Part shown: piece after piece, positions 1-64,000 of the stretch
Layout of the letters: the number at the start of each line of letters is the position of its first letter
Position numbering within the stretch: the stretch's first letter is position 1
Origin: Bradyrhizobium liaoningense
GTDB taxonomy: Bacteria; Pseudomonadota; Alphaproteobacteria; Rhizobiales; Xanthobacteraceae
Direction: 5' to 3'
NCBI RefSeq assembly: GCF_018130825.1
Contig: NZ_JAFCJS010000004.1
Coordinates: 186,001-250,000, forward strand
Length of the DNA stretch: 64,000 nt
Translations under genes and position numbers: made by a program
Notes under the pieces: model-generated
Told to the model about the DNA's origin: nothing
The model's input: only the letters and a program-made list of their open reading frames with translations
Databases searched by the model: none

Positions 1-290
1 ATCTTGTCGGAGAGCGACAGATGGGCTTCGAAGAACTTTGGTTCGTAGACGGTCTTGAAGACGGCGGGGAAGCTCGGGCCGAGGGTTACAGCCAGCATCG
101 CGTGGGCGAGCGAGGCGACGGCGACGAAGATGGCGACGCCGGGGTCGCCGACGAGGTCGTGATTGCCGACGAGCTTGAGCAGGAAGGCGGCGGTCGCGAA
201 GGTCGGGAAGCTCTGCAGCGTCGCGGTCAGCGCGAGGCCTTCGAGCGCGTTATGCAGGCGGGACTTTCTCGCGGCGGCGATGGCGGCCAT
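1..290 (-). CDS. Hypothetical membrane protein, cut by window edge
   Basis: The reading frame starts at an ATG whose complement is at 288-290 and is open to the window edge, so only the N-terminal 96 residues are visible. It begins MAAIAAARKSRLHNALEG and has two hydrophobic stretches (about residues 18-42 and 52-74), so it is probably an integral membrane protein. A GGAGACG ribosome-binding site precedes the ATG by a few bases, which supports this start. I do not recognise the family and the C-terminus is missing. Confidence 0.6.
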   Translation of the reverse strand, partial: MAAIAAARKSRLHNALEGLALTATLQSFPTFATAAFLLKLVGNHDLVGDPGVAIFVAVASLAHAMLAVTLGPSFPAVFKTVYEPKFFEAHLSLSDK

Positions 291-402
291 GGCACGTCTC
301 CCTGATGACATGGGGATGACGATAGCGACGATGCCGGAGGGGTGATGTGAGATGGGTCACGCCCTGCCGGGCCCCTCTGCGGCCGCGGACAAATGAATGG
401 CG

Positions 403-582
403 TCAGAGCTGGCGGAAGAAGACGAGGTAGATCGCCAAGCCGACCGTCGAGAACGACAGCAGAACGCCAAGCCAATTGTATTTGACGCCCCGCGAGTGGA
501 ACGCGTTTCTCATGAAGCGAACGAGGAAACACAGGAACAGAATTGCGAGGACAAGGCCCCACAAGAACTTCCCGACGTCCAT
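403..582 (-). CDS. Small two-helix membrane protein, 59 aa
   Basis: This 59-residue frame begins MDVGKFLWGLVLAIL, directly after a GAGGGGACC ribosome-binding site. Two hydrophobic helices (about residues 5-22 and 38-56) flank a short basic loop containing RFMRNAFHSRGVKYN. It resembles the small inner-membrane proteins common in Bradyrhizobium genomes whose role is unknown. The good ribosome-binding site and coherent two-helix layout argue that it is real. No function is assigned. Confidence 0.55.
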   Translation of the reverse strand: MDVGKFLWGLVLAILFLCFLVRFMRNAFHSRGVKYNWLGVLLSFSTVGLAIYLVFFRQL

Positions 583-679
583 GGTCCCCTCGCTCGACTC
601 AACCCCAGCGTTTGCAGCTGGAACTTACCATCGGGGCATGCCGGACAGAAGACGGTGAGGCACGGGGTTTTCCGTGCCT

Positions 680-916
680 CTACAGCTTCCCCTGGCCGTT
701 CACCTGGCCCTGCTGTTGCCGCTGCCTCTCCTGTTCCTTGGCGTGGTGCCTGCCGTAGAGACAGCCGGCGGCGGCGCCGAGGACGCCGTGATGGCCGGCA
801 TAGTGGCCGGCGACACCGCCGACGACGGCGCCCTTGATGCAGCCCTTGGCGTTGGCGGTGGAGCTGGCGCCGAGCATGAGGAGCGCGGCAGCCACGGTAA
901 AAAGCGGGACTTTCAT
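680..916 (-). CDS. Small exported glycine-rich protein, 78 aa
   Basis: The protein begins MKVPLFTVAAALLMLGASSTANA, a clear Sec signal peptide with a likely AxA cleavage near residue 23. The mature part has a glycine-zipper-like stretch (about residues 25-55, with GxxxG spacing and two Cys) and a Gln/Arg-rich C-terminus. Glycine-zipper exported proteins often associate with the envelope. An upstream extension in the same frame exists, but the signal peptide fixes the start at 916. Function unknown. Confidence 0.6.
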   Translation of the reverse strand: MKVPLFTVAAALLMLGASSTANAKGCIKGAVVGGVAGHYAGHHGVLGAAAGCLYGRHHAKEQERQRQQQGQVNGQGKL

Positions 917-1214
917 GGATCGATGTCTCCGGATGCGATGTCCTGACATCAACGGGTGTGAACGGATCCAGGTTCCCTTGCGTGAAACCCTGCAGGACGC
1001 GCCGGCCGATATGCACGCGGCGTCATCGCTGGGAACGCGAAGGCCGCTCGTTTCTTGCAGGCAAACAGGCACGCAACCCGCAATTGCCCCCCCATGAACC
1101 GGGCATTGCGCCCGCACGTCATAGTCTGCGATCACCCCTGTGTTCTTGCGGATTGAAGCACGCGCGGGCTGCGCGATAGCGTTCGCGGGTCATGGGCAAT
1201 GAGGGCGGCGCGGC
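917..1214. other. Intergenic region, no gene seen
   Basis: Divergent intergenic stretch between the exported glycine-rich protein (minus) and the SnoaL-like gene (plus). It must carry promoters for both. I see no convincing coding frame, RNA gene or palindrome in it. Confidence 0.4.
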
Positions 1215-1661
1215 ATGACGGTTGAATCGTTGAACAGGCAGCGCGTCGTGCATCTGCTCGATGCCTTCGCACGCGGCGACATCGAGGCCGCGCTGGCGTG
1301 CTGCACCGACGACGTCGACTTCCTCACCCACGCGCCGATCGACGTGCTGCCGCACATGGTGCCACGGCACGGCAAGCAGGAGCTGCGCGATCTCTGGCAG
1401 ACGGTCTGGTCGCGCTATTCGGAAGTTCGCTACAAGGTGCCGCATATCCTCGCCGACGGCGACGAGGTCGCGACCTACATCCAGACCTATTTCAGGAAGC
1501 GCAGCAACGGCCGCATCGTGCAGTTCGACATGGCGGTGTTCTACACCTTCCGCGGCGGGCTGGTGGCGGAGATCCGCGAGATCATCGATTCCTACGATCT
1601 GGTGCAGCAGGTGCTGGAGCGCGAGATCGGGCCGTTGATCACGGGGGCGGGGGTGGATTGA
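1215..1661 (+). CDS. SnoaL-like / NTF2-fold protein
   Basis: This 148-residue protein has the layout of the SnoaL-like NTF2 fold: an N-terminal helix with the pattern VVHLLDAFARGDIEAALA, a D/H-rich strand (TDDVDFLTHAPIDVLPH), a central basic strand and a C-terminal strand ending in EIREIIDSYDL. Such proteins are polyketide-cyclase-like enzymes or small-ligand binders, and the substrate cannot be inferred. A second, diverged copy (2251-2691) shares the PID and DTFDLV/DSYDLV patterns, so the two look like paralogs. Confidence 0.75.
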   Translation: MTVESLNRQRVVHLLDAFARGDIEAALACCTDDVDFLTHAPIDVLPHMVPRHGKQELRDLWQTVWSRYSEVRYKVPHILADGDEVATYIQTYFRKRSNGRIVQFDMAVFYTFRGGLVAEIREIIDSYDLVQQVLEREIGPLITGAGVD

Positions 1662-1669
1662 TTCTTCTC

Positions 1670-1695
1670 CCTCTGCCCGTTCTTACGGGGAGAGG
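1670..1695. repeat. CTCTCCCC-type inverted repeat
   Basis: Imperfect hairpin with arms CCTCTGCCCGT and ACGGGGAGAGG just after the stop of the SnoaL-like gene. It belongs to the same family as the larger elements at 3890, 23208 and 35041, and may also act as a transcript end. Confidence 0.5.
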
Positions 1696-1777
1696 TGAAG
1701 AGGTCCCGTTTGAACCTCCCTCCCCCTCGCCGAGACCCATCCCGGGGCGTTGTGCACGCCGGCTGGGTGATGGGCCG

Positions 1778-2044
1778 ATGAAAGTTGTCTTGCTTGCTGT
1801 TTTGGGGCTGTTCCTGGGGACGCTGGGCGGGGCGGCGCTCGGCATCGGGGCCGGGCTAGCTTTCGTCGAAATCGCGCAAACCTCGAATTTCGAAGGGCAA
1901 AACGGCATGCTGGTGTTCTTCACCTTCATGCCTTTGGGCGCTGCGATCGGCGGAATCGGCGGCGCGGTGCTGTTCGGCCTGCTGGCGCTGCGGGGCGATA
2001 CGATCGCCATCGAGCGGGAACCCGCGGTCCACGGGGATCGGTAG
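1778..2044 (+). CDS. Small two-helix membrane protein, 88 aa
   Basis: The 88-residue frame begins MKVVLLAVLGLFLGTLGGAALG and has two hydrophobic, glycine-rich helices (about residues 3-32 and 44-72) joined by a polar loop containing TSNFEGQNG. The C-terminal tail is charged. The frame is open further upstream, but that part overlaps the SnoaL-like gene and a repeat, so the ATG at 1778 was chosen. It lies between the two SnoaL paralogs. Function unknown. Confidence 0.5.
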   Translation: MKVVLLAVLGLFLGTLGGAALGIGAGLAFVEIAQTSNFEGQNGMLVFFTFMPLGAAIGGIGGAVLFGLLALRGDTIAIEREPAVHGDR

Positions 2045-2250
2045 ACGACCCCGGGGACCGGTAGATTACGGGGCTTTGTTGTAAATCTCACAAAGCACGC
2101 TCAATTGTGCATTGCGAAATTGTGAATTGCGTTTTGGCCGAAATCGGCTATTTCATTCGCATACAAATGAGTTGAGCGCCCCGGGGGCACCTTTACGGTG
2201 CATGGGGTTGTTTTCCGTTTTTTCTGCAAGCCAGCGTCAGGACTGCCCAA

Positions 2251-2691
2251 ATGACAGAGCACAGCCTCTGGCGTTTCTCGCGCGCATTGCACCGTGCGAT
2301 CAACGACCGGCATTTCGAGGATATCGAGGCCCTGATCGACGAGGACGTCGAGTGGGCGCTCTATGGCCCGATCGACATGTTTCCATTCCTCGGCGCGCGG
2401 CAGGGCAAGGACGCCGTGCTGGACGTCATCCGCCAGCTCGCCGACAATTTCCAGGTCCGCCGCTTCGACCGCGAGAGCATCATGCTGGGCGTGGACTCCG
2501 CCGCCTCGATGCTTCGCTATTCGCTGACGGCGCTTGATTCCAACAAGCCGATTTCCCTTCGCGTCGCTCAGTTCGCCCAGTTCAGGGCGGGCAAGCTCAT
2601 CAGCATGCGGGTGCTGATCGACACCTTCGACCTGGTCGAGCAGGCACTCGGCCGCGCCATTCATCTTCCGAAGATGACCAGCGTCGGCTGA
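2251..2691 (+). CDS. SnoaL-like / NTF2-fold protein, second copy
   Basis: This 146-residue protein is a diverged paralog of the protein at 1215-1661. Shared landmarks are the N-terminal helix (FSRALHRAINDRHFEDIEAL), the acidic turn before WALYGPIDMFPF, and the end of the fold with VLIDTFDLVEQALGRAI. SnoaL-like domains form a cone-shaped barrel that binds small molecules, but substrate and activity are unknown. The 200-bp AT-richer region upstream (about 2080-2250) probably holds its promoter. Confidence 0.75.
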   Translation: MTEHSLWRFSRALHRAINDRHFEDIEALIDEDVEWALYGPIDMFPFLGARQGKDAVLDVIRQLADNFQVRRFDRESIMLGVDSAASMLRYSLTALDSNKPISLRVAQFAQFRAGKLISMRVLIDTFDLVEQALGRAIHLPKMTSVG

Positions 2692-2957
2692 GGGGGACGC
2701 CAACGGGCCCCGCTTTCCGGGACCGGTGACAAGGCGACCGCGACGTCCTGGCCTCCAGCCCCGCCGGATGCCGTCGCAGGCAAGCCGTCATCGGGCGCGC
2801 GCCCTTCGCGCGGCCCGTTGGCTCGCGTCTCCAGGCGTCCAAAGGCGAGTCGCCACAATTTCGCAACGATAGGTGAGCATCCTCGCTGCGGAATGGCGCA
2901 TTGCGGATGGCCGCACTATATTGGCGGCAGCGTGCGCTGGGGTTCGCGGGCAGGACG

Positions 2958-3878
2958 ATGGAATTCTCGACAGGTTTTGGCTGGGCCAGGCTGCCGGTGC
3001 TGGCGGCCGCATTCATCTTGGGATCGGTGCTGACGGTCTCGGCGCAGATCATTCCGCCCTTCTCCCCACCCGCGGCCGCAGTGCCCGACGACGAAGAGGC
3101 CGAGACAGCGGAGGCCCCCAGCGTCAACGATCCCGACATCATGAAGGACATCGACGTCGACAAGCTCGACTGGAGCCAGCTCGCCATCGACGCCGGCACG
3201 CTCAACGACATCATCGCCGCCAAGAAGCGCGCGCAGGCCGCGGCCAGCAGCGGACTGAACTGGTCGTCGAACGCCAATGCCAACGGCTCCTCGGCGGTGA
3301 CGGTGAAGCAGTCGGTGTTCGAATTCTGGGACACGCGGATCGGCGCCGACATGACGGTGGCGAGCGAGCCCAGGACCATGTCCGAGCTGCTGGCCCAGAA
3401 GGCCGCCAATGGCGGCAGCCTGCCGCAATCCTCCGGCAGCGCCTGGGCGACCGCGACCGCGCCGGGCGCGGGGGTGATCTGGGACAAGACCGCGGTGGAG
3501 GCCCGCGTCGATCCCGGCACCGAGCAGAGCAAGATCGGGGCGTCGCTGACCAAGTCGATGCCGCTGTCGGGCGATACGTCGCTGACGCTGCAGAACGGCT
3601 ACAGCGTCAACCAGCAGGGCACCACCGCCGTCCCCGGCATCGGCGGCCACATCACGCGCAACTACGAGACGGATCAGACGGCCAAGGTCACCAACACCGA
3701 CACCGGCACCAGCATCACCGCGGGCCAGATCCTGTCGACCACCGACGACAAATGGCTGCGCAAGCTCGGTGCCGAGCAAAAACTGTTCGACAACGTCACC
3801 GTCTCCGGCTCGGTCGGCGAGACCTCGCAAGGCGCGATCAACAAGAGCGTGACGGCGGGCTTCAAGAAGAGCTGGTGA
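2958..3878 (+). CDS. Exported protein of unknown function, 306 aa
   Basis: The chosen ATG follows an AGGAC ribosome-binding site and opens a signal peptide (about residues 1-30, ending VLTVSAQ). The mature part has a Pro/Asp/Glu-rich linker (residues 35-60) followed by a Ser/Thr/Gly-rich body with alternating hydrophobic residues, which suggests beta structure. The C-terminus (TAGFKKSW) ends in an aromatic residue, as outer-membrane beta-barrels often do, but no family is recognised. It is followed by a composite repeat that may form the transcript end. Confidence 0.65.
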   Translation: MEFSTGFGWARLPVLAAAFILGSVLTVSAQIIPPFSPPAAAVPDDEEAETAEAPSVNDPDIMKDIDVDKLDWSQLAIDAGTLNDIIAAKKRAQAAASSGLNWSSNANANGSSAVTVKQSVFEFWDTRIGADMTVASEPRTMSELLAQKAANGGSLPQSSGSAWATATAPGAGVIWDKTAVEARVDPGTEQSKIGASLTKSMPLSGDTSLTLQNGYSVNQQGTTAVPGIGGHITRNYETDQTAKVTNTDTGTSITAGQILSTTDDKWLRKLGAEQKLFDNVTVSGSVGETSQGAINKSVTAGFKKSW

Positions 3879-3889
3879 GTGTGAGTTCG

Positions 3890-4027
3890 CCTCTCCCCGC
3901 GCGCGGGGAGAGGCCGGAATTTGCGATAGCAAATTCCGGGTGAGGGGGAGTCCCCGCGAGTCCAACTTTCACCGTCCCCGCGGAGACTCCCCCTCACCCC
4001 ACCCTCTCCCCGCAAGCGGGGCGAGGG
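3890..4027. repeat. Composite inverted repeat of nested hairpins
   Basis: Several stem-loops in 138 bp: CCTCTCCCCGC/GCGGGGAGAGG at 3890-3913, an arm pair around CCGGAATTTGC at 3914-3939, a long pairing of 3940-3958 with 3979-3997 (18 of 19 positions), and CCCTCTCCCCGC/GCGGGGCGAGGG at 4003-4027. Smaller copies of the same family occur at 1670, 23208 and 35041. The rest of the 370-bp gap (4028-4249) should hold the promoter of the next gene and shows a CCATACG direct repeat near 4090. Confidence 0.8.
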
Positions 4028-4249
4028 AACGAAGCACCGGCCGAGCCGCGCATTTACCTCGCCGCAGCCGCGTTCACACTCCCCTAACCATACGGAACCA
4101 TACGCCACGTCAAAACCCCCGAATGGTCCCCCCTTGCCGCATCTCGGCCCCTTTGCTGTCAAAATCGGACGCCCTGATGCGAGCTGCCTTACAGACATCG
4201 TCGTGCGGGGGACACTCGCGCTGCGCTCAACGCGAACAGGGGAACAACG

Positions 4250-4669
4250 ATGAACGCCATCCGTCCGGAAAAGATCGAAGCCACCGAGACCGAGACGGTC
4301 GACAACAATCTCGCCGCGGTCTCCGAGGTCGAGGCCGGCATTCGCGATTTCGTCCGCAACGACATCGCCTATCTGCGCCGTCCGGCGTCGACCACCGACG
4401 CGGCGCCGCTCGATCCGAGCGCGGAGGCCACCGTCACCAACGTCAACTCGCTGATCCAGCGCGTCGCCGGCACCTCGCTCGCCGAGATCGAGAATCTGAT
4501 CTCCGAGCTCGAGAGCCTGCGTGACCTGCTGCATGCCGAAGGCCAGCGCGTCCAGCGCGAGATCTCCGGCTACGCCCAGCTCAGCCAGGCCGCGATGAAG
4601 TCGACCCGCATGATCGCCGACAACGTCGCGCAGTGGAAGCGCGCCGCCGACGGCCTGCGCAACAGCTGA
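4250..4669 (+). CDS. Hypothetical cytoplasmic helical protein, 139 aa
   Basis: The protein starts MNAIRPEKIEATETETVDNN and is acidic, without signal peptide or membrane segment. Residues 60-135 are predicted from the heptad-like pattern to be long helices (for example LIQRVAGTSLAEIENLISEL). The ATG follows AGGGGAACAACG, a reasonable ribosome-binding site. A strong terminator hairpin follows directly, so it is probably a monocistronic unit. I do not recognise the family. Confidence 0.65.
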   Translation: MNAIRPEKIEATETETVDNNLAAVSEVEAGIRDFVRNDIAYLRRPASTTDAAPLDPSAEATVTNVNSLIQRVAGTSLAEIENLISELESLRDLLHAEGQRVQREISGYAQLSQAAMKSTRMIADNVAQWKRAADGLRNS

Positions 4670-4692
4670 TCGCTGCCACGACGCATCATTGG

Positions 4693-4726
4693 CCGCCGCG
4701 TTCCCGGAAGGGAGCGCGGCGGTTTT
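4693..4726 (+). terminator. Rho-independent terminator
   Basis: Stem CCGCCGCG (4693-4700) pairs with CGCGGCGG (4715-4722), extended inward by CCC/GGG, followed by TTTTG. It lies 24 bp after the stop of the 139-aa gene. Confidence 0.75.
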
Positions 4727-4787
4727 GATTCATGGGGTGTGCGGGCGTGGAAGCGTGTGTCCGCACACTGTCTCACCAACACAGGTG

Positions 4788-4887
4788 TCATCACCCGCGA
4801 AAGCGGGTGATCCAGTATTCCAGAGACCGCAGTGATTGAGCCGACAGGCCGCGGCGTACTGGATGCCCCGTCTTCGCGGGGCATGAC
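4788..4887. repeat. Extended inverted repeat (TCATCACCCGCG family)
   Basis: The outer arms are hairpins of their own (CACCCGCGAAAGCGGGTG and GCCCCGTCTTCGCGGGGC). They flank an inner inverted pair TCCAGTATTCCAG / GTACTGGA. This is typical of dispersed Bradyrhizobium repeats, and no coding potential is seen. Confidence 0.7.
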
Positions 4888-4973
4888 TGCGGAGGCTTTG
4901 AACCCTCCGCCCATCCCCGGCGACCAATGCCAAGCGCCCGTGCCGCCACGGCCGGGCTCAGGGGACATTCCAG

Positions 4974-5111
4974 ATGGAAAGCATTCGGCCCGACACCACG
5001 GACCCCATACCGCTGCGGCCTGCGCCGAACCAGTTCGGCACGATCATGCTGCGCTTTGTCGGATTGCTGGCGGTTGCGATCGCGGTGCTGGCGTTCGTCT
5101 ATAGCCGCTGA
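4974..5111 (+). CDS. Tiny single-helix membrane protein, 45 aa
   Basis: A 45-residue frame begins MESIRPDTTDPIPLRPAPNQ, with a proline-rich cytoplasmic part, and ends in one hydrophobic helix (about residues 23-43: TIMLRFVGLLAVAIAVLAFV). The layout is that of a small tail-anchored membrane protein. A GGGGACATTCCAG stretch precedes the start. It is convergent with the 48-aa protein at 5147. Real-gene status is likely but not certain. Confidence 0.45.
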   Translation: MESIRPDTTDPIPLRPAPNQFGTIMLRFVGLLAVAIAVLAFVYSR

Positions 5112-5146
5112 GGCGAGGCTGAGGGCCGCGGGACGTTAGCAGACCG

Positions 5147-5293
5147 TTACCGGTCCGCTTCCACGGTCGAGGCTTCCAGGGTGTAGCCACCGTCGGCATA
5201 GCCCTTCACCACCATGCCGGCGACAAGCATCACGGCCAGCGTCGCGGTCGCAAAGATAAATCCAACAAACTTGAGTGCGCCGCGGTCAGCCAT
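5147..5293 (-). CDS. Tiny membrane protein, 48 aa
   Basis: This 48-residue frame begins MADRGALKFVGFIFATATLA and has one hydrophobic helix (about residues 8-30) followed by a polar tail (GYADGGYTLEASTVEADR). A GAGGACC ribosome-binding site sits immediately upstream of the ATG, which strongly supports translation. Function unknown. The 196 bp upstream (5294-5489) contains no gene. Confidence 0.5.
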   Translation of the reverse strand: MADRGALKFVGFIFATATLAVMLVAGMVVKGYADGGYTLEASTVEADR

Positions 5294-5489
5294 GGTCCTC
5301 GTCCCCTGTCCTTTGTCTATTCGTTCAAATAGACAGCGACAGGTTCATAATTGGTTAGCAACTTGATGGTTCCGACAATTGCTTCGCGGTAACCATGTTG
5401 CGCAGGCTTATGGCAGCCGGTCCGAAACGCGTCCATAGCGCGCGGGCAACACTCGCGCACTCATTTGCCCCGTTCATCTTGGAACTGAT

Positions 5490-5969
5490 CTAAGCCGTCT
5501 TTCGCAGCGGCACGAAGGCGCTGGCGGTGATGGAGTAGACCTCCTCGCCGCGCTGGTTGGTGCCGGTGGTGCAGGCCGTCAAAATGCCCCAGCCAGGACG
5601 CGAGGCGGAGGTGCGCTTGTCGATGACGACATTGACGTAACTAACCGTGTCGCCGGCGAGCACCGGCCTGATCCAGCGCAGGTCGCGAAAGCCCGGCGAC
5701 GGGCCCCACACCGCGACCTCCTCGCCGCGCGAGGTGGCCTCGCGCGCCAGGCGTTGGCCATCGGCGACAAGCAGGCTCATGCAGGCCGAGCCGACATGCC
5801 AGCCCGAGGCGGCGAGCCCGCCGAACAGCGAGTTCTTGCCTTCCTCCTCGTCGAGGTGAAAGCGCTGCGGGTCGAACTTCGCGGCGAACGTCTTGATGGA
5901 CTCCGCCGTGAACGTGTAGGCGCCGATCTCGCGGCGCTGTCCGATCGCGATGTCTTCGAAGAACCGCAT
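5490..5969 (-). CDS. MaoC-type hotdog dehydratase, downstream copy
   Basis: The protein (159 aa) has the MaoC/R-hydratase hotdog fold signature: an N-terminal FEDIAIGQRREIGAYTFT strand, the helix with FAAKFDPQRFHLDEE that supplies the Asp/His pair used to hydrate enoyl-CoA, and later strands with the RPVLAGDTV pattern. It begins inside the stop codon of the gene before it (ATGA overlap at 5969-5971), so the two are translationally coupled and may form a heterodimer. The acyl-CoA substrate is not predictable. Confidence 0.85.
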   Translation of the reverse strand: MRFFEDIAIGQRREIGAYTFTAESIKTFAAKFDPQRFHLDEEEGKNSLFGGLAASGWHVGSACMSLLVADGQRLAREATSRGEEVAVWGPSPGFRDLRWIRPVLAGDTVSYVNVVIDKRTSASRPGWGILTACTTGTNQRGEEVYSITASAFVPLRKTA

Positions 5970-6421
5970 CAGACCGCTCCCTCGCGCTGCTTGATCAGGA
6001 TCGGTGAGGTCATCTCGGCGAGCGCCTGACCCGCAGCGTTGCGCGCGGTGCATTTGAACTTGACGATGCCGAGCCCAGGGCGGCTCTTCGAAACCCGCGC
6101 CTCCAGCACGTCGACGTCGAGCGTGAGATCGTCACCCGGCCTGAGCGGCGAGAGCCAGCGCACCTCGTCGACGCCCGGCGAGCCGAGCGAAGCCGCGCGG
6201 GTGATGAAACCGTCGGCCATCATCCGCATCATCAGCGAGCAGAGGTGCCAGCCCGAGCCGGACAGGCCGCGCAGCATGCTCTTCGCAGCGGCATCCTCGT
6301 CGAGGTGCATCGGCTGCGGATCGAACTCGGCGGCGAAGGCCAGGATCTCGTCGCGGGTGACATGGCGCGGGCCGAACGTGCCGAACCGGCCGGGCGGGAA
6401 ATCTTCGAAGGTCAGGGTCAT
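5969..6421 (-). CDS. MaoC-type hotdog dehydratase, upstream copy
   Basis: A 150-residue hotdog protein starting MTLTFEDFPPGRFGTFGPRH. The FAAEFDPQPMHLDEDAA helix carries the Asp/His motif expected of MaoC enoyl-CoA hydratases, and LSPLRPGDDLTLDVDV is the usual entry strand. It is a tandem paralog of the following gene. A longer start 13 codons upstream exists, but MTLTFEDF matches the family start better. Confidence 0.85.
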   Translation of the reverse strand: MTLTFEDFPPGRFGTFGPRHVTRDEILAFAAEFDPQPMHLDEDAAAKSMLRGLSGSGWHLCSLMMRMMADGFITRAASLGSPGVDEVRWLSPLRPGDDLTLDVDVLEARVSKSRPGLGIVKFKCTARNAAGQALAEMTSPILIKQREGAV

Positions 6422-6587
6422 CTTGGGATTGCTAGCGGAAATGACAGATTGTGGCCGCACTTTGCGGCAATCTCAACCCGCCGGCCCGCATGGCTCGTGC
6501 TACATACGGGGGATCGGCCTGATTTGAGTCGGATCAATCCGACGGCCGAAGCCCGATTTGGAGTCCCGGTTTGCCTTGGGGAGAGCA

Positions 6588-6884
6588 ATGTTTTCATTCA
6601 GCGACCTGTTCCAATGGGACCGCTTCATCACGCCGACGATCATCAAGACCTTCTACTGGCTGGTGATCGCGCTGATCTGCCTGTTCGGCCTCTCGGGCAT
6701 CTTCTCAGGGCTGGCTGCGATGGCGATCAGCCCGTTCGGCGGCTTCCTGGTGCTGCTGTCGTCGATCGCGAGCGTCGTGGTCGGGATCGTGTTCTCGCGC
6801 ATCGTCGCGGAGCTGATCCTGATCGTCTTCCGCATCAACGAGCATCTCGGCGCGATCAGGGACCAGGGCGGCGGGATGCGGTGA
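6588..6884 (+). CDS. DUF4282-type membrane protein, 98 aa
   Basis: The protein has two hydrophobic helices (about residues 19-46 and 50-80) and the conserved end FSRIVAELILIVFRINEHL typical of DUF4282 small membrane proteins. The N-terminus is MFSFSDLFQWDRFITPTI, and a GGGAGAGCA ribosome-binding site fixes this ATG rather than an earlier one. It lies divergent from the MaoC genes and convergent with ychF, separated from the latter by a repeat. The role of DUF4282 proteins is unknown. Confidence 0.75.
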   Translation: MFSFSDLFQWDRFITPTIIKTFYWLVIALICLFGLSGIFSGLAAMAISPFGGFLVLLSSIASVVVGIVFSRIVAELILIVFRINEHLGAIRDQGGGMR

Positions 6885-6895
6885 GGACGGAGCAG

Positions 6896-6997
6896 GTGCC
6901 GTAGGGTGGGCAAAGCGAAGCGTGCCCACGTCTTCCGTCGCGATCTTGGATGGATGGTGGGCACGGCGCGATGCGCCTTTGCCCACCCTACGGCACC
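6896..6997. repeat. GGTGCCGTAGGGTGGGC inverted repeat, copy 1
   Basis: Long-arm inverted repeat with both edges reading GGTGCCGTAGGGTGGGCAAAG towards the centre. Related copies lie at 15653 and 27442. It sits between two convergent genes. Confidence 0.8.
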
Positions 6998-7009
6998 GAT
7001 GTTGGTGCC

Positions 7010-8107
7010 TTACGTATTGAACCGGAAATGCATCACGTCGCCGTCGGCGACGACGTATTCCTTGCCTTCGAGGCGGAGCTTGCCGGCATCGCGGGCGCCG
7101 GCTTCGCCGCCGAGCGCGACGTAGTCCTCATACGCGATCGTCTCGGCGCGGATAAAACCCTTCTCGAAGTCGGTGTGGATCACGCCGGCAGCTCCTGGCG
7201 CCTTGGTGCCGCGATGGATGGTCCAGGCGCGCGCCTCCTTCGGGCCCACCGTGAAGTAGGTGATGAGCTGGAGCAGCGAGTAGCCGGCACGGATCAGGCG
7301 GTCGAGGCCGGCTTCTTCGAGGCCCAGCGTCTCCAGGAAGTCGGCGCGCTCTTCGCGCGAGATCGTCGCGATCTCGGATTCGATCTTGGCGGAGATGACG
7401 ACGGCGACCGCGCCTTCCTTCGCCGCCTGCTCCTCGACCGCCTTGGAGAAGGCGTTGCCGGTGGCGGCCGAGCCTTCCTCGACGTTGCAGACATAGAGCA
7501 CGGGCTTGGACGAGAGCAGGCCGAGCATCGAGAAGGTACGCTCCTCCTCGGCCTTGCGCTCGACGAGGCGCGCGGGCTTGCCCTCGCGCAGCAGCACCAG
7601 GGTGCGGTTGACGAGGTCGAGCTGCTCCTTGGCGTCCTTGTCGTTGCCCTTGGCTTTCTTGGTGAGGTTGTCGACGCGCTTCTCGAGGCTGTCGAGGTCG
7701 GCGAGCATCAGCTCGGTCTCGATGGTCTCGATGTCGGCGAGCGGGGCGATCTTGCCCTCGACGTGAGTGATGTCGGAATCCTCAAAGCAGCGCACGACAT
7801 GCGCGATGGCGTCGACCTCGCGGATGTTGGCGAGGAACTGGTTGCCGAGGCCTTCGCCCTTGGAAGCGCCACGCACGAGGCCGGCGATGTCGACGAAGGT
7901 CAGCCGGGTCGGGATGATCTGGCCCGACTTGGCGATCGCCGCGAGCTTGTCGAGCCGCGGATCGGGGACGGCAACCTCGCCGACATTCGGCTCGATGGTG
8001 CAGAACGGATAGTTCGCGGCCTGCGCAGCGGCCGTCTCGGTCAGCGCATTGAACAAGGTCGACTTGCCGACATTGGGCAACCCGACGATCCCGCATTTAA
8101 ATCCCAC
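7010..8107 (-). CDS. ychF: Redox-regulated ATPase YchF
   Basis: YchF/Ola1 is a universally conserved TRAFAC P-loop protein that binds ATP rather than GTP and associates with ribosomes. The P-loop GLPNVGKST is at residues 9-17. A YVCNVEE sequence stands where classical GTPases have NKxD, as expected for YchF. The C-terminal TGS domain ends in [18 protein letters not shown]. The length of 365 aa matches the family. The start is a GTG (GFKCGIVG follows), chosen because YchF proteins begin MGFKCGIVG. It lies 5 bp after pth, and this pairing is common in proteobacteria. Confidence 0.95.
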
Positions 8108-8112
8108 GAGCG

Positions 8113-8718
8113 TTATTCCTTGCCGTTCTCGTCCTTGGTCAAAAATCCCTTCGCCTGCATGGCAAGATGCACCCTGTTGGCAAAGGTCGCGTCCGTGCCC
8201 TTGGCGATCAGCGCGGCATGCTCGGCGACCGCGTCGCAGAGCGTCGCCACCCATTCGTTGTCGGCCTTGGCGAAGTCCGACAGCACGTGGCCGTGCACCA
8301 TTTCCTTGACGCCGGGATGACCGATGCCGAGCCGCACCCGGCGATAGTCGTTGCCGATATGCGCCGAGATCGAACGCAGGCCGTTATGGCCGGCGATGCC
8401 GCCGCCGATCTTCACCCGTACCTTGCCCGGCGGCAGTTCGAGCTCGTCGTGAAACACGGTGACGTCGCCCGGCGCGATCTTGAAGAAGCCTGCCGCCTCC
8501 TGCACCGAGCGACCGGAGTCGTTCATGTAGGTCGTGGGCTTGAGCAGGATCACGCGTTCAGTGCCCAGCGAGCCCTCAGAGGTCTCGCCCTGAAAGCGAC
8601 GGCGCCACGGCGAGAAGCTGTGACGCCGCGCGATTTCGTCGACGGCCATGAAGCCGATATTGTGCCGGTTACGTGCGTATTTCGCGCCGGGATTGCCGAG
8701 CCCAACAAAGAGTCGCAT
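8113..8718 (-). CDS. pth: Peptidyl-tRNA hydrolase
   Basis: Pth releases peptides from prematurely dissociated peptidyl-tRNA. The N-terminus [20 protein letters not shown] contains Asn9 and catalytic His19. [10 protein letters not shown] supplies Asp91 and the GHNGLRS segment supplies Asn112, so the active site is complete. The length of 201 aa is normal. It lies between rplY (upstream) and ychF (downstream) on the same strand, an arrangement typical of translation-related clusters. Confidence 0.96.
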
Positions 8719-8776
8719 GACGCGGCGCGCCCCTCGCTCGGCGCGCGGCTAGGGACCGCGCGCCAGCTTTGAGAGA

Positions 8777-9499
8777 TTACTTCTTCTTGTCGCCGCCGGC
8801 GGGAGCCTTGGCAGCCGCCGCCGGAGCAGCAGCACCCGCAGCCGGAGCAGCGGCAGCCGGAGCAGCAGCACCCGCGGCCGGAGCCGCACCACCAGCAGCA
8901 GCTGCAGCCGCAGCCTTCTGCTCTTCGGCGTAGCCGGACGGCGGCACGATGGTGACGAGGGTCGCGTCCTCGCGGGTCAGCGCCTTCACGCCGGCCGGCA
9001 GCTTGACGTCCGACAGATGCAGCGAGTGACCGATTTCCAGCGAGCCGACGTCGGCCTCGATGTACTGCGGGATGCTCTCGACGCCGCATTCGAGCTCGAT
9101 GGCGTGGGCGACGATGTTGACGGTGCCGCCGCGCTTCACGCCCGGGGAGCCTTCCGCCTTCACGACGTGCAGGGGAACGCTGATGCGGATGGTGGCGCCT
9201 TCGCCGAGCCGCATGAAGTCGACATGGATCGGGAAGTCCTTGACCGGATCGAGGTGGTAGTCGCGCGGAATCACGCGGTGCTTCTTGCCCTCGAGATCGA
9301 TGTCGACCAGCGTGGTCAGGAACCGGCCGGCGAGGATACGCTGGCGCAGTTCACGATCTTCGATCGAGATCGTGACGGGGGGCTGGTTGTTGCCATAGAT
9401 CACTCCGGGCACTCTCCCGGCGCGACGCTCAGCCCGGGCGGCCCCCTTGCCGCTCTTCGGACGTGCGGTCGCCTTCAATTCCTTGACGGTCGTCGCCAT
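8777..9499 (-). CDS. rplY: 50S ribosomal protein L25 / stress protein Ctc
   Basis: L25 binds 5S rRNA. This is the long Ctc form (240 aa): the N-terminal L25 domain (AERRAGRVPGVIYG, then RDYHLDPVKDFPIHVDF) is followed by a C-terminal TL5-type beta domain with GVKRGGTVN. It ends in a low-complexity Ala/Pro tail (about residues 185-240). The start MATTVKELKA was chosen because it opens the conserved domain. It heads the rplY-pth-ychF block, a likely operon. Confidence 0.95.
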   Translation of the reverse strand: MATTVKELKATARPKSGKGAARAERRAGRVPGVIYGNNQPPVTISIEDRELRQRILAGRFLTTLVDIDLEGKKHRVIPRDYHLDPVKDFPIHVDFMRLGEGATIRISVPLHVVKAEGSPGVKRGGTVNIVAHAIELECGVESIPQYIEADVGSLEIGHSLHLSDVKLPAGVKALTREDATLVTIVPPSGYAEEQKAAAAAAAGGAAPAAGAAAPAAAAPAAGAAAPAAAAKAPAGGDKKK

Positions 9500-9657
9500 G
9501 TCGTTAAGTCCTTGTTTTTGCAAAAGTTAATGGGCCGCAGCGCGGCCCATGGCATAGTCCGCAGCAAGCCTCCAGGGGTGCGGGGGCCACGAACTGGCGG
9601 GCTTTTACCCGGAAGATGCGGAAATGACAAGGAGAATGGGCGGTTGCCCCGGGTTCC

Positions 9658-9811
9658 TACCCTCCCCTGGAGGGGGAGGGTCGATGCGCATGCAGCGAAG
9701 CGGAATGCGCAGCGGGGTGGGGTGACAGTCTCTCCAATGAGGCGGTGCCCGAGTGGAGAGATCACCCCACCCCGGCGCTACGCGCCGACCCTCCCCCTCC
9801 AGGGGAGGGTA
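9658..9811. repeat. CCCTCCCCTGGAGGGGG inverted repeat, copy 1
   Basis: The two ends are self-complementary hairpins (CCCTCCCCTGGAGGGGGAGGG and its counterpart). The inner arms carry GGGGTGGGGTGA / TCACCCCACCCC. A second copy is at 30763. The whole element can fold into one long stem. Confidence 0.8.
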
Positions 9812-9828
9812 AGAGCCGTTCGGCCGTC

Positions 9829-10080
9829 CTATGCCCCCAGCTTGGCCTCCAGCGCCGCAATGCGCGCCTTCAGGGCCTCGTTCTCCTCGCGGGCGAGGCG
9901 CGCCATGTCCTTGACCGCCTCGAACTCCTCGCGCTTGACGAGGTCCATGTCGCGCAGGAATTTTTCGGCTTGGGTGCGCATCACCGTGTCGAACTCGCGC
10001 TTGACGCCCTGGGCCGCACCGGCCGCGTCGTTCATCAGGCGGCCGATCTCGTCGAAAAACCGGTTGCTGGTCTGGGTCAT
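9829..10080 (-). CDS. ubiK: UbiK-type accessory factor (BMFP domain)
   Basis: A 83-residue protein with the BMFP/YqiC layout: an N-terminal amphipathic helix (FFDEIGRLMNDAAGAAQG) and a C-terminal coiled coil (EENEALKARIAALEAKL). In enterobacteria UbiK assists aerobic ubiquinone biosynthesis and interacts with lipids. Whether that holds here is inferred from family membership. It is divergent from the dienelactone-hydrolase-like gene, with a 168-bp shared upstream region. Confidence 0.85.
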   Translation of the reverse strand: MTQTSNRFFDEIGRLMNDAAGAAQGVKREFDTVMRTQAEKFLRDMDLVKREEFEAVKDMARLAREENEALKARIAALEAKLGA

Positions 10081-10248
10081 GTCGGTCTCCTGGCGGCCTT
10101 GCGATAAACTTTGCGCGAACACTCGAAAAGACAATGGCAATCCGATTGGGCCGGTTCAAGAGCGAAGCGGCGGTATCCTTGTCATGCCCCGGTTTCCTTG
10201 CAATCGTATTCAACGTCCCGGCATAAGAAGAATCAGAAGGCGCACGAG

Positions 10249-10992
10249 ATGATCGACCAGCAGATCGCGATCCCCACCAAGGACGGCCACACCGCAACCT
10301 TCATCACCCATCCCGAACGCGGCGGACCGTTCCCGGTCATCCTGTTCTACATGGATGCGCCGGCGATCCGCGAAGAGCTGCGCGACATGGCGCGCCGGCT
10401 CGCGACATCGGGCTATTACGTGATGCTGCCGAACCTCTATTACCGCTCCGGCGTGATGGAGCTCGGCGCGTTGCCGGCCGACCCGAACGCGCCCGAGCGC
10501 AAGCGCATGTTCGCACTGATGGGCTCGCTTACCATTCCCATGATCATGGACGACACCCGCGCCCTGCTCACCTATGCCGAGGGCCAGGCGGCCGCGAACA
10601 CCAAAATCGTCGGCGCAGTCGGCTATTGCATGAGCGGCCGCTACGCCATCAACGCCGCCACGCACTTCCCCGACCGCGTCAAGGCCGCGGCCTCGGTCTA
10701 CGGCACGCAGCTCGCGACCGACCAGGAGGACAGCCCGCATCTCGCCGCCGGCAAGACCAGGGCCGAGCTCTATTTCGCCTGCGCCGAGACCGACATCTAC
10801 GCGCCCACGGAGATCATCGAAAAGGTCAAGCAGGGCATGAGCGCGGCCAAGAACGGCGCCAAGGCCGAGGTCGAGATCTATCCCGGAACGCATCACGGTT
10901 TTGCCTTTCCCAAGCGTCCGGTCTACGACCGCGACGCCGCCGAGCGGCACTGGGAGCGGCTGCTGGCGCTCTATCGCCGCAATCTCGTCTAG
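10249..10992 (+). CDS. Dienelactone hydrolase family protein
   Basis: An alpha/beta-hydrolase of 247 aa. The nucleophile elbow GYCMSG gives Cys127, with Asp182 (AETDIYAP) and a histidine in GTHHGFAF (about residue 215-216) completing the Cys-Asp-His triad of dienelactone hydrolases. Classical members open dienelactones in chlorocatechol breakdown, but no chlorocatechol genes are nearby, so the substrate is open. It is followed 14 bp later by lgt. Confidence 0.88.
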
Positions 10993-11006
10993 ACATAGAA
11001 GGCGTG

Positions 11007-11849
11007 ATGCCCTTTCTGCTCATCGACTTTCCCTCATTCAGCCCAATCGCGCTCCAGATCGGGCCGTTTGCGATCCGCTGGTATGCGCTCGGTTATATCT
11101 GCGGGATCACGTTCGGCTGGCTCTATGCCCGCGCGCTGATCAAGAACGACAGGCTGTGGGCCGGCTCATCGCCGATCAGCCTGGTGCAGATCGACGATTT
11201 CATCTTGTGGGTGACGCTCGGCATCATCGTCGGTGGCCGCACCGGTTACGTCCTGTTCTACAATCTGCCCTTCTTCATCGAGCACCCGGCCGCCATCTTC
11301 AGATTGTGGGAAGGCGGCATGTCCTTCCATGGCGGCTTCCTCGGTTGCGTCGTCGCGGTGATGTGGTTCGCCCGCAAGAACCGCATCTCGATCCTGTCGC
11401 TCGGCGACATCACCTGCGGCGTTGCGCCGATCGGCATCTTCCTGGTGCGGTTGACCAACTTCATCAACGGCGAATTGTGGGGCCGCGCTGCCGACCCAAG
11501 CCTGCCCTGGGCCATGATCTTTCCGACCGGCGGTGACGTGCCGCGCCATCCGAGCCAGCTCTATGAAGCGGGCATGGAGGGGCTGCTGCTGTTCATCGTG
11601 CTCGCCGTGATGATCCGCCGCGGCGCCTTGAAGCGGCCGGGGCTCATCCTCGGCAGCTTCATCCTGATCTACGGCCTGGCCCGGATCGTCGGCGAGCATT
11701 TCCGCGAACCGGACGTCCAGCTCGGTTACCTCTGGGGTGGATTAACCATGGGCATGCTGTTGTCGATCCCGATGCTTATTGTCGGCGGCATACTTATTGT
11801 ATTGGCAGTCAGGCGCGGTGCGCCGAAGCCGATCGAGGCCGTTCGTTAA
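11007..11849 (+). CDS. lgt: Prolipoprotein diacylglyceryl transferase
   Basis: Lgt transfers diacylglycerol from phosphatidylglycerol to the lipobox cysteine of prolipoproteins in the inner membrane. This 280-aa protein has multiple hydrophobic helices, the conserved [12 protein letters not shown] segment, the [13 protein letters not shown] signature with the essential Arg/Asn/Gly, and RHPSQLYEA. An in-frame GTG lies directly before the ATG. lspA, the next enzyme of the pathway, lies at 56278 and a likely substrate lipoprotein at 13867. Confidence 0.96.
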
Positions 11850-11870
11850 TTCATTTCGAGAAAGTACGCC

Positions 11871-12986
11871 GTGACCGACCAGCCGCTACTCAACGAGATC
11901 AAGGCGCTGATCAAATCCTCAGGCCCCATGCCGGTCTGGCGGTACATGGAACTGTGCCTGATGCATCCGCGCTATGGCTATTACGTCTCGCGCGATCCTT
12001 TGGGACGTGAGGGCGACTTCACCACCGCGCCCGAGGTCAGCCAGATGTTCGGCGAGCTCCTGGGCCTGTGGACCGCCTCGGTATGGAAGCAGATGGGCTC
12101 GCCGCAATTTTTGCGGCTGATCGAGCTCGGCCCTGGCCGCGGCACCATGATGGCGGATGCGCTGCGCGCGCTCCGCGTGCTGCCTCCGCTGTATCAGGCG
12201 CTCCACATCCACATGGTCGAGGTCAATCCGGTCCTGCGCGAGCGGCAGAGTGCGACGCTGGCGGGCGTGCGCAACATCGCCTGGCACGACAGCATCGACG
12301 ACGTGCCGGAAGGACCGAGCGTCATCCTCGCCAACGAATATTTCGACGTGCTGCCGATCCACCAGATGGTGAAGGGCGAGCACGGCTGGCACGAGCGCGT
12401 GATCGAGATCGACCCCAACGGCAAGCTGCAGTTCGGCGCGGCGTCCGAGCCGACGCCGCGCTTCGACGTGCTGCTGCCGTCCTTGGTGCGCGCAGCCCCC
12501 GTCGGCGCCGTGTTCGAATGGCGGCCGGACGGCGAGATCATGAAGCTCGCCACCCGCGTGCGCGACCAGGACGGCGCGGCCCTGATCATCGATTACGGCC
12601 ATTTTCGCAGCGATGCCGGCGACACCTTCCAGGCCATCGCGCGCCACACCTTCACCGATCCCTTGAAGGCGCCGGGCCAGGCCGACGTTACCGCCCATGT
12701 CGACTTCCAGGCGCTGGCGCGGGCAGCGGAGGATGTCGGCGCCCGCGTGCACGGCCCGGTGACGCAAGGAGACTTCCTCAAGCGCGTCGGCATCGACACT
12801 CGGGCCGCCGCCCTGATGCAGAAGGCGACGCCGGAGGTCGCCACCGACATTTCGGTTGCGCTGAAGCGCCTGACCGACACGGGACGCAGCGGCATGGGCT
12901 CGATGTTCAAGGTGCTCGGCATCTCCGAGCCGCGGCTGACGGGCATTGCCGGCCTCAGCGATCTCGAACACGCCGGAGGACATTGA
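11871..12986 (+). CDS. SAM-dependent methyltransferase, MidA/NDUFAF7 type
   Basis: This protein of 371 aa belongs to the SAM-dependent MidA/NDUFAF7 family: an N-terminal extension with MPVWRYMELCLMHPRYGYY, a SAM-binding LIELGPGRGTMMAD motif (about residues 83-96), and the family marker ILANEYFDVLPIHQ. Mitochondrial NDUFAF7 dimethylates an arginine in a complex I subunit. A role in complex I maturation here is an inference. Translation probably begins at a GTG. Its stop overlaps the pgeF start by one base. Confidence 0.85.
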   Translation: MTDQPLLNEIKALIKSSGPMPVWRYMELCLMHPRYGYYVSRDPLGREGDFTTAPEVSQMFGELLGLWTASVWKQMGSPQFLRLIELGPGRGTMMADALRALRVLPPLYQALHIHMVEVNPVLRERQSATLAGVRNIAWHDSIDDVPEGPSVILANEYFDVLPIHQMVKGEHGWHERVIEIDPNGKLQFGAASEPTPRFDVLLPSLVRAAPVGAVFEWRPDGEIMKLATRVRDQDGAALIIDYGHFRSDAGDTFQAIARHTFTDPLKAPGQADVTAHVDFQALARAAEDVGARVHGPVTQGDFLKRVGIDTRAAALMQKATPEVATDISVALKRLTDTGRSGMGSMFKVLGISEPRLTGIAGLSDLEHAGGH

Positions 12987-13753
12987 TGACTCTCGCCTCG
13001 TCGCTGCTGTCGGCGGTTCCCGGCCTGCGCCATGCCTTCTTCACCCGCGAGGGCGGTGTCTCCGGCGGCATCTATGCCGCGCTGAACGGCGGGCTCGGTT
13101 CCAATGACGATCAGGCCCTCGTCGCGGAGAACCGCCGCCGCATGGCCGAGCATGTCGGTGTCGCGCCGGAACGTTTCATCAGCCTGCACCAGATCCATTC
13201 GCCCGACGTGCTCATCGCCGAAATGCCGTGGCCGAGCGGTCCGCGGCCGAAGGGCGACGCGCTGGTGACGAAGACGCCCGGCATCGCGCTCGGCGTCTCC
13301 ACCGCCGATTGCGGGCCGGTGCTGTTCGTCGATCCCAACGCGCGCGTGATCGGCGGTGCGCATGCCGGCTGGAAGGGCGCGCTCACGGGCGTGCTGGAGT
13401 CCACGATCTCCGCGATGGAGAAGCTCGGCGCCACGCGCGGCGGCATCATCGCCGCGATCGGCCCGTTGATCCGACAGGAGAGCTACGAGGTCGGCAACGA
13501 GTTCGTCGCGCGCTTCATCGAGGCGGACGCGGACAACGCGGTGTTCTTCATTCCCTCGGTGCGCGAGGGCCACGCGATGTTCGACCTCGCCGGCTTCATT
13601 CGCAAGCGGCTAGAGGCGGCCGGCATCCTGATGATCGACGACCTCGGTCTGGACACCTACGCCGACGAGCGCTTCTTCAGCTACCGCCGCTCGGTGCATC
13701 GCAAGGAGCCGGATTACGGCCGGCACGTTCACGCGATCGCGCTTGAAGCGTGA
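12986..13753 (+). CDS. pgeF: Purine nucleoside phosphorylase/laccase-domain protein
   Basis: PgeF/YfiH/LACC1 proteins act on purine nucleosides and, in E. coli, correct a peptidoglycan precursor error. The zinc/copper-binding residues typical of the family are visible in LHQIHSPDV, STADCGPVLF and GGAHAGWKGA. The length (255 aa) is normal. The ATG overlaps the stop codon of the MidA-like gene, so both are in one transcript with lgt. A small inverted repeat follows the stop. Confidence 0.92.
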   Translation: MTLASSLLSAVPGLRHAFFTREGGVSGGIYAALNGGLGSNDDQALVAENRRRMAEHVGVAPERFISLHQIHSPDVLIAEMPWPSGPRPKGDALVTKTPGIALGVSTADCGPVLFVDPNARVIGGAHAGWKGALTGVLESTISAMEKLGATRGGIIAAIGPLIRQESYEVGNEFVARFIEADADNAVFFIPSVREGHAMFDLAGFIRKRLEAAGILMIDDLGLDTYADERFFSYRRSVHRKEPDYGRHVHAIALEA

Positions 13754-13769
13754 ACACAAGAGCAACCTC

Positions 13770-13804
13770 GTGTCATTCCGGGGCGTACCCCGGACCGGAT
13801 GACA
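13770..13804. repeat. Short GTCATTCCGG inverted repeat
   Basis: Arms GTCATTCCGG and CCGGATGAC with an inner GGGG/CCCC pair, in the gap after pgeF. It is a minimal form of the longer elements at 30029 and 37423, and could terminate the lgt-pgeF transcript. Confidence 0.55.
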
Positions 13805-13866
13805 GTGGTCTGTATCGCCTCCGCCCTAGACGTTAATGCGTTTTAACGATATCGCTGCCCTCCATA

Positions 13867-14478
13867 ATGAGGGACGCGTCGTTCATCTTGGGCCGTGCGG
13901 GTTCGCGCGTGCTGGCGGTCATGCTGCTGGCAGCGGCGGCCGCGCTTGGCGGCTGCGCCGGCGGCGGCAACGCCGCCAACTCCTATGCGATGGCACCGAG
14001 CACCGGCTCGGGAGCGACGGTCGCGTTCGAATCCATCGATGGCCCCCCGCCGCAGGTGTTCGACCGCATGGTCGGCGTGCTCGACAGCGAATCCAAGCTG
14101 CGCAGCCTGTCCGTGGTCTCCCGCGAGGGAACGGCTGCCTACCGCGTGCGCAGCTACCTCTCCGCCCAGGTGGTGCGCGGCAAGACCGTGATCGCCTGGG
14201 TCTGGGACGTCTACGACGCCAACCAGCAGCGGGCGCTGCGTCTCTCCGGCGAGGAACCGACCTCCGCCAAGGGCGGCCGCGACGCTTGGGCCGCGGCCGA
14301 CGACCTCGTGCTGCGGAAGATCGCCCAGGCCGGATTCAGCGGACTTTCCAACATGATCAACGGAACGCCGGAGGCCCCGGGTGCGGCTCCCGGCCTGCGC
14401 GGACCGGCGGTGGCGAGCGCGATCAAGGAGGGCCCGGTGTCTGACCTGCCGGCCTCGGCGCTCGGCTATGCCGAGTGA
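13867..14478 (+). CDS. Predicted lipoprotein of unknown function
   Basis: The 203-aa protein has a lipoprotein signal peptide with lipobox LGGC, giving lipidated Cys30. The mature domain starts with a Gly/Ala/Asn linker and holds a compact alpha/beta region (about residues 50-165) with the sequence VRSYLSAQVVRGKTVIAWVW. The C-terminal tail is Pro/Ala-rich. I do not recognise the family. It has its own short upstream region after pgeF and would be a client of Lgt and LspA encoded in this window. Confidence 0.8.
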   Translation: MRDASFILGRAGSRVLAVMLLAAAAALGGCAGGGNAANSYAMAPSTGSGATVAFESIDGPPPQVFDRMVGVLDSESKLRSLSVVSREGTAAYRVRSYLSAQVVRGKTVIAWVWDVYDANQQRALRLSGEEPTSAKGGRDAWAAADDLVLRKIAQAGFSGLSNMINGTPEAPGAAPGLRGPAVASAIKEGPVSDLPASALGYAE

Positions 14479-14674
14479 TAACCCCCGCTAAACCACGGGC
14501 CCAGTTTGCGGCCAAGCCGTTGGCCGGACTCAGGATTTCAAAGGGAAAACGTAGCATCCCGGGTTGCCATTGCGGCCCCCGGCCTGATATTTCCTCGCCC
14601 GTCGTAACCGTGCTTCCAGTGGGTATTTTCTGATGTTGAACGTCGTATCCAGCAAAGCGCGGGAGGAAGCGTCC

Positions 14675-15628
14675 ATGTCGGCCAAGAACGGCTCCATCAA
14701 GCTTGTCGCCGGCAACTCCAATCCGGCTCTCGCGCAGGCCATCGCGCAGGGCCTCAACATGCCGCTGACCAAGGCGGTGGTCCGGCGCTTCGCCGACATG
14801 GAAATCTTCGTCGAGGTCCAGGAGAACATCCGCGGCTCGGATGCCTTCATCATCCAGTCGACCTCGTTTCCGGCGAACGACAATCTGATGGAGCTGCTGA
14901 TCATCACCGACGCGCTGCGCCGCTCCTCGGCGCGCCGCATCACCGCAGTGATCCCCTATTTCGGCTATGCCAGGCAGGACCGCCGTTCCGGCTCGCGCAC
15001 GCCGATCTCGGCCAAGCTCGTCGCCAATCTGATCACCCATGCCGGCGTCGACCGCGTCATGACGCTCGACCTTCATGCCGGCCAGATCCAGGGCTTCTTC
15101 GATATCCCGACCGACAATCTGTTCGCCGCCCCCCTGATGGTGCGCGACATCCGCGAACGTTTCGACCTCGGCAAGGTGATGGTGGTATCGCCCGACGTCG
15201 GCGGCGTGGCCCGTGCCCGCGGCCTCGCCAAGCGCATCAACACCCCGCTCGCCATCGTCGACAAGCGCCGCGAGCGTCCGGGTGAATCCGAAGTCATGAA
15301 CGTGATCGGCGACGTCTCCGGCTACAGCTGTATCCTGGTCGACGACATCGTCGATTCCGGCGGCACGCTGGTGAATGCGGCCGACGCGCTGATCGCCAAG
15401 GGTGCCAAGGACGTCTACGCCTACATCACCCATGGCGTGCTCTCCGGCGGCGCGGCCGCCCGCATCGCGGGCTCCAGGCTGAAGGAGCTCGTGATCACCG
15501 ACTCGATCCTGCCGACCGAAGCGGTGACCAAGGCGCCGAACATCCGCACGCTGCCGATCGCCAGCCTGATCTCGGATGCGATCGCGCGCACCGCCGCAGA
15601 AGAGTCGGTGTCGAGCCTGTTCGACTAG
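14675..15628 (+). CDS. prs: Ribose-phosphate pyrophosphokinase
   Basis: PRPP synthetase makes PRPP from ribose 5-phosphate and ATP for nucleotides, His and Trp. The 317-aa protein has the flexible-loop region ([15 protein letters not shown]), the metal-binding [11 protein letters not shown] and the PRPP-binding loop [25 protein letters not shown] is preceded by GGAGGAAGC, so this ATG is preferred over one 14 codons upstream. Its 3' end abuts a dispersed repeat shared with coxG on the other strand. Confidence 0.96.
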
Positions 15629-15652
15629 TTTTTTCCGGTTCCGGAAGGTCTC

Positions 15653-15745
15653 GTAGGGTGGGCAAAGGCGCGACGCGCCGTGCCCACCTTTTCTTTTTGC
15701 AATGAGGGTGGTGGGCACGCTTGCGCTTTGCCCACCCTACGGCAC
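15653..15745. repeat. GTAGGGTGGGC inverted repeat, copy 2
   Basis: Same family as 6896 and 27442, with edges GTAGGGTGGGCAAAGG and CTTTGCCCACCCTACGGCAC. It lies between the convergent prs and coxG genes. Its right edge (family consensus GGTGCCG) supplies the last base of the coxG stop codon on the minus strand. Confidence 0.8.
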
Positions 15746-16204
15746 CTAGCTCGCCTCTGCCTTCGCGCTCACCACTTCCGCAAACGACTTGAAGAACTCA
15801 CCCGCCAGCTTCGTCGCGGTCGAGTTGATCAGCCGGGCGCCGAGCTGGGCGAGCTTTCCACCGATCTGGGCGTCCACGCCATAGTGCAGCACCGTCACCT
15901 CGGCGCTCTCGGATTCCAGCCGCACCGCGGCGCCGCCCTTGGCGAAGCCGGCCACACCACCGGAGCCCTCGCCCGAGATGCGGTAGGAGTTCGGCGGATC
16001 GAGATCGGACAGCGTCACCTTGCCGCTGAACGTCGCCTTCACCGGGCCCACCTTGAAGATCACGGTCGCGGTCATCTCGTTCGGACCGGTCACCTCGAGC
16101 GACTGGCAGCCGGGGATGCACTGCTTCAGCACAGCGGGATCGTTCAGCGCTGCCCAGACCTGTTCGCGTGGAGCGGGGATGCGCTGGCTGTCGTTCATCT
16201 GCAT
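15746..16204 (-). CDS. coxG: CoxG, CO dehydrogenase accessory (SRPBCC fold)
   Basis: CoxG proteins have a START/SRPBCC lipid-binding fold. They tether CO dehydrogenase to the membrane and have been proposed to carry quinone to it. This 152-aa protein shows the family pattern: IPAPREQVWAALNDPAVLKQCIPGC, then MTATVIFKVGPVKATFSG, and a C-terminal helix LAGEFFKSFAEVV. It contains the soluble domain only; the C-terminal hydrophobic anchor described for Oligotropha-type CoxG is absent. It is the last gene of the cox cluster, 10 bp after coxF. Confidence 0.85.
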   Translation of the reverse strand: MQMNDSQRIPAPREQVWAALNDPAVLKQCIPGCQSLEVTGPNEMTATVIFKVGPVKATFSGKVTLSDLDPPNSYRISGEGSGGVAGFAKGGAAVRLESESAEVTVLHYGVDAQIGGKLAQLGARLINSTATKLAGEFFKSFAEVVSAKAEAS

Positions 16205-16214
16205 GACGGGTGTC

Positions 16215-17054
16215 TCACTCTTTGCTTGCTGACTGATCGGTGGTGCGCTGGCCGCGCCGTCGTTCCACGGTGATCTCGGCGAGGATCGACATCGCGATCT
16301 CCTCCGGCGTGATGGCGCCGAGGTCGAGACCGGCCGGCGCCTTGAAATCGTCGATCACGGCGCTGCTCGCCCCTTCCGCGATCAGCCTGGCGCGCAACGA
16401 GGCCATCTTGCGGCGACTGCCGACGAAGGCGTGATAACAGGCCTTGGTCGCGACTGCCGCGCGCAAGGCGGCTTCGTCGCCCTTGCCTTGCGTGGAGACC
16501 ACGACGAAGCGTTTGGCCTCGTTGAGCTCGCCCAGCTGGTAGCCATCGATCACCGCATCGGCATCCGGCTGCGCCGTGAGATCGGCGGAAGGTGCGGCGA
16601 GCGTGACATGATAGCCGAGCACGCGCGCTTGCGCGGCAAGCGACAGCGCCACCGGGCTCGCGCCGAGAATGACCAGCGAGGGATGCGGCAGCACCGGCTC
16701 GACGAAGATGTCCATCGTGCCCTTGCTCGGACACATGTTGCTGGCGAAGCGGATGCCGTCGCGGCTCTCGCCCGCGCTGACGCCGAGCTCGGCCAGCAGG
16801 TTCTCCGGCTGCACCGAGACCATGCGCGGCTCGCCGTCGGCGAGCGCCTCGCGCGCCGCCTTCAGCACCGCGCCCCTGGCGCAGCCGCCGCCGATCCAGC
16901 CCGCGACGATGGTGCCGTCGGCCGCGATGATCGCCTTGGCGCCTGCCTTCGCCGCGGTCACCGACACCGTCCGCACCACCGTCGCGAGCACGAAGGCGCG
17001 CTCGGCGGCCTTCATCTGCGCGACCAGATCCAGCACTTCGACATGAGTGGTCAT
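16215..17054 (-). CDS. coxF: CoxF, XdhC-like Mo-cofactor maturation factor
   Basis: XdhC-family proteins deliver sulfurated molybdenum cofactor to molybdenum hydroxylases. This one, 279 aa, has the N-terminal XdhC/CoxI domain with GWIGGGCARGAVLKA and a C-terminal Rossmann domain (LVILGASPVALSLAAQA, about residues 130-146) followed by AITPEEIAMSILAEITVERR. The length matches the CoxF of Oligotropha rather than the longer CoxI. It lies 10 bp after coxE, within the accessory block for Mo-Cu centre assembly. Confidence 0.88.
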   Translation of the reverse strand: MTTHVEVLDLVAQMKAAERAFVLATVVRTVSVTAAKAGAKAIIAADGTIVAGWIGGGCARGAVLKAAREALADGEPRMVSVQPENLLAELGVSAGESRDGIRFASNMCPSKGTMDIFVEPVLPHPSLVILGASPVALSLAAQARVLGYHVTLAAPSADLTAQPDADAVIDGYQLGELNEAKRFVVVSTQGKGDEAALRAAVATKACYHAFVGSRRKMASLRARLIAEGASSAVIDDFKAPAGLDLGAITPEEIAMSILAEITVERRRGQRTTDQSASKE

Positions 17055-17064
17055 CGGCGCCTCC

Positions 17065-18273
17065 TCAGAGCTTCGCCAGATAGGGTTCGAGCGCGCGCAA
17101 GCTTTGCAGCGAATTCGCCGGCGCATAGAGATCGACATGCGGCAGCGCGGCCCTGATGCCCCTCGCCTCGGGCGCATAGCCGGCCCACGCCATCATCGGG
17201 TTGAGCCAGACGATACGGCGGCAGCGCCGGTGCAGCGCCGCCATCTCCCGGCCGAGCAGCGCGGCATCGCCGGTCTCGTAGCCATCGGACACGATCATCA
17301 CACAACTGCGCGAATGGATGACGCGGGCGGCGTACCAGCGATTGAACGTTTGCAAGGACTCGCCGATTTTCGTGCCGCCGCCCGCGCCCTGCGCCATGAT
17401 CGAGAGCCTGTCGAGCGCGCGGCCGGCGTCCTTCTCCTTCATTGCATCGGAGACGTAAGCGAGACGCGTGTGGAACAGGAACGCCTCGGCCTCACGGAAC
17501 TGGTCGAGCACGCCGTGGATGAAGCGCAGGAAGACGGCGGTGTACATGTTCATCGAGCCCGAGGCATCGAGCAGCACGATCAGCCGCAGCGGCTTGTCCT
17601 TGCGTTGGCGCTTGACGAGGCTGATCGGGACGCCGCCATGGCTGATGTTGCGATGGATGGTGCGGCGGAGATCGAGCCGATAGCCGCGCCGGCGCGCCAG
17701 ATCGCGCCGCGTCAGCCGCGAGCGCATTGCCCTGGCGAGTTGGGCGGCAGCCTCATGGGCCTGCGCAACCTGATCGGGATCGCTGAGTTTTCTGAAATCG
17801 ACCTCCGCAAGATTGTCCGCGCGCGAAGCGCCTTCCATGCGGCCCTCGCCGGCGCGGCCTTCCGGCGCATCGCCGGATGACGGAAGCTGGTCCGAGATCG
17901 ATTGGTTGCCCCCCTGCTCGGCCAACTTGTCCTGCAGGCTCTTCAGCGACGGGTTGCTGGCACCCGGTGCCGAGCCGATCGTGCGGGAGCGCGAGCGCAC
18001 GCGCTTGCCCAGCCAGAACGCGTCGAACAGCCCTTCGAACTTGTCCCAGTCGGACTTGCGCGCCGAGAACAGGTGCTTGAACGCCGCCCGAAGCAGGTTC
18101 GGTCGCGCCGCATAGCCAGACGACATCAGCGTCGCCGCATCCTGCCCCTCGGCGAGCCCGACGCGAAAACCGGCATCGCGCAAGGTCCGCAGGAACGCCG
18201 CGAGCCTTGCGGACACGAGCTTGGAGACCTCATTGAGATCGTCGTATTCGGGACTGGAGCCGCAGCAGCTCAT
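17065..18273 (-). CDS. coxE: CoxE, VWA-domain assembly factor
   Basis: CoxE works with the AAA+ protein CoxD in building the Cu/S part of the CO dehydrogenase active site. The 402-aa protein has a charged N-terminal region, a Ser/Gly-rich linker (about residues 95-150) and a C-terminal von Willebrand A domain with the metal-binding MIDAS motif DASGSMNMY at residues 236-244. It starts MSCCGSSPEYDD, and its ATG overlaps the coxD stop by four bases, so the partners are translationally coupled. Confidence 0.9.
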   Translation of the reverse strand: MSCCGSSPEYDDLNEVSKLVSARLAAFLRTLRDAGFRVGLAEGQDAATLMSSGYAARPNLLRAAFKHLFSARKSDWDKFEGLFDAFWLGKRVRSRSRTIGSAPGASNPSLKSLQDKLAEQGGNQSISDQLPSSGDAPEGRAGEGRMEGASRADNLAEVDFRKLSDPDQVAQAHEAAAQLARAMRSRLTRRDLARRRGYRLDLRRTIHRNISHGGVPISLVKRQRKDKPLRLIVLLDASGSMNMYTAVFLRFIHGVLDQFREAEAFLFHTRLAYVSDAMKEKDAGRALDRLSIMAQGAGGGTKIGESLQTFNRWYAARVIHSRSCVMIVSDGYETGDAALLGREMAALHRRCRRIVWLNPMMAWAGYAPEARGIRAALPHVDLYAPANSLQSLRALEPYLAKL

Positions 18274-19136
18274 GCGACCCTCCCCAGCAGGCGCTGTGTC
18301 ACCTCTGGCGTGACGCGGGCGCGATCCTCGTGGGTCTTCAACAGGCAGATCAGCGTGTCGTGCACGGTCTCCGGCGCATCGTGGAGATCGCGGACGTCGA
18401 GGCCGACGAGGGCCGCCGCCCAGTCCAGCGTCTCCGCCACACCAGGCACCTTTCGCAGTTCCTCCTTGCGCACGCCCTCGACCATGCGCGCGATCTGGAG
18501 CGATAATGACGGGCTCGCGCCGGCGACGCGCGCCAGGATGATGCGGGTCTCGCGGTCGACATCGGGATAGTCGACATAGTGATAGAGGCAGCGCCGGCGC
18601 AGCGCATCGGAAAGCTCGCGGGTGCCGTTCGAGGTCAAAACGACGTGCGGAATGGTGATCGCGGGGATGGTGCCGAGCTCGGGGATCGAGACCTGGAAGT
18701 CGGAGAGCAGCTCCAGCAGGAACGCCTCGAACTCGTCGTCGGCGCGATCGATCTCGTCGATCAGCAGCACCGGCGCCTGCGGCCGGCGGATCGCGGCGAG
18801 CAGCGGACGCTCGAGCAGGTACTTTTCCGAGAAGATCTGGTCCTCGATGCTGTCGGTGCCACGATGCGCCTGGATCGCCAGCAACTGGCGCTGGTAGTTC
18901 CACTCGTAGAGCGCGGAGGACTGGTCGAGCCCCTCATAGCATTGCAGACGGATCAGCTCGGTCGCACGCACCTTGGCGAGCGCCTTCGCCACCTCGGTCT
19001 TGCCGACGCCCGCCTCCCCTTCGAGCAGCAGCGGACGCCGCAGCAATTGCATCAGCGAGATCGCAGTCGCGAGGTCCGCATCGGCGATGTAACCGGATGC
19101 GGCCAATGCTTGCGCGATCTCGTCACGACCTTTCAT
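18270..19136 (-). CDS. coxD: CoxD, MoxR-type AAA+ ATPase
   Basis: In Oligotropha, CoxD is a membrane-associated AAA+ ATPase required for sulfuration and copper insertion at the Mo centre. This 288-aa MoxR protein has Walker A GEAGVGKT at residues 40-47, Walker B VLLIDEID at 123-130, and the sensor-1 region VLTSNGTRELSDALRRR. It pairs with the VWA protein CoxE (ATGA overlap). A 108-bp gap holding a dispersed repeat separates it from coxL, so its expression may differ from that of the structural genes. Confidence 0.92.
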   Translation of the reverse strand: MKGRDEIAQALAASGYIADADLATAISLMQLLRRPLLLEGEAGVGKTEVAKALAKVRATELIRLQCYEGLDQSSALYEWNYQRQLLAIQAHRGTDSIEDQIFSEKYLLERPLLAAIRRPQAPVLLIDEIDRADDEFEAFLLELLSDFQVSIPELGTIPAITIPHVVLTSNGTRELSDALRRRCLYHYVDYPDVDRETRIILARVAGASPSLSLQIARMVEGVRKEELRKVPGVAETLDWAAALVGLDVRDLHDAPETVHDTLICLLKTHEDRARVTPEVTQRLLGRVA

Positions 19137-19152
19137 GCTTCCACCACCTCCT

Positions 19153-19238
19153 CGTCATTACGAGGAGCGAAGCGACGAAGCAATCCAGACTGTTTCCGCA
19201 GCAGGATGCTGGATTGCTTCGCTTCGCTCGCAATGACG
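19153..19238. repeat. CGTCATTACGAGGAGCGAAGCG inverted repeat inside cox cluster
   Basis: The arms CGTCATTACGAGGAGCGAAG and CTTCGCTCGCAATGACG bracket a second pair, AGCAATCCAG / CTGGATTGCT. It fills the coxL-coxD gap and in the cox mRNA would fold as a long hairpin, possibly protecting the upstream coxMSL mRNA or attenuating coxDEFG. Confidence 0.8.
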
Positions 19239-19244
19239 ACAACA

Positions 19245-21665
19245 CTACGCCACCGCGCCCAGATCCTTGGCCGCCTTCCAGTTGCGCCAGAAGTCGTGCG
19301 GCATCTGGATGTGCGTGCTGCCTAAGAACGAGAACGCATCGTTGACGGCGTTGGAGAAGGCCGGCACGCCGCCGACATTCGGGCTCTCGCCGACGCCCTT
19401 GGCGCCGATCGGGTGATGCGGCGACGGGGTGACGGTAAAGTCGGTCTCCCAATGCGGCGTCTCCACCGCGGTCGGCATGAAGAAGTCCATGAACGATCCG
19501 GTGACGACGTTGCCTGTTTCGTCGTAGCGGATCTCCTGGCCCATCGCGATCGCGAAGGCTTCTGTGAGGCCGCCATGCACCTGGCCCTCGATGATCATCG
19601 GGTTGATGCGGGTGCCGCAATCGTCGAGCGCATAGAAGCGCCGGACCTTGTACACGCCGGTGTCGACGTCGATGTCCATCACGCAGAGATAGGCGCCGAA
19701 CGGATAGGTCATGTTCGGCGGATCGTAATAGCTGACCGCTTCCAGCCCCGGCTCCATGCCCGGCGGCACCGAATTGTAGGCCGCCCAGCAGATATCCTTC
19801 ATCGACATGAATTTTTCCGGCAGGCCCTTGACCCGGAAGCCATCGATGTCCCATTCGAGGTCATCCTCGTGGACCTCGAGCTTGTAGGCCGCGATCATCT
19901 GCGCCTTGGCCTTGATCTTTCGCGCAGCCATCGCGATCGCCGCGCCGGCAACCGGCGTCGAGCGCGAGCCGTAGGTGCCGAGCCCGTAGGGCGCGGTGTC
20001 GGTGTTGCCCTCCTCGACCTGGATGTTGTCGGCGGGAATGCCGATCTCGGTGGCGATGATCTGGGCCCAGGTGGTCTCGTGGCCCTGGCCCTGGCTCTTG
20101 GTGCCCATGCGCGCAATGCCCGCACCGGTCGGATGCATCCGGATCTCGCATGAGTCGAACATGGCAATGCCGAGGATGTCGCAATTCTTCGACGGGCCGG
20201 CGCCGACGATCTCGGTGAAGAAGGAGACTCCCAGCCCCATGATCTCGCGGGTCTCGCCGCGCTTGAAGGCTTCGCGCTTCTCGGCTTGCTCCTTCCGGAG
20301 CGCGGCGTAGCCGGTCGTCTCCATCATCTTGCGCATGGCGGTGTGGTAGTCGCCGGAATCGTATTCCCAGCCCAGCGCCGAGTGATACGGGAACTGCTCC
20401 GGCTTGATGAAGTTCTTCAGCCGCAGCTCGGCCGGATCCATGTTGAGCTTCTGCGCCAGGATATCCATGGCGCGCTCGATGCAATAGGCCGCCTCGGTGA
20501 CGCGGAACGAGCAACGGTAAGCGACGCCACCGGGCGCCTTGTTGGTGTAGACGCCATCCACCGCCAGATGCGCGGTCGGGAAGTCATAGGATCCCGTGAC
20601 GATGTTGAAGAAGCCGGCCGGCCATTTCGACGGGTCGGCGCAGGCATCGAACGCACCGTGATCGGCGAGCACGTGCACGCGCAGCCCCGTGACCTTGCCA
20701 TCCTTCGTCGCAGCGATCTCGGTGGTCATGTGATAGTCGCGCGCGAACGAGGTCGCGGTCAGGTTCTCGATGCGGTCCTCGACCCATTTCACCGGCTTGC
20801 CGGTGACGATGGAGGCCACCGCCGCACAGATATAGCCGGGATAGGCGCCGACCTTGTTGCCGAAGCCGCCGCCGATGTCCGGCGCAATGACGTGGATCTT
20901 CTGCTCAGGCAGCTTTGCGATCAGCGCCACCACGGTGCGGATCACATGCGGAGCCTGGAACGTGCCGTAGATCGTCAGCTCGCCCTTGATCTTGTCGAAG
21001 GAGCAGACGCACTGGCAGGTCTCCAGCGGCGATGGATGAGTGCGGTGATAGGAGATCATCTCCTTGATCTTGACCTCGGCCTTGTTGAAGGCCGCATCGG
21101 TCAGCTCCTTGTCGCCGACGGTCCACTCGAAAATGTGGTTGTCGTGCTTGCGCGGGCCATGCGCACCGGACATCTTGCCGACGAGGTCCTCGCGCAGCAC
21201 CGGCGCATCCTTGTCCATCGACTTGAAGGGATCGACCAGCGGCGGCAGCGGCTCGTATTCGACGATCACCTTGTTGATGCCGTCGTCGGCGGCGTAGCGA
21301 TCGGTCGCGACGACGAAGGCGACCTCCTGGTTCTGGAACAGCACCTTGCCGTCGGCCAGCACCATCTGCACGTCGCCGGCAAGCGTCGGCATCCAGGCGA
21401 GGTTGACGGTCTTCAGCGTCTCGGCGGTGATGACAGCGAGCACGCCCGGCACTTTCAGCGCTTCGCTGTCGTCGATCTTCTTGACGCGCGCATGCGGATG
21501 CGGCGAGCGGACGAAGTCGCCGTGCAGCATGCCCGGCAGCTTGACGTCGTCGACGTAATTGCCCTTGCCCTGCGTGAAGCGGATGTCCTCGACGCGCTTG
21601 CGCTTGCAGCCCATGCCTTCGAGTGCGGCTTCGCGTTGTTCCCGCGTGGGAGTCATGTCGTTCAT
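19245..21665 (-). CDS. coxL: CoxL, large Mo-Cu subunit of form I CO dehydrogenase
   Basis: CoxL carries the Mo-Cu site that oxidises CO to CO2. This 806-aa xanthine-oxidase-family protein has the form I active-site loop AYRCSFR, with the copper-binding cysteine at residue 385 (Cys388 in Oligotropha), and the catalytic glutamate in KGVGESPN at residue 760 (Glu763 there), so the offset is constant. The cofactor-binding segments [11 protein letters not shown] and [10 protein letters not shown] are also present. Form II enzymes have AYRGAGR instead, so this is a genuine CO dehydrogenase candidate. Its ATG overlaps the coxS stop by four bases. Confidence 0.96.
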
Positions 21666-22162
21666 TCTGCGGCCTCCCGGAATTCCACGCCGTTGATCTT
21701 CGCGGCGGCGTATTGAATGGCTTTGACGATGTTCTGGTAGCCGGTGCAGCGGCAGATGTTGCCGGAGATGCCCATCCGGATCTCCTGCTCGCTCGGCGAG
21801 GCGTTTTCCTTCAGAAGCCGATGCGCCCGCATGATCATGCCGGGCGTGCAGAAGCCGCATTGCAGGCCGTGCATCATGCGGAAGCCTTCCTGCAGCGCGG
21901 ACAGCGTGCCGTCTGCATTGGCCATGCCTTCGACGGTGGTGATGTCGCTACCCTCAGCCTGCACCGCGAACATGGTGCAGGACTTCACCGACATGCCGTC
22001 GATATCGACGGTGCAGGCACCGCAATGGGTGGTCTCGCAGCCGATATGAGTGCCGGTCATCTCGAGATTTTCGCGGATGAAATGCACCAGCAGCGTGCGC
22101 GGCTCGACGAGGCCTTCGACCTCGGCGCCGTTCACCTTCATGGTGACGTGTGTTTTGGCCAT
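21662..22162 (-). CDS. coxS: CoxS, small 2Fe-2S subunit
   Basis: CoxS passes electrons from the Mo site to the flavin. The 166-aa protein has the plant-type 2Fe-2S domain with Cys42, Cys47, Cys50 and Cys62 ([13 protein letters not shown]) and the second, alpha-helical domain with Cys102, Cys105, Cys137 and Cys139 (QCGFCTPG and NICRC). All eight cluster ligands are present. It lies 11 bp after coxM and overlaps coxL, giving the order M-S-L of form I operons. Confidence 0.96.
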
Positions 22163-22173
22163 CGATCCCTCCC

Positions 22174-23037
22174 TTACTTCGCCCGGCTAGCTGCGCGCTG
22201 AAGCGCCCGCGTCACCATGATGCCGCCGACATGCTTGCGGTATTCGACCGGACCGCGTGCATCGGCGGCCGGCGCCATGATCGCTTCGGCTGCTGCAGCG
22301 GCCTTTCTCAGCGTGGCCGCATCGAGGCTGGTGCCGATGACGGCCGTCGCCGCGTCGGTGGCGAGCAGCGGCGTCTCGTGCACGTTGGTCAGCCCGATCG
22401 AGCAGGTTGCGACCTTGCCGCCGGCCATGGTGAGGACGACGGCGGCGGCCGCAGTGGCGTAGTCGCCGACCTTGCGCTTGAGCTTTTCGTAGGCGTAACC
22501 GTGACCGGCTGCGGGTACGGGCACCGAGACAGCGGTCAGGATCTCACCGGGCTCGAGCGCGGTGAAATAGGCGCCCTGGTAGAAATCGGCGGCGGGAACA
22601 TCGCGGGCGCCGCCCAAGCCTTCGAGGCGGTAGATCGCCCCCAGCGTCATCATCAGCGCCGGCATGTCGTTGCCGGGATCACCATTGGCGACGTTGCCGC
22701 CGATCGTGCCGCGATAGCGCACCTGCGGGTCGGCGATCAGCAGGGCCGCCTCATGCAGGATCGGCATGGACTTGGCGACGTCCTCGGAGGCCAGCAGCTC
22801 GTGCTGGGTGGTCATCGCCCCGATGACGAGAGTGTTGCCGTCGTGGCGGATGCCCTTGAGGGCGGCGATGCCGTGCAAATCGACCAGATGCGCGGGGGTG
22901 GCGAGCCGAAGCTTCATCATCGGCACCAGGCTGTGCCCGCCGGCCAGCGGCCGTGCCTCCTCGCCGAGGTCGGACAAGAGTTTGACGGCGTCGGCGACAC
23001 TCGCCGGCCGGTGATAGCTGAATGAGCCCGGGATCAT
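22174..23037 (-). CDS. coxM: CoxM, medium FAD-binding subunit
   Basis: CoxM binds FAD and hands electrons to quinone. The 287-aa protein has the two FAD-contact motifs of the family, [11 protein letters not shown] (residues 32-42) and [14 protein letters not shown] (about 110-123), and a C-terminal CO-dehydrogenase flavoprotein domain. The start [14 protein letters not shown] follows GGAGGAGACG, an excellent ribosome-binding site. The 218-bp region upstream, before coxC, holds a repeat and a set of direct repeats and is the likely structural-operon promoter. Confidence 0.95.
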
Positions 23038-23126
23038 CGTCTCCTCCCACAATCGTCCTTGGCGCGTGACGGCGCGGACGTTGGAGGGGACGGTCTCTCT
23101 GGACCGGGCGGGCCGCAATCATTCGG

Positions 23127-23173
23127 GCACGAAGGCGGGCATTTTGCACGAAATGCGGGTCTGAACGCACGAA
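23127..23173 (-). promoter_or_regulatory. Three GCACGAA direct repeats upstream of coxM
   Basis: GCACGAA occurs at 23127-23133, 23146-23152 and 23167-23173 (TTCGTGC on the coding strand), spaced 19 and 21 bp start to start, 90-136 bp upstream of the coxM start. The last two extend to GCACGAAwTGCG. Direct repeats about two helical turns apart are the usual target of LytTR DNA-binding domains, and CoxC next door has one. Binding is inferred. Confidence 0.45.
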
Positions 23174-23207
23174 TTGCGTCAGGGGTGTCGACGAATGGGG
23201 CGGCTCT

Positions 23208-23239
23208 TCACCTCTCCCCGCAAGAGCGGGGCGAGGGAG
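23208..23239. repeat. CTCTCCCCGC inverted repeat
   Basis: CACCTCTCCCCGC / GCGGGGCGAGGG hairpin just after the coxC stop on the minus strand, of the same family as 3890 and 35041. It may end the coxC transcript before coxM. Confidence 0.6.
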
Positions 23240-23255
23240 TGAGAGAGTGGAGTTC

Positions 23256-24458
23256 CTAAGCCTGCCGACGGTTCGCCAGTCCCAACCGCGCCTTTACCTC
23301 GGCGATCTTGGCGCGACTCACCGGCACCCGGTGCGGCGACGGGCCGTCGAGTTCGAGCACCGCGCCATCGCCCTCTTTCCGGACCAGCGCGACATGGGGG
23401 ATGGCGACGATATGGCTGCGGTGCACCCGCAGGAACAACGAGGGATCGAGCTGCGCTTCCGCTTCCGAGATCGACCAGGGGCACATCCGCTCACGGGTGC
23501 CGTCATGGACGCGGGTGTAGTGCGCGTCTGCCCGAACACTGCGGACATTGGCCGTCTCGATGAAGTGTGTCCCGTCGGCGCTCTCGACCGGCAGCCTGGG
23601 AACCGGCGCCCGCGGCGGCTGTCCGAGGCCACCGAGCGGCGCCATCGGCCGCGGAGCTGCAGCCGGCGCAGCAATCAGCTCAATGGCGGCCGCCGCGACC
23701 GGCGAAGCAACCGGTTCGGCGGCAGTAGAGTTCAAAGTCTGACGCCGTTGATCGGGAACCAGGGACAGCAAGAAGCCGGCTGCGATGACGAAGCACAGCA
23801 CGGCAACGATGATCGACAGAATTTGCTGCGACGCGGCAAGGCTGCCGCCGGCGTGGTGATGCACCGCGCTCGTCAGCGGCGCGAAATGCATGCCGAGCAT
23901 CGCGGTGTAATGCATGCCGGAGACGGCGATGCCGAAAACAATCGAGCTGACGATCAGCCGGACGCCCTCCTGCTGCGCCAGAAAGGCGCGCAGGCCGCCA
24001 TAGGCGGTGACGATCGCCACCACCACCGACAGCGCCACCATGGTCTTGTCGTGCACGATGCCGAACGGCCCGGCCAGTCCATGGATGCCGACATAATGCA
24101 TGCTGGCGATACCGACGCCGAGCAGGACCGCCGACGAGGCTACCCGCTTCAACGTGGGCTCACCGATCGAGACAAAGAAGAGAGAGATGCCGACCACCAA
24201 TGCGCAGATCAGGAACGAGCTGATGGTGGGAAGCACCAGATAGACCGTGTCAGGCGGCAGCGGCGCGGCCAGCATGCCGACGAAATGCATGGTCCAGATG
24301 CCGACGGCCAAAAATGCCGCCGCCCCCGCGAGCAAAATGCGGTTACTGACACCGGGCGTGTTGCGGATGCGAGCAGCAAGCGCAAAGCCGGTATAGCCAC
24401 CCAGACTCGCGATCGCCACAGAGAGCGCAACGAGATAGGGATCGTGTCCTTCGAACAT
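23256..24458 (-). CDS. coxC: CoxC, MHYT-LytTR membrane sensor/regulator
   Basis: The 400-aa protein has about seven membrane helices (residues 8-245) containing the MHYT sensory repeats WTMHFVGM, IASMHYVGI and VSGMHYTAM, whose Met/His residues are thought to bind copper and sense a gas. A Pro/Ala linker follows, then a C-terminal LytTR DNA-binding domain (about 300-395, with SLFLRVHRSHIV). This is the layout of CoxC/CoxH of Oligotropha. It lies upstream of coxM in the same direction, so it probably senses CO or redox state and regulates coxMSL. Confidence 0.9.
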   Translation of the reverse strand: MFEGHDPYLVALSVAIASLGGYTGFALAARIRNTPGVSNRILLAGAAAFLAVGIWTMHFVGMLAAPLPPDTVYLVLPTISSFLICALVVGISLFFVSIGEPTLKRVASSAVLLGVGIASMHYVGIHGLAGPFGIVHDKTMVALSVVVAIVTAYGGLRAFLAQQEGVRLIVSSIVFGIAVSGMHYTAMLGMHFAPLTSAVHHHAGGSLAASQQILSIIVAVLCFVIAAGFLLSLVPDQRRQTLNSTAAEPVASPVAAAAIELIAAPAAAPRPMAPLGGLGQPPRAPVPRLPVESADGTHFIETANVRSVRADAHYTRVHDGTRERMCPWSISEAEAQLDPSLFLRVHRSHIVAIPHVALVRKEGDGAVLELDGPSPHRVPVSRAKIAEVKARLGLANRRQA

Positions 24459-24507
24459 GATCTTGTCGACCGCCCCGTCTCCACGGCACGGCCTCCTCCC
24501 GCCGCCG

Positions 24508-24537
24508 ACTTTACAGGGACGGCGGCGGGATTGACAA
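24508..24537 (-). promoter_or_regulatory. Candidate coxC promoter with palindrome
   Basis: On the minus strand TTGTCA (24532-24537) and TAAAGT (24508-24513) are 18 bp apart, a plausible sigma-70 promoter. An 11-bp perfect inverted repeat, TCCCGCCGCCG (24497-24507) and CGGCGGCGGGA (24520-24530), overlaps the spacer and the downstream side, and could be an operator or a leader hairpin. Confidence 0.4.
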
Positions 24538-24571
24538 TCAGCGGCGTGTGAAGCCGGTGGCTTGGCGCGCT

Positions 24572-24691
24572 GCAAGACCCTCATGGTGAGCAGGCGCGCA
24601 GCGCCGCCTCGAACCGTGCAGGCCAAGACGCAACATCCGGGCCTTCATCCTTCGAGACGCTTGCTTCGCAAGCTCCTCAGGATGAGGAGCG
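24572..24691. repeat. Dispersed repeat with CTTGCTTCGCAAG core
   Basis: It contains the inverted pair TTCATCCTTCGAGACGCTTG / CAAGCTCCTCAGGATGAG with central TTCG loop, plus a left part with CTCATGGTGAGC. This is a typical Bradyrhizobium repeat. It lies between ribH and coxC. Confidence 0.65.
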
Positions 24692-24708
24692 AGAGCCTTG
24701 TCGCTCCG

Positions 24709-25266
24709 TCACACGATCCCCGCCGCAACCTGGCCGCGCAGGCGCTCCAGGCCGTGCAACGTCTCCGCACAAGCAGTCGCGACCTCGACGCCCTTGATGG
24801 CAAAATGCCTGCGGAAGAAGTCGTAGTGCACCTCGGTCTCGTGGAATTGCTGCGGCGTCAGCACGGCCGAGAACACCGGCACCTCGGTGCGCAGCTGCAC
24901 GTCCATCAGCGCCTTGATCACGGTGTCGGCGACGAACTCGTGCCGATAGATGCCGCCGTCGACGACGAGGCCGGCGGCAACGATGGCGGTGTAGCGCCGG
25001 GTCTTGGCGAGCACTTGTGCGTGCAGCGGGATCTCGAACGAGCCCGGCACCTCGAACACGTCGACATGGGTGAGGTGGCGCGCCTCGGCCTCCTTCATGA
25101 AGGCGATGCGGGCCTCCTCGACCACGTCGCGGTGCCAGCAGGCCTGCACGAACGCCACCCGCTGCGGTTTGGCGAAGCGCGGATGCTCCGGCACCGGATC
25201 TCGTGGAACCGGCGGTTGGGTAACTTCGGAAGTTTCGGCTTGGGGATCTTGCAACATCTGATTCAT
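24709..25266 (-). CDS. ribH: Lumazine synthase, RibH2 type
   Basis: Lumazine synthase condenses the 5-amino-pyrimidinedione with dihydroxybutanone phosphate, the penultimate step of riboflavin synthesis. This 185-aa protein has VPGSFEIPLHAQVLA and LVVDGGIYRHEFVAD, the variant found in the decameric RibH2 of Brucella and Mesorhizobium rather than the canonical RibH. The start MNQMLQDPQAE gives a short variable N-terminus. It is transcribed alone behind an FMN riboswitch, so it is probably repressed by FMN. Confidence 0.92.
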   Translation of the reverse strand: MNQMLQDPQAETSEVTQPPVPRDPVPEHPRFAKPQRVAFVQACWHRDVVEEARIAFMKEAEARHLTHVDVFEVPGSFEIPLHAQVLAKTRRYTAIVAAGLVVDGGIYRHEFVADTVIKALMDVQLRTEVPVFSAVLTPQQFHETEVHYDFFRRHFAIKGVEVATACAETLHGLERLRGQVAAGIV

Positions 25267-25346
25267 GGCTTTCCTCGGTTTAAGGACCAGAATCAGGGCA
25301 CACGGAACGACAAACAGCCGCATCCACGCGATGCGTCTGCCACCGA

Positions 25347-25514
25347 CCGTTCTCTTTCATCCGGACTTTAACCGTCGGCTTCGGAGTTGCACCGAATCTG
25401 CTGACCCTTCCCTTCGGACAAGACCTTTTCAGGAAAGTCCTTGGGGGAAGGCGCTCGCGGGCTTGGGCCTTTCGGCCCTTACCGCCGGTGGGGACTTTCA
25501 CCCCGCCCTGAGAA
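25347..25514 (-). promoter_or_regulatory. FMN riboswitch (RFN element)
   Basis: The minus strand reads through the classic RFN landmarks: TTCTCAGGGCGGGGTGAAAG, TCCCCACCGGCGGTAAGGG, AGCCCGCGAGCG, GGTCAGCAGATTCGGTG, AACTCCGAAGCCGACGGT and AAAGTCCGGATGAAAGAGAA. The 5' and 3' strands (TTCTC / GAGAA) close the P1 stem. It ends about 80 nt before the ribH start, where a sequestering hairpin or terminator could act. FMN binding is expected to lower ribH expression. Confidence 0.96.
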
Positions 25515-25668
25515 CATCGGCCGTCCGGAATGAACGGCCTGACCGGAAATATGACGCCGGCCGGCGGCCGCAGCAAGCGTGTTCCGCATGGGGAATGCGC
25601 ATGGTCCCATGCCGCCGCGGCGGGAGCGGCCTCACGGGGCGGAATTAACGATTGGGGTCCGTTGGCTC

Positions 25669-25796
25669 GAGTCCGATTCCGATTTGTTCTCCTCCATCCG
25701 GATCGGGACTCCCGCGTTAAGAATTGTGGCGGAGATGAGCTGTGGACGAACGAGTCCTGGGTTGTGGACGGACTCGGGACCCCGTTGCGCAGATTC
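25669..25796. promoter_or_regulatory. GANTC cluster with two TGTGGAC motifs
   Basis: Six GANTC sites (25669, 25675, 25707, 25752, 25771, 25792) lie in 128 bp, whereas about one per 256 bp is expected by chance. GANTC is the CcrM cell-cycle methylation site in Alphaproteobacteria. Two TGTGGAC motifs (25741, 25763) form part of an imperfect direct repeat. The rest of the 413-bp gap (25515-25927) before the ybjN-like gene shows no coding frame I trust. Confidence 0.4.
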
Positions 25797-25927
25797 CGCA
25801 AATCACATCACTTGATCCGCGACAGGCCCGCGCTGATCCGAGGGATCGCAAGAGCGACATTGAGGGAGCGTGCCGGGCCGACCGCGTGCGTATCAACGAC
25901 AACAAGAAGGCAAGAGGTCGAGACGGC

Positions 25928-26428
25928 ATGTCCCTGCTCGAAGGCAACATTGATTCCAAAAGCCATCCGCTCGCGGTGGTCGAGGATATCGCTGCCAACA
26001 ACAACTGGCCGTTCGAACGCTCCGGCGAAGACGAGCTCACGATCGTCTCGAAGGGACAGTGGACCGATTACCAGATCTCCTTCACCTGGATGGGCGAGAT
26101 CGAGGCGCTGCATCTGGCCTGCGCGTTCGACATGAAGATTCCGCTCGCGCGGCGGAGCGAAGTGCAGCGGCTCGTCGCCGCCGTCAACGAGCAATTGTGG
26201 GTCGGCCATTTCGATCTGTGGACCAACACCGGCATGGTCATGCACCGCCAGGCGCTGGTGCTGCCGGGCGGCCTCACCGCCTCGCCCGCGCAATGCGAGG
26301 CCATGCTCGCCGGCGCCATCCACGCCTGCGAGCGCTACTTTCCGGCGTTCCAGTTCGTGGTGTGGGCCGGCAAGACCACGACCGAGGCGATGGACGCAGC
26401 GATGTTCGACACGGTGGGCGAGGCGTAG
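25928..26428 (+). CDS. YbjN-domain protein
   Basis: The 166-aa protein has the YbjN fold pattern: VVEDIAANNNWPFERSGEDE, a strand with YQISFTWMGEIEALHLACAF, and a C-terminal helix ACERYFPAFQFVVWAG. YbjN proteins resemble type III secretion chaperones and influence stress tolerance and motility in enterobacteria, but their biochemical role is unclear. ATG at 25928 (MSLLEGNIDSKSHP) was chosen over an upstream in-frame start that would overlap the GANTC cluster. It is followed by a repeat and proC. Confidence 0.8.
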   Translation: MSLLEGNIDSKSHPLAVVEDIAANNNWPFERSGEDELTIVSKGQWTDYQISFTWMGEIEALHLACAFDMKIPLARRSEVQRLVAAVNEQLWVGHFDLWTNTGMVMHRQALVLPGGLTASPAQCEAMLAGAIHACERYFPAFQFVVWAGKTTTEAMDAAMFDTVGEA

Positions 26429-26469
26429 GGCTTCTCGTGACGCAAGGGAGCCGCCGCTCCCTCCCCACC

Positions 26470-26592
26470 GTCGTCCCGGCGCAGGCCGGGACCCATACCG
26501 CGTGATATCGCTTAGGGCACGCGGCTTGTTGCTCTGCTCTCCATCCACTAGAACCAGTCGTGGTTATGGGTCCCGGCCTTCGCCGGGACGAC
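26470..26592. repeat. GTCGTCCCGG inverted repeat
   Basis: Arms GTCGTCCCGGCGCAGGCCGGG with CCCATA and the mirrored GTTATGGGTCCCGGCCTTCG, ending GGGACGAC. It is a close relative of the elements at 27961 and 56129. It lies just upstream of proC, so part of it may be in the proC leader. Confidence 0.75.
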
Positions 26593-26604
26593 ACTGAATT
26601 TGTG

Positions 26605-27438
26605 GTGACCACAGTGGCAAACAACACCCTTCAAAACATCACCGGCACCATCCTGCTCGCCGGCGCCGGCAAGATGGGCGGCGCGATGCTGACCGGATGG
26701 CTTTCGGGCGGGCTCGATCCGCGCCGCGTCGCGGTGGTCGACCCGTTCATCTCGCCGGAGATCACAGCGCTTGCCGCCAAGGGCGTTGCGCTCAATCCCG
26801 ATGTGAAGGCGGCAGGCACGGTCGAAACCCTGGTCGTCGCGGTGAAGCCGCAGATGTTCCGCGAGGCCGGCGCCAAATTGAAAGCGTTCGTCTCCGACAA
26901 GACCTCGGTGGTCTCGATCATGGCGGGAACCACGATCGCCTCGCTCGAGGAGGTCTGCGGCGGCGCCGTGGTGCGCGCGATGCCGAACACGCCGGCTGCG
27001 ATCGGCCGCGGCATCACCGTCGCCGTTGCGGCGAAGAGTGTCAGCGTCGCGCAACGCGCGGTGGCCGATGCGCTGCTGCGCGCCACCGGCTCGGTCGAAT
27101 GGGTCGAGGACGAAGGCCTGATGGACGCGGTGACCGCCGTCTCCGGCTCGGGCCCGGCCTATGTGTTCCTGCTCGCCGAGGAGCTCGCGCGGGCCGGCGT
27201 GGAAGCGGGATTGCCCGAGGCGCTCGCGACCAAGCTTGCGCGCGAGACCGTCGCCGGCTCCGGCGAGCTGCTGCACCAGTCGGAGCTCCCCTCGGCCACG
27301 CTGCGCCAGAACGTCACCTCGCCCGGCGGCACCACGGCCGCAGCCCTCGGCGTGCTGATGGGCGAGCCGGGCCTACGCGAGTTGATGATCCGCGCCATCG
27401 CGGCCGCGACGAAGCGGTCGAAGGAACTGGCGAAGTAG
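26605..27438 (+). CDS. proC: Pyrroline-5-carboxylate reductase
   Basis: ProC reduces pyrroline-5-carboxylate to proline with NAD(P)H. The protein (277 aa) has the N-terminal Rossmann motif LLAGAGKMGGAML, the substrate-site loop AVSGSGPAYVF and the C-terminal NVTSPGGTTAAAL motif of the family. The start is uncertain: the GTG at 26605 (TTVANNTLQNITG follows) was chosen because earlier in-frame codons run into the repeat. A copy of the GTAGGGTGGGC repeat follows the stop. Confidence 0.93.
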   Translation: MTTVANNTLQNITGTILLAGAGKMGGAMLTGWLSGGLDPRRVAVVDPFISPEITALAAKGVALNPDVKAAGTVETLVVAVKPQMFREAGAKLKAFVSDKTSVVSIMAGTTIASLEEVCGGAVVRAMPNTPAAIGRGITVAVAAKSVSVAQRAVADALLRATGSVEWVEDEGLMDAVTAVSGSGPAYVFLLAEELARAGVEAGLPEALATKLARETVAGSGELLHQSELPSATLRQNVTSPGGTTAAALGVLMGEPGLRELMIRAIAAATKRSKELAK

Positions 27439-27441
27439 GAC

Positions 27442-27544
27442 GGTGTCGTAGGGTGGGCAAAGGCGCAAAGCGCCGTGCCCACCATCTCTCCTAAACCGCG
27501 ATGAAGTTGGTGGGCACGCTTCGCTTTGCCCACCCTACGGCACC
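27442..27544. repeat. GGTGTCGTAGGGTGGGC inverted repeat, copy 3
   Basis: Same family as 6896 and 15653, between convergent proC and the thioesterase gene. The edges read GGTGTCGTAGGGTGGGCAAAG and CTTTGCCCACCCTACGGCACC. Confidence 0.8.
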
Positions 27545-27554
27545 GCGTCCGCGG

Positions 27555-27947
27555 CTACGCCCCCAGCCGCTTGTTGAACGTCTCGACATTGACGAGCCCG
27601 CGCGCGTGGCGGCCCTCACCGAGCCTGCGTGGGCCCTCGAACGCCTCGACCTCGAAGCGGATGACGCGGCGCTCGACCGCGACCACTTTCGCGGTGGTCC
27701 GCACCGTCGCGCCGACCAGGGCGGCTGCGAGATGGCGGATGTCGACCTCGGTGCCGACCGTGACCCAGCCCGGCTGAAGCGCGCTGCGGATCGCATCGCC
27801 CGCCGTCATCTCCATCTCCAGGATCATCATCGGCGTTGCATACACAAAGGGCATGCCGGGCACGAAATGCCCGACCGTGCGCTCGGCCGGCACCACCAGC
27901 GTGCGCTCGGCGCTCATGCCGATTTTGATGAAATCGCGTGCGTCCAT
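27555..27947 (-). CDS. Hotdog thioesterase, fluoroacetyl-CoA thioesterase-like
   Basis: A 130-residue hotdog protein. The pattern FVYATPMMILEMEMTAGDAI followed by TVGTEVDIRHLAAALVG matches the FlK-like thioesterase family, in which a Thr, Glu and His form the active site; here TPMMILEMEM and DIRHLAA provide the Thr/Glu and His. The substrate is unknown and fluoroacetyl-CoA specificity should not be assumed. The gene is monocistronic between two repeats. Confidence 0.8.
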   Translation of the reverse strand: MDARDFIKIGMSAERTLVVPAERTVGHFVPGMPFVYATPMMILEMEMTAGDAIRSALQPGWVTVGTEVDIRHLAAALVGATVRTTAKVVAVERRVIRFEVEAFEGPRRLGEGRHARGLVNVETFNKRLGA

Positions 27948-27960
27948 GGTGCTGACCTCG

Positions 27961-28099
27961 TCGTCTTGGACAAGCGAGCAAAGCGAGCGCCGATCCAGGA
28001 CCCATTACCCCGACTGCATATCGTTGGCGCGGTCCAAACCACGACCTGCCGCAACAACTGCCGCTTGGGGTAATGGGTCCTGGCTTTCGCCAGGACGAC
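27961..28099. repeat. GTCGTC...CAGGACCCATTACC inverted repeat
   Basis: Left part with GGACAAGCGAGCAAAGCGAGC and CCAGGACCCATTACCCC; right part GGGGTAATGGGTCCTGGC plus GCCAGGACGAC. Related to 26470 and 56129. Confidence 0.75.
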
Positions 28100-28125
28100 A
28101 GTTGTGTTTGCCGCTACAGCGCTGG

Positions 28126-28329
28126 CTACTTCTTCGCCGCTGCTGCGCGCTCCACGAAGGTCTTGCCGCCCTTCATCTTGTGGCGGAGCGGGGCTTCGTT
28201 GATCTGGATGACGACGGCATCGGCGTCGACGCCGAGGTTCTTCACCAGCGCCTGGGTGATGTCGCGCATCATGCCGGCCTTCTGCTCGTCGGTGCGGCCC
28301 TCGGCCATGCTGACGGTGATCTCAGGCAT
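28126..28329 (-). CDS. 4-oxalocrotonate tautomerase family protein
   Basis: A 67-residue tautomerase. After removal of Met, Pro1 is the catalytic base (PEITVSMAEGRTDEQKAGMM). The helix, the VVIQINEAP strand and a Lys-rich C-terminus fit the 4-OT family. Such enzymes isomerise 2-oxo acids, but no catechol-meta pathway is nearby. The same frame runs upstream into a repeat, so the ATG before PEITV is the true start. Confidence 0.88.
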   Translation of the reverse strand: MPEITVSMAEGRTDEQKAGMMRDITQALVKNLGVDADAVVIQINEAPLRHKMKGGKTFVERAAAAKK

Positions 28330-28351
28330 CGTTGTCTCCCTGCTGCTTTCG

Positions 28352-28431
28352 CGATGACCGGGCACACCCCGGTCATTCATGACGTGCGCATCAAACAGGA
28401 CGTGGATGCCCGGGACAAGCCCGGGCATGAG
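28352..28431. repeat. GATGACCGGG / CCCGGTCATTC inverted repeats
   Basis: Two short hairpins, ATGACCGGGCACACCCCGGTCAT and ATGCCCGGGACAAGCCCGGGCAT, between hisS and the tautomerase gene. It is likely a minimal dispersed repeat and may also act as an mRNA end after hisS. Confidence 0.6.
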
Positions 28432-28446
28432 GCTGCTTGCGAATGG

Positions 28447-29961
28447 CTAGCCCCAGCTCACGTCATGGCGCGCCAGCACCTCGCGCACTTTTGCGACGAG
28501 GTCCGCTTCGCCGCACGAGAACTGCGCCGGGCGGGTCTCGCGCCATTCCTGGTTGGAGGCGATCGCCGCGGCTGCCTTCGCGCCCTCGATCAGATCCTTG
28601 ATCTGCACCTCGCCGCGAACCTTCTCGTCCGAACCCTGGATGATGACGCAGGGACTGTTGCGGCGGTCGGCATATTTGAGCTGGTTGCCCATGTTCTTGG
28701 GATTGCCGAGATAGAGCTCGGCGCGGATGCCGGCGGTGCGCAAGGACGCCACCATCTTCTGATAGTCGGCGACGCGGTCGCGATCGAACACCGTGACGAC
28801 AACGGGCCCGAACTCGGGCCGCGTGTCGAGCTTGCCGAGCAGCGTCAGCGCCGCCTGCAGCCGCGAGACGCCGATCGAGAAACCGGTCGCCGGCACCGGC
28901 TCGCCGCGGAAGCGCGAGACGAGGCCGTCGTAGCGGCCGCCGCCGCCGACCGAGCCGAAGCGCACCGGGCGGCCCTTCTCGTCCTTGGTGTCCAGCAGCA
29001 GTTCGACCTCGTAGACGGGGCCGGTGTAATATTCGAGACCGCGCACCACGGACGGATCGATCTTGATGCGATCCGGACCGTAGCCCGACGCCGTGACCAG
29101 TTTTGCAATCTCTTCCAGCTCGCTGACGCCGGCCTGACCGACTGCGCTCTTGGCGAGATAGGTTTCCGCCGCGGCAACCGCCTCTTTCCAATCGTCGCGC
29201 GGCTTGGTGATGGCGAGAACAACGTCGGCTTCAGCTTCGCTGAGGTTGGCGCCCTTGGTGAAGTCGCCCTTGCCTTCCTCGCCGCCATCCCATCGTCCGG
29301 GACCAAGCAGCTTGCGCACTTCGTCAGCGGAGAACTTGTCGAGCTTGTCGATGGCGCGCAGCACGGTCAGCCTGCGGCCTGCGTTCTCGTCGCCGGCGAG
29401 CCCGATGGCCTCCAGAACGCCGTCGAGCACCTTGCGGTTGTTGACCTTCACGACATAGGAGCCGCGCGCAATGCCGAGCGCTTCCATCGTGTCCGCCGCC
29501 ATCATGCAGATCTCGGCATCCGCCGCCGGCGTCGCCGAGCCGACCGTGTCGGCATCGAACTGCATGAACTGGCGGAAGCGGCCGGGGCCGGGCTTCTCGT
29601 TGCGGAACACGTAGCCGGCGCGGTAGCTGCGGTACGGCTTTGGCAGCGTGTCGAAATTCTCGGCGACGTAACGGGCGAGCGGCGCGGTCAGATCGTAGCG
29701 CAGGCTGATCCACTGCTCGTCATCGTCCTGGAACGAGAACACGCCCTCGTTCGGACGATCCTGGTCGGGCAGGAATTTGCCGAGCGCATCGGTGAATTCC
29801 ATCGCCGGCGTCTCCACCGGCTCGAAACCGTAGAGCTCGTAGACGGCGCGGATCTTCTCGACCATCTCGCGCGTCGCCCGGATCGCGGCGGGATCGCGAT
29901 CCTCGAGCCCGCGCGGCAGGCGCGCCTTCAGTTTCTCGGGTTTTTTGGGTTTGTCGGCCAT
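28447..29961 (-). CDS. hisS: Histidine-tRNA ligase, divergent alphaproteobacterial type
   Basis: Class II aminoacyl-tRNA synthetase, 504 aa. Landmarks are motif 1 near [12 protein letters not shown], motif 2 with [16 protein letters not shown] (residues 119-134), the HisA region [12 protein letters not shown], motif 3 with [12 protein letters not shown], and a C-terminal anticodon-binding domain. In motif 2 Lys123 and Gly125 replace the Arg and Gln that read G-1 of tRNA-His in E. coli, a change known from some Alphaproteobacteria. The start [11 protein letters not shown] was chosen. It is preceded by the DUF2314 gene in the same direction. Confidence 0.95.
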
Positions 29962-30028
29962 GCGCGGCATTTACCAGCCGACGCGCGGGGCGGCAACCGC
30001 TGTAGCATCGCGGAAGCGCTAAGCTGGC

Positions 30029-30131
30029 CGTCATTCCGGGGCGATGCGCAGCATCGAACCCGGAATCTCGAGATTCCCCGGTGCGCAATTGCGCACCTGA
30101 GGTCTGGTCCTTCGGACCATCCCGGAATGAC
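30029..30131. repeat. CGTCATTCCGGGGC inverted repeat
   Basis: Outer arms CGTCATTCCGGG / CCCGGAATGAC. It also holds inner small hairpins (GATGCGCAGCATC, TGCGCAATTGCGCA, GGTCCTTCGGACC). It lies between the DUF2314 gene and hisS, in what would be a shared transcript. Related to 37423, 51189 and 13770. Confidence 0.8.
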
Positions 30132-30142
30132 AATCCCCCGCC

Positions 30143-30667
30143 CTACGGCCGCTCCATCCGGGCCCGGAGGGCATCGGCATCCGCCTTCGGCAGCGACTTC
30201 AGCGTCGGCTTGATGGTTTCGCCGCCGACGATCTTGCCGTTGCGCATGAACATCCAGTCCGAGATGTCGGCTTCGGTGAACTTCACCTGGTCGCCTGCCC
30301 GCTTGCCCGGCAGATCGCGCGGCTCGTTGGCGAACAACCCGGAATAGCTCCCGTCGGGCTGCTTCTTGACCTCGCCGATCCAGATGTGCTCGCCGCCCTT
30401 GCGGGTCGAGAAGCGCACCTTCAGGGCGTGCCCGGTCTCCGACGGTTTTGCCGCGTCATAGGAGGCCCAGAAGGTCGGCAGCGTGCCGCGGGCACGGGCG
30501 ATCGCGGCGTTCATCTCGGGGTCGGAGGTGCGCACGTCGACGATCGGCGAGCGGTCTTGCGCGGCCACCTCGTGCGTGGGGCCGATGGTCAGGATGCCGA
30601 AAACGGAGACGCCGGTGATGGCGGCGAGAACCACCCATTTCATGGGCTGGGAGAGTTTGGATGCCAT
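30143..30667 (-). CDS. Exported DUF2314 (YegJ-like) protein
   Basis: The 174-aa protein has an N-terminal hydrophobic segment (about residues 10-34), probably a signal peptide or anchor. A DUF2314 domain follows: MNAAIARARGTLPTFWASY, then VRFSTRKGGEHIWIGEV and a W-containing end with VKFTEADISDWMF. The family is widespread and uncharacterised. It lies upstream of hisS on the same strand but is separated from it by a dispersed repeat. Confidence 0.85.
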   Translation of the reverse strand: MASKLSQPMKWVVLAAITGVSVFGILTIGPTHEVAAQDRSPIVDVRTSDPEMNAAIARARGTLPTFWASYDAAKPSETGHALKVRFSTRKGGEHIWIGEVKKQPDGSYSGLFANEPRDLPGKRAGDQVKFTEADISDWMFMRNGKIVGGETIKPTLKSLPKADADALRARMERP

Positions 30668-30762
30668 GTTCGCGATTCCAGGATGCTTGTTGTGTCCTGG
30701 TTTTGTCGCGTGTCGGCAGCAGCACGTTCATAGCGCGATAAGCCACAAACGTTGCGCGTTTT

Positions 30763-30923
30763 ATCCTCCCCTGGAGGGGGAGGGTCGGCTCGCATCTGAG
30801 CGTAGCGAAGATGAGAGACGGGGTGGGGTGACGGTCTCTCCACTCTGCGCACCGCCCGTGTGGAGAAATCACCCCACCCCGCTCGCGCTACGCGCGATCG
30901 ACCCTCCCCCTCCAGGGGAGGGT
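30763..30923. repeat. CCCTCCCCTGGAGGGGG inverted repeat, copy 2
   Basis: Second copy of the 9658 element, with the same hairpin ends and the GGGGTGGGGTGACGG / ATCACCCCACCCC inner arms. It is located immediately after the ilvE stop on the minus strand. Confidence 0.8.
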
Positions 30924-30930
30924 GAAGAGA

Positions 30931-32013
30931 TCAAAGCACCTTGCGGATCCAGTTGTGCGGATCGTTGGTGCGGCCGTACTGGATGTCGACGAGCTGCTTG
31001 CGCAGGCCCATCGCGACGGGGCCGGCGGCGCCGCCCGAGATCTCGAAATCGCCGCTCACCGAGCGCACCTTGCCGATCGGCGAGATCACGGCGGCGGTGC
31101 CGCAGGCGAAGGCTTCCTGGAGCCGGCCCGAGGCCGCATCCTTGCGCCACTGGTCGAGCGAATACGGCTCCTCGCGCACAGTCTTGCCGGCATCGCGGGC
31201 GAGCGCGATGATGGAGTCGCGGGTGATGCCGGGCAGAATCGTGCCGAGCGGCGGCGTCGAGAGCGAGCCGTCGTCGAACACGAAGAAGACATTCATGCCG
31301 CCGAGCTCCTCGATGTAACGGCGCTCGACCGCATCGAGGAAGACGACCTGATCGCAGCCGTGCTGAATCGCTTCGGCCTGCGCGCGGAGGCTCGCAGCAT
31401 AATTGCCGCCGCATTTGACCGCGCCGGTGCCGCCGATCGCGGCGCGCGTGTAGTTCTCGGAGACCCAGATCGAGACCGGCGCAGGCCCGCCCTTGAAGTA
31501 GGAGCCCACCGGGGAAGCGATCACCGCAAAGATGTATTCGGACGACGGCTTGACGCCGAGGAAGGTCTCGCTCGCGATCATGAAGGGGCGCAAGTAAAGG
31601 CTGCCCTCGCCGCCCGGCATCCAGGCGCGATCGATGCGCACGACCTGCTCGACCGCCTCGATGAAGACGTCTTCGGGCAATTGCGCCATCGCCATGCGGT
31701 CGGCGGAATTCTTGAAGCGCCGCGCATTGGCGTCGGGTCGGAACAGGTTCACGCCGCCGTCGTCGCGCTTGTAGGCCTTGAGGCCTTCAAAAATCTCCTG
31801 TGCATAGTGCAGGACGGCGCCGGCCGGATCGAGCTGGAAGTTGGCGCGCGCCTCGACGCGTGCCTCGTACCAGCCGCCCTTGGCCTGGTTGTAGCGAACG
31901 ATCGCCATGTGGTCGGTGAAGACCCGCCCGAAACCGGGGTCCACCAGCTTGGCGACACGGTCCTTCTCTGGAGTCGGATTGGATGCGGGCTGGATATCGA
32001 ATTTCATGCTCAT
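30931..32013 (-). CDS. ilvE: Branched-chain amino acid aminotransferase
   Basis: IlvE is the PLP enzyme for the last step of Ile, Val and Leu synthesis. The 360-aa protein has the phosphate- and PLP-binding pattern LHYAQEIFEGLKAY, the lysine that forms the Schiff base in GAVKCGGNYAASL (Lys200), and FACGTAAVISPIG. The length and sequence fit the long group II BCAT form. The start MSMKFDIQPAS was preferred because GGAGG lies 8 bp upstream; an in-frame ATG two codons later is possible. It is divergent from the marR gene. Confidence 0.95.
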   Translation of the reverse strand: MSMKFDIQPASNPTPEKDRVAKLVDPGFGRVFTDHMAIVRYNQAKGGWYEARVEARANFQLDPAGAVLHYAQEIFEGLKAYKRDDGGVNLFRPDANARRFKNSADRMAMAQLPEDVFIEAVEQVVRIDRAWMPGGEGSLYLRPFMIASETFLGVKPSSEYIFAVIASPVGSYFKGGPAPVSIWVSENYTRAAIGGTGAVKCGGNYAASLRAQAEAIQHGCDQVVFLDAVERRYIEELGGMNVFFVFDDGSLSTPPLGTILPGITRDSIIALARDAGKTVREEPYSLDQWRKDAASGRLQEAFACGTAAVISPIGKVRSVSGDFEISGGAAGPVAMGLRKQLVDIQYGRTNDPHNWIRKVL

Positions 32014-32290
32014 GTCCTTGCCTCCCGCTGCCGGTAGCGGCGCTGTTTCTCGCGCCCGCCTGCCCGCTTCGGGCCCGACTGGCTTGGTTGGGTTTCTCGC
32101 CGGACCGCCGCCAGCCATGTTACGGCCGGTTTCCGTGGCCAGCATGTCGCTGAGGACATGCTTTTGCGGAAGGCGGAAGTCCAGTATGTTTTGCCGAAAT
32201 GCCGCTCGACAATCGCACGGTAGATCTGCTTCGGCCGTCGCCGCCTGTCCGGCTCTCTCCGGCCGTCCTGCTACGATGCCACCCGTCGCG

Positions 32291-32324
32291 AAACGATCTA
32301 AAATTTCGTGCGGATCGATCGTTT
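32291..32324. promoter_or_regulatory. AAACGATC inverted repeat before marR
   Basis: AAACGATC (32291-32298) and GATCGTTT (32317-32324) form a perfect 8-bp inverted repeat with an 18-bp spacer, 29 bp upstream of the MarR gene start. It lies in the 339-bp divergent region shared with ilvE (32014-32352), which holds no other gene. It is a candidate operator for the MarR protein or for the response regulator. Confidence 0.4.
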
Positions 32325-32352
32325 TGTAACATTGAACCCAAGATACGTCAAT

Positions 32353-32895
32353 ATGCCTGACATAAATTTCGCGACTTCCCCTCAAGACGCTGCCGTGCCC
32401 CGGCCGGCCGCAGGCGATGGAGGCAATTTGCGCTGGGATATCATCGAGCTGCTGTTCTTCGCCTATCGCGATTTCGTCGGCGATCCCGATCAGGAGCTGG
32501 AGGCGTTCGGCTTCGGCCGGGCCCATCACCGCGTCATGCACTTCGTCTACCGCTATCCCGGGCTGAAGGTCGCCGACCTGCTCGACGTCCTGCGCATCAC
32601 AAAACAGTCGCTCGGCCGGGTGCTCAAGCAGCTCCTGGACGAGGGCTACATCGTGCAGAAGACCGGCGACAATGATCGTCGCCAGCGCCTGCTCTACGCG
32701 ACGCCGAAGGGCGAGGCGCTGGTGCAGAAGCTCGCCGGGCTCCAGACCACGCGGATCACCAAGGCACTCGCCGAGATGGGTCCGCAGGACGCCGAGACGG
32801 TCAAGCGCTTCCTGCGCGCGATGATCGACCGCGACGATCCGGACAAGGTGCTCGAGACGATCTTCGCCTCGGTCAATCAAGAATCGAAGGAGTGA
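32353..32895 (+). CDS. MarR-family transcriptional regulator
   Basis: A 180-aa winged-helix regulator. The HTH is at about residues 78-100 (YPGLKVADLLDVLRITKQSLG), followed by the recognition helix VLKQLLDEGYIV and the wing GDNDRRQRLLYATPKG. The pairing of a MarR protein with an OmpR-type regulator next to ilvE resembles PetP/PetR of purple bacteria, so PetP-like is a possible name. Its stop overlaps the next gene's start (GTGA), so the two are coupled. Confidence 0.9.
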   Translation: MPDINFATSPQDAAVPRPAAGDGGNLRWDIIELLFFAYRDFVGDPDQELEAFGFGRAHHRVMHFVYRYPGLKVADLLDVLRITKQSLGRVLKQLLDEGYIVQKTGDNDRRQRLLYATPKGEALVQKLAGLQTTRITKALAEMGPQDAETVKRFLRAMIDRDDPDKVLETIFASVNQESKE

Positions 32896-33623
32896 CCGTG
32901 CCGCTCGCAGCCACGCTCGCGCGTCCACCGGTGCAACCGGCCGACGACGCCCCGCATCTGCTGCTGGTCGACGACGACCGCCGCATCCGCGATCTGCTCT
33001 CGCGCTTTCTCGCCAGCGAGGGCTATCGCGTCACAACCGCCGCGAGCGCGGGCGATGCGCGCTCGAAGCTGCTGGGGCTGCATTTCGATCTCTTGATCCT
33101 CGACGTGATGATGCCCGGCGAGACCGGCTTCGACCTTGCCCGCTTCATCCGGACCTCCTCCTCGGTGCCGATCGTGATGCTGACGGCGCGCCACGAGGCC
33201 GAAGCCCGCATCGAGGGCCTGCAGATCGGCGCCGACGATTACGTCGCAAAGCCGTTCGAGCCGCGCGAGCTTGCGCTCCGCATCAACAACATCCTCAAGC
33301 GCGCCGCGCCGCCGCCGCAGGTGACGACCGTCGAGAAGATCGCGTTCGGTCCCTACGTCTACCATCTCGACCGCGGTGAATTGCGCCAGGGCGAGGAGGT
33401 CATCCACCTCACCGATCGCGAGCGGGAGATGCTGCGCATTCTCTCGGAAACCCCGGGCGAGACCGTGCCGCGCAGCGCGCTGACCGGCAATGGCAGCGTC
33501 AACGAGCGTGCCGTTGACGTGCAGATCAACCGCCTCCGGCGCAAGATCGAGACCGATCCTGCGAATCCGCTGTTCCTGCAGGCGGTGCGCGGCATCGGCT
33601 ACCGGCTGGTGGCCTCGCCATAA
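32892..33623 (+). CDS. OmpR-type response regulator
   Basis: The 243-aa protein has a receiver domain with phosphoacceptor Asp71 (LLILDVMMPGE) and the acidic pair in LLVDDDRR, Thr/Ala in MLTARHE and Lys in VAKPFEP. A C-terminal winged-helix domain (about residues 145-240, RAVDVQINRLRRKIE) binds DNA. The GTG start overlaps the MarR stop. It is followed 18 bp later by a histidine kinase, so MarR, response regulator and kinase form one operon. The target genes are unknown. Confidence 0.93.
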   Translation: MTVPLAATLARPPVQPADDAPHLLLVDDDRRIRDLLSRFLASEGYRVTTAASAGDARSKLLGLHFDLLILDVMMPGETGFDLARFIRTSSSVPIVMLTARHEAEARIEGLQIGADDYVAKPFEPRELALRINNILKRAAPPPQVTTVEKIAFGPYVYHLDRGELRQGEEVIHLTDREREMLRILSETPGETVPRSALTGNGSVNERAVDVQINRLRRKIETDPANPLFLQAVRGIGYRLVASP

Positions 33624-33641
33624 CTCAGTGAAGCACGCTAG

Positions 33642-35030
33642 ATGAGCACGATCGATACCGGCCTGACGCTTCTGAAGAGCGCCGCCGGCCGCGTTTCGGC
33701 CGCCAATGGCTGGATGGGCAATGCGTTCAAGGGCTGGATGCCGACCGGCCTCTATGCCCGCGCGCTGCTCATCATGATCGTGCCGATGGTGATCCTGCAG
33801 TCGGTCGTCGCCTTCGTGTTCATGGAGCGGCACTGGAACACGGTGACGCGCCGCCTGTCGGCCGCCGTCGTGCAGGACATCGCCGCGCTCATCGACGTCT
33901 ACAAGGGCTATCCGCAGGACCGGGATCGCGACCAGATCCGCCGCATCGCGCAGCAGCGCCTCGGCCTCGTCGTCGACTTCCTGCCCGCCGGCGACATGCC
34001 GCCGCCGGGGCCGAAGCCGTTCTTCTCGCTGCTCGACCAGACGCTGTCGGTGCAGCTCGGCCGCCAGATCGGCCGCTCGTTCTGGATCGACACGGTCGGC
34101 CGCTCCAACCTCGTCGAGATCCGCATCCAGCTCGACGATGCCGTGATGCGCGTGTTCGCGCAGCGCAGCGCCGCCTATGCCTCGAACTCGGAGATCTTCC
34201 TATTCTGGATGGTCGGCACGTCCTCGATCCTCCTGATCGTCGCGGTGCTGTTCCTGCGGAACCAGATCAAGCCGATCCTGCGGCTCGCGGATGCCGCCGA
34301 GAGTTTCGGCAAGGGCCGCGAGGCGCCGAACTTCCGGCCGCGCGGCGCGCGCGAGGTACGGCGCGCGGCGGTCGCCTTCCTCGAGATGAAGTCGCGCATC
34401 GAGCGCACGATGGAGCAGCGCACCGCGATGCTCGCCGGCGTCAGCCACGATCTGCGCACCATCCTGACCCGCTTCAAGCTCGAGCTGGCGCTGATCGGCG
34501 ACAGCCCCGAGCTCGAAGGCATGCGCAAGGACGTCGACGAGATGTCAATGATGCTGGAGGACTACCTCGCTTTTGCCCGCGGCGATTCCGGCGAGCAGTC
34601 GCAGCCGACCGACATGGCGCAGGCGCTCGAGGAGCTGCGCAGCGATGCCGAGCGCCACGGCCACACCGCGACCGTGGCGTTCAACGGCCTGCCCGTGGTG
34701 ACGGTGAAACCGGCCTCGTTCAAGCGCTGCCTCGCCAACCTCGTCACCAACGCGGCGCGCTACGGGAAGAGCATCGCCATCACCGGCCAGCGCGATCACC
34801 GTTATTTGACCGTCACGGTCGACGACGACGGTCCGGGTATCCCGGCGCATTTGCGCGAAGAGGTGTTCAAGCCGTTCCTGCGGCTGGACAACGCCCGCAA
34901 CCAGGACGAAGGCGGCACCGGCCTTGGCCTCGCCATCGCCCGCGACATCGCCCGCTCCCATGGCGGCGACATCACGCTGGGTGACAGCCCGATGGGGGGA
35001 TTGCGGGCGAGCGTGCGGATACCGGTGTAG
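33642..35030 (+). CDS. EnvZ-like sensor histidine kinase
   Basis: The 462-aa membrane kinase has TM1 at about residues 40-62, a periplasmic domain (63-185), TM2 at 186-206, HAMP (207-258), a HisKA domain with phospho-His269 (AGVSHDLRTILTRFKLEL) and a HATPase domain ending in GTGLGLAIARDI. The H-box of EnvZ-type kinases is normally SHDLRTPLTR; here Pro is Ile. It is the likely partner of the OmpR-type regulator upstream; the signal is unknown. Confidence 0.93.
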   Translation: MSTIDTGLTLLKSAAGRVSAANGWMGNAFKGWMPTGLYARALLIMIVPMVILQSVVAFVFMERHWNTVTRRLSAAVVQDIAALIDVYKGYPQDRDRDQIRRIAQQRLGLVVDFLPAGDMPPPGPKPFFSLLDQTLSVQLGRQIGRSFWIDTVGRSNLVEIRIQLDDAVMRVFAQRSAAYASNSEIFLFWMVGTSSILLIVAVLFLRNQIKPILRLADAAESFGKGREAPNFRPRGAREVRRAAVAFLEMKSRIERTMEQRTAMLAGVSHDLRTILTRFKLELALIGDSPELEGMRKDVDEMSMMLEDYLAFARGDSGEQSQPTDMAQALEELRSDAERHGHTATVAFNGLPVVTVKPASFKRCLANLVTNAARYGKSIAITGQRDHRYLTVTVDDDGPGIPAHLREEVFKPFLRLDNARNQDEGGTGLGLAIARDIARSHGGDITLGDSPMGGLRASVRIPV

Positions 35031-35040
35031 GCGCCGTACT

Positions 35041-35072
35041 TCACCTCTCCCCGTAAGAACGGGGCGAGGGAG
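35041..35072. repeat. CACCTCTCCCCG inverted repeat
   Basis: TCACCTCTCCCCG / CGGGGCGAGGG hairpin after the histidine kinase stop, a short member of the 3890 family. Confidence 0.55.
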
Positions 35073-35097
35073 CGCACCGACTGCGCGGCGACCGCAC

Positions 35098-35628
35098 CTA
35101 CTTCGGCAGCAGGCTCTTCAGCTTGTCCATGTCGCGCACGTTCATCTTGAAGCCGCCGGGCATGACGATGTCGCCGGGCTTCTGGTCGGGCTTGCAGGCC
35201 CCGAGCCACTTCGCTTCGAGCTGCACCGTCGTATCGCGCCCCGCAGCGCCGGCGACGCCGCCTTGCGCATGCGAGGTGGTCTTCACCGTGTAGGCCGAGT
35301 TGAAGTCGCCCGTGATCTCGGCATGCGAGGTCGTGCTGACGCCGGCGACGCTGCACTCGGAATCGCTGACATAGCCGGTCGCGGTCTTCTTGATCTCCTG
35401 CTTGGCGCAGATCTGCTTGGCCATCGGGGAGACGTTGTTGCTCATCTCCTTGTCGACGGTCTCGTCGGTGCAGTGCTGCATGGTCATCTCGGGCATCGCC
35501 GAGCCGGTCCTGACCATCTTCATTTCCCAGAGGCCGGCCTTGCGCACCGGCAGGTCGTCGGCAGAGGCGCCGGCTGCCGACAACACAACGCAAAGGGCCG
35601 AGCCGAGCAAAGCGAGTTTGCGCGTCAT
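35098..35628 (-). CDS. Exported DUF3617 protein
   Basis: The 176-aa protein has a signal peptide (about residues 1-23, ending SAAGASA) and the DUF3617 pattern: GLWEMKMVRTGSAMPEMTMQHCTDE, then CSVAGVSTTSHAEITGDFNSAYT, and a basic C-terminal segment. Its cysteines (in MQHCTDE, KQICAKQ, SECSV and GACKPDQ) may form disulfides. DUF3617 proteins are periplasmic and uncharacterised. The start MTRKLALLGSA was chosen; an in-frame Met six codons earlier is less likely. Confidence 0.85.
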   Translation of the reverse strand: MTRKLALLGSALCVVLSAAGASADDLPVRKAGLWEMKMVRTGSAMPEMTMQHCTDETVDKEMSNNVSPMAKQICAKQEIKKTATGYVSDSECSVAGVSTTSHAEITGDFNSAYTVKTTSHAQGGVAGAAGRDTTVQLEAKWLGACKPDQKPGDIVMPGGFKMNVRDMDKLKSLLPK

Positions 35629-35669
35629 GAGGGAAGCTCCCGGCAAAGAGATTGCGACGTTACGACGCC

Positions 35670-35963
35670 TCAGTAGAGCGTGCGGATCGGCCGGTCGGCG
35701 GCGCCATAGGGCACCCAGCGGCAGGAGAACGAGATGTATCCACCCTCATAGGCCTGCACGCCCAGGAATTTGACGACCTTGCCGTAGCGCGCGCAATGAT
35801 CGACCGCGACCTGCCGCGCATCGACCTGGTTCGCCATCGAATAGGCGATGATACCGCCGGTGTCGTTACCCTTGAACGGAGGCACCGGAAGGATATCGGC
35901 GCGCGCCGACTGGCTCGCCATCATACCCAGGGCAAGAAGGCCCGCGGCCGCAATGATTCGCAT
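35670..35963 (-). CDS. Small exported protein of unknown function, 97 aa
   Basis: The protein begins MRIIAAAGLLALGMMASQSARA, a signal peptide with a likely AxA site. The mature part has a pair of cysteines (HCARYG and SFSCRWVP) that may form a disulfide. GGAG lies 8 bp upstream of this ATG. An in-frame GTG three codons earlier is an alternative start. Function unknown; it is adjacent to another small exported protein gene on the same strand. Confidence 0.65.
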   Translation of the reverse strand: MRIIAAAGLLALGMMASQSARADILPVPPFKGNDTGGIIAYSMANQVDARQVAVDHCARYGKVVKFLGVQAYEGGYISFSCRWVPYGAADRPIRTLY

Positions 35964-36144
35964 TCCCGTCACTCCAATTGGCTGGCACTAGTTTACGGTG
36001 CCGGGGCCAAAGTGAAAAGAACCGAGGCCGGCCGGCCGCGCCGTTCTGGTCAACTCCTGGCGAAGTGTTGCCGCGCTGCACTTGACCTCTTCCGGCCTTC
36101 GCGGCACCGTTCGAGCTTCGAAGACCCAGCTGTCCGGATTGCCC

Positions 36145-36606
36145 ATGCGCGCCCCCTCCCTGAAATCGCTCCGCTTCGCCGCCATGCTCGGCCTCATGTT
36201 CGGGGCGCTGTCGCTCGGCGAGGCCCGGGCCGCCAATCCGCTGGAGCTGAACTTCTGGCTGAGCGGGCCGCGCTATGACGGCGCCGTCGCCGATTGCGAC
36301 AGGGCGCTGCCGACGATCGCCACCCAGTTCTGGGAGAAGGAAAGCTCGTTCTGGAATTCCTCGTTGAAGATCACGGGCTTCTCGGCCGTTCGCGAGGTCG
36401 CCTTCCGGCCCTGGCAGTCCGACAACATCCCGCGCCGCTACTGCACCGGCGAGGCCATGCTCACTGACGGCAAGGTGCGCAAGGTGCATTTCTCGATCAT
36501 CGAGGATGGCGGCTTTGCCGGTTACGGCAACGGCGTCGAATGGTGCGTGGTCGGGCTCGATCGCAACTGGGCCTACAACCCGGCCTGCCGCGCCGCGAGG
36601 CAGTAA
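36145..36606 (+). CDS. Exported protein of unknown function, 153 aa
   Basis: The protein begins MRAPSLKSLRFAAMLGLMFG, a signal peptide ending near AEARAAN. The mature part includes RYDGAVADCDRALPTIATQF and a possible disulfide pair (RYCTGEA, EWCVVGL). It is a soluble, aromatic-rich periplasmic domain. I do not recognise the family. Homologs appear common in Bradyrhizobiaceae, but this is not verified here. Confidence 0.7.
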   Translation: MRAPSLKSLRFAAMLGLMFGALSLGEARAANPLELNFWLSGPRYDGAVADCDRALPTIATQFWEKESSFWNSSLKITGFSAVREVAFRPWQSDNIPRRYCTGEAMLTDGKVRKVHFSIIEDGGFAGYGNGVEWCVVGLDRNWAYNPACRAARQ

Positions 36607-36725
36607 TTCGAACGCCCTGATTCGGCCCGATCAAGCGGCCGAACGAGCGGCGCACGAAGTTTGTTCTTGAAATGTTCTCATCGCCTGCTAGGCTCGATTG
36701 CACAGTCTAGTTGAGGGGCGTCGCC

Positions 36726-37418
36726 ATGTTTCATTCCAGATTGCGTTCGTTCTCCCGTCTTGTGATCTCACTCACCCTTGCCGCCGGGCTGGTTTCGCTC
36801 GCCGGCGGCGCGAAAGCCCAGGACAGGCGGCAGAACGCGCCCGGCGAATTCGATTTCTATGTGCTGTCGCTGTCATGGTCGCCGTCGTTCTGCGAGGAAG
36901 CGGCCGAGCGTGGCGGCCGCTCCCAGATTCAGTGCAGCGGCCGGCCCTACGCCTTCGTGGTGCACGGGCTGTGGCCGCAATATGAGAACGGCTTTCCGGA
37001 ATATTGCCAGCGGCCGGCGCCGCGGCTGAGCCGCAGCATCGTTTCCTCCATGCTCGACCTGATGCCGGCGCCGGGCCTGATCTTCAACGAGTGGGACAAG
37101 CACGGCACCTGCTCGGGTCTCGCCGACCGCGGCTATTTCGAGACGATCCGCAAGGCGCGCGCCGCGATCAAGATTCCGGCCGAGTTTCTCGATCTGTCGC
37201 AGGCCAAGACCGTCGCGCCCGGTGACGTCGAGGAGGCCTTCATCAAGGCCAATCCGGGCCTCAGCAGCGCCGCCGTCTCGGTCACCTGCAACCGGACGCG
37301 ATTGTCCGAGGTCCGGATCTGCCTCAGCAAGGACCTGCAATTCCGCGCCTGCGAGGAGATCGACCGCCGCGCCTGCCGCCGCGACCAGGTGACGATGCCG
37401 CCGATCAGGGGTGGATAG
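36726..37418 (+). CDS. Periplasmic ribonuclease T2
   Basis: RNase T2 cleaves RNA non-specifically through a 2',3'-cyclic intermediate. After a signal peptide (about residues 1-31, ending GGAKAQ) the 230-aa protein has both catalytic sequences: CAS-1 FVVHGLWPQ with the first His and CAS-2 NEWDKHGTCSG with Glu, Lys and the second His. Conserved Cys residues (FCEEAA, IQCSGR, HGTC, VTCNR) fit the disulfides of the fold. An in-frame TTG upstream gives a longer start, but ATG at 36726 opens the signal peptide. Confidence 0.93.
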   Translation: MFHSRLRSFSRLVISLTLAAGLVSLAGGAKAQDRRQNAPGEFDFYVLSLSWSPSFCEEAAERGGRSQIQCSGRPYAFVVHGLWPQYENGFPEYCQRPAPRLSRSIVSSMLDLMPAPGLIFNEWDKHGTCSGLADRGYFETIRKARAAIKIPAEFLDLSQAKTVAPGDVEEAFIKANPGLSSAAVSVTCNRTRLSEVRICLSKDLQFRACEEIDRRACRRDQVTMPPIRGG

Positions 37419-37422
37419 AGTT

Positions 37423-37530
37423 CGTCATTCCGGTTCGCGCGGAAGCGCGAACCCGGAAATCCATCTCGCCACAAACAATGCTGACAGATGGATTTTAGGC
37501 TCGGTGCTGCGCACCGCCCCGAAATGACGG
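37423..37530. repeat. CGTCATTCCGG inverted repeat
   Basis: Outer arms CGTCATTCCGG / CCGAAATGACG. Inside are the GTTCGCGCGGAAGCGCGAAC hairpin and the pair AAATCCATC / GATGGATTT. It lies directly between the RNase T2 gene and rlmJ. Confidence 0.75.
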
Positions 37531-37567
37531 GAGTTACTTTCATCGCGCGATGTCGTAACTCTCCGCC

Positions 37568-38428
37568 ATGAACTACCGACACGCCTTCCACGCCGGCAAC
37601 TTCGCCGATGTCATCAAGCACATCGTGCTGGCGCGCATCATCACCTATCTGCAGGACAAGCCGGCCGCGTTCCGCGTCATCGACACCCATGCCGGGGCCG
37701 GCCTCTACGATCTCGAAAGCGACGAGGCGCGCCGCGGCGGCGAGTGGCTGACCGGCATCGCGCGGCTGATGCAGGCGCGCCTGTCGAACGAGACCATTGC
37801 ACTGACCAAGCCCTATCTCGACATCGTCCGCGCCTTCAATCCGAAGGGCGAGCTCAAGGTCTATCCGGGCTCGCCGCTGATCGCGCGCGGCCTGCTGCGG
37901 CCGCAGGACCGTCTCGTCGCCTGCGAGCTCGAGCCCAAGGCGCGCAAGGCGCTGATCGATGTGCTGCGCCGCGACGAGCAGGCTCGCGTGGTCGATCTCG
38001 ACGGCTGGGTGGCACTGCCGGCCTTCGTGCCGCCGAAAGAGCGCCGTGGTCTCGTGCTGATCGATCCGCCGTTCGAGGCAAAGAACGAGTTCGAACGGCT
38101 GGGCGAAGCCTTCTCGGCAGCCTTCGCGAAATGGCCGACCGGTATCTATGTAATCTGGTATCCCGCAAAGAACCGCCGTGCCACCGACACACTGGCGCAA
38201 TCAGTGGCGCGGCTCGCAGCCGCAGCAAAACCACCGGGCAAATGCCTGCGTCTCGAATTCAGCGCCGCACCGCAACTCGACGGCGCCCCCCTCACCTCCA
38301 CCGGGCTCTTGATCGTCAATCCGCCCTACACGCTGCACGGCGAGCTCAAAACCATCCTGCCCGAGCTGGAGATGCCGCTCGGCCAGGGCGGCGCTGCCAG
38401 ATTCCGATTAGAGGTACCCAAGACGTAA
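37568..38428 (+). CDS. rlmJ: 23S rRNA A2030 N6-methyltransferase
   Basis: RlmJ methylates A2030 of 23S rRNA. The 286-aa protein starts MNYRHAFHAGNFADVIKH, the N-terminal signature of the family, has the SAM-site region VIDTHAGAGLYDL and the catalytic-loop region LVLIDPPFEAKNEF with DPPF motif. The stop codon lies inside the first unit of a 27-bp tandem repeat, so the second unit is untranslated. Confidence 0.95.
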   Translation: MNYRHAFHAGNFADVIKHIVLARIITYLQDKPAAFRVIDTHAGAGLYDLESDEARRGGEWLTGIARLMQARLSNETIALTKPYLDIVRAFNPKGELKVYPGSPLIARGLLRPQDRLVACELEPKARKALIDVLRRDEQARVVDLDGWVALPAFVPPKERRGLVLIDPPFEAKNEFERLGEAFSAAFAKWPTGIYVIWYPAKNRRATDTLAQSVARLAAAAKPPGKCLRLEFSAAPQLDGAPLTSTGLLIVNPPYTLHGELKTILPELEMPLGQGGAARFRLEVPKT

Positions 38429-38462
38429 CACTCCGTAGAGGTACCCACGACGTAACACTCCG
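38409..38462 (+). repeat. 27-bp tandem duplication over the rlmJ stop codon
   Basis: Two copies of a 27-bp unit (starting TAGAGGTACCCA, ending GTAACACTCCG) lie at 38409-38435 and 38436-38462, identical except at one base. The unit length is a multiple of three and contains the stop codon TAA of rlmJ, so the duplication does not alter the protein. Confidence 0.85.
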
Positions 38463-38707
38463 GCATTCTTGGGAAAAATATGCAGTAGCGGTAGTCAATC
38501 CGCAACGAACCGTATTATGCTGTTTGCGTGACTGGCTTTACGTTCCGCTTCCGCGAATGGTTGCGGCGGAGTGAAGGCCCTAAGAAAGATCCGATCGGGC
38601 CGATAAGGCTCGCTCAAGGATGGCCAGCTCCCGGGCTCCGTATTGCCCGGTCATGTCGTGACGTGCGTCTGCGTCGCGACGGAGGAGCAATGAGGGGGAG
38701 TTTCCCG

Positions 38708-38923
38708 ATGGCCATGACGGGAACGGTCAAGTTCTTCAACGGCGAGCGCGGCTACGGCTTCATCAAGCCCGACGACGGCGGTCGCGATGTCTTCGTTCAC
38801 ATCACCGCTGTTGAGCGGGCGGGATTGAAGGACCTTGCCGAAGGACAGCGTATTACTTTCGAAGTCGAACCGGACAAGAAGGGGAAGGGACCGAAGGCGG
38901 TCAACCTGGTCATCCTTTCCTAG
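38708..38923 (+). CDS. cspA: Cold-shock domain protein
   Basis: A 71-aa cold-shock protein: MAMTGTVKFFNGERGYGFIK holds the RNP1-type GYGFIK motif, and DVFVHIT is the RNP2-type motif that binds single-stranded RNA or DNA. These proteins melt RNA structure and are often induced at low temperature. The start is preceded by AGGGGGAG. The long region between rlmJ and this gene (38463-38707) probably includes its promoter and 5' leader, where cold-shock genes are often regulated. Confidence 0.93.
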   Translation: MAMTGTVKFFNGERGYGFIKPDDGGRDVFVHITAVERAGLKDLAEGQRITFEVEPDKKGKGPKAVNLVILS

Positions 38924-38932
38924 CGTGCCCTG

Positions 38933-38960
38933 AAAAAAATCCCGGCCGCGAGCGGCCGGG
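38933..38960 (-). terminator. Strong rho-independent terminator for omp gene
   Basis: On the minus strand a perfect CCCGGCCGC/GCGGCCGGG stem (38941-38949 and 38952-38960) is followed by T7. It terminates the outer-membrane protein gene, and the cold-shock gene ends just on the other side. Confidence 0.85.
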
Positions 38961-38992
38961 AGGCTGTGGTCCGGTATTTTCTTCTTCAGCTA

Positions 38993-39613
38993 TCAGAAGT
39001 GATAGTTCACGCCTGCGCGCACAACGCTGGCGCTGTAGCCGTTCGACACGCCGGTGATTGCGAACTGGCTCGTCGACAGGTCGATATAGAGATATTCGAG
39101 CTTGGCACTCCAGTTCGGAGCGAGGCCCACTTCCGCACCAGCACCGATGGTCCAGCCGGCGGTGGTGTGCGACTCGGTCCAGCCGAAGGTCTGCGCGCGC
39201 AGCTCGCCGAAAGCGAGGCCGGCGGTGCCGTAGAACAGCACGTTGCTGAAGGCATAGCCGGCGCGGCCGCGCAGCGTGCCGAACCACGGATTGGAAAACT
39301 TCCACGGCGCGAAGGTGTCGTCGGCGCCGGCGGCCTGGATGTCGCCCTCGACGCCGAACACCCACGGGCCGTTCTGGAAATTGTAGCCGGCCTGGATGCC
39401 GCCGACGAAGCCGGACGGCTTCGATGGGTTGTTGTCGACCGACCCCCATTCGTAGCCGATGTTGCCGCCGAGATATGGACCCGCCCAGCTATATGCATTG
39501 AGCGGCTGGTTGACGGTATAGGGCGCTCGCTGCCCGTAATTGAGATCGGCGGCCTCTGCCGAAGCTGTCCAGCCGGCAACCAACGCGGCCGCGCCCACAA
39601 CGAGCCTCTTCAT
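38993..39613 (-). CDS. Outer-membrane beta-barrel protein, Omp25/Omp31-like
   Basis: The 206-aa protein has a signal peptide (MKRLVVGAAALVAGWTASAEA), then SWAGPYLGGNIGYEWGS and regularly alternating strands (GGIQAGYNFQ, VFGVEGDIQA, GRAGYAFSNVLFYGTAGLAFG). It ends in an aromatic Phe (AGVNYHF), the signal for outer-membrane barrel assembly. This fits the Omp25/Omp31 family of rhizobia and Brucella. An in-frame GTG one codon upstream is possible. A CtrA-type box and inverted repeat lie about 110-155 bp upstream. Confidence 0.92.
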   Translation of the reverse strand: MKRLVVGAAALVAGWTASAEAADLNYGQRAPYTVNQPLNAYSWAGPYLGGNIGYEWGSVDNNPSKPSGFVGGIQAGYNFQNGPWVFGVEGDIQAAGADDTFAPWKFSNPWFGTLRGRAGYAFSNVLFYGTAGLAFGELRAQTFGWTESHTTAGWTIGAGAEVGLAPNWSAKLEYLYIDLSTSQFAITGVSNGYSASVVRAGVNYHF

Positions 39614-39727
39614 CACTTAACTCCAACGCAACTGCCGCCCCGCGAACGCCCGCGCCGCCGCGCGAGGCGAAACCGCGTGGTTACGGAACCAAGAACCTTT
39701 CGCGTAGGATTTATCGAGAGTTTTAAG

Positions 39728-39742
39728 TTAAAGGCCTGTTAA
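39728..39742. promoter_or_regulatory. Perfect CtrA-type box TTAA-N7-TTAA
   Basis: TTAA (39728-39731), seven bases, then TTAA (39739-39742) matches the consensus of CtrA, the cell-cycle master regulator of Alphaproteobacteria. Three further TTAA sequences lie at 39723, 39760 and 39769. It lies in the divergent region between the outer-membrane protein gene and uvrC. Whether CtrA binds is inferred. Confidence 0.55.
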
Positions 39743-39768
39743 GCCGGGTTACCGCGCTCTTAACAGGC
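39734..39768. promoter_or_regulatory. 10-bp inverted repeat overlapping the CtrA box
   Basis: GCCTGTTAAG (39734-39743) and CTTAACAGGC (39759-39768) form a perfect inverted repeat with a 15-bp spacer. It may be a regulator dimer site, or a transcript hairpin for either flanking gene. Confidence 0.45.
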
Positions 39769-39861
39769 TTAAGCAAGCGTTACCGGGAACCGCGCCGCCA
39801 TCCTGTGCGTGCCGCACGGCCGGAACTTCAAATCGGTCCCCCCAGCGCCTAAATTCGCATC

Positions 39862-41919
39862 ATGGTTCACGATTCCACCGACAATCCGGACGACCGCGCG
39901 CGCAAATCGCCGCAAGCCGCTGCGAACGACGTGCCGCCCGGGGGGCTGGCCGCGCCCGACGTCGATCCCGCCACCACGGGCGGCGACGACGAGGACGATG
40001 CGCTGCTGCCCGATATCCTCGAAGAGAGCGGCGCGGTCGGCGACGAGCCGTTGGCGACCGGCCACGAAGCGATCGAGCGCGCGGTCCGGCTCGCCCCGAC
40101 CTCGCCCGGCGTCTACCGCATGCTCAACGCCAATGCCGACGTGCTCTATGTTGGCAAGGCCAAGAACGTCAAAAAGCGCCTGTCCAACTACGCGCGCCAG
40201 AGCGCGCCGCAGCCGGCGCGCATCCTGCGCATGATCGCAGCCACCGTGACGGTGGAGATCGTCTCGACCAACACCGAGACCGAGGCGCTGCTGCTCGAAG
40301 CCAACCTGATCAAGCAGCTGCGGCCGCGCTTCAACGTGCAACTGCGCGACGACAAGTCGTTTCCCTATATCCTGATCACCGGCGATCATTGGGCGCCGCA
40401 GATCCTGAAACATCGCGGCGCGCAGACGCGGCCCGGGCGCTATTTCGGCCCGTTCGCCTCCGCCGGAGCGGTCAACCGCACCATCACGGCGCTGCAGCGC
40501 GCGTTCCTGATCCGCTCCTGCACCGATTCCTTCTTCGAGAGCCGCACCCGGCCCTGCCTGCTCTATCAGATCCGCCGCTGCGCCGGCCCCTGCACCCGCG
40601 AGATCGATTTCGGCGGCTATTCGACGCTGGTGCGCGAGGCGAGCGATTTCCTCTCCGGCAAGAGCCACGCGGTGAAGCAGGAGCTCGCCGGCGAGATGGA
40701 GAAGGCCTCGAGCGAACTCGAGTTCGAGCGCGCCGCGCTTTACCGCGACCGCCTCGCCGCGCTGTCGGCAATCCAGTCGCAGCAGGGCATCAATCCGCGC
40801 ACGGTGGAGGAAGCCGACGTGTTCGCCATCCACCAGGAGGGCGGCTTCTCCTGCGTCGAAGTGTTCTTCTTCCGCACCGGCCAGAACTGGGGCAACCGCG
40901 CCTATTTCCCGCGCGCGGAGAAGACCTTCACGCCGGAGGAAGTGCTCGGCTCGTTCCTCGCCCAGTTCTACGACGACAAGCCGCCACCGAAGAACATCCT
41001 GCTCTCGCACGAGATCGAGGAGAGCGAGCTGCTCGCCAACGCGCTCTCGATCAAGGCCGGCCACAAGGTCGAGGTCACCGCGCCCAAGCGCGGCGAGAAG
41101 AAGGAGCTCGTCGCCCACGCGCTGACCAATGCGCGCGAGGCGCTCGGCCGCAAGCTCGCGGACACCGCGACCCAGAGCCGCCTGCTCGACGCCATGGCCG
41201 CGACGCTCAGCCTGCCGCATGCGCCCAAGCGCATCGAGGTCTACGACAACAGCCACATCCAGGGCACCAATGCGGTCGGCGCTATGATCGTCGCCGGCCC
41301 CGACGGCTTCGTGAAGAACCAGTACCGCAAGTTCAACATCAAGTCGGAAGGGATCACGCCGGGCGACGACTTCGCCATGATGCGCGAGGTGCTGGAGCGC
41401 CGCTTCAAGCGCCTGATCAATCCGCCCGAGGAGGGCGCCAAGGTCAAGGATGATGACTTCCCGCAATGGCCCGACCTCGTGATCATCGACGGCGGCCGCG
41501 GCCAGCTCAATGCGGTGCGCGAGATCTTTGCCAATCTCGGCCTGACCCAGGTGTCGCTGATGTCGGTCGCCAAGGGGCCGGACCGGGATGCCGGGCGCGA
41601 GACCCTGTTCATGCCGGATCGCGAGGCGATCAAGCTGGAGCCGCGCGATCCCGTGCTCTATTTCATCCAGCGCCTGCGCGACGAGGCCCACCGCTTCGTC
41701 ATCGGCTCGCACCGCAAGCTGCGAAAGAAGGACATCCGCGAGGCCGGCCTGCAGGAGATTCCGGGCATCGGCCCGTCACGCAAACGTGCCTTGCTGCACC
41801 ATTTCGGAACCCTGAAGGAGATCGAACGGGCCTCGATCGCCGATCTCGGCAAGGTTCCGGGGGTGAGCGCCGAAAGCGCCCGCAGGATTTTCGAGTATTT
41901 CCATCCCCAGCCGGGGTGA
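39862..41919 (+). CDS. uvrC: Excinuclease ABC subunit C
   Basis: UvrC makes both incisions in nucleotide excision repair. The 685-aa protein has a disordered acidic N-terminal extension (about residues 1-65), the GIY-YIG nuclease ([20 protein letters not shown]), a UVR domain, the RNase H-like endonuclease domain with [16 protein letters not shown] and [10 protein letters not shown], and C-terminal HhH motifs ([12 protein letters not shown]). The N-terminal extension is longer than in E. coli. It is followed by pgsA. Confidence 0.96.
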
Positions 41920-42016
41920 ACTAAAGGGGGACCGCGGTCATAAGGGCGTCGCATCCGGCATCGCATTTGTGAGCGGGACGGTTGACCTTCAGCCTTGAGC
42001 GGTATTGGTAGGACGG

Positions 42017-42634
42017 ATGAACATCGCCACGACACGAGGGACAACCAGCCGCGCGATGTCCCTCCCCAACATCCTGACCTATGGCCGGATCGCCGCGATC
42101 CCGGTCGTGGTCGGATGCATCTATGCGCAGTCGATTCTGGATCAGCCGCTCTGGCTGCGCTGGCTCGCGGTCGCCATCTTCATCGCGGCCGCGGTCACCG
42201 ATTACCTCGACGGCTATTACGCGCGGATCTGGAATCAGCAATCGGCGTTCGGCCGGATGCTCGACCCGATCGCCGACAAGCTGCTGGTCGCCTCCTGCCT
42301 GCTGATGCTGGCCGCCGACGGCATCATCCACGGCTGGTCGTTGTGGGCCGCCATCGTGATCCTGTGCCGCGAGATCCTGGTCTCGGGTCTGCGCGAATAC
42401 CTCGCCGCGCTCCGCGTCAGCGTGCCCGTGACCAAGCTTGCGAAGTGGAAGACCACGGTCCAGCTGGTCGCCATCGGCTTCCTGCTCGCGGGACCTGCCG
42501 GCGACGAGGTGGTGCCCGTGGTCTCGATGATCGGACTGGCGCTGCTGTGGGCCTCGGCGATTCTGACCATCTACACCGGCTACGACTATTTCCGCGCCGG
42601 CATCCATCACCTCATCAAGGAGGATGAGGGATGA
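42017..42634 (+). CDS. pgsA: CDP-diacylglycerol-glycerol-3-phosphate phosphatidyltransferase
   Basis: PgsA makes phosphatidylglycerol phosphate in the inner membrane. The 205-aa protein has several hydrophobic helices and the complete CDP-alcohol phosphotransferase motif DYLDGYYARI...G...D...D (Asp62, Asp65, Gly66, Ala69, Arg70, Gly79, Asp83, Asp87). The start MNIATTRGTT follows TAGGACGG; an upstream in-frame TTG is possible. Its stop overlaps the moaD start by four bases. PG is also the substrate of Lgt. Confidence 0.94.
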   Translation: MNIATTRGTTSRAMSLPNILTYGRIAAIPVVVGCIYAQSILDQPLWLRWLAVAIFIAAAVTDYLDGYYARIWNQQSAFGRMLDPIADKLLVASCLLMLAADGIIHGWSLWAAIVILCREILVSGLREYLAALRVSVPVTKLAKWKTTVQLVAIGFLLAGPAGDEVVPVVSMIGLALLWASAILTIYTGYDYFRAGIHHLIKEDEG

Positions 42635-42882
42635 AAGTGAAGTATTTTGCCTGGGTGCGCGAGCGCGTCGGCAAGGCCGAGGAGACCATCGAGCCGCCGG
42701 CGACCGTGCGCACCGTGGAGGAGCTGATCGCCTGGCTCTCCGGCCGGAGCGAGGCCTATGCGTATGCGTTCGAGAAGCCGAAGGTGATCCGTACCGCAAT
42801 CGACCATGCCCACGTCAAGTCGGACGCCGTGATCGCGGGCGCACGCGAGATCGCGTTCTTCCCGCCGATGACCGGCGGTTAG
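42631..42882 (+). CDS. moaD: Molybdopterin synthase small subunit
   Basis: MoaD is the ubiquitin-like sulfur carrier whose C-terminal Gly-Gly thiocarboxylate delivers sulfur to molybdopterin precursor. This 83-aa protein ends in FFPPMTGG, the essential Gly-Gly, and has the beta-grasp pattern MKVKYFAWVRERVGKAEE. It overlaps pgsA (ATGA) and lies 4 bp before moaE, so both synthase subunits are translated together. The product feeds Mo enzymes such as the CO dehydrogenase 20 kb away. Confidence 0.95.
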   Translation: MKVKYFAWVRERVGKAEETIEPPATVRTVEELIAWLSGRSEAYAYAFEKPKVIRTAIDHAHVKSDAVIAGAREIAFFPPMTGG

Positions 42883-42886
42883 GCTC

Positions 42887-43354
42887 ATGAGCTGCCCCGT
42901 CACCATCCGTATCCAGGAAGACGATTTCGACATCGCGCGCGAGATCGCGGTCCTGACCAAGAGCCGCACCGACATCGGCGCGGTCGTGAGCTTCTCCGGC
43001 ATCTGCCGCGCCGACGACGACAGCGCCAGGATCGCCGCACTCACGCTCGAGCACTATCCCGGCATGGCCGAGGAAGAGATCAGGCGCCATACCGACGAGG
43101 CCATTTCGCGCTGGCCGCTCAACGGCGTCACGGTGATCCACCGCGTCGGTCGCTTCATGGCCGGCCAGAACATCGTGCTGGTGCTCACCGCCTCGCAGCA
43201 TCGCCACGCCGCATTCCAGGCGGCCGAGTTCCTGATGGATTACCTCAAGACCAGCGCCCCGTTCTGGAAGAAGGAAGAGAGCGCCACCGGCACCGGCTGG
43301 GTCGAGGCCCAGGCCCGTGACGACGAGGCCGCCGCACGCTGGACCAAATCCTGA
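42887..43354 (+). CDS. moaE: Molybdopterin synthase catalytic subunit
   Basis: The 155-aa protein starts MSCPVTIRIQEDDFDIAREI and shows the MoaE landmarks: GAVVSFSGICR, LEHYPGMAEEEI, HRVGRFMAGQNIVLVL, the ASQHRHAAFQAAEF motif and the lysines in PFWKKEES that take part in catalysis. It forms the heterotetramer with MoaD. The stop overlaps the prmB start, so moaD, moaE and prmB lie in one transcript with pgsA. Confidence 0.95.
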   Translation: MSCPVTIRIQEDDFDIAREIAVLTKSRTDIGAVVSFSGICRADDDSARIAALTLEHYPGMAEEEIRRHTDEAISRWPLNGVTVIHRVGRFMAGQNIVLVLTASQHRHAAFQAAEFLMDYLKTSAPFWKKEESATGTGWVEAQARDDEAAARWTKS

Positions 43355-44313
43355 TGGCAAAAACTGCGAAAAAGACCGCGCGCGGCCGCGCCGCGCCGAA
43401 GCTTGCGAAGGTGGGGCCCGGCGAGCTTCTCACGCTGCTCGACTTCGTCCGCTATGCGGTGAGCCGCTTTGTCGAGGCGAAGCTCGCCTTTGCCCATGGC
43501 ACGACCGACCCGGTCGCGGAAGCCGTTTTCCTGGTCTCCGAGGCGCTGCATCTCACGCCCGACCAGTTCGAGGGCTTTGCCCACGCGCGCGTCACCGTCG
43601 CGGAAGGCAAGACCCTCCTCGACCTCATCCACCAGCGCGTCACCACCCGCAAACCGGCCGCCTATCTCGTCAACAAGATCTACATGCGCGGCCTGCCCTT
43701 CTATGTCGACGAGCGCGTCATCGTTCCGCGCTCCTTCATCGGCGAACTCCTGGATTCGCATTTCGGCGACGAGGGCGGCCCCGGCTCGCTGATCGACGAC
43801 CCCACTGCCGTCGATCGCGTGCTCGATCTCTGCACGGGATCGGGATGCCTTGCGATCCTCGCCGCGCACCACTTCCCGAACGCTGCGGTCGATGCCGTCG
43901 ACATCTCCAAGGGCGCGATCGAGGTCGCTGCGCGCAATGTCGAGGACTACGGGCTCGAGGACCGGATCACGCTCTATCGCGGCGACCTGTTCGCCCCGCT
44001 CGGCGATGCGCGATATGACCTGATCATCACCAATCCGCCCTACGTCGATGCCGAAGGCATGGCGGCATTGCCGCCGGAGTGCCGGGCCGAGCCAAAACTC
44101 GCCTTCGACGGCGGCGCCGACGGTCTCGACGTGGTGCGGAAGATCCTGCGCGATGCGCCCGATCATCTGACGCCCGGCGGCGGACTGATCTGCGAGATCG
44201 GCCGCGGCCGCGAATTGGTCGACGAGGCCTTCCCGGAACTGCCGCTGCTATGGCTGGACACGGAGGACTCCGAGGGCGAGGTGTTCTGGATTTCGGCCGC
44301 CGATCTCGGCTGA
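43354..44313 (+). CDS. prmB: Ribosomal protein L3 glutamine methyltransferase
   Basis: PrmB N5-methylates a glutamine of L3. The 319-aa protein has a long N-terminal helical domain, YMRGLPFYVDERVIVPRSFI, a SAM motif VLDLCTGSGCLAILAA and the catalytic NPPYVDAEG. The VPRS and NPPYVD residues distinguish PrmB from the release-factor enzyme PrmC. Its start overlaps the moaE stop by one base. Confidence 0.93.
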   Translation: MAKTAKKTARGRAAPKLAKVGPGELLTLLDFVRYAVSRFVEAKLAFAHGTTDPVAEAVFLVSEALHLTPDQFEGFAHARVTVAEGKTLLDLIHQRVTTRKPAAYLVNKIYMRGLPFYVDERVIVPRSFIGELLDSHFGDEGGPGSLIDDPTAVDRVLDLCTGSGCLAILAAHHFPNAAVDAVDISKGAIEVAARNVEDYGLEDRITLYRGDLFAPLGDARYDLIITNPPYVDAEGMAALPPECRAEPKLAFDGGADGLDVVRKILRDAPDHLTPGGGLICEIGRGRELVDEAFPELPLLWLDTEDSEGEVFWISAADLG

Positions 44314-44403
44314 TCCGCCACGGCCACGCGACTTCGACGGAACAAGTCAAATTCGGCCACGTTCATCCCCCGATGCATTGTCTCGCTCTCGGAGGATGTC
44401 CGT

Positions 44404-44991
44404 ATGCTCGCGCCATCGGGCGAATTGCTGCGCGCCGGTGTGGCGCTCAAGCTCAATCACGTCAAACGGGCTGCTCAATCCTATCTGCGTGACCAGACCA
44501 GCCAAGCCACCGGCAAGGTGACATCCTACGCGGTGGCCGGCGGACTGTTCGCGGTCGCGGGCCTGTTCGTTGTCGCAGCATTCTTCGTCGGGCTGATCGC
44601 CCTGTATCGCTGGATCGCCGTCACCTACGGGCAGTTCTGGGGTTTTGGTACCGTCGGCGCAGTGCTGCTCGTGCTGGCCGCGGTCTGTGCCGGGGTGGCG
44701 ATGGCGCAGATGAGGCGCAAGCCCAAGCCGATCGTGCCGCTCGCGAGCCGTCTGCGCGTGGCGGTCGCGACGCCGCGGATCCCGCGCGGAACGGTCAAGG
44801 AGGCCGTGAAGGAGGTGGCGACGACGATTCCATTGGCGCCGCTCGCGCCGGGCGAACGCGGCCATGGCAGCCGGAGCCGGCCGGCTCGCACCAACCGGCC
44901 CGTGCAGCTTGGCCTGATGCTCGCAGCGGTCGGGCTGCTGGGCGTGACGGCGGCGCGCCGGCGACGCCACGGGCAAAAGCTGGAGACGTGA
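44404..44991 (+). CDS. Holin-like (DUF1469-type) membrane protein
   Basis: A 195-aa protein with an amphipathic N-terminus (ELLRAGVALKLNHVKRAAQS), two transmembrane helices (about residues 38-65 and 78-100) and a long basic tail with a third hydrophobic stretch near the end. It resembles phage-holin-superfamily / DUF1469 proteins, which are chromosomal and not phage-derived. It lies directly upstream of the YihY-family gene (1-bp gap), so the two are likely co-transcribed. Function unknown. Confidence 0.75.
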   Translation: MLAPSGELLRAGVALKLNHVKRAAQSYLRDQTSQATGKVTSYAVAGGLFAVAGLFVVAAFFVGLIALYRWIAVTYGQFWGFGTVGAVLLVLAAVCAGVAMAQMRRKPKPIVPLASRLRVAVATPRIPRGTVKEAVKEVATTIPLAPLAPGERGHGSRSRPARTNRPVQLGLMLAAVGLLGVTAARRRRHGQKLET

Positions 44992-44992
44992 C

Positions 44993-46123
44993 ATGCTGGT
45001 GCGGCGCTCCGAGTCAATCGACAGCTGGCTGCTGGTGGCAGCCACCGCCGTCTTCGTGCTGACCGCGGAGCGCTACTTCCAGGACTCCAGCCTGATCCGG
45101 CCGGGACCTCCGCCGGACCACCGCAAGCAAGAGGCGAATTCACCGGAAACCCACCCGGCGGGCGCGGCCGTGCAGCCCGGCCGCGGACGTCACGCGAAGA
45201 GCCCGTTCGCGATCCCGTGGGCGGGCTGGAAGGATATTTTCTGGCGCACCTATCAGCGCATCGACGAGGATCGCCTGCTCGCCACAGCCGGCGGCGTCGT
45301 GTTCTTCGGGCTGCTCGCGATCTTCCCGGCCGTCACCGCACTTGTCTCCTCTTACGGTCTGTTCGCCGATCCCTCGACGATCAGCGCCAATCTGCAGACG
45401 CTCGCGACCATGCTGCCGGAGGGTTCATTCCAGATCGTCGAGGAGCAGGTCGCGCGCGTGGTGTCGCATGGCAATACGACGCTCGGGGCCACCTTCCTGC
45501 TCGGCCTTCTGCTTGCGATCTGGAGCGCCAATGCGGGGGTCAAGGCGATCTTCGATGCCCTCAATGTCGCCTATGAGGAGCGCGAGAAGCGCAGCTTCAT
45601 CGAGCTCAACATGGTGTCGCTGGCCTTCACCGTCGGCGGCATCGTGGCTCTGCTGCTGATGGTGGGGGCCGTCGTCGCCTTCCCGCTCGCACTCAACCAT
45701 CTCGGCATGGCGCCCGAGAGCAAGCTGATCGTGGCACTGGCGCGATGGCCGCTGCTGTTCCTCATCCTGCTGGTGGCGCTCGCGATCCTCTACCGCTTCG
45801 CTCCCAGTCGCGATTCGCCGCGCTGGCAATGGCTGAGCCTCGGGGCGGTGACGGCCGCCATCCTCTGGATCGCCGGCTCGGCGCTGCTGTCCTTGTATCT
45901 CTCGGAATTCGCCAATTACAACGCGACCTACGGCTCGCTCGGCGCGGCGATCGGCCTGATGATGTGGATGTGGATGTCGGCGATCGTCATCATGTTCGGC
46001 GCCGAGCTGAACTCGGAGATCGAACGGCAGACCCTGCGGGACACGACGACCGGGCGGCCCAAGCCGCTCGGCACCCGCGAAGCCGTCTCGGCCGACACGG
46101 TCGGTGCCAGCGCGCCAGCTTGA
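44993..46123 (+). CDS. YihY/BrkB-family inner-membrane protein
   Basis: A 376-aa protein with an N-terminal single helix (about residues 9-25), a basic cytoplasmic linker and six membrane helices in the YihY/virulence-factor-BrkB layout. Markers are LATAGGVVFFGLLAIFPAV, GLLLAIWSANAGVKAIFDAL, and YNATYGSLGAAIGLMMWMWM. The function of YihY proteins is not settled (the earlier RNase BN assignment was wrong). The gene follows a holin-like gene with 1-bp spacing and ends at a strong hairpin. Confidence 0.88.
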   Translation: MLVRRSESIDSWLLVAATAVFVLTAERYFQDSSLIRPGPPPDHRKQEANSPETHPAGAAVQPGRGRHAKSPFAIPWAGWKDIFWRTYQRIDEDRLLATAGGVVFFGLLAIFPAVTALVSSYGLFADPSTISANLQTLATMLPEGSFQIVEEQVARVVSHGNTTLGATFLLGLLLAIWSANAGVKAIFDALNVAYEEREKRSFIELNMVSLAFTVGGIVALLLMVGAVVAFPLALNHLGMAPESKLIVALARWPLLFLILLVALAILYRFAPSRDSPRWQWLSLGAVTAAILWIAGSALLSLYLSEFANYNATYGSLGAAIGLMMWMWMSAIVIMFGAELNSEIERQTLRDTTTGRPKPLGTREAVSADTVGASAPA

Positions 46124-46129
46124 ACGTGG

Positions 46130-46158
46130 GCGGTCAGGCCGGGAGCCGGCCTGACCGC
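46130..46158. terminator. Bidirectional hairpin terminator
   Basis: A perfect 13-bp stem (GCGGTCAGGCCGG / CCGGCCTGACCGC, 3-nt loop) lies between the convergent YihY-family and methyltransferase genes. No long T-run follows, so it may work through stalling or rho. Confidence 0.6.
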
Positions 46159-46170
46159 ATTTCGAGCAGA

Positions 46171-47010
46171 TCAGCGCTTGGTGATCACGGCTTCCAGATA
46201 TTCGCTGTGCACGACGATCGTGCCGTCGTCGGCATGGTTGAACTCGCCGAGCAGCGCCAGCAGATCGCGCTTCAGCGCCGCCTGGCCGTCCGCGTCGAGC
46301 GCGGCAAACGCCTTCAGCGTAGGTCCGTAGAAGGTCTTGAAGATCTCGAGCCAGTGCTCCGGCGAGCGATAGCGGAACACGAACATGCGCGGCTCGGCGG
46401 CGATCTCGGAGGCCTGGCCAGCGAACATCTCTTCAAGCCGCGCCTGTGTGCCCCACAATGCCGGCGACTTCACGCCCGCTGGCGGCGGCAGATGCTTGCC
46501 GATGGTCTTGAACAGCTGGCCGATGAAACCCTGCGGCGTCCAGTTGGCGAGGCCGATCTTGCCGCCGGATTTGCAGACCCGCGCGAGCTCGGAGGCCGCC
46601 TTGTCCTGGTCCGGCGTAAACATCACGCCAAAGGTCGAGAGCACGACGTCGTAGCTGGCGTCGGCAAACGGCAGCGCTTCGGCATCCGCTTCGCGGAACT
46701 CGATCATGAGATGTTCGGCCGCCGCGCGCTCGCGCCCGCGCTTGAGCAGCGCCGGCACGTAGTCGGTGGACGTGACGTCACACCAGCGCCGCGCCGCGGC
46801 CAGCGTCGCATTGCCGTTGCCGGCGGCGACGTCCAGCACCTTGCTGCCGGCGCGTATGTCGAGTGCCTCACAGAGCTGTTCGCCGACGATCTGCAAGGTG
46901 GTGCCGACGACGGCATAGTCGCCCGACGACCAGGCGCCGTGCTGGCGCTGCTTGACGGCGGCAAGATCGGGTTGGGCTGCGGTTGGCTTGAGCGCGGCGG
47001 ATGTCGACAT
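46171..47010 (-). CDS. Class I SAM-dependent methyltransferase
   Basis: The 279-aa protein has SAM motif I VLDVAAGNGNATLAAAR (about residues 58-74), the acidic motif II DVTSTDYVPALLKRG, and motif III VVLSTFGVMFTPDQ. It belongs to the methyltransferase-11/UbiE-like group. The C-terminal part (LPPPAGVKSPALWG onwards) is the substrate region; the substrate is not known. It is divergent from the wHTH-TPR gene. Confidence 0.85.
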   Translation of the reverse strand: MSTSAALKPTAAQPDLAAVKQRQHGAWSSGDYAVVGTTLQIVGEQLCEALDIRAGSKVLDVAAGNGNATLAAARRWCDVTSTDYVPALLKRGRERAAAEHLMIEFREADAEALPFADASYDVVLSTFGVMFTPDQDKAASELARVCKSGGKIGLANWTPQGFIGQLFKTIGKHLPPPAGVKSPALWGTQARLEEMFAGQASEIAAEPRMFVFRYRSPEHWLEIFKTFYGPTLKAFAALDADGQAALKRDLLALLGEFNHADDGTIVVHSEYLEAVITKR

Positions 47011-47131
47011 GGCAATCTCCTAAGGTTGAAAACGCCGGGACGATAGGGCGCATGCGGCTCGCTGGCCTTGAGAGGGGCGTTATTTTACGCTGAGAGCGCC
47101 TTGATTTCCGAACGGGAGCCGAGGGGGAACT

Positions 47132-48691
47132 GTGACATTTCAGTTCGAGGATTTCCTGCTCGACCCCGAGCGCCGCGAATTGCGACACGCGGACGCGCTC
47201 GTCGCGCTCGAACCCCAGGTGTTCGATCTCCTGACCTACCTCGTCCGCAACCGCGATCGCGTGGTGACGCGGGACAATCTGCTCGATGCGATCTGGAACG
47301 GCCGCGTCGTCTCGGAATCGACATTGACCAGCCGGATCAACGCCGCGCGCCGCGCGATCGGCGACAATGGCGAGGAGCAGCGACTGATCCGTACCGTCGC
47401 GCGCAAGGGCGTGCGGTTCGTCGGCGCGGTGACCGAGCTGGCCCGCGCCGCCGGACCGGCCGGGACAGACGAGGCGCCCGCGCCGCCGACGGGCCTGCCC
47501 CTGCCCGATCGCCCCGCGATCGCGGTGCTGCCCTTCACCAACATGAGCGGCGAGGCCGAGCAGGATTATTTCTCCGACGGCATCAGCGAGGACATCATCA
47601 CCGCGCTGTCGAAGCTGCGCTGGTTCTTCGTCATCGCTCGCAACTCCTCCTTCATCTACAAGGGCCGCACGGTTCATTTGCGGCAGGTCGCCGACGAGCT
47701 CGGCGTGCGCTACGTCGTCGAGGGCGGCGTCCGCAAGGATGGCGAGCGCGTCCGCATCACGGCGCAGCTCAACGACGTCGCCACCGGCAGCCATCTCTGG
47801 GCCGAACGCTACGACCGCGAGCTCGCCGACGTCTTCGCCGTCCAGGACGAGATCACCGAGGCGATCGTCGCCGCGATCGAGCCGCAGCTCTATGCCGCGG
47901 AGAATTTTCGCGCCCAGCGCAAGCCGCCCGACAGCATGGACGCCTGGGACCTCGTCATGCGCGCGCTCTCGCACTATTGGCGCGTGACGCGGCAGGATCA
48001 CGTGGTGGCCCAGGCCCTGCTCGAAAAGGCCATCGCGCTCGACCCCACCTACGGCAAGGCGCTCGGCCTGCTCGGCACCAGCTACATGTTCACGGCGCAT
48101 ATGGGCTGGATGGACATGGCCATCGCGATACCCACCGCCGAGCGCGCGGCACGTGCCGCGATCCGCGCCGACGACGAGGATGCCTGGGCCCACAACGCGC
48201 TCGGCCACGTCCATCTGTTCGCGCGACGGTTCGAGGACTCGCTGGCCGAGTTCGAGACGGCGCTACGGCTCAATCCGAACTTCGCACTGGCGCAGGGCTA
48301 TCATGGCCTGGCGCTGGGCTATTGCGGTCGCTGGCAGGAGGCCGACGAGGCGGCGCGGCGGGCGATCCGTCTCAGCCCGCGCGACCCCTATGCCCCGGTC
48401 TATTTCGGCATCGCCGCCTATGCGCGTTTCCTCGGCGGCGACGACGAGGAGGCCATCCGCCTGGCGCAGGAGGCCTTGCGCCAGCGCAGCGACTTCGTCG
48501 GGGCGCACCGGGTGCTGACCGCGGCCGCCGGCATGGCCGGGCATCGCGAGATCGCCGCCGCCGCGTTGAAGGAACTGCGCCGTGCCCAGCCCAACGTCTC
48601 GCTCGCCTGGATCGCCGAGTTCATGCCGATCAAGCTCGCCAATGACCGCGAGCGCTACCTCGAAGGCTTTCGCCGGGCTGGCCTCACCTGA
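47132..48691 (+). CDS. wHTH-TolB-TPR transcriptional regulator
   Basis: The 519-aa cytoplasmic protein has an N-terminal OmpR/CadC-type winged helix (about residues 1-100, FQFEDFLLDPERRELR and GRVVSESTLTSRINAARRAIG), a TolB-like domain beginning IAVLPFTNMSGEAEQDYFSDG (about 120-255) and C-terminal TPR repeats (about 300-500). Proteins of this layout often regulate stress or metabolic genes, and some carry a cyclase. No cyclase domain is seen here. The start is a GTG preceded by GAGGGGGAAC. The target is unknown. Confidence 0.85.
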   Translation: MTFQFEDFLLDPERRELRHADALVALEPQVFDLLTYLVRNRDRVVTRDNLLDAIWNGRVVSESTLTSRINAARRAIGDNGEEQRLIRTVARKGVRFVGAVTELARAAGPAGTDEAPAPPTGLPLPDRPAIAVLPFTNMSGEAEQDYFSDGISEDIITALSKLRWFFVIARNSSFIYKGRTVHLRQVADELGVRYVVEGGVRKDGERVRITAQLNDVATGSHLWAERYDRELADVFAVQDEITEAIVAAIEPQLYAAENFRAQRKPPDSMDAWDLVMRALSHYWRVTRQDHVVAQALLEKAIALDPTYGKALGLLGTSYMFTAHMGWMDMAIAIPTAERAARAAIRADDEDAWAHNALGHVHLFARRFEDSLAEFETALRLNPNFALAQGYHGLALGYCGRWQEADEAARRAIRLSPRDPYAPVYFGIAAYARFLGGDDEEAIRLAQEALRQRSDFVGAHRVLTAAAGMAGHREIAAAALKELRRAQPNVSLAWIAEFMPIKLANDRERYLEGFRRAGLT

Positions 48692-48832
48692 AGCCCGAAC
48701 AGCCCGCTATCCCCTCGAATCAACAATGATGTTAAGCTCATGCGGCTTGGGGGAGCATGAGGCGTGACGGGTTCGCACAGTGACCCGTGTTTTCCCGGGT
48801 GAGGCATCAGCTCTTGAGGCGTAACGCGCGGC

Positions 48833-50308
48833 ATGATTCGCATTTCGACGATCTTCATCGCCATCTGCATGGTTCTGGTCGCGGCTTCGCTCGGCCTTGT
48901 GCTCTACGCTGTCGCCGGCATCAGCGGAACCGAATCCGCGATTGTGGCGCTGACCGCACTGACCTTCCTCATCCTCTACAACGCGGTGTCGATGCGGTTG
49001 CGCGACCGCAGCGACGTCGGCGGCCAGATCGCGGACCTCTCCCGCGGCACCGCCGACCTCGCCCGCCAGGTGGCCGAGTTCGGCCGCCGGCTGGCGGCGA
49101 TGGAGGGGCGCATCGCCTCGTCCAACTCGACCAATTCCGACCGCATCCAGTCGGTGGTCGGCGAGATCAACGAGCTCGGCGGTCTGGTCAAGCAGCTCGC
49201 TTCCACCGTATCGGCGCATGAGGACCTGCTGGCGGGTGCCGCGCCTGGACCTGCGGCGGCGCCGGCGGCACGACCGGAGCCGGAAGCACCGATCGACCTG
49301 ATCGCGCCGTTCGAGGAGCGACCCGCCGCGCCGCCGCCGCTTCCGCCTGCGGCTGTGCAGCCGGGGCCGGCGGTTCAGGCCCAGACCGCCAATGCGGTCC
49401 AAACCACCAACGGGCGCAACCAGACCCAATTGCTGGCGACGCTGCGCAACGCGATCGACGAGAACCGCATCGACATCTTCCTCCAGCCGATGGTGACGCT
49501 GCCGCAGCGCAAGGTGCGGTTCTACGAAGCCGTGACGCGGGTGCGCGACGAGCGAGACCAGCTGATCGCCGCCGAGGATTTCATCAGCATCGCCGAGGCC
49601 TCGGGGCTGATCGGGCGCATCGACAACATGGTGATGCTGCGCTGTGTGCAGGTGCTGCGGCGCCTGATGGTGCGCAACAAGGATGTCGGCGTGTTCTGCA
49701 ACGTCGCAGCCTCCACGCTCGGCAATTCCACGACCTTCGCGCAATGCCTCGACTTCCTGGAAGCCAACCGGGCGCTGGCACCGTCGCTGGTGCTGGAGTT
49801 CAAACAGTCGACCTTCCGCAATCTCGGTCCGGTCGAGACCGAGAACCTCGCCGCGCTGGCCCAGCGCGGCTTCCGCTTCTCGATCGACCATGTCACGGAT
49901 CTCAGGATCGAGCCGCGCGAGCTCGCCGACCGCGGCGTGCGCTTCATCAAGGTGCCGGCCACGCTGCTGCTCGACCCCAGGCAGGCCTCGACCTCCGACA
50001 TCCACCCGTCCGACCTCTCCGACCTGCTCGGCCGCTTCGGCATCGACCTGATCGCCGAACGGATCGAGGGCGAGCGCGCCGTGGTCGATCTGCTCGATTA
50101 TGACGTACGGTTCGGCCAGGGGTTCCTGTTTGCACCGCCCCGGCCATTGCGGCCGGAGGGGGCATCTGCTACCGGCGGGGCCTCGCCGAACCAGGCGCAG
50201 GACACTCAGGGACCCAATGGCTCCGGCACACAAAGCTCAGGCGCGACCTCTTCGGCGCCTCCGCCCCAGCGCCTCACCGGTAACGCGGCGCTCGCGCGCC
50301 GCATCTGA
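48833..50308 (+). CDS. TipF-like membrane protein with degenerate EAL domain
   Basis: The 491-aa protein has two membrane helices (about residues 5-27 and 33-53), a coiled coil (60-130), a Pro/Ala linker (135-195), an EAL domain (205-440) and a disordered tail. The signature residues are partly lost: EAL reads EAV at 232-234 and the DD pair reads DH at 352-353, while Asn290, Glu322, Lys373, Glu409 and Gln429 remain. This is the layout of TipF, the c-di-GMP receptor that positions the flagellum in Caulobacter. It may bind rather than hydrolyse c-di-GMP. Confidence 0.78.
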   Translation: MIRISTIFIAICMVLVAASLGLVLYAVAGISGTESAIVALTALTFLILYNAVSMRLRDRSDVGGQIADLSRGTADLARQVAEFGRRLAAMEGRIASSNSTNSDRIQSVVGEINELGGLVKQLASTVSAHEDLLAGAAPGPAAAPAARPEPEAPIDLIAPFEERPAAPPPLPPAAVQPGPAVQAQTANAVQTTNGRNQTQLLATLRNAIDENRIDIFLQPMVTLPQRKVRFYEAVTRVRDERDQLIAAEDFISIAEASGLIGRIDNMVMLRCVQVLRRLMVRNKDVGVFCNVAASTLGNSTTFAQCLDFLEANRALAPSLVLEFKQSTFRNLGPVETENLAALAQRGFRFSIDHVTDLRIEPRELADRGVRFIKVPATLLLDPRQASTSDIHPSDLSDLLGRFGIDLIAERIEGERAVVDLLDYDVRFGQGFLFAPPRPLRPEGASATGGASPNQAQDTQGPNGSGTQSSGATSSAPPPQRLTGNAALARRI

Positions 50309-50323
50309 TCGGCCGCACGCATC

Positions 50324-51178
50324 ATGACCACGCTGCATTTTGCCGAAAGCCTGCGCGAGCTCGTGGGCGGGGTCGACGTCGTGCTCAGCGACATCTGGGG
50401 CGTGGTCCATAACGGCCTGGAGTCCTTCCCGGAGGCCTGCGAGGCGCTGCACACCTATCGCAGCCGCGGCGGTACGGTGATCCTAATCACCAACGCGCCG
50501 CGCCCGGCCGACTCCGTGCAGCGGCAATTGCGCAAGCTCGGTGTCGCCGACGAGACTTATGACGCGATCGTGTCATCGGGCGACCTGACCCGGCTCTATG
50601 TCGCCGAGCATCCCGGTCGCAAGATGTTCTGGCTCGGCCCCGAGCGTGACAATTCGATCTATCGCGGCCTCGACGCAACGACCGCGCCTCTGGAAGAAGC
50701 CGACTACATCGTCTGCACCGGCCTCTATGACGACGAGACCGAGACCGCCGAAGACTATCGCGGCATGATGCTGAAGGCGCGCGAGCGCAATCTGACGCTG
50801 GTCTGCGCCAACCCCGACATCGTGGTGGAGCGCGGCGACCGCCTGATCTATTGCGCCGGTGCGATCGCCGAGCTCTATCGCGAGCTCGGCGGCGAGGTGA
50901 TCTTCTACGGCAAGCCGCACCGCCCGATCTACGAGCGCGCCATGCGGCTGGCCGGCGAGCGCCAGGGCCACATGATCGACCGCAAGAAGGTGCTGGCGAT
51001 CGGCGATTCCGTTCGTACCGACCTGACCGGCGCGCGCGCATTCGGCATCGACTGCCTGTTCGTCACCCGCGGCATCCATGCCGAGGAGTTCGAAGGCCTC
51101 GACCAGCTCGACCCGGCCTCGGTGATGGAATTGTTCGGCCACCCGCCGAAGGCGCTGATGCGCGAATTGAAGTGGTGA
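50324..51178 (+). CDS. HAD-superfamily class IIA phosphatase, TIGR01459 type
   Basis: The 284-aa HAD hydrolase has motif I DIWGVVHNG (the second catalytic Asp is replaced by Trp-Gly, as in this subfamily), motif II in LITNAPRPAD, the class IIA cap domain in the middle and motif III/IV with GKPHRPIYERA and AIGDSVRTDLTGA. It resembles the NagD/PNPase group, whose members dephosphorylate small phosphate esters. The substrate is unknown. It follows the TipF-like gene by 15 bp. Confidence 0.88.
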   Translation: MTTLHFAESLRELVGGVDVVLSDIWGVVHNGLESFPEACEALHTYRSRGGTVILITNAPRPADSVQRQLRKLGVADETYDAIVSSGDLTRLYVAEHPGRKMFWLGPERDNSIYRGLDATTAPLEEADYIVCTGLYDDETETAEDYRGMMLKARERNLTLVCANPDIVVERGDRLIYCAGAIAELYRELGGEVIFYGKPHRPIYERAMRLAGERQGHMIDRKKVLAIGDSVRTDLTGARAFGIDCLFVTRGIHAEEFEGLDQLDPASVMELFGHPPKALMRELKW

Positions 51179-51188
51179 TGGCCGACAT

Positions 51189-51231
51189 CGTCATTCCATA
51201 GTTCGGTGCAGCGCACTGCCCCGGAATGACG
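51189..51231. repeat. Short CGTCATTCC repeat
   Basis: CGTCATTCC / GGAATGACG arms of the 37423 family, in the gap after the HAD phosphatase gene. Confidence 0.5.
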
Positions 51232-51246
51232 GACCCAACGCAGAAA

Positions 51247-51265
51247 GCCCGGGACGCGCCCGGGC
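51247..51265 (-). terminator. Hairpin after cheY, weak T tract
   Basis: GCCCGGG / CCCGGGC stem with 5-nt loop, followed on the minus strand by TTTC. It lies about 30 bp after the CheY stop. Confidence 0.45.
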
Positions 51266-51296
51266 CTTGCGAATTCAGCCGAAAGCTCTGGCGCGC

Positions 51297-51692
51297 TTAC
51301 GCGCTCGCCATGTCTGGGAAGACCGCCTCGATCTTGGTCTTCAGCGTCGCCGCATTGAACGGCTTGACGATGTAATTGTTCACGCCGGCCTTCTTGGCCG
51401 CGATCACGTTCTCGGTCTTCGATTCCGCCGTGATCATGATGAAGGGCGTGGTGGCGAGGTTCGGATCCGCGCGCACTTCGCGCAGCAGGTCGTAACCCGT
51501 CATCGGCTCCATGTTCCAGTCGGAGATCACGAGCCCGTACTTCTTGCCGCGCATCTTGTTCAGCGCCGCCGAACCGTCGCTGGCATCATCGATATTCTCG
51601 AAGCCAAGCTGCTTCAGCAGATTCCTGATGATTCGGATCATGGTGCTGTAGTCATCAACCACCAGAACCGACATCGACAAATCAACCGCCAT
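51297..51692 (-). CDS. CheY-type response regulator, stand-alone
   Basis: The 131-aa receiver protein has the acidic pair VVDDYSTM (Asp13, Asp14), phosphoacceptor Asp58 (LVISDWNMEPMTGYD), Thr in MITAES and Lys in VKPFNA. There is no output domain, so it acts by protein contact, as CheY does on flagellar switch proteins. No other chemotaxis gene is nearby; it faces the TipF-like gene, with the HAD gene between them. The start MAVDLSMSVLVVDDY may be one or a few residues off. Confidence 0.93.
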   Translation of the reverse strand: MAVDLSMSVLVVDDYSTMIRIIRNLLKQLGFENIDDASDGSAALNKMRGKKYGLVISDWNMEPMTGYDLLREVRADPNLATTPFIMITAESKTENVIAAKKAGVNNYIVKPFNAATLKTKIEAVFPDMASA

Positions 51693-51924
51693 CTCGACTC
51701 CCCCAACGCAAACCCAGGAATATTACGATCGGACCTGCCAGGCCGAAGGCCCGTCCAGTTCCACGTTCCAAGGACTAGCACCAAGGCTTTAAACAGCGCG
51801 TTAACTGGGGCCGCCCCCGAAGAATTGAAATCCTGTTCAATGCGGGCCCCCTCCCCCGCTTGACTTCATCGGGCGGCTCAAGCCACGGTCCCGGCCGGTC
51901 CCGCCGGTTCGAGAAATTCCCCTG

Positions 51925-52896
51925 ATGGCCCCGCAATTTACAGTTATTCGCGACACCACGCCGGATTCCTTGATTTCCAGGGGCGCCGTGGTCGCCATGG
52001 GCAATTTCGACGGGGTCCATCTCGGCCACCGGGCCGTCATCGCGGCCGCCCTGGAAATGGGCCGGACGCATGGCCGCCCTGCGCTAGCATTGACCTTCGA
52101 GCCGCACCCGCGGCGGTTTTTCAGCCCCAACACCCCGCAATTCCGCCTGACGGACGAGCGGGCCAAGCTGCGGCTTCTGGCCGGCACCGGGCTCGCCGGC
52201 GCCGTGGTCATGACCTTCGACAAGGCAAGGGCCGGCACCAGCGCGCAAGATTTCATTCACCAAGACCTGATCGGACGTCTCGGCGTCAGCGGCATCGCGG
52301 TCGGCTACGACTTCCATTTCGGCAAGGGGCGGGTCGGCTCGCCGAGCCTCCTGGTCAACGAAGCGCCCCGGCTCGGCATCGAGGTCGACGTGCAGCCCCA
52401 TGTCGATATCGACGAGCGGCCGGTCTCCTCCAGCGCGATCCGGATCGCGCTCGCCGAAGGCCAGCTCGACGAAGCCACGACCATGCTGGGCGCACCCTGG
52501 TTCATCACCGGCGAGGTGATCCACGGCGAGAAGCGCGGCCGCGACCTCGGTTACCCCACCGCCAACATCCGCCTGGACGCCAATTGCGGCCTCAAGCACG
52601 GCATCTACGCAGTGCGGGTCGGCCGCGGGCCTGGGCGCCTCGACGGCGTGGCCAGCTTCGGCCGTCGCCCGACCTTTGATAATGGCGCACCGCTGCTCGA
52701 AATCTTCCTGTTCGACTTCAAGGGCGACCTCTACGGACAGACGCTCGACTGCGCCTTCATTGGCTTCATCCGCGAGGAGCTGAAATTCGACGGTCTGGAG
52801 GCCCTGATCCGCCAGATGGACGACGATTCCGCCCGCGCCCGCACGATCCTGGCCGCCGCCCCGGACGCGTTTCCGCGGCTCGGCACGATCGATTGA
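51925..52896 (+). CDS. ribF: Bifunctional riboflavin kinase / FAD synthetase
   Basis: RibF makes FMN from riboflavin and then FAD. The 323-aa protein has the adenylyltransferase domain with VVAMGNFDGVHLGHRAVI, the second motif in DERPVSSSAIRIAL and the C-terminal kinase domain starting ITGEVIHGEKRGRDLGYPTANI. FMN it makes is the ligand of the riboswitch on ribH and cofactor for many enzymes. Its 5' end overlaps no other gene; a 230-bp gap separates it from the divergent cheY. Confidence 0.95.
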   Translation: MAPQFTVIRDTTPDSLISRGAVVAMGNFDGVHLGHRAVIAAALEMGRTHGRPALALTFEPHPRRFFSPNTPQFRLTDERAKLRLLAGTGLAGAVVMTFDKARAGTSAQDFIHQDLIGRLGVSGIAVGYDFHFGKGRVGSPSLLVNEAPRLGIEVDVQPHVDIDERPVSSSAIRIALAEGQLDEATTMLGAPWFITGEVIHGEKRGRDLGYPTANIRLDANCGLKHGIYAVRVGRGPGRLDGVASFGRRPTFDNGAPLLEIFLFDFKGDLYGQTLDCAFIGFIREELKFDGLEALIRQMDDDSARARTILAAAPDAFPRLGTID

Positions 52897-52913
52897 GGCC
52901 GAAACCGGCCCGC

Positions 52914-52943
52914 CGGACCTTTGCGCTTCGGACCTTTGCGCTT
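52914..52943 (+). repeat. 15-bp tandem repeat before ileS
   Basis: Two perfect tandem copies of CGGACCTTTGCGCTT at 52914-52928 and 52929-52943, between ribF and ileS. It may overlap the ileS promoter. The rest of the gap (52944-53113) has no gene seen. Confidence 0.7.
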
Positions 52944-53113
52944 CCCTTGGCCCCCTGCTATGGAGAGCCCATGTTTGCGCGGCGCATCATAGGGATTAGC
53001 GGCCCGGCTTCCGCCTGAGCTTTCGGCTCGGCGCAAGACCGGGATTTCGTCGTTTCACCCCCGCGATTCCAAGTCGCCATCCGTTTCCGCGCCCTTCCGA
53101 GCCAGTCATCCTC

Positions 53114-56100
53114 ATGTCCGAAAAGCCGCAAAAGTCCCAAAAGACCGAAGCCAACGACTATTCCAAAACCCTGTTCCTGCCGCAGACCGAATTCCCGATG
53201 CGCGCCGGCCTGCCGCAGCGCGAGCCGGAGATCCTGAAATACTGGAACGACATCGGCCTCTACGACAGGCTGCGCAAGGAAGCCGAGGGCCGCGCCAAAT
53301 TCGTGCTGCATGACGGCCCGCCCTACGCCAACGGCAACATCCATATCGGGCACGCGCTGAACAAGATCCTCAAGGACGTCGTGACCAAGAGCCAGCAGAT
53401 GCTCGGTTTCGACTCCAATTACGTGCCGGGCTGGGACTGCCACGGCCTGCCGATCGAATGGAAGATCGAGGAGGAGAACTACCGCAAGAAGGGCAAGCAG
53501 AAGCCCGACTTCCGCGACTCCACCGCGATGGTGGCATTCCGGAAGGAGTGCCGCGCCTATGCGACGCACTGGATCAACGTGCAGCGCGAGGAGTTCAAGC
53601 GGCTCGGCATCATCGGCGACTGGGATCATCCCTACCAGACGATGAGCTATCCGGCCGAAGCGCAGATTGCGCGCGAGCTGATGAAGTTCGCCGCCAACGG
53701 CACGCTCTATCGCGGCTCCAAGCCGGTGATGTGGAGCGTGGTCGAGAAGACTGCGCTGGCCGAGGCCGAGGTCGAGTACGAGGACTACACCTCCGACATG
53801 GTCTGGGTGAAATTCCCGGTGACCTCGCCGGCTCACGGCGTGCTGGCTTCCGCCAGCGTCGTGATCTGGACCACCACGCCGTGGACGCTGCCCGGCAACC
53901 GCGCCATCTCGTTCTCGCCGAAGATCGCCTACGGCCTCTACAAGGTGACGGATGCACCGGCGGACAATTGGGCCAGGAACGGCGATCTCCTGATCCTGGC
54001 CGAGGCGCTGGCCGCGGACGTGTTCAAGCAGGCGCGCGTCACGGCTTACGAGAAGGTGCGCGACATTCCCGGCGACACGCTGGATGCCGTCGAATGCGCC
54101 CACCCCTTGCGTGGCCTCGGCGGCGGTTACGAGTTCATCGTGCCGCTCCTCGCCGGCGAGCATGTCACCGACGACACCGGTACCGGCTTCGTGCACACCG
54201 CGCCGAGCCACGGCCGCGAGGACTTCGACGTCTGGACGGCCAACACCCGCGAGCTCGATGCGCGCGGCATCCCGACCGCGATCCCCTACACCGTCGACGA
54301 GAACGGCGCCTACACCGCACAGGCCCCCGGCTTCACCGGCAAGCGCGTGCTCAACGACAAGGGCGAGAAGGGCGATGCCAACGAGGCCGTGATCCAGGCC
54401 CTGATCGAGCGCGGCAAGCTGCTCGCGCGCGGCCGCCTCAAGCACCAATATCCGCATTCCTGGCGCTCCAAGAAGCCGGTGATCTTCCGCAACACGCCGC
54501 AATGGTTCATCGCGATGGACAAGGACATCAGCGAAGACGGCCAGGCGAAGAAGGGCGATACGCTGCGTGCCCGCGCGCTGCATGCGATCTCCGTCACGCA
54601 ATGGGTGCCGCCGTCGGGCGAGAACCGCATCAACGGCATGATCGCCAATCGTCCGGACTGGGTGATCTCGCGCCAGCGCGCCTGGGGCGTGCCGATCGCC
54701 GTGTTCGTGCGCGAGAAGGCGGACGGCTCGGCCGAGATCCTGCAGGACGAGATCGTCAACCAGCGCATCACCGAAGCCTTCATGGAGGAAGGCGCGGATG
54801 CCTGGTACATGGACGGCGCCCGTGAGCGCTTCCTGGGATCGCGCGCGGGTGAGGACTGGAAGAAGGTCGACGACATCTGCGACGTCTGGTTCGATTCCGG
54901 CTCCACGCACGCCTTCGTGCTCGAGGACCGCCAGAACTTCCCGCAGCTCGGCAACATCGTCCGCAAGGTCGACGGCGGCAACGACACCGTGATGTATCTC
55001 GAAGGCAGCGACCAGCATCGCGGCTGGTTTCACTCCTCGCTGCTGGAAAGCGCCGGCACGCGCGGCCGCGCACCCTACGACATCGTGCTCACCCACGGCT
55101 TCACGCTCGACGAGAACGGCCGCAAGATGTCGAAGTCGATCGGCAACACCGTCGAGCCGCAGAAGGTGATCAAGGATTCGGGCGCGGACATCCTGCGCCT
55201 CTGGGTCTGCGCCACCGACTATGCCGACGACCAGCGCATCGGCCCTGAGATCCTGAAGAACACCATCGAGACCTATCGCAAGCTGCGCAACACGGTCCGC
55301 TGGATGCTCGGAACGCTGCATCATTTCAAGGCGAGCGAGAAGGTCGCTCATGCCGAGATGCCAGAGCTCGAACGGCTGATGCTGCACGAGCTTGCCAAGC
55401 GGGCCGCCGTCATCCGCTCGGCTTACGCGGTGTTCGACTACAAGACCGTCGTCGCCACGCTCTCCGCTTTCCTGAACAGCGAGCTGTCGGCCTTCTACTT
55501 CGACATCCGCAAGGATACGCTGTATTGCGATCCGCCGTCCTCGCCGGCGCGCAGGGCGGCGCTGACGACGATCGATCTGTTGTGCGAGTCCGTCCTGAAG
55601 TGGCTCGCTCCGATTCTGAGCTTCACCGCCGAGGAGGCCTGGCGGATGTACAGGCCGCAGGCCGAACCGTCGGTGCATCTCACGGTTTTCCCCGATGCGA
55701 TGGACGCATTCCTCGACGACAGGCTCGCCGCGAAATGGGAGATCATCCGCGACGTCCGCCGCGTCGTCACCGGCGCGCTCGAGCTCGAACGCGCCGCCAA
55801 GAACATCGGCTCCTCGCTCGAGGCGTCGCCGGTGATCTATGTCGCCGACCGGAACGTGCTGATGACGCTGTTCGACACCGATCTGGCGGAGGTCTGCATC
55901 ACCTCGAACTACGAGGTGCGTGAGGGCGAGGCGCCGGCATCGGCGTTCCGTCTCGATGCGGTGCCCGGCGTTGCCGTCGTGGTCGAGAAGGCGGTCGGCA
56001 CAAAATGCGCCCGCTCCTGGAAGATCTCGCCGACGGTCGGCGAAGACCCCGAATATCCCGACGTCACCCCGCGCGACGCGAAGGCGCTGCGCGAATGGAA

Positions 56101-56122
56101 GGCGCTGGGGGTTGGGGTTTGA
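53114..56122 (+). CDS. ileS: Isoleucine-tRNA ligase
   Basis: The 1002-aa class I synthetase has HIGH at residues 77-80 ([10 protein letters not shown]), the Ile editing domain with [12 protein letters not shown], the KMSKS loop at residues 671-675 ([10 protein letters not shown]) and a C-terminal tRNA-binding region. The C-terminal zinc knuckle of E. coli IleRS is degenerate: only the first Cys of its four ligands remains (TKCARSWKI). It is followed by a dispersed repeat and lspA. Confidence 0.95.
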
Positions 56123-56128
56123 TCTAGC

Positions 56129-56250
56129 GTCGTCCTGGCGAAAGCCAGGACCCATAACCACCGTCGCAAGTTGCAACGAAGGCTGATGACCACGAGTCCC
56201 TCAAACAACGACCGCCTGGGGTTATGGGTCCTGGCCTTCGCCAGGACGAC
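56129..56250. repeat. GTCGTCCTGGCGAAAGCCAGGAC inverted repeat
   Basis: Ends are GTCGTCCTGGCG / CCAGGACGAC, with a second pair CAGGACCCATAACC / GGGTTATGGGTCCTGG inside. It lies between ileS and lspA and is related to 26470 and 27961. It may lie in one transcript with both genes. Confidence 0.8.
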
Positions 56251-56277
56251 GGCGGACAATGTGGCGACGGCATTGGC

Positions 56278-56772
56278 ATGACCCCCCTCCGCGCCGGCAT
56301 CATCACGGCCGTGGTCACGGTCATCCTCGACCAGGCCTCAAAGCTCTGGCTGCTCAACGTGTTCGACCTCGCCCGGCTCGGCGTGGTGAAGGTGACGCCG
56401 TTCTTCGACCTGGTGCTGGCCTGGAACATCGGCATCAGCTTCGGCTGGCTCCAGAACGACGGCCAGGCGGCGCAGATCGCGCTGATGGCGGTCAAGGCCA
56501 TTGCGGTGGTCGCGCTGGCGATCTGGATGGCCCGGTCGCACACCGTGCTCGCCACGATCGCGCTCGGGCTGATCATCGGGGGCGCCATCGGCAACGGCAT
56601 CGACCGCCTAGCCTATGGCGCGGTGGTCGATTTCGCCCTGTTTCACATCGAAATCGGCGGAAATACCTATAATTGGTACGTGTTTAATCTCGCGGACGTG
56701 GCCATCGTTGCTGGGGTGGCGGCGCTATTGTATGATTCCTTCCTGGGGGTACCCGCCGCAAAAGCGCCCTGA
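56278..56772 (+). CDS. lspA: Lipoprotein signal peptidase
   Basis: LspA removes the signal peptide from lipidated prolipoproteins in the inner membrane. The 164-aa protein has four hydrophobic helices, the motif GNGIDRLAYGAVVDF with the first catalytic Asp and FNLADVAI with the second. The start MTPLRAGIITAVV was chosen; an upstream in-frame ATG lies in a repeat. It completes the lipoprotein pathway with lgt in the same window. Confidence 0.94.
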   Translation: MTPLRAGIITAVVTVILDQASKLWLLNVFDLARLGVVKVTPFFDLVLAWNIGISFGWLQNDGQAAQIALMAVKAIAVVALAIWMARSHTVLATIALGLIIGGAIGNGIDRLAYGAVVDFALFHIEIGGNTYNWYVFNLADVAIVAGVAALLYDSFLGVPAAKAP

Positions 56773-56868
56773 TCCCGGCCGATACGACCGGCACGTGGAA
56801 CCTTGCTTTTGCGAGGGTTTAAGCCGCGAGCGAGCGGCAAACTGCCACAATTTGGAACAGGTACAGTG

Positions 56869-57597
56869 ATGCGCAGCTCGAAGACCAGCGGTTCGATGGT
56901 TCGCGATGCCCGGTTGGGGTTCTGGCGAGCATTGAAATTATCCGCCGTCGCGGTCGGCATCGGTCTCGTCATGTCGGCAGGCGCGGCCCGCGCCGGCGAC
57001 GACGGCGACGATGACGATGACATGACCTTCGAAGAGAAGCTCATCGACAACCTGATGTCCGGCATCGGCGCCAAGAGCATGGAGAAGAAGGGTATCGAGT
57101 ACCGCGAGCGCTCGCCGCTGGTGGTGCCGCCCAAGCTCGACCTGCCGCCGCCCGCCGGAACCGAAGCCAAGAACGCGCCGAACTGGCCGAAGGACCCCGA
57201 CGAGAAGCGCCGCAAGGAAGCGATCGCCCAGCGGAAAAAGGCCGTCAAGGCGACGGAGAGCTGGCAGGCTGCCCGGCCGCTGACGCCCGCCGAGATGAAG
57301 GCCGGCCAGGTCGCCGCCCCGGAACGCACGAGCAATGACCCGATCCAGCCGGGCACCAACGGCAACCCCTCGCTCAGCCCCGCCCAGCTCGGTTTCTCCG
57401 GCGGTCTGTGGAACATGATGAAGGGCGGCAACGGCTCCGAAGAAAAGAAGTTCGAGTCGGAGCCGCCGCGCCAGTCGCTGGTCGAGCCGCCGCCGGGCTA
57501 CCAGACGCCGTCGCCGAACTACGCCTATGGCGCCGGGCCGGACAAGTCGCGGCGGACCTATTTCGACATCATGTCGGGCAAGGACAAGGAACAATAG
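56869..57597 (+). CDS. Exported acidic protein of unknown function, 242 aa
   Basis: The protein has a long N-terminal signal peptide (about residues 1-42, ending GAARAG). It is followed by a run of Asp (GDDGDDDDDMTFEEKLID), a Pro-rich, Lys-rich middle region and a C-terminal part with PPPGYQTPSPNYAYG. It appears mostly disordered and periplasmic. I do not recognise the family. It is located between lspA and the M16 peptidases and could be a periplasmic partner, but nothing shows this. Confidence 0.7.
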   Translation: MRSSKTSGSMVRDARLGFWRALKLSAVAVGIGLVMSAGAARAGDDGDDDDDMTFEEKLIDNLMSGIGAKSMEKKGIEYRERSPLVVPPKLDLPPPAGTEAKNAPNWPKDPDEKRRKEAIAQRKKAVKATESWQAARPLTPAEMKAGQVAAPERTSNDPIQPGTNGNPSLSPAQLGFSGGLWNMMKGGNGSEEKKFESEPPRQSLVEPPPGYQTPSPNYAYGAGPDKSRRTYFDIMSGKDKEQ

Positions 57598-57802
57598 CGT
57601 TCCTCGTCCGTCGCAACATCCCGATAGACGCCAATCCGGCGCCGGCGGCGGCTGCACGCCGGACGCGGTCTATAAATTGCCTATCAGTAACTTGCCTAAG
57701 CGTTGAGTTCTCTGCTTCGTGACGCGAAGCCTCAGCCGCACGGTATACCATGCCGTGCCCTCCGAGCCGGACATCCGGGCTCGGCCTGTCATAAGGATCA
57801 TG

Positions 57803-59194
57803 ATGTCCGCTAACCGATCGGCTGCCTGCCTCCTTGCCGTGCTGCTTTCGACCAGTGTCCTGTCGGCCGGCCCCGCCGTTGCCCAGACCACGGTGACATC
57901 GGCACCACCCGCCAGCTTCACGCTCAGCAATGGCATGCAGGTCGTGGTCATTCCGGACCACCGCACGCCCGTGGTCACCGAGATGATCTGGTACAAGGTC
58001 GGCTCGGCCGACGAGACGCCGGGCAAATCCGGGCTCGCGCATTTCCTCGAGCACCTGATGTTCAAGGGCACCTCGAAGCATCCGGTCGGCGAATTCTCCC
58101 AGACCGTGCTTCGCGTCGGCGGCAACGAGAACGCCTCGACGTCGGTCGACTACACCAACTATTACCAGCGGGTGCCGAAAGAGCAGCTGCCGACCATGAT
58201 GGAGTTCGAGGCCGATCGCATGACCGGCCTGATCCTCAAGGACGAGAACGTGCTGCCCGAACGCGACGTGGTGCTCGAAGAGTACAACATGCGCGTCGCC
58301 AACAATCCCGAGGCGCGGCTCAACGAGCAGATCATGGCCGCGCTCTATCTCAATCATCCCTATGGCCGGCCGGTGATCGGTTGGCACCAGGAGATCGAGA
58401 AGCTCGATCGCGAGGATGCGCTGGCCTTCTACCGCCGCTTCTACGCGCCGAACAACGCGATCCTGGTGATCGCCGGCGACGTCGAGGCCGCAGACATTCG
58501 CCCGCTGGTCGAGCGCAATTTCGGCTCCATCCCGGCCCAGCCCGCGATCCCGGCCCGCCGTGTCCGCCCGCAGGAGCCGGAGCCGGCCGCCCCGCGCACC
58601 GTCACGCTGGCCGACCCGCGCGTCGAGCAGCCGAGCCTGCGCCGCTATTATCTGGCGCCCTCCGCAACCACGGCCGCAGCCGGCGAGAGCGCGGCCCTCG
58701 ACGTGCTGGCGCAGTTGATGGGCAGCGGCAGCAATTCCTACCTCTACCGCGCCCTCGTCGTCGACAAGCCGCTCGCAGTCTCCGCCAGCGCCAGCTATTC
58801 GAGCATCTCGCTCGACCCGACCCAGTTCGCGATCTCGGCCGCGCCCAAACCCGGCGTCAGCTTCGCCGAGGTCGAGCAGGCGGTCGACGGCGTCATTGCC
58901 GACATCGCGCAGAACCCGATCCGCGCCGAGGATCTGGAGCGCGTGAAGACCCAGCTCATTGCCGAGGCGATCTACGCCCAGGACAATCAGGCCGTGCTGG
59001 CGCGCTGGTATGGTGGCGCGCTGACCACGGGCCTGTCGATCGAGGACATCAGGAGCTGGCCCGACCGCATTCGCGCGGTCACCGCCGAGCAGGTGCGCGC
59101 CGTCGCGCAGAAATGGCTCGAGAAGAAGCGCTCGGTGACGGGCTATCTGATCAAGGACACTACAGCCGCCAAGCGCGAGGAGAAGCGTTCGTGA
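57803..59194 (+). CDS. M16 zinc metallopeptidase, catalytic subunit
   Basis: M16 peptidases cut small peptides in a clam-shaped chamber. The 463-aa protein has a signal peptide (residues 1-28, ending GPAVAQ) and the inverted zinc motif HFLEH at residues 80-84, with the distal Glu in RDVVLEEYNMR. AAGG is six bases upstream of this ATG, which supports the start over alternatives one or more codons earlier. The stop overlaps the GTG of the second M16 gene, so the catalytic and regulatory subunits are coupled, as in the two-subunit M16B peptidases. Confidence 0.92.
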   Translation: MSANRSAACLLAVLLSTSVLSAGPAVAQTTVTSAPPASFTLSNGMQVVVIPDHRTPVVTEMIWYKVGSADETPGKSGLAHFLEHLMFKGTSKHPVGEFSQTVLRVGGNENASTSVDYTNYYQRVPKEQLPTMMEFEADRMTGLILKDENVLPERDVVLEEYNMRVANNPEARLNEQIMAALYLNHPYGRPVIGWHQEIEKLDREDALAFYRRFYAPNNAILVIAGDVEAADIRPLVERNFGSIPAQPAIPARRVRPQEPEPAAPRTVTLADPRVEQPSLRRYYLAPSATTAAAGESAALDVLAQLMGSGSNSYLYRALVVDKPLAVSASASYSSISLDPTQFAISAAPKPGVSFAEVEQAVDGVIADIAQNPIRAEDLERVKTQLIAEAIYAQDNQAVLARWYGGALTTGLSIEDIRSWPDRIRAVTAEQVRAVAQKWLEKKRSVTGYLIKDTTAAKREEKRS

Positions 59195-60561
59195 CCTATC
59201 CCTTCCTTCGCGCAAGACACTTCGCACTGTCCCTCGCCACCGGCGCGGCGCTCGCGCTCGCCACGATCTCGCCGTCGCAGGCGGCCGCAAAGATCCAGCG
59301 CCTGGTCTCGCCCGGCGGCATCGAGGCCTGGTTCGTGCAGGACGCGACCGTGCCGCTGATCGCCATGGAATATTCCTTTGCCGGCGGCTCGTCCCAGGAT
59401 CCCAAGGACAAGTCGGGCGTCGCCAATCTGGTCGGCGACCTGCTCGACGAGGGCTCCGGCGATCTCGACTCCAAGACCTTCCACGAGCGGCTCGACCGCC
59501 GCGCCATCGAGCTCTCCTTCAGCGCCAGCCGCGACAGCTTCCGCGGCAGCCTGCGCATGCTGCGCGACAACAAGGACGAGGCCTTCGACCTGCTCAGGAT
59601 GGCGTTGACCTCGCCGCATTTCGACACCGTCGACGTCGAGCGCATCCGCTCCCAGGTTCTCTCCGGCCTGCGTCGCGAGACCACCAATCCGTCATCGCTG
59701 GCGAGCCGCAAGTTCCTCGAGGTCGCCTTCGGCGATCATCCCTATGGCCGGCAGAGCAACGGCACGCTGGACAGCGTGCCGACCATCACGGTCGCCGACC
59801 TCAAGGATTATGTCGGCCGCGTGCTCGCCAGGGACGGGCTGAAAGTCGCTGTTGTCGGCGACGTCGATCCGGCGACGCTCGGCAAGCTGCTCGACCACAC
59901 GTTCGGCAGCCTGCCTGCCAAGGCCAATCTCGTGCCGGTGCCCGACGTCGACGCGGCCAAGCCGCCGCAGCGCGCCTTCGTGCCGCTCGACGTGCCGCAG
60001 ACCGTGATCACCTTCGGCGGCCCCGGCGTGAAGCGCAGCGACCCCAACTTCATGGCGGCCTATGTCGTCAACCACATCCTGGGCGGCGGCGGACTGTCCT
60101 CGCGGCTCTATCGCGAGGTCCGCGAGAAGCGAGGCCTCGCCTATTCGGTGTTCGAATCCCTGCTGTGGATGGAGCATTCGGCGGTCTTCATCGGCAATAC
60201 CGGCACCCGCGCCGACCGCGCCGGCGATACCATCGACGCCATCGAGAAGGAGGTACGCCGCATCGCCGAGGAGGGCCCGACGCAGAAGGAGCTCGACGAG
60301 GCCAAATCCTACCTCAAGGGCTCGCAGATGCTGGCGCTCGACACCTCCTCCAAGCAGGCGCAGGCGCTGCTGCAGTACCAGCAGGACAAGCTGCCGATCG
60401 ACTACATCGAAAGGCGCAATGCCATTGTCGATGCGGTGACGCTGGACGACGCCAAGGCGGCCGCCAAGCGGCTCTGGGGCCAGGGCCTGCTGACGGTCGT
60501 CGTCGGCCGCGCCCCGCAGGCCGCCGCGCAGCCCGCGGCCACGGCGCCCAAGTCCAATTAG
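59191..60561 (+). CDS. M16 peptidase, inactive partner subunit
   Basis: The 456-aa protein, starting with GTG, has a signal peptide (residues 1-29, ending PSQAAA) and two M16 domains but no HxxEH: the aligned place reads VANLVGDLLDEG. The second domain shows GGGGLSSRLYREVREKRGLAYSV, the usual M16 C-terminal motif. It probably forms a heterodimer with the upstream active subunit, as in mitochondrial processing peptidase. The overlapping GTGA start supports equal amounts. Confidence 0.9.
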   Translation: MTYPFLRARHFALSLATGAALALATISPSQAAAKIQRLVSPGGIEAWFVQDATVPLIAMEYSFAGGSSQDPKDKSGVANLVGDLLDEGSGDLDSKTFHERLDRRAIELSFSASRDSFRGSLRMLRDNKDEAFDLLRMALTSPHFDTVDVERIRSQVLSGLRRETTNPSSLASRKFLEVAFGDHPYGRQSNGTLDSVPTITVADLKDYVGRVLARDGLKVAVVGDVDPATLGKLLDHTFGSLPAKANLVPVPDVDAAKPPQRAFVPLDVPQTVITFGGPGVKRSDPNFMAAYVVNHILGGGGLSSRLYREVREKRGLAYSVFESLLWMEHSAVFIGNTGTRADRAGDTIDAIEKEVRRIAEEGPTQKELDEAKSYLKGSQMLALDTSSKQAQALLQYQQDKLPIDYIERRNAIVDAVTLDDAKAAAKRLWGQGLLTVVVGRAPQAAAQPAATAPKSN

Positions 60562-60595
60562 CAGTCGAACTGACCGCTTCTCCATACGCTTCCTG

Positions 60596-60622
60596 AAATG
60601 GCCGGGCTCGCCCCGGCCATTT
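60596..60622. terminator. Hairpin after the M16 gene pair
   Basis: A perfect 11-bp stem AAATGGCCGGG / CCCGGCCATTT with a 5-nt loop lies 34 bp after the stop. It is followed by GCGTTTTC. A terminator or processing site is likely. Confidence 0.6.
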
Positions 60623-60693
60623 GCGTTTTCCATGAGCGCCATTGCCGAACATGGATGTCCGCGATATGTCCGGGCATCACGAATGGTGCCATC

Positions 60694-61110
60694 ATGCTGC
60701 GGATATCCCGCGATCTCGTCATCGACGAGGACGACATCGAGATCGGCTTCGTCCGCGCCTCCGGCCCGGGCGGGCAGAACGTCAACAAGGTCGCGACCTC
60801 GGCCCAGTTGCGCTTCGACACGCGCAAGCTGACCTTGCCCGAAGATGCGGCGCTGCGCCTCGCCCGCATCGCCGGCCAGCGCATGACCAAGGAGGGCGTC
60901 ATCGTGATCCACGCCCAGCGCTTCCGCACCCAGGAGCGCAACCGCCAGGACGCCATCGACCGCCTCGTCGAGATCCTCAAGGAAGCGATGGTGCGGCCGA
61001 CGCCGCGGCGCGCAACGCGGCCGACCTTCGCCTCCAAGCAGCGCCGGCTCGAAGGCAAGAAGCGCCGCAGTGACGTCAAGGCCGGACGCGGCGGCCGCTT
61101 CGACGACTAA
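60694..61110 (+). CDS. arfB: Ribosome rescue hydrolase ArfB
   Basis: ArfB (YaeJ) hydrolyses peptidyl-tRNA on ribosomes stalled at the end of non-stop mRNA. The 138-aa protein has the release-factor GGQ motif in SGPGGQNVNKV at residues 24-34 and a basic C-terminal tail (about residues 105-138, rich in Arg and Lys) that enters the mRNA channel. The start MLRISRDLVIDEDD was chosen over an in-frame ATG at 60598. Confidence 0.95.
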   Translation: MLRISRDLVIDEDDIEIGFVRASGPGGQNVNKVATSAQLRFDTRKLTLPEDAALRLARIAGQRMTKEGVIVIHAQRFRTQERNRQDAIDRLVEILKEAMVRPTPRRATRPTFASKQRRLEGKKRRSDVKAGRGGRFDD

Positions 61111-61114
61111 CAGG

Positions 61115-61150
61115 CGCGGCAAAAAACTCCGGCCGCAAGGCGACCGGAGC
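61115..61150 (-). terminator. Rho-independent terminator between arfB and exported protein gene
   Basis: A hairpin (CTCCGGcCGC / GCGaCCGGAG) is flanked by A6 on the plus strand. On the minus strand it is followed by T6, so it mainly ends the minus-strand gene; CTTTG on the other side may serve arfB. Confidence 0.7.
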
Positions 61151-61170
61151 TTTGCCGGTTTACCCGCTGA

Positions 61171-61479
61171 CTAGTAACGCTTGGACGGGGCTGCGCCGCC
61201 CGTCGCGGCATCGTCGGCCGTTCCCTTGCGCGCAGCGCTGCCCGTGGTGCCGACCGCGCCTCGGGTAGACTTGGTTGACTTCATGCCGGCCTTCTCGCCC
61301 GCTGCGCCCGGCTGAGCATTCATCTCCTCATCTTCGCCGACTGCCGCGCCGCCCTGCATGGGCTTGCTTTGCACGGTGCCGCCAGGCCTGGCGCCCGACG
61401 ACGTCCCTTGCGCGAGAACGGGCGTCGCAATGAGGGCCGCGAGAGCGCATGCGATTGCAGAGGTCTTCACCAACTTCAT
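61171..61479 (-). CDS. Small exported protein of unknown function, 102 aa
   Basis: The protein begins MKLVKTSAIACALAALIATP, a Sec signal peptide ending at VLAQ. The mature part is low-complexity, rich in Gly, Ala, Ser, Thr and Lys, and seems disordered. It is divergent from the cytochrome gene, with a 286-bp shared upstream region that contains a TTTCGCGG direct repeat. Function unknown. Confidence 0.65.
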   Translation of the reverse strand: MKLVKTSAIACALAALIATPVLAQGTSSGARPGGTVQSKPMQGGAAVGEDEEMNAQPGAAGEKAGMKSTKSTRGAVGTTGSAARKGTADDAATGGAAPSKRY

Positions 61480-61765
61480 CCATTATCTCCTGGATTTTTT
61501 CGCGATGAACGGATCGGCTGCCTTCTGCGCCGTTCGCCTGCACCGGACCGGTTCATCGCGTAGAGAGTTCGAACGGCGCGTTGGTGATGCAAGCCGCGTC
61601 GTGTGGTGATCGTTTAGGGTTTTCGCGGCGGTTTCGCGGAATTGTGCTCCGCATATAAGGCAGCGCGGAACACCACACGCCACAAGCATCCACGCACGCA
61701 GCGAAACAGCCCGCTACTACCACCGCATGTTTGGCCGCGCCTAGTGTTTGCGCACGTTGTTGCAG

Positions 61766-62170
61766 ATGGGCGGATTCTTGGCGATGCGCGTAGTCGTGCT
61801 GGGATTGTGCACCGCAATGGTGCTGGTGGTGCGGGTTGCCGATGCGCAGATGCCGTTGCCGGCCGCAAAGCCGCCGGATGGCGCCACATTGTTCAAGCAG
61901 CAATGCGCGGTGTGTCACACCTTGAGCCTGTCGGAGCCGATGCGACAAGGCCCGCCCCTGGTCAAGGTCGTCGGCCGGCCCGCCGGCAAGGCCGAAGGCT
62001 TCAAATACTCGGAGGCGATGTCGAAAGCGGACTTTGCCTGGGACGAGACCCGGCTCGATGCCTGGCTGAGCAATCCTCAAGCCGTCATTCCCGGCGTGAC
62101 CATGGTGTACCGGCAAGCCAAGCCGGAGACTCGCGCCGCCATCATCGCCTTTCTCAAGGAGCAGAACTGA
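61766..62170 (+). CDS. Periplasmic c-type cytochrome
   Basis: A class I cytochrome c of 134 aa with an N-terminal signal (residues 1-28, ending RVADAQ), the haem-binding CAVCH (Cys47, Cys50, His51) and the distal ligand Met113 in IPGVTMVY. The start is uncertain: ATG at 61766 and ATG at 61784 are both in frame. It is the first gene of a four-gene run (cytochrome, VOC, small subunit, GMC) and may be the electron acceptor for the flavoprotein. It directly abuts the VOC gene. Confidence 0.88.
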   Translation: MGGFLAMRVVVLGLCTAMVLVVRVADAQMPLPAAKPPDGATLFKQQCAVCHTLSLSEPMRQGPPLVKVVGRPAGKAEGFKYSEAMSKADFAWDETRLDAWLSNPQAVIPGVTMVYRQAKPETRAAIIAFLKEQN

Positions 62171-62566
62171 ATGGCAAAGCCAGTCCATTCCATGATCCGC
62201 GTGCTCGACGAAGCGCGCTCGCTCGACTTCTACGGGCGCGCCTTCGGCCTGGAGGTCGCCGACCATCTGAAGTTTTCCGACTTTGCCCTGATCTATCTGC
62301 GTCACCCGTCCTCACCTTTCGAGGTGGAGCTGACGGTGAATTTCGATCGCAAGGAACCGTACGCGCTCGGCGACGGCTATGGGCATCTCGCCGTGGTGGT
62401 CGAGGATCTCGATGCCGAGCATGCCCGCTTCGAGCGCGAGAAGCTCGCACCGGGCCCCTTACGCGACTTCAAGCATGACGGCCGAACGCTGGCGCGCTTC
62501 TTCTTCGTCAGCGATCCCGATGGCTACAAGATCGAGGTGATCCAGCGGGGCGGACGCTTCGGCTGA
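62171..62566 (+). CDS. VOC-family (glyoxalase-like) protein
   Basis: The 131-aa protein has the two betaalphabetabetabeta modules of the vicinal oxygen chelate fold: MIRVLDEARSLDFYGRAFGL and YGHLAVVVEDLDAEHARFEREK. Metal-ligand candidates include His6, the Glu in PFEVEL, the His in YGHLAV and the C-terminal Glu in YKIEVIQ, as in glyoxalase I. Glyoxalase I uses glutathione, but an activity cannot be stated. The start codon follows the cytochrome stop with no gap. Confidence 0.87.
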   Translation: MAKPVHSMIRVLDEARSLDFYGRAFGLEVADHLKFSDFALIYLRHPSSPFEVELTVNFDRKEPYALGDGYGHLAVVVEDLDAEHARFEREKLAPGPLRDFKHDGRTLARFFFVSDPDGYKIEVIQRGGRFG

Positions 62567-62611
62567 TCACATCACAAAAATCCAAATCATAAAAATCCAC
62601 GGAGGAATGCC

Positions 62612-63160
62612 ATGAGAGAAGTCGATCGTCGAAGCAAGCACAGCCGCCGCGTCTTTCTCAAGGGCGCGGCGACCGCCGTGCCGGTCGTAACAGTCGCGAC
62701 CAGCGTCGCCGTCAGCATCGAAGACGCATGGGCCGATGATGCGAGCGCGCTCTCGCCCGCGACGATGAAGACGCTGCTGAAAGTCGCGCGCGACATCTAT
62801 CCGCACGATGTCCTCGGCGACAGCTATTACATCACCGCGATCAAGCCGTGGGACGCCAAGGCGGCCAAGGATCCCGCCGTCAAATCGCTGATCAGCGACG
62901 GCATCGGCCGGCTCGATCAGAACGCGCGCGATCGCCACAAGCTCGCTTATGCCGAAGTGCCCTGGGAAACCGATCGCGTAGTGCTGCTGAAGGAGATCGA
63001 GGGAAGCGACTTCTTCCAGAAGGTGCGCGGCGACCTCGTCGTCTCGCTCTACAATCAGAAAGAGGTCTGGCCGCGCTTCGGCTACGAGGGCTCCTCCGCC
63101 GAGCATGGCGGCTACATCAACCGCGGCTTCGCCGACATCGACTGGCTGCCGAAGGCTTAA
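62612..63160 (+). CDS. Tat-exported gluconate 2-dehydrogenase subunit 3-like protein
   Basis: The protein (182 aa) has a twin-arginine signal (SRRVFLKG, residues 11-18) and a Gly/Ala/Val-rich h-region. The mature part has the gluconate-2-dehydrogenase subunit 3 pattern: LSPATMKTLLKVARDIYPHDVL, and WPRFGYEGSSAEHGGYINRG at the end. It is the small subunit that brings the FAD subunit to the periplasm by piggyback transport. GGAGGAAT precedes the ATG. It lies 29 bp before the GMC oxidoreductase, which itself lacks a signal. Confidence 0.9.
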   Translation: MREVDRRSKHSRRVFLKGAATAVPVVTVATSVAVSIEDAWADDASALSPATMKTLLKVARDIYPHDVLGDSYYITAIKPWDAKAAKDPAVKSLISDGIGRLDQNARDRHKLAYAEVPWETDRVVLLKEIEGSDFFQKVRGDLVVSLYNQKEVWPRFGYEGSSAEHGGYINRGFADIDWLPKA

Positions 63161-63188
63161 GCTCACCCAACGGTTCAGGAGAACGCAT

Positions 63189-64000
63189 ATGGCAAAATTC
63201 GATCTGAACGACTCCAGCGTTGTGGTGATTGTCGGCTCCGGTGCCGGCGGCGGCACGCTGGGCAACGAGCTCGCGCAAAAGGGCGTCAGGGTTGTCATCC
63301 TGGAAGCAGGTCCCCGCATCGAGAACCAGGACTTCGTCAACGACGAGTGGGAGAGTTTTTCCCAGCTCGCCTGGACCGATGCCCGCACCACATCCGGCAC
63401 GTGGCGCGTCGCCAAGGATTTTTCGGGCCTGCCCGCCTGGATCGTCAAGGCGGTCGGCGGCTCCACGACACATTGGGCCGGTGCCTCGCTGCGCTTCGAC
63501 GAGCACGAGTTCCGGGTGAAGAGCGCCTACGGCAACATTCCCGGCGCCAACCTTTTGGACTGGCCGGTGACGCTCGCGGAGATGGAGCCGTGGTACGCCA
63601 AGGCCGAGAACAAGATGGGCGTGACCCGCACCAACGGCATTCCAGGACTTCCCGGCAACAACAACTTCAAGGTTCTGGAGGCCGGCGCCAGGAAGCTCGG
63701 CTACAAGACCGTGCACACCGGCAACATGGCCATCAACAGCCAGCCGCGCGACGGGCGCGGCTCCTGCCAGCAGATCGGCTTTTGCTTCCAGGGCTGCAAG
63801 TCCGGCGCGAAATGGTCGACGCTCTACACCGAGATCCCGAAGGGCGAGGCGACCGGCAATCTCGAAGTCAGACCCAGCAGCATGGCGGTCAAGATCGAGC
63901 ATGACGCCAGCGGCAAGGTGACCGGCGTCGTCTATGCCGACGAGACCGGCGCCATGCAGCGCCAGAAGGCACGCATCGTCGCGGTCGCCGGCAATTCGAT
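63189..64000 (+). CDS. GMC-family flavoprotein oxidoreductase, cut by window end
   Basis: About 270 residues are visible. The N-terminus MAKFDLNDSSVVVIVGSGAGGG has the Rossmann FAD-binding GxGxxG motif, then the ARVVILEAG-like strand VRVVILEAGPRIE and the typical region GGSTTHWAGASLRF. It has no signal peptide, in line with piggyback Tat export together with the preceding subunit. Membrane-bound gluconate, sorbitol and alcohol dehydrogenases have this architecture, so a periplasmic sugar or alcohol dehydrogenase is likely. The C-terminal catalytic His/Asn are outside the window. Confidence 0.9.
   Translation, partial: MAKFDLNDSSVVVIVGSGAGGGTLGNELAQKGVRVVILEAGPRIENQDFVNDEWESFSQLAWTDARTTSGTWRVAKDFSGLPAWIVKAVGGSTTHWAGASLRFDEHEFRVKSAYGNIPGANLLDWPVTLAEMEPWYAKAENKMGVTRTNGIPGLPGNNNFKVLEAGARKLGYKTVHTGNMAINSQPRDGRGSCQQIGFCFQGCKSGAKWSTLYTEIPKGEATGNLEVRPSSMAVKIEHDASGKVTGVVYADETGAMQRQKARIVAVAGNS

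Follow-up and report, generated by a model that had tools for sequence, protein, structure and literature searches.

A conserved array of direct repeats before coxM in Bradyrhizobium liaoningense, a candidate operator of the membrane regulator CoxC

The coxC-coxM region

The window, a 64,000-nt stretch of the Bradyrhizobium liaoningense genome, carries a cox cluster on its minus strand in the order coxC, coxM, coxS and coxL, followed by genes resembling coxD-coxG (Table 1). The gene upstream of coxC encodes lumazine synthase and is not coxB-like. CoxC matches the profiles of the MHYT domain (9.2e-34, three stretches) and, at its C-terminus, of the LytTR domain (4e-16). Among solved structures, none matches CoxC at E 0.001. 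The coxM product shares 67.6% identity with coxM as annotated in Afipia OM5, and coxM is the first gene behind the candidate operator. The large subunit contains the AYRCSFR motif, which we take to be the mark of form I. Only two LytTR genes are present in the 8.08-Mb genome, coxC and a gene at C1:953243.

Table 1. Features of the cox cluster (window positions).
Feature	Position	Strand	Remark
coxL, large subunit with AYRCSFR	19245..21665	-	reading frame
coxS, small subunit	21662..22162	-	reading frame; name from position and resemblance
coxM, CO dehydrogenase medium subunit, 287 aa	22174..23037	-	reading frame
ribosome binding site GGGAGGAG of coxM	23041..23048	-	read by eye from the sequence
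-10-like element GACCGT	23090..23095	-	spacer 17; 2/6 bases of TATAAT
-35-like element TTGCGG	23113..23118	-	starts 15 nt after first T of box 3; putative
box 3, TTCGTGC	23127..23133	-	19 bp after box 2
box 2, TTCGTGC within CGCATTTCGTGCAA	23146..23152	-	21 bp after box 1
box 1, TTCGTGC within CGCAATTCGTGCG	23167..23173	-	core TTCGTGC in 89/106 loci
possible weak fourth box (box 0), TTCGTC	23190..23195	-	22 bp upstream of box 1
coxC, MHYT-LytTR membrane regulator, 400 aa	23256..24458	-	domain profile matches

The 218-bp gap between coxC and coxM (23038-23255) contains three copies of GCACGAA on the plus strand, with steps of 19 and 21 bp. On the coxM strand the copies read TTCGTGC, with steps of 21 and then 19 bp, and are termed boxes 1 to 3. 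The first-pass annotation had described the three copies, their spacing, their distance of 90–136 bp from the coxM start codon (ATG at 23037, minus strand) and the longer GCACGAAwTGCG common to the last two. All of this was found as described. A weak box 0, which reads GACGAA on the plus strand, had been overlooked.

The single word GCACGAA is unremarkable. It occurs 18 times in the window (12.7 expected) and 11 of 100 shuffles reach as many. In contrast, any 7-mer present three times at steps of 18–22 bp was obtained in 1 of 20,000 dinucleotide shuffles of the 218-bp gap, which argues against chance copies. A by-product of chance or base composition would agree with the ordinary frequency of the single word and with a second 7-mer triple of such spacing in the window (CCGACGA, 46883-46929, steps 21 and 19 bp). 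Shuffles of the complete 64 kb hold on average 0.085 triples of this kind, with a maximum of 2 (n=200). One further TTCGTGC triple exists in the genome (C1:346233, steps 21 and 18) and falls within an 872-aa reading frame at FVLPQPVFVPIPVFV.

Conservation of the array

Loci were retrieved by searching for CoxC. The search of 397 genomes of the order gave 72 matching, of which the best 30 of 72 loci were used, and the search of genome contigs contributed the best 80 of 238 relatives. In 105 of these 110 coxC loci coxM lies behind coxC; L009, L026, L054, L078 and L100 were left out, having no coxM on the retrieved piece. Addition of the plasmid loci of Afipia OM5 and Bradyrhizobium SK17 (L128, L130) resulted in 107 loci. 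These include the locus of the window itself (L003) and the near-copies L004/L056, L005/L052 and L110/L112.

The expectation that the repeats recur in orthologous cox loci held for the array and failed for its exact spelling. Only 10 of 105 gaps contain an exact TTNNNGC triple, which at first looked like a failure. By eye, box 3 is degenerate, and a three-part weight matrix was therefore used. With this matrix an array of CGCAnTTCGTGC, CGCAnTTCGTGC and a weaker third box precedes coxM in 106 of 107 coxC-coxM loci, the sole miss being L022. The steps between boxes are 20–21 and 18–21 bp, with 21/19 in 76 of 106 loci. Box 2 is TTCGTGC in 54 and CTCGTGC in 18 of the 106 loci. Box 3 is mostly nnnGTGc, its commonest forms being TCCGTGC (18/106) and TTTGTGC (15/106), and several distant loci owe their match to boxes 1 and 2, box 3 being poor.

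This matrix was trained on its own test loci, and the search was repeated with held-out loci and controls. The window served as seed, the 31 loci in which CoxC is at least 80% identical were used for training and the 76 others for testing. The array scored above 99.9% of 2280 shuffles in 71 of 76 loci (threshold 3.4; shuffle maximum 12.5). In bands of falling CoxC identity the yield was 28/28, 23/23, 1/1, 4/4 and 15/20; the five failures belong to the 20 loci with CoxC below 40% identity. Among the control regions, no array was found in 74 regions upstream of coxC or in 74 coxM coding starts, and the other strand gave 1/74. Thus, coxC is probably not under such a site in those loci. The array of the window scores 66.3, compared to 2.2 for the best non-overlapping placement in the window.

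The array is kept in different families of the order and also on a Rhodobacterales plasmid. In L080, where 2.4 kb separate coxC and coxM, the array remains with coxM, and so does box 0 although coxC is distant. Of the loci in which CoxC is at least 60% identical, 78 of 82 carry the motif nGTC (GGTC, CGTC, AGTC or TGTC) at a distance of exactly 22 nt ahead of TTCGTG in box 1; below 60% the figure is 4 of 24. TNNGTC is present at this position in 65 of 106 loci. Two records titled Frankia and Arenimonas (L052, L116) contain a coxC identical to or nested in those of Bradyrhizobium and Rhizobium. These records are probably mislabelled or misbinned.

Co-occurrence with CoxC and other possible readers

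Among 265 genomes of the genus, CoxC is present in 104. A two-box pattern was found once each in 65 of these 104 genomes and in none of the 161 genomes without CoxC. All 65 sites lie 2636–2937 bp from the coxL motif. The reversed two-box pattern is absent from the 265 genomes, and a relaxed search gave one site in the 8.08-Mb genome. Five genomes of the genus have the coxL motif and no CoxC; these are probably chance matches, since the reversed control matches at a similar rate. No clear case of coxM without CoxC was found in the genus and the links of the site to CoxC and to coxM are thus poorly separated there. Co-occurrence with CoxC and conservation from several families of the order to a Rhodobacterales plasmid contradict an origin of the copies by chance or base composition, which we regard as practically negligible.

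A plasmid of Sinorhizobium meliloti AK83 (L129 6216-6520) holds coxC and an intact array with a TTG at +26. The annotation shows no cox genes behind this array; the next gene is short and annotated as EAL. It may be a leftover promoter or one rewired to c-di-GMP.

The site could also be read by a LytTR protein other than CoxC, for example an RcoM or the only other one encoded in the genome. The RcoM operator of Paraburkholderia xenovorans LB400 comprises three direct repeats TTCNNGCA with gaps of 12–13 bp and steps of 20–21 bp (PMC11347149). As in the window, triple direct repeats lie upstream of cox genes and are read by a LytTR protein; RcoM, however, is a soluble haem-PAS activator and not a membrane MHYT protein (PMC11347149). 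Compared to the TTCNNGCA triplet, the 7-bp cores of the window have gaps of 14 and 12, the final A is present in box 2 alone, and, in contrast to the RcoM operator, the box includes a conserved CGCA flank. Canonical LytTR sites are described there as pairs of 9-bp direct repeats 10–13 bp apart (PMC11347149). The window shares with these the direct repeats about two turns apart and differs in having three to four boxes instead of two.

In Paraburkholderia aromaticivorans, TTCGTGCA, TTCGAGAA and TTGCTGCG precede coxM at steps of about 20 bp, and a LytTR protein of RcoM size, labelled RcoM in this analysis, is encoded near coxM. The array of this species scores -15.2, no better than shuffles, and the resemblance is one by eye. 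It nevertheless indicates that the core word is not exclusive to CoxC. Neither LytTR protein of the B. liaoningense genome looks like a soluble RcoM, but Pfam does not mark the sensor part of RcoM; its silence on PAS says little, as it reports none for the Paraburkholderia protein either.

The second LytTR protein (L002 853-1803, near C1:953243) has an N-terminal half that is hydrophobic by eye, and the protein has no Pfam match other than LytTR. It is perhaps another membrane LytTR regulator, of the 'MHYE' kind named in PMC11347149. Its apparent membrane location and the Paraburkholderia array would speak for a different reader. The genome has just these two LytTR genes, the two-box pattern is confined to genomes with CoxC, coxC adjoins the site in nearly all loci, and S. 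meliloti AK83 retains coxC and the site with no annotated coxM behind them. Reading of the site by another LytTR protein is accordingly considered very improbable.

Putative coxM promoter

A promoter-like TTGCGG-17-GACCGT, overlooked in the first-pass annotation, is located between the copies and coxM. Its -35-like element has 3 of the 6 bases of TTGACA. A consensus promoter scan of 22900-24800 gave no match in the coxC-coxM gap, and we infer PcoxM from the alignment of loci alone. The offset of the TTG from the first T of box 3 is 15 nt in 63 loci, 26 nt in 31 and 27 nt in 3. Between 8 and 39 nt, every remaining offset occurs in 8 loci at most. When the loci are aligned on the TTG, a spacer of 17 brings A2 and T6 of a -10 element into register in 78% of the 63 loci of the 15-class and in 79% of the 34 loci of the 26-class; any other spacer from 14 to 20 does so in at most 13%.

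Ten loci have neither TTG offset, namely L022 and nine loci of one deep coxC clade (L021, L023-L025, L028-L032). The loci of this clade show two strong boxes 20 bp apart, a poor box 3 and no phased TTG, which suggests a simpler operator. Just before coxC a further promoter-like TTGTCA-18-TAAAGT is observed (24508-24537, minus strand), with a mirrored match on the other strand. It is possibly the coxC promoter.

At least 8 switches between the 15 and the 26–27 classes occur on a quick CoxC tree in which 34 of 100 inner branches are weak; its starred branches force 5 and 4 switches (two labels). Promoter exchange between strains may be the source of these switches. The two offsets are one helical turn apart, which argues for a face-specific contact with RNA polymerase. 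A protein-polymerase contact would need a fixed helical face; mere blocking would not.

CoxC might bind the boxes and activate PcoxM by recruiting RNA polymerase from upstream of the -35 element; the weak promoter would then fire only with CoxC in the appropriate state. An 8-nt interval without overlap separates box 3 from the putative -35 element downstream, the offset is 15 or 26–27 nt with repeated switches between the two classes, and the promoter matches the consensus poorly, all of which would suit an activator. A weak promoter with an operator just upstream of -35 is equally typical of activated promoters. In Afipia, however, CO releases CoxC and relieves repression (PMC11347149), which is the wrong direction for CO-dependent activation. 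Furthermore, Afipia PcoxB seems to be of the same geometry. Activation of PcoxM by bound CoxC is on balance regarded as unlikely.

Comparison with PcoxB of Afipia carboxidovorans

CoxC of Afipia carboxidovorans OM5, a membrane MHYT-LytTR protein, binds PcoxB via its LytTR domain, and binding needs three direct repeats TTNNNGCN (PMC11347149). It represses PcoxB, as measured in E. coli; CO releases it from the DNA and copper is needed (PMC11347149). In the available part of that report no description of a site before Afipia coxM was found. Between the two CoxC proteins, the LytTR domains share 44% identity over 103 aa. As at PcoxB, the window contains three direct repeats that fit TTNNNGCN (TTCGTGCG, TTCGTGCA and TTCGTGCC). 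In the window they are spaced by two helical turns (21 and 19 bp) and the MHYT-LytTR gene adjoins them. In both species the regulator is a membrane MHYT-LytTR protein and the genes concerned are cox genes. In the window, on the other hand, the site is located before coxM and behind coxC, and a coxB-like gene upstream of coxC is lacking.

The held-out matrix was applied to both strands of the Afipia cox locus (13,170 bp). PcoxB ranks first with a score of 11.0, above 99.9% of the 2280 shuffles, whose maximum is 12.5. The coxC-coxM gap ranks second with a score of -0.8, below the held-out threshold of 3.4. Rank 3 overlaps PcoxB and the best score elsewhere is -7.4. The TTG offset is 15 at both Afipia PcoxB and PcoxM.

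The boxes of PcoxB as published, taken from the mutant primers, start at 4189, 4218 and 4244 of the Afipia locus (L128). The published spacers of 21 and 18 bp correspond to steps of 29 and 26 bp, which are not two turns. In the register of the consensus the boxes lie at 4177, 4198 and 4218, with steps of 21 and 20 bp, TTGATG at +15 and, after a spacer of 18 bp, TATCGT. The operator would then abut the -35 element rather than overlap it. The published overlap, which the window does not share, rests on a predicted promoter (PMC11347149). The change introduced into published repeat 1 also affects one base of the CGCA-type flank of model box 2, so that the published loss of binding is compatible with either register. 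A point against the consensus register is that the published probe starts inside its first unit and two flank bases are lost. The comparison leaves the published register open to doubt.

Proposed control of coxM

The domains of CoxC and the array in 106 of 107 loci make a LytTR operator for CoxC the best reading of the repeats, as the first-pass annotation had proposed. That a membrane LytTR protein binds DNA directly, which it had called unusual, has been demonstrated for Afipia CoxC (PMC11347149) and is no longer an open oddity. Comparison of the loci establishes by sequence that the array exists, is conserved, is linked to coxC and stands at a fixed place before a promoter-like element. By analogy, the protein-DNA contact and the sign of control at PcoxM would be those of Afipia PcoxB.

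Most likely, the repeats are an operator of the coxM promoter that is read by the LytTR domain of CoxC and confers CO-relieved repression. CoxC molecules would sit next to each other along one face of the DNA, each on its own box and about two turns apart, on three strong boxes and perhaps a weak fourth. A poor promoter of the sigma-70 type would follow directly downstream. In the absence of CO, CoxC would occupy the site and keep coxMSL and the genes behind it low. Once CO binds to the MHYT copper site, CoxC would let go.

If CoxC binds, repression of PcoxM appears rather likely by analogy with PcoxB; activation, argued from the geometry, would then be conceivable and somewhat doubtful. Repression was measured in E. 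coli at PcoxB and not at PcoxM, which counts against a firm reading. CO-relieved repression is kept as the default for PcoxM. A more far-reaching proposal is put forward tentatively. PcoxM may be phase-locked, with a tethered row of CoxC on four boxes contacting RNA polymerase always from one helical face, at either of two distances a turn apart, so that the promoter would be held or switched on from the membrane. On this view CoxC might have the coxM site, rather than PcoxB, as its ancestral and general target, and the published PcoxB register would need correction.

Significance

This type of control is already established at another promoter, PcoxB of Afipia (PMC11347149). The additions made here by comparing loci are the conserved candidate site before coxM, a box consensus, a phase rule and doubts over the register at PcoxB. 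Among membrane proteins that sense CO and themselves bind DNA, CoxC is the founding case. The comparative data provide this regulator with a clear recognition box and also serve as a check on the published operator register. The spacing rule is testable by insertions. The coxM sites would offer a second, stronger class of targets for CO biosensors. Judged from the loci compared, the general target of CoxC would be the coxM promoter, in Bradyrhizobium, Rhizobium, Mesorhizobium, Shinella, Afipia and others.
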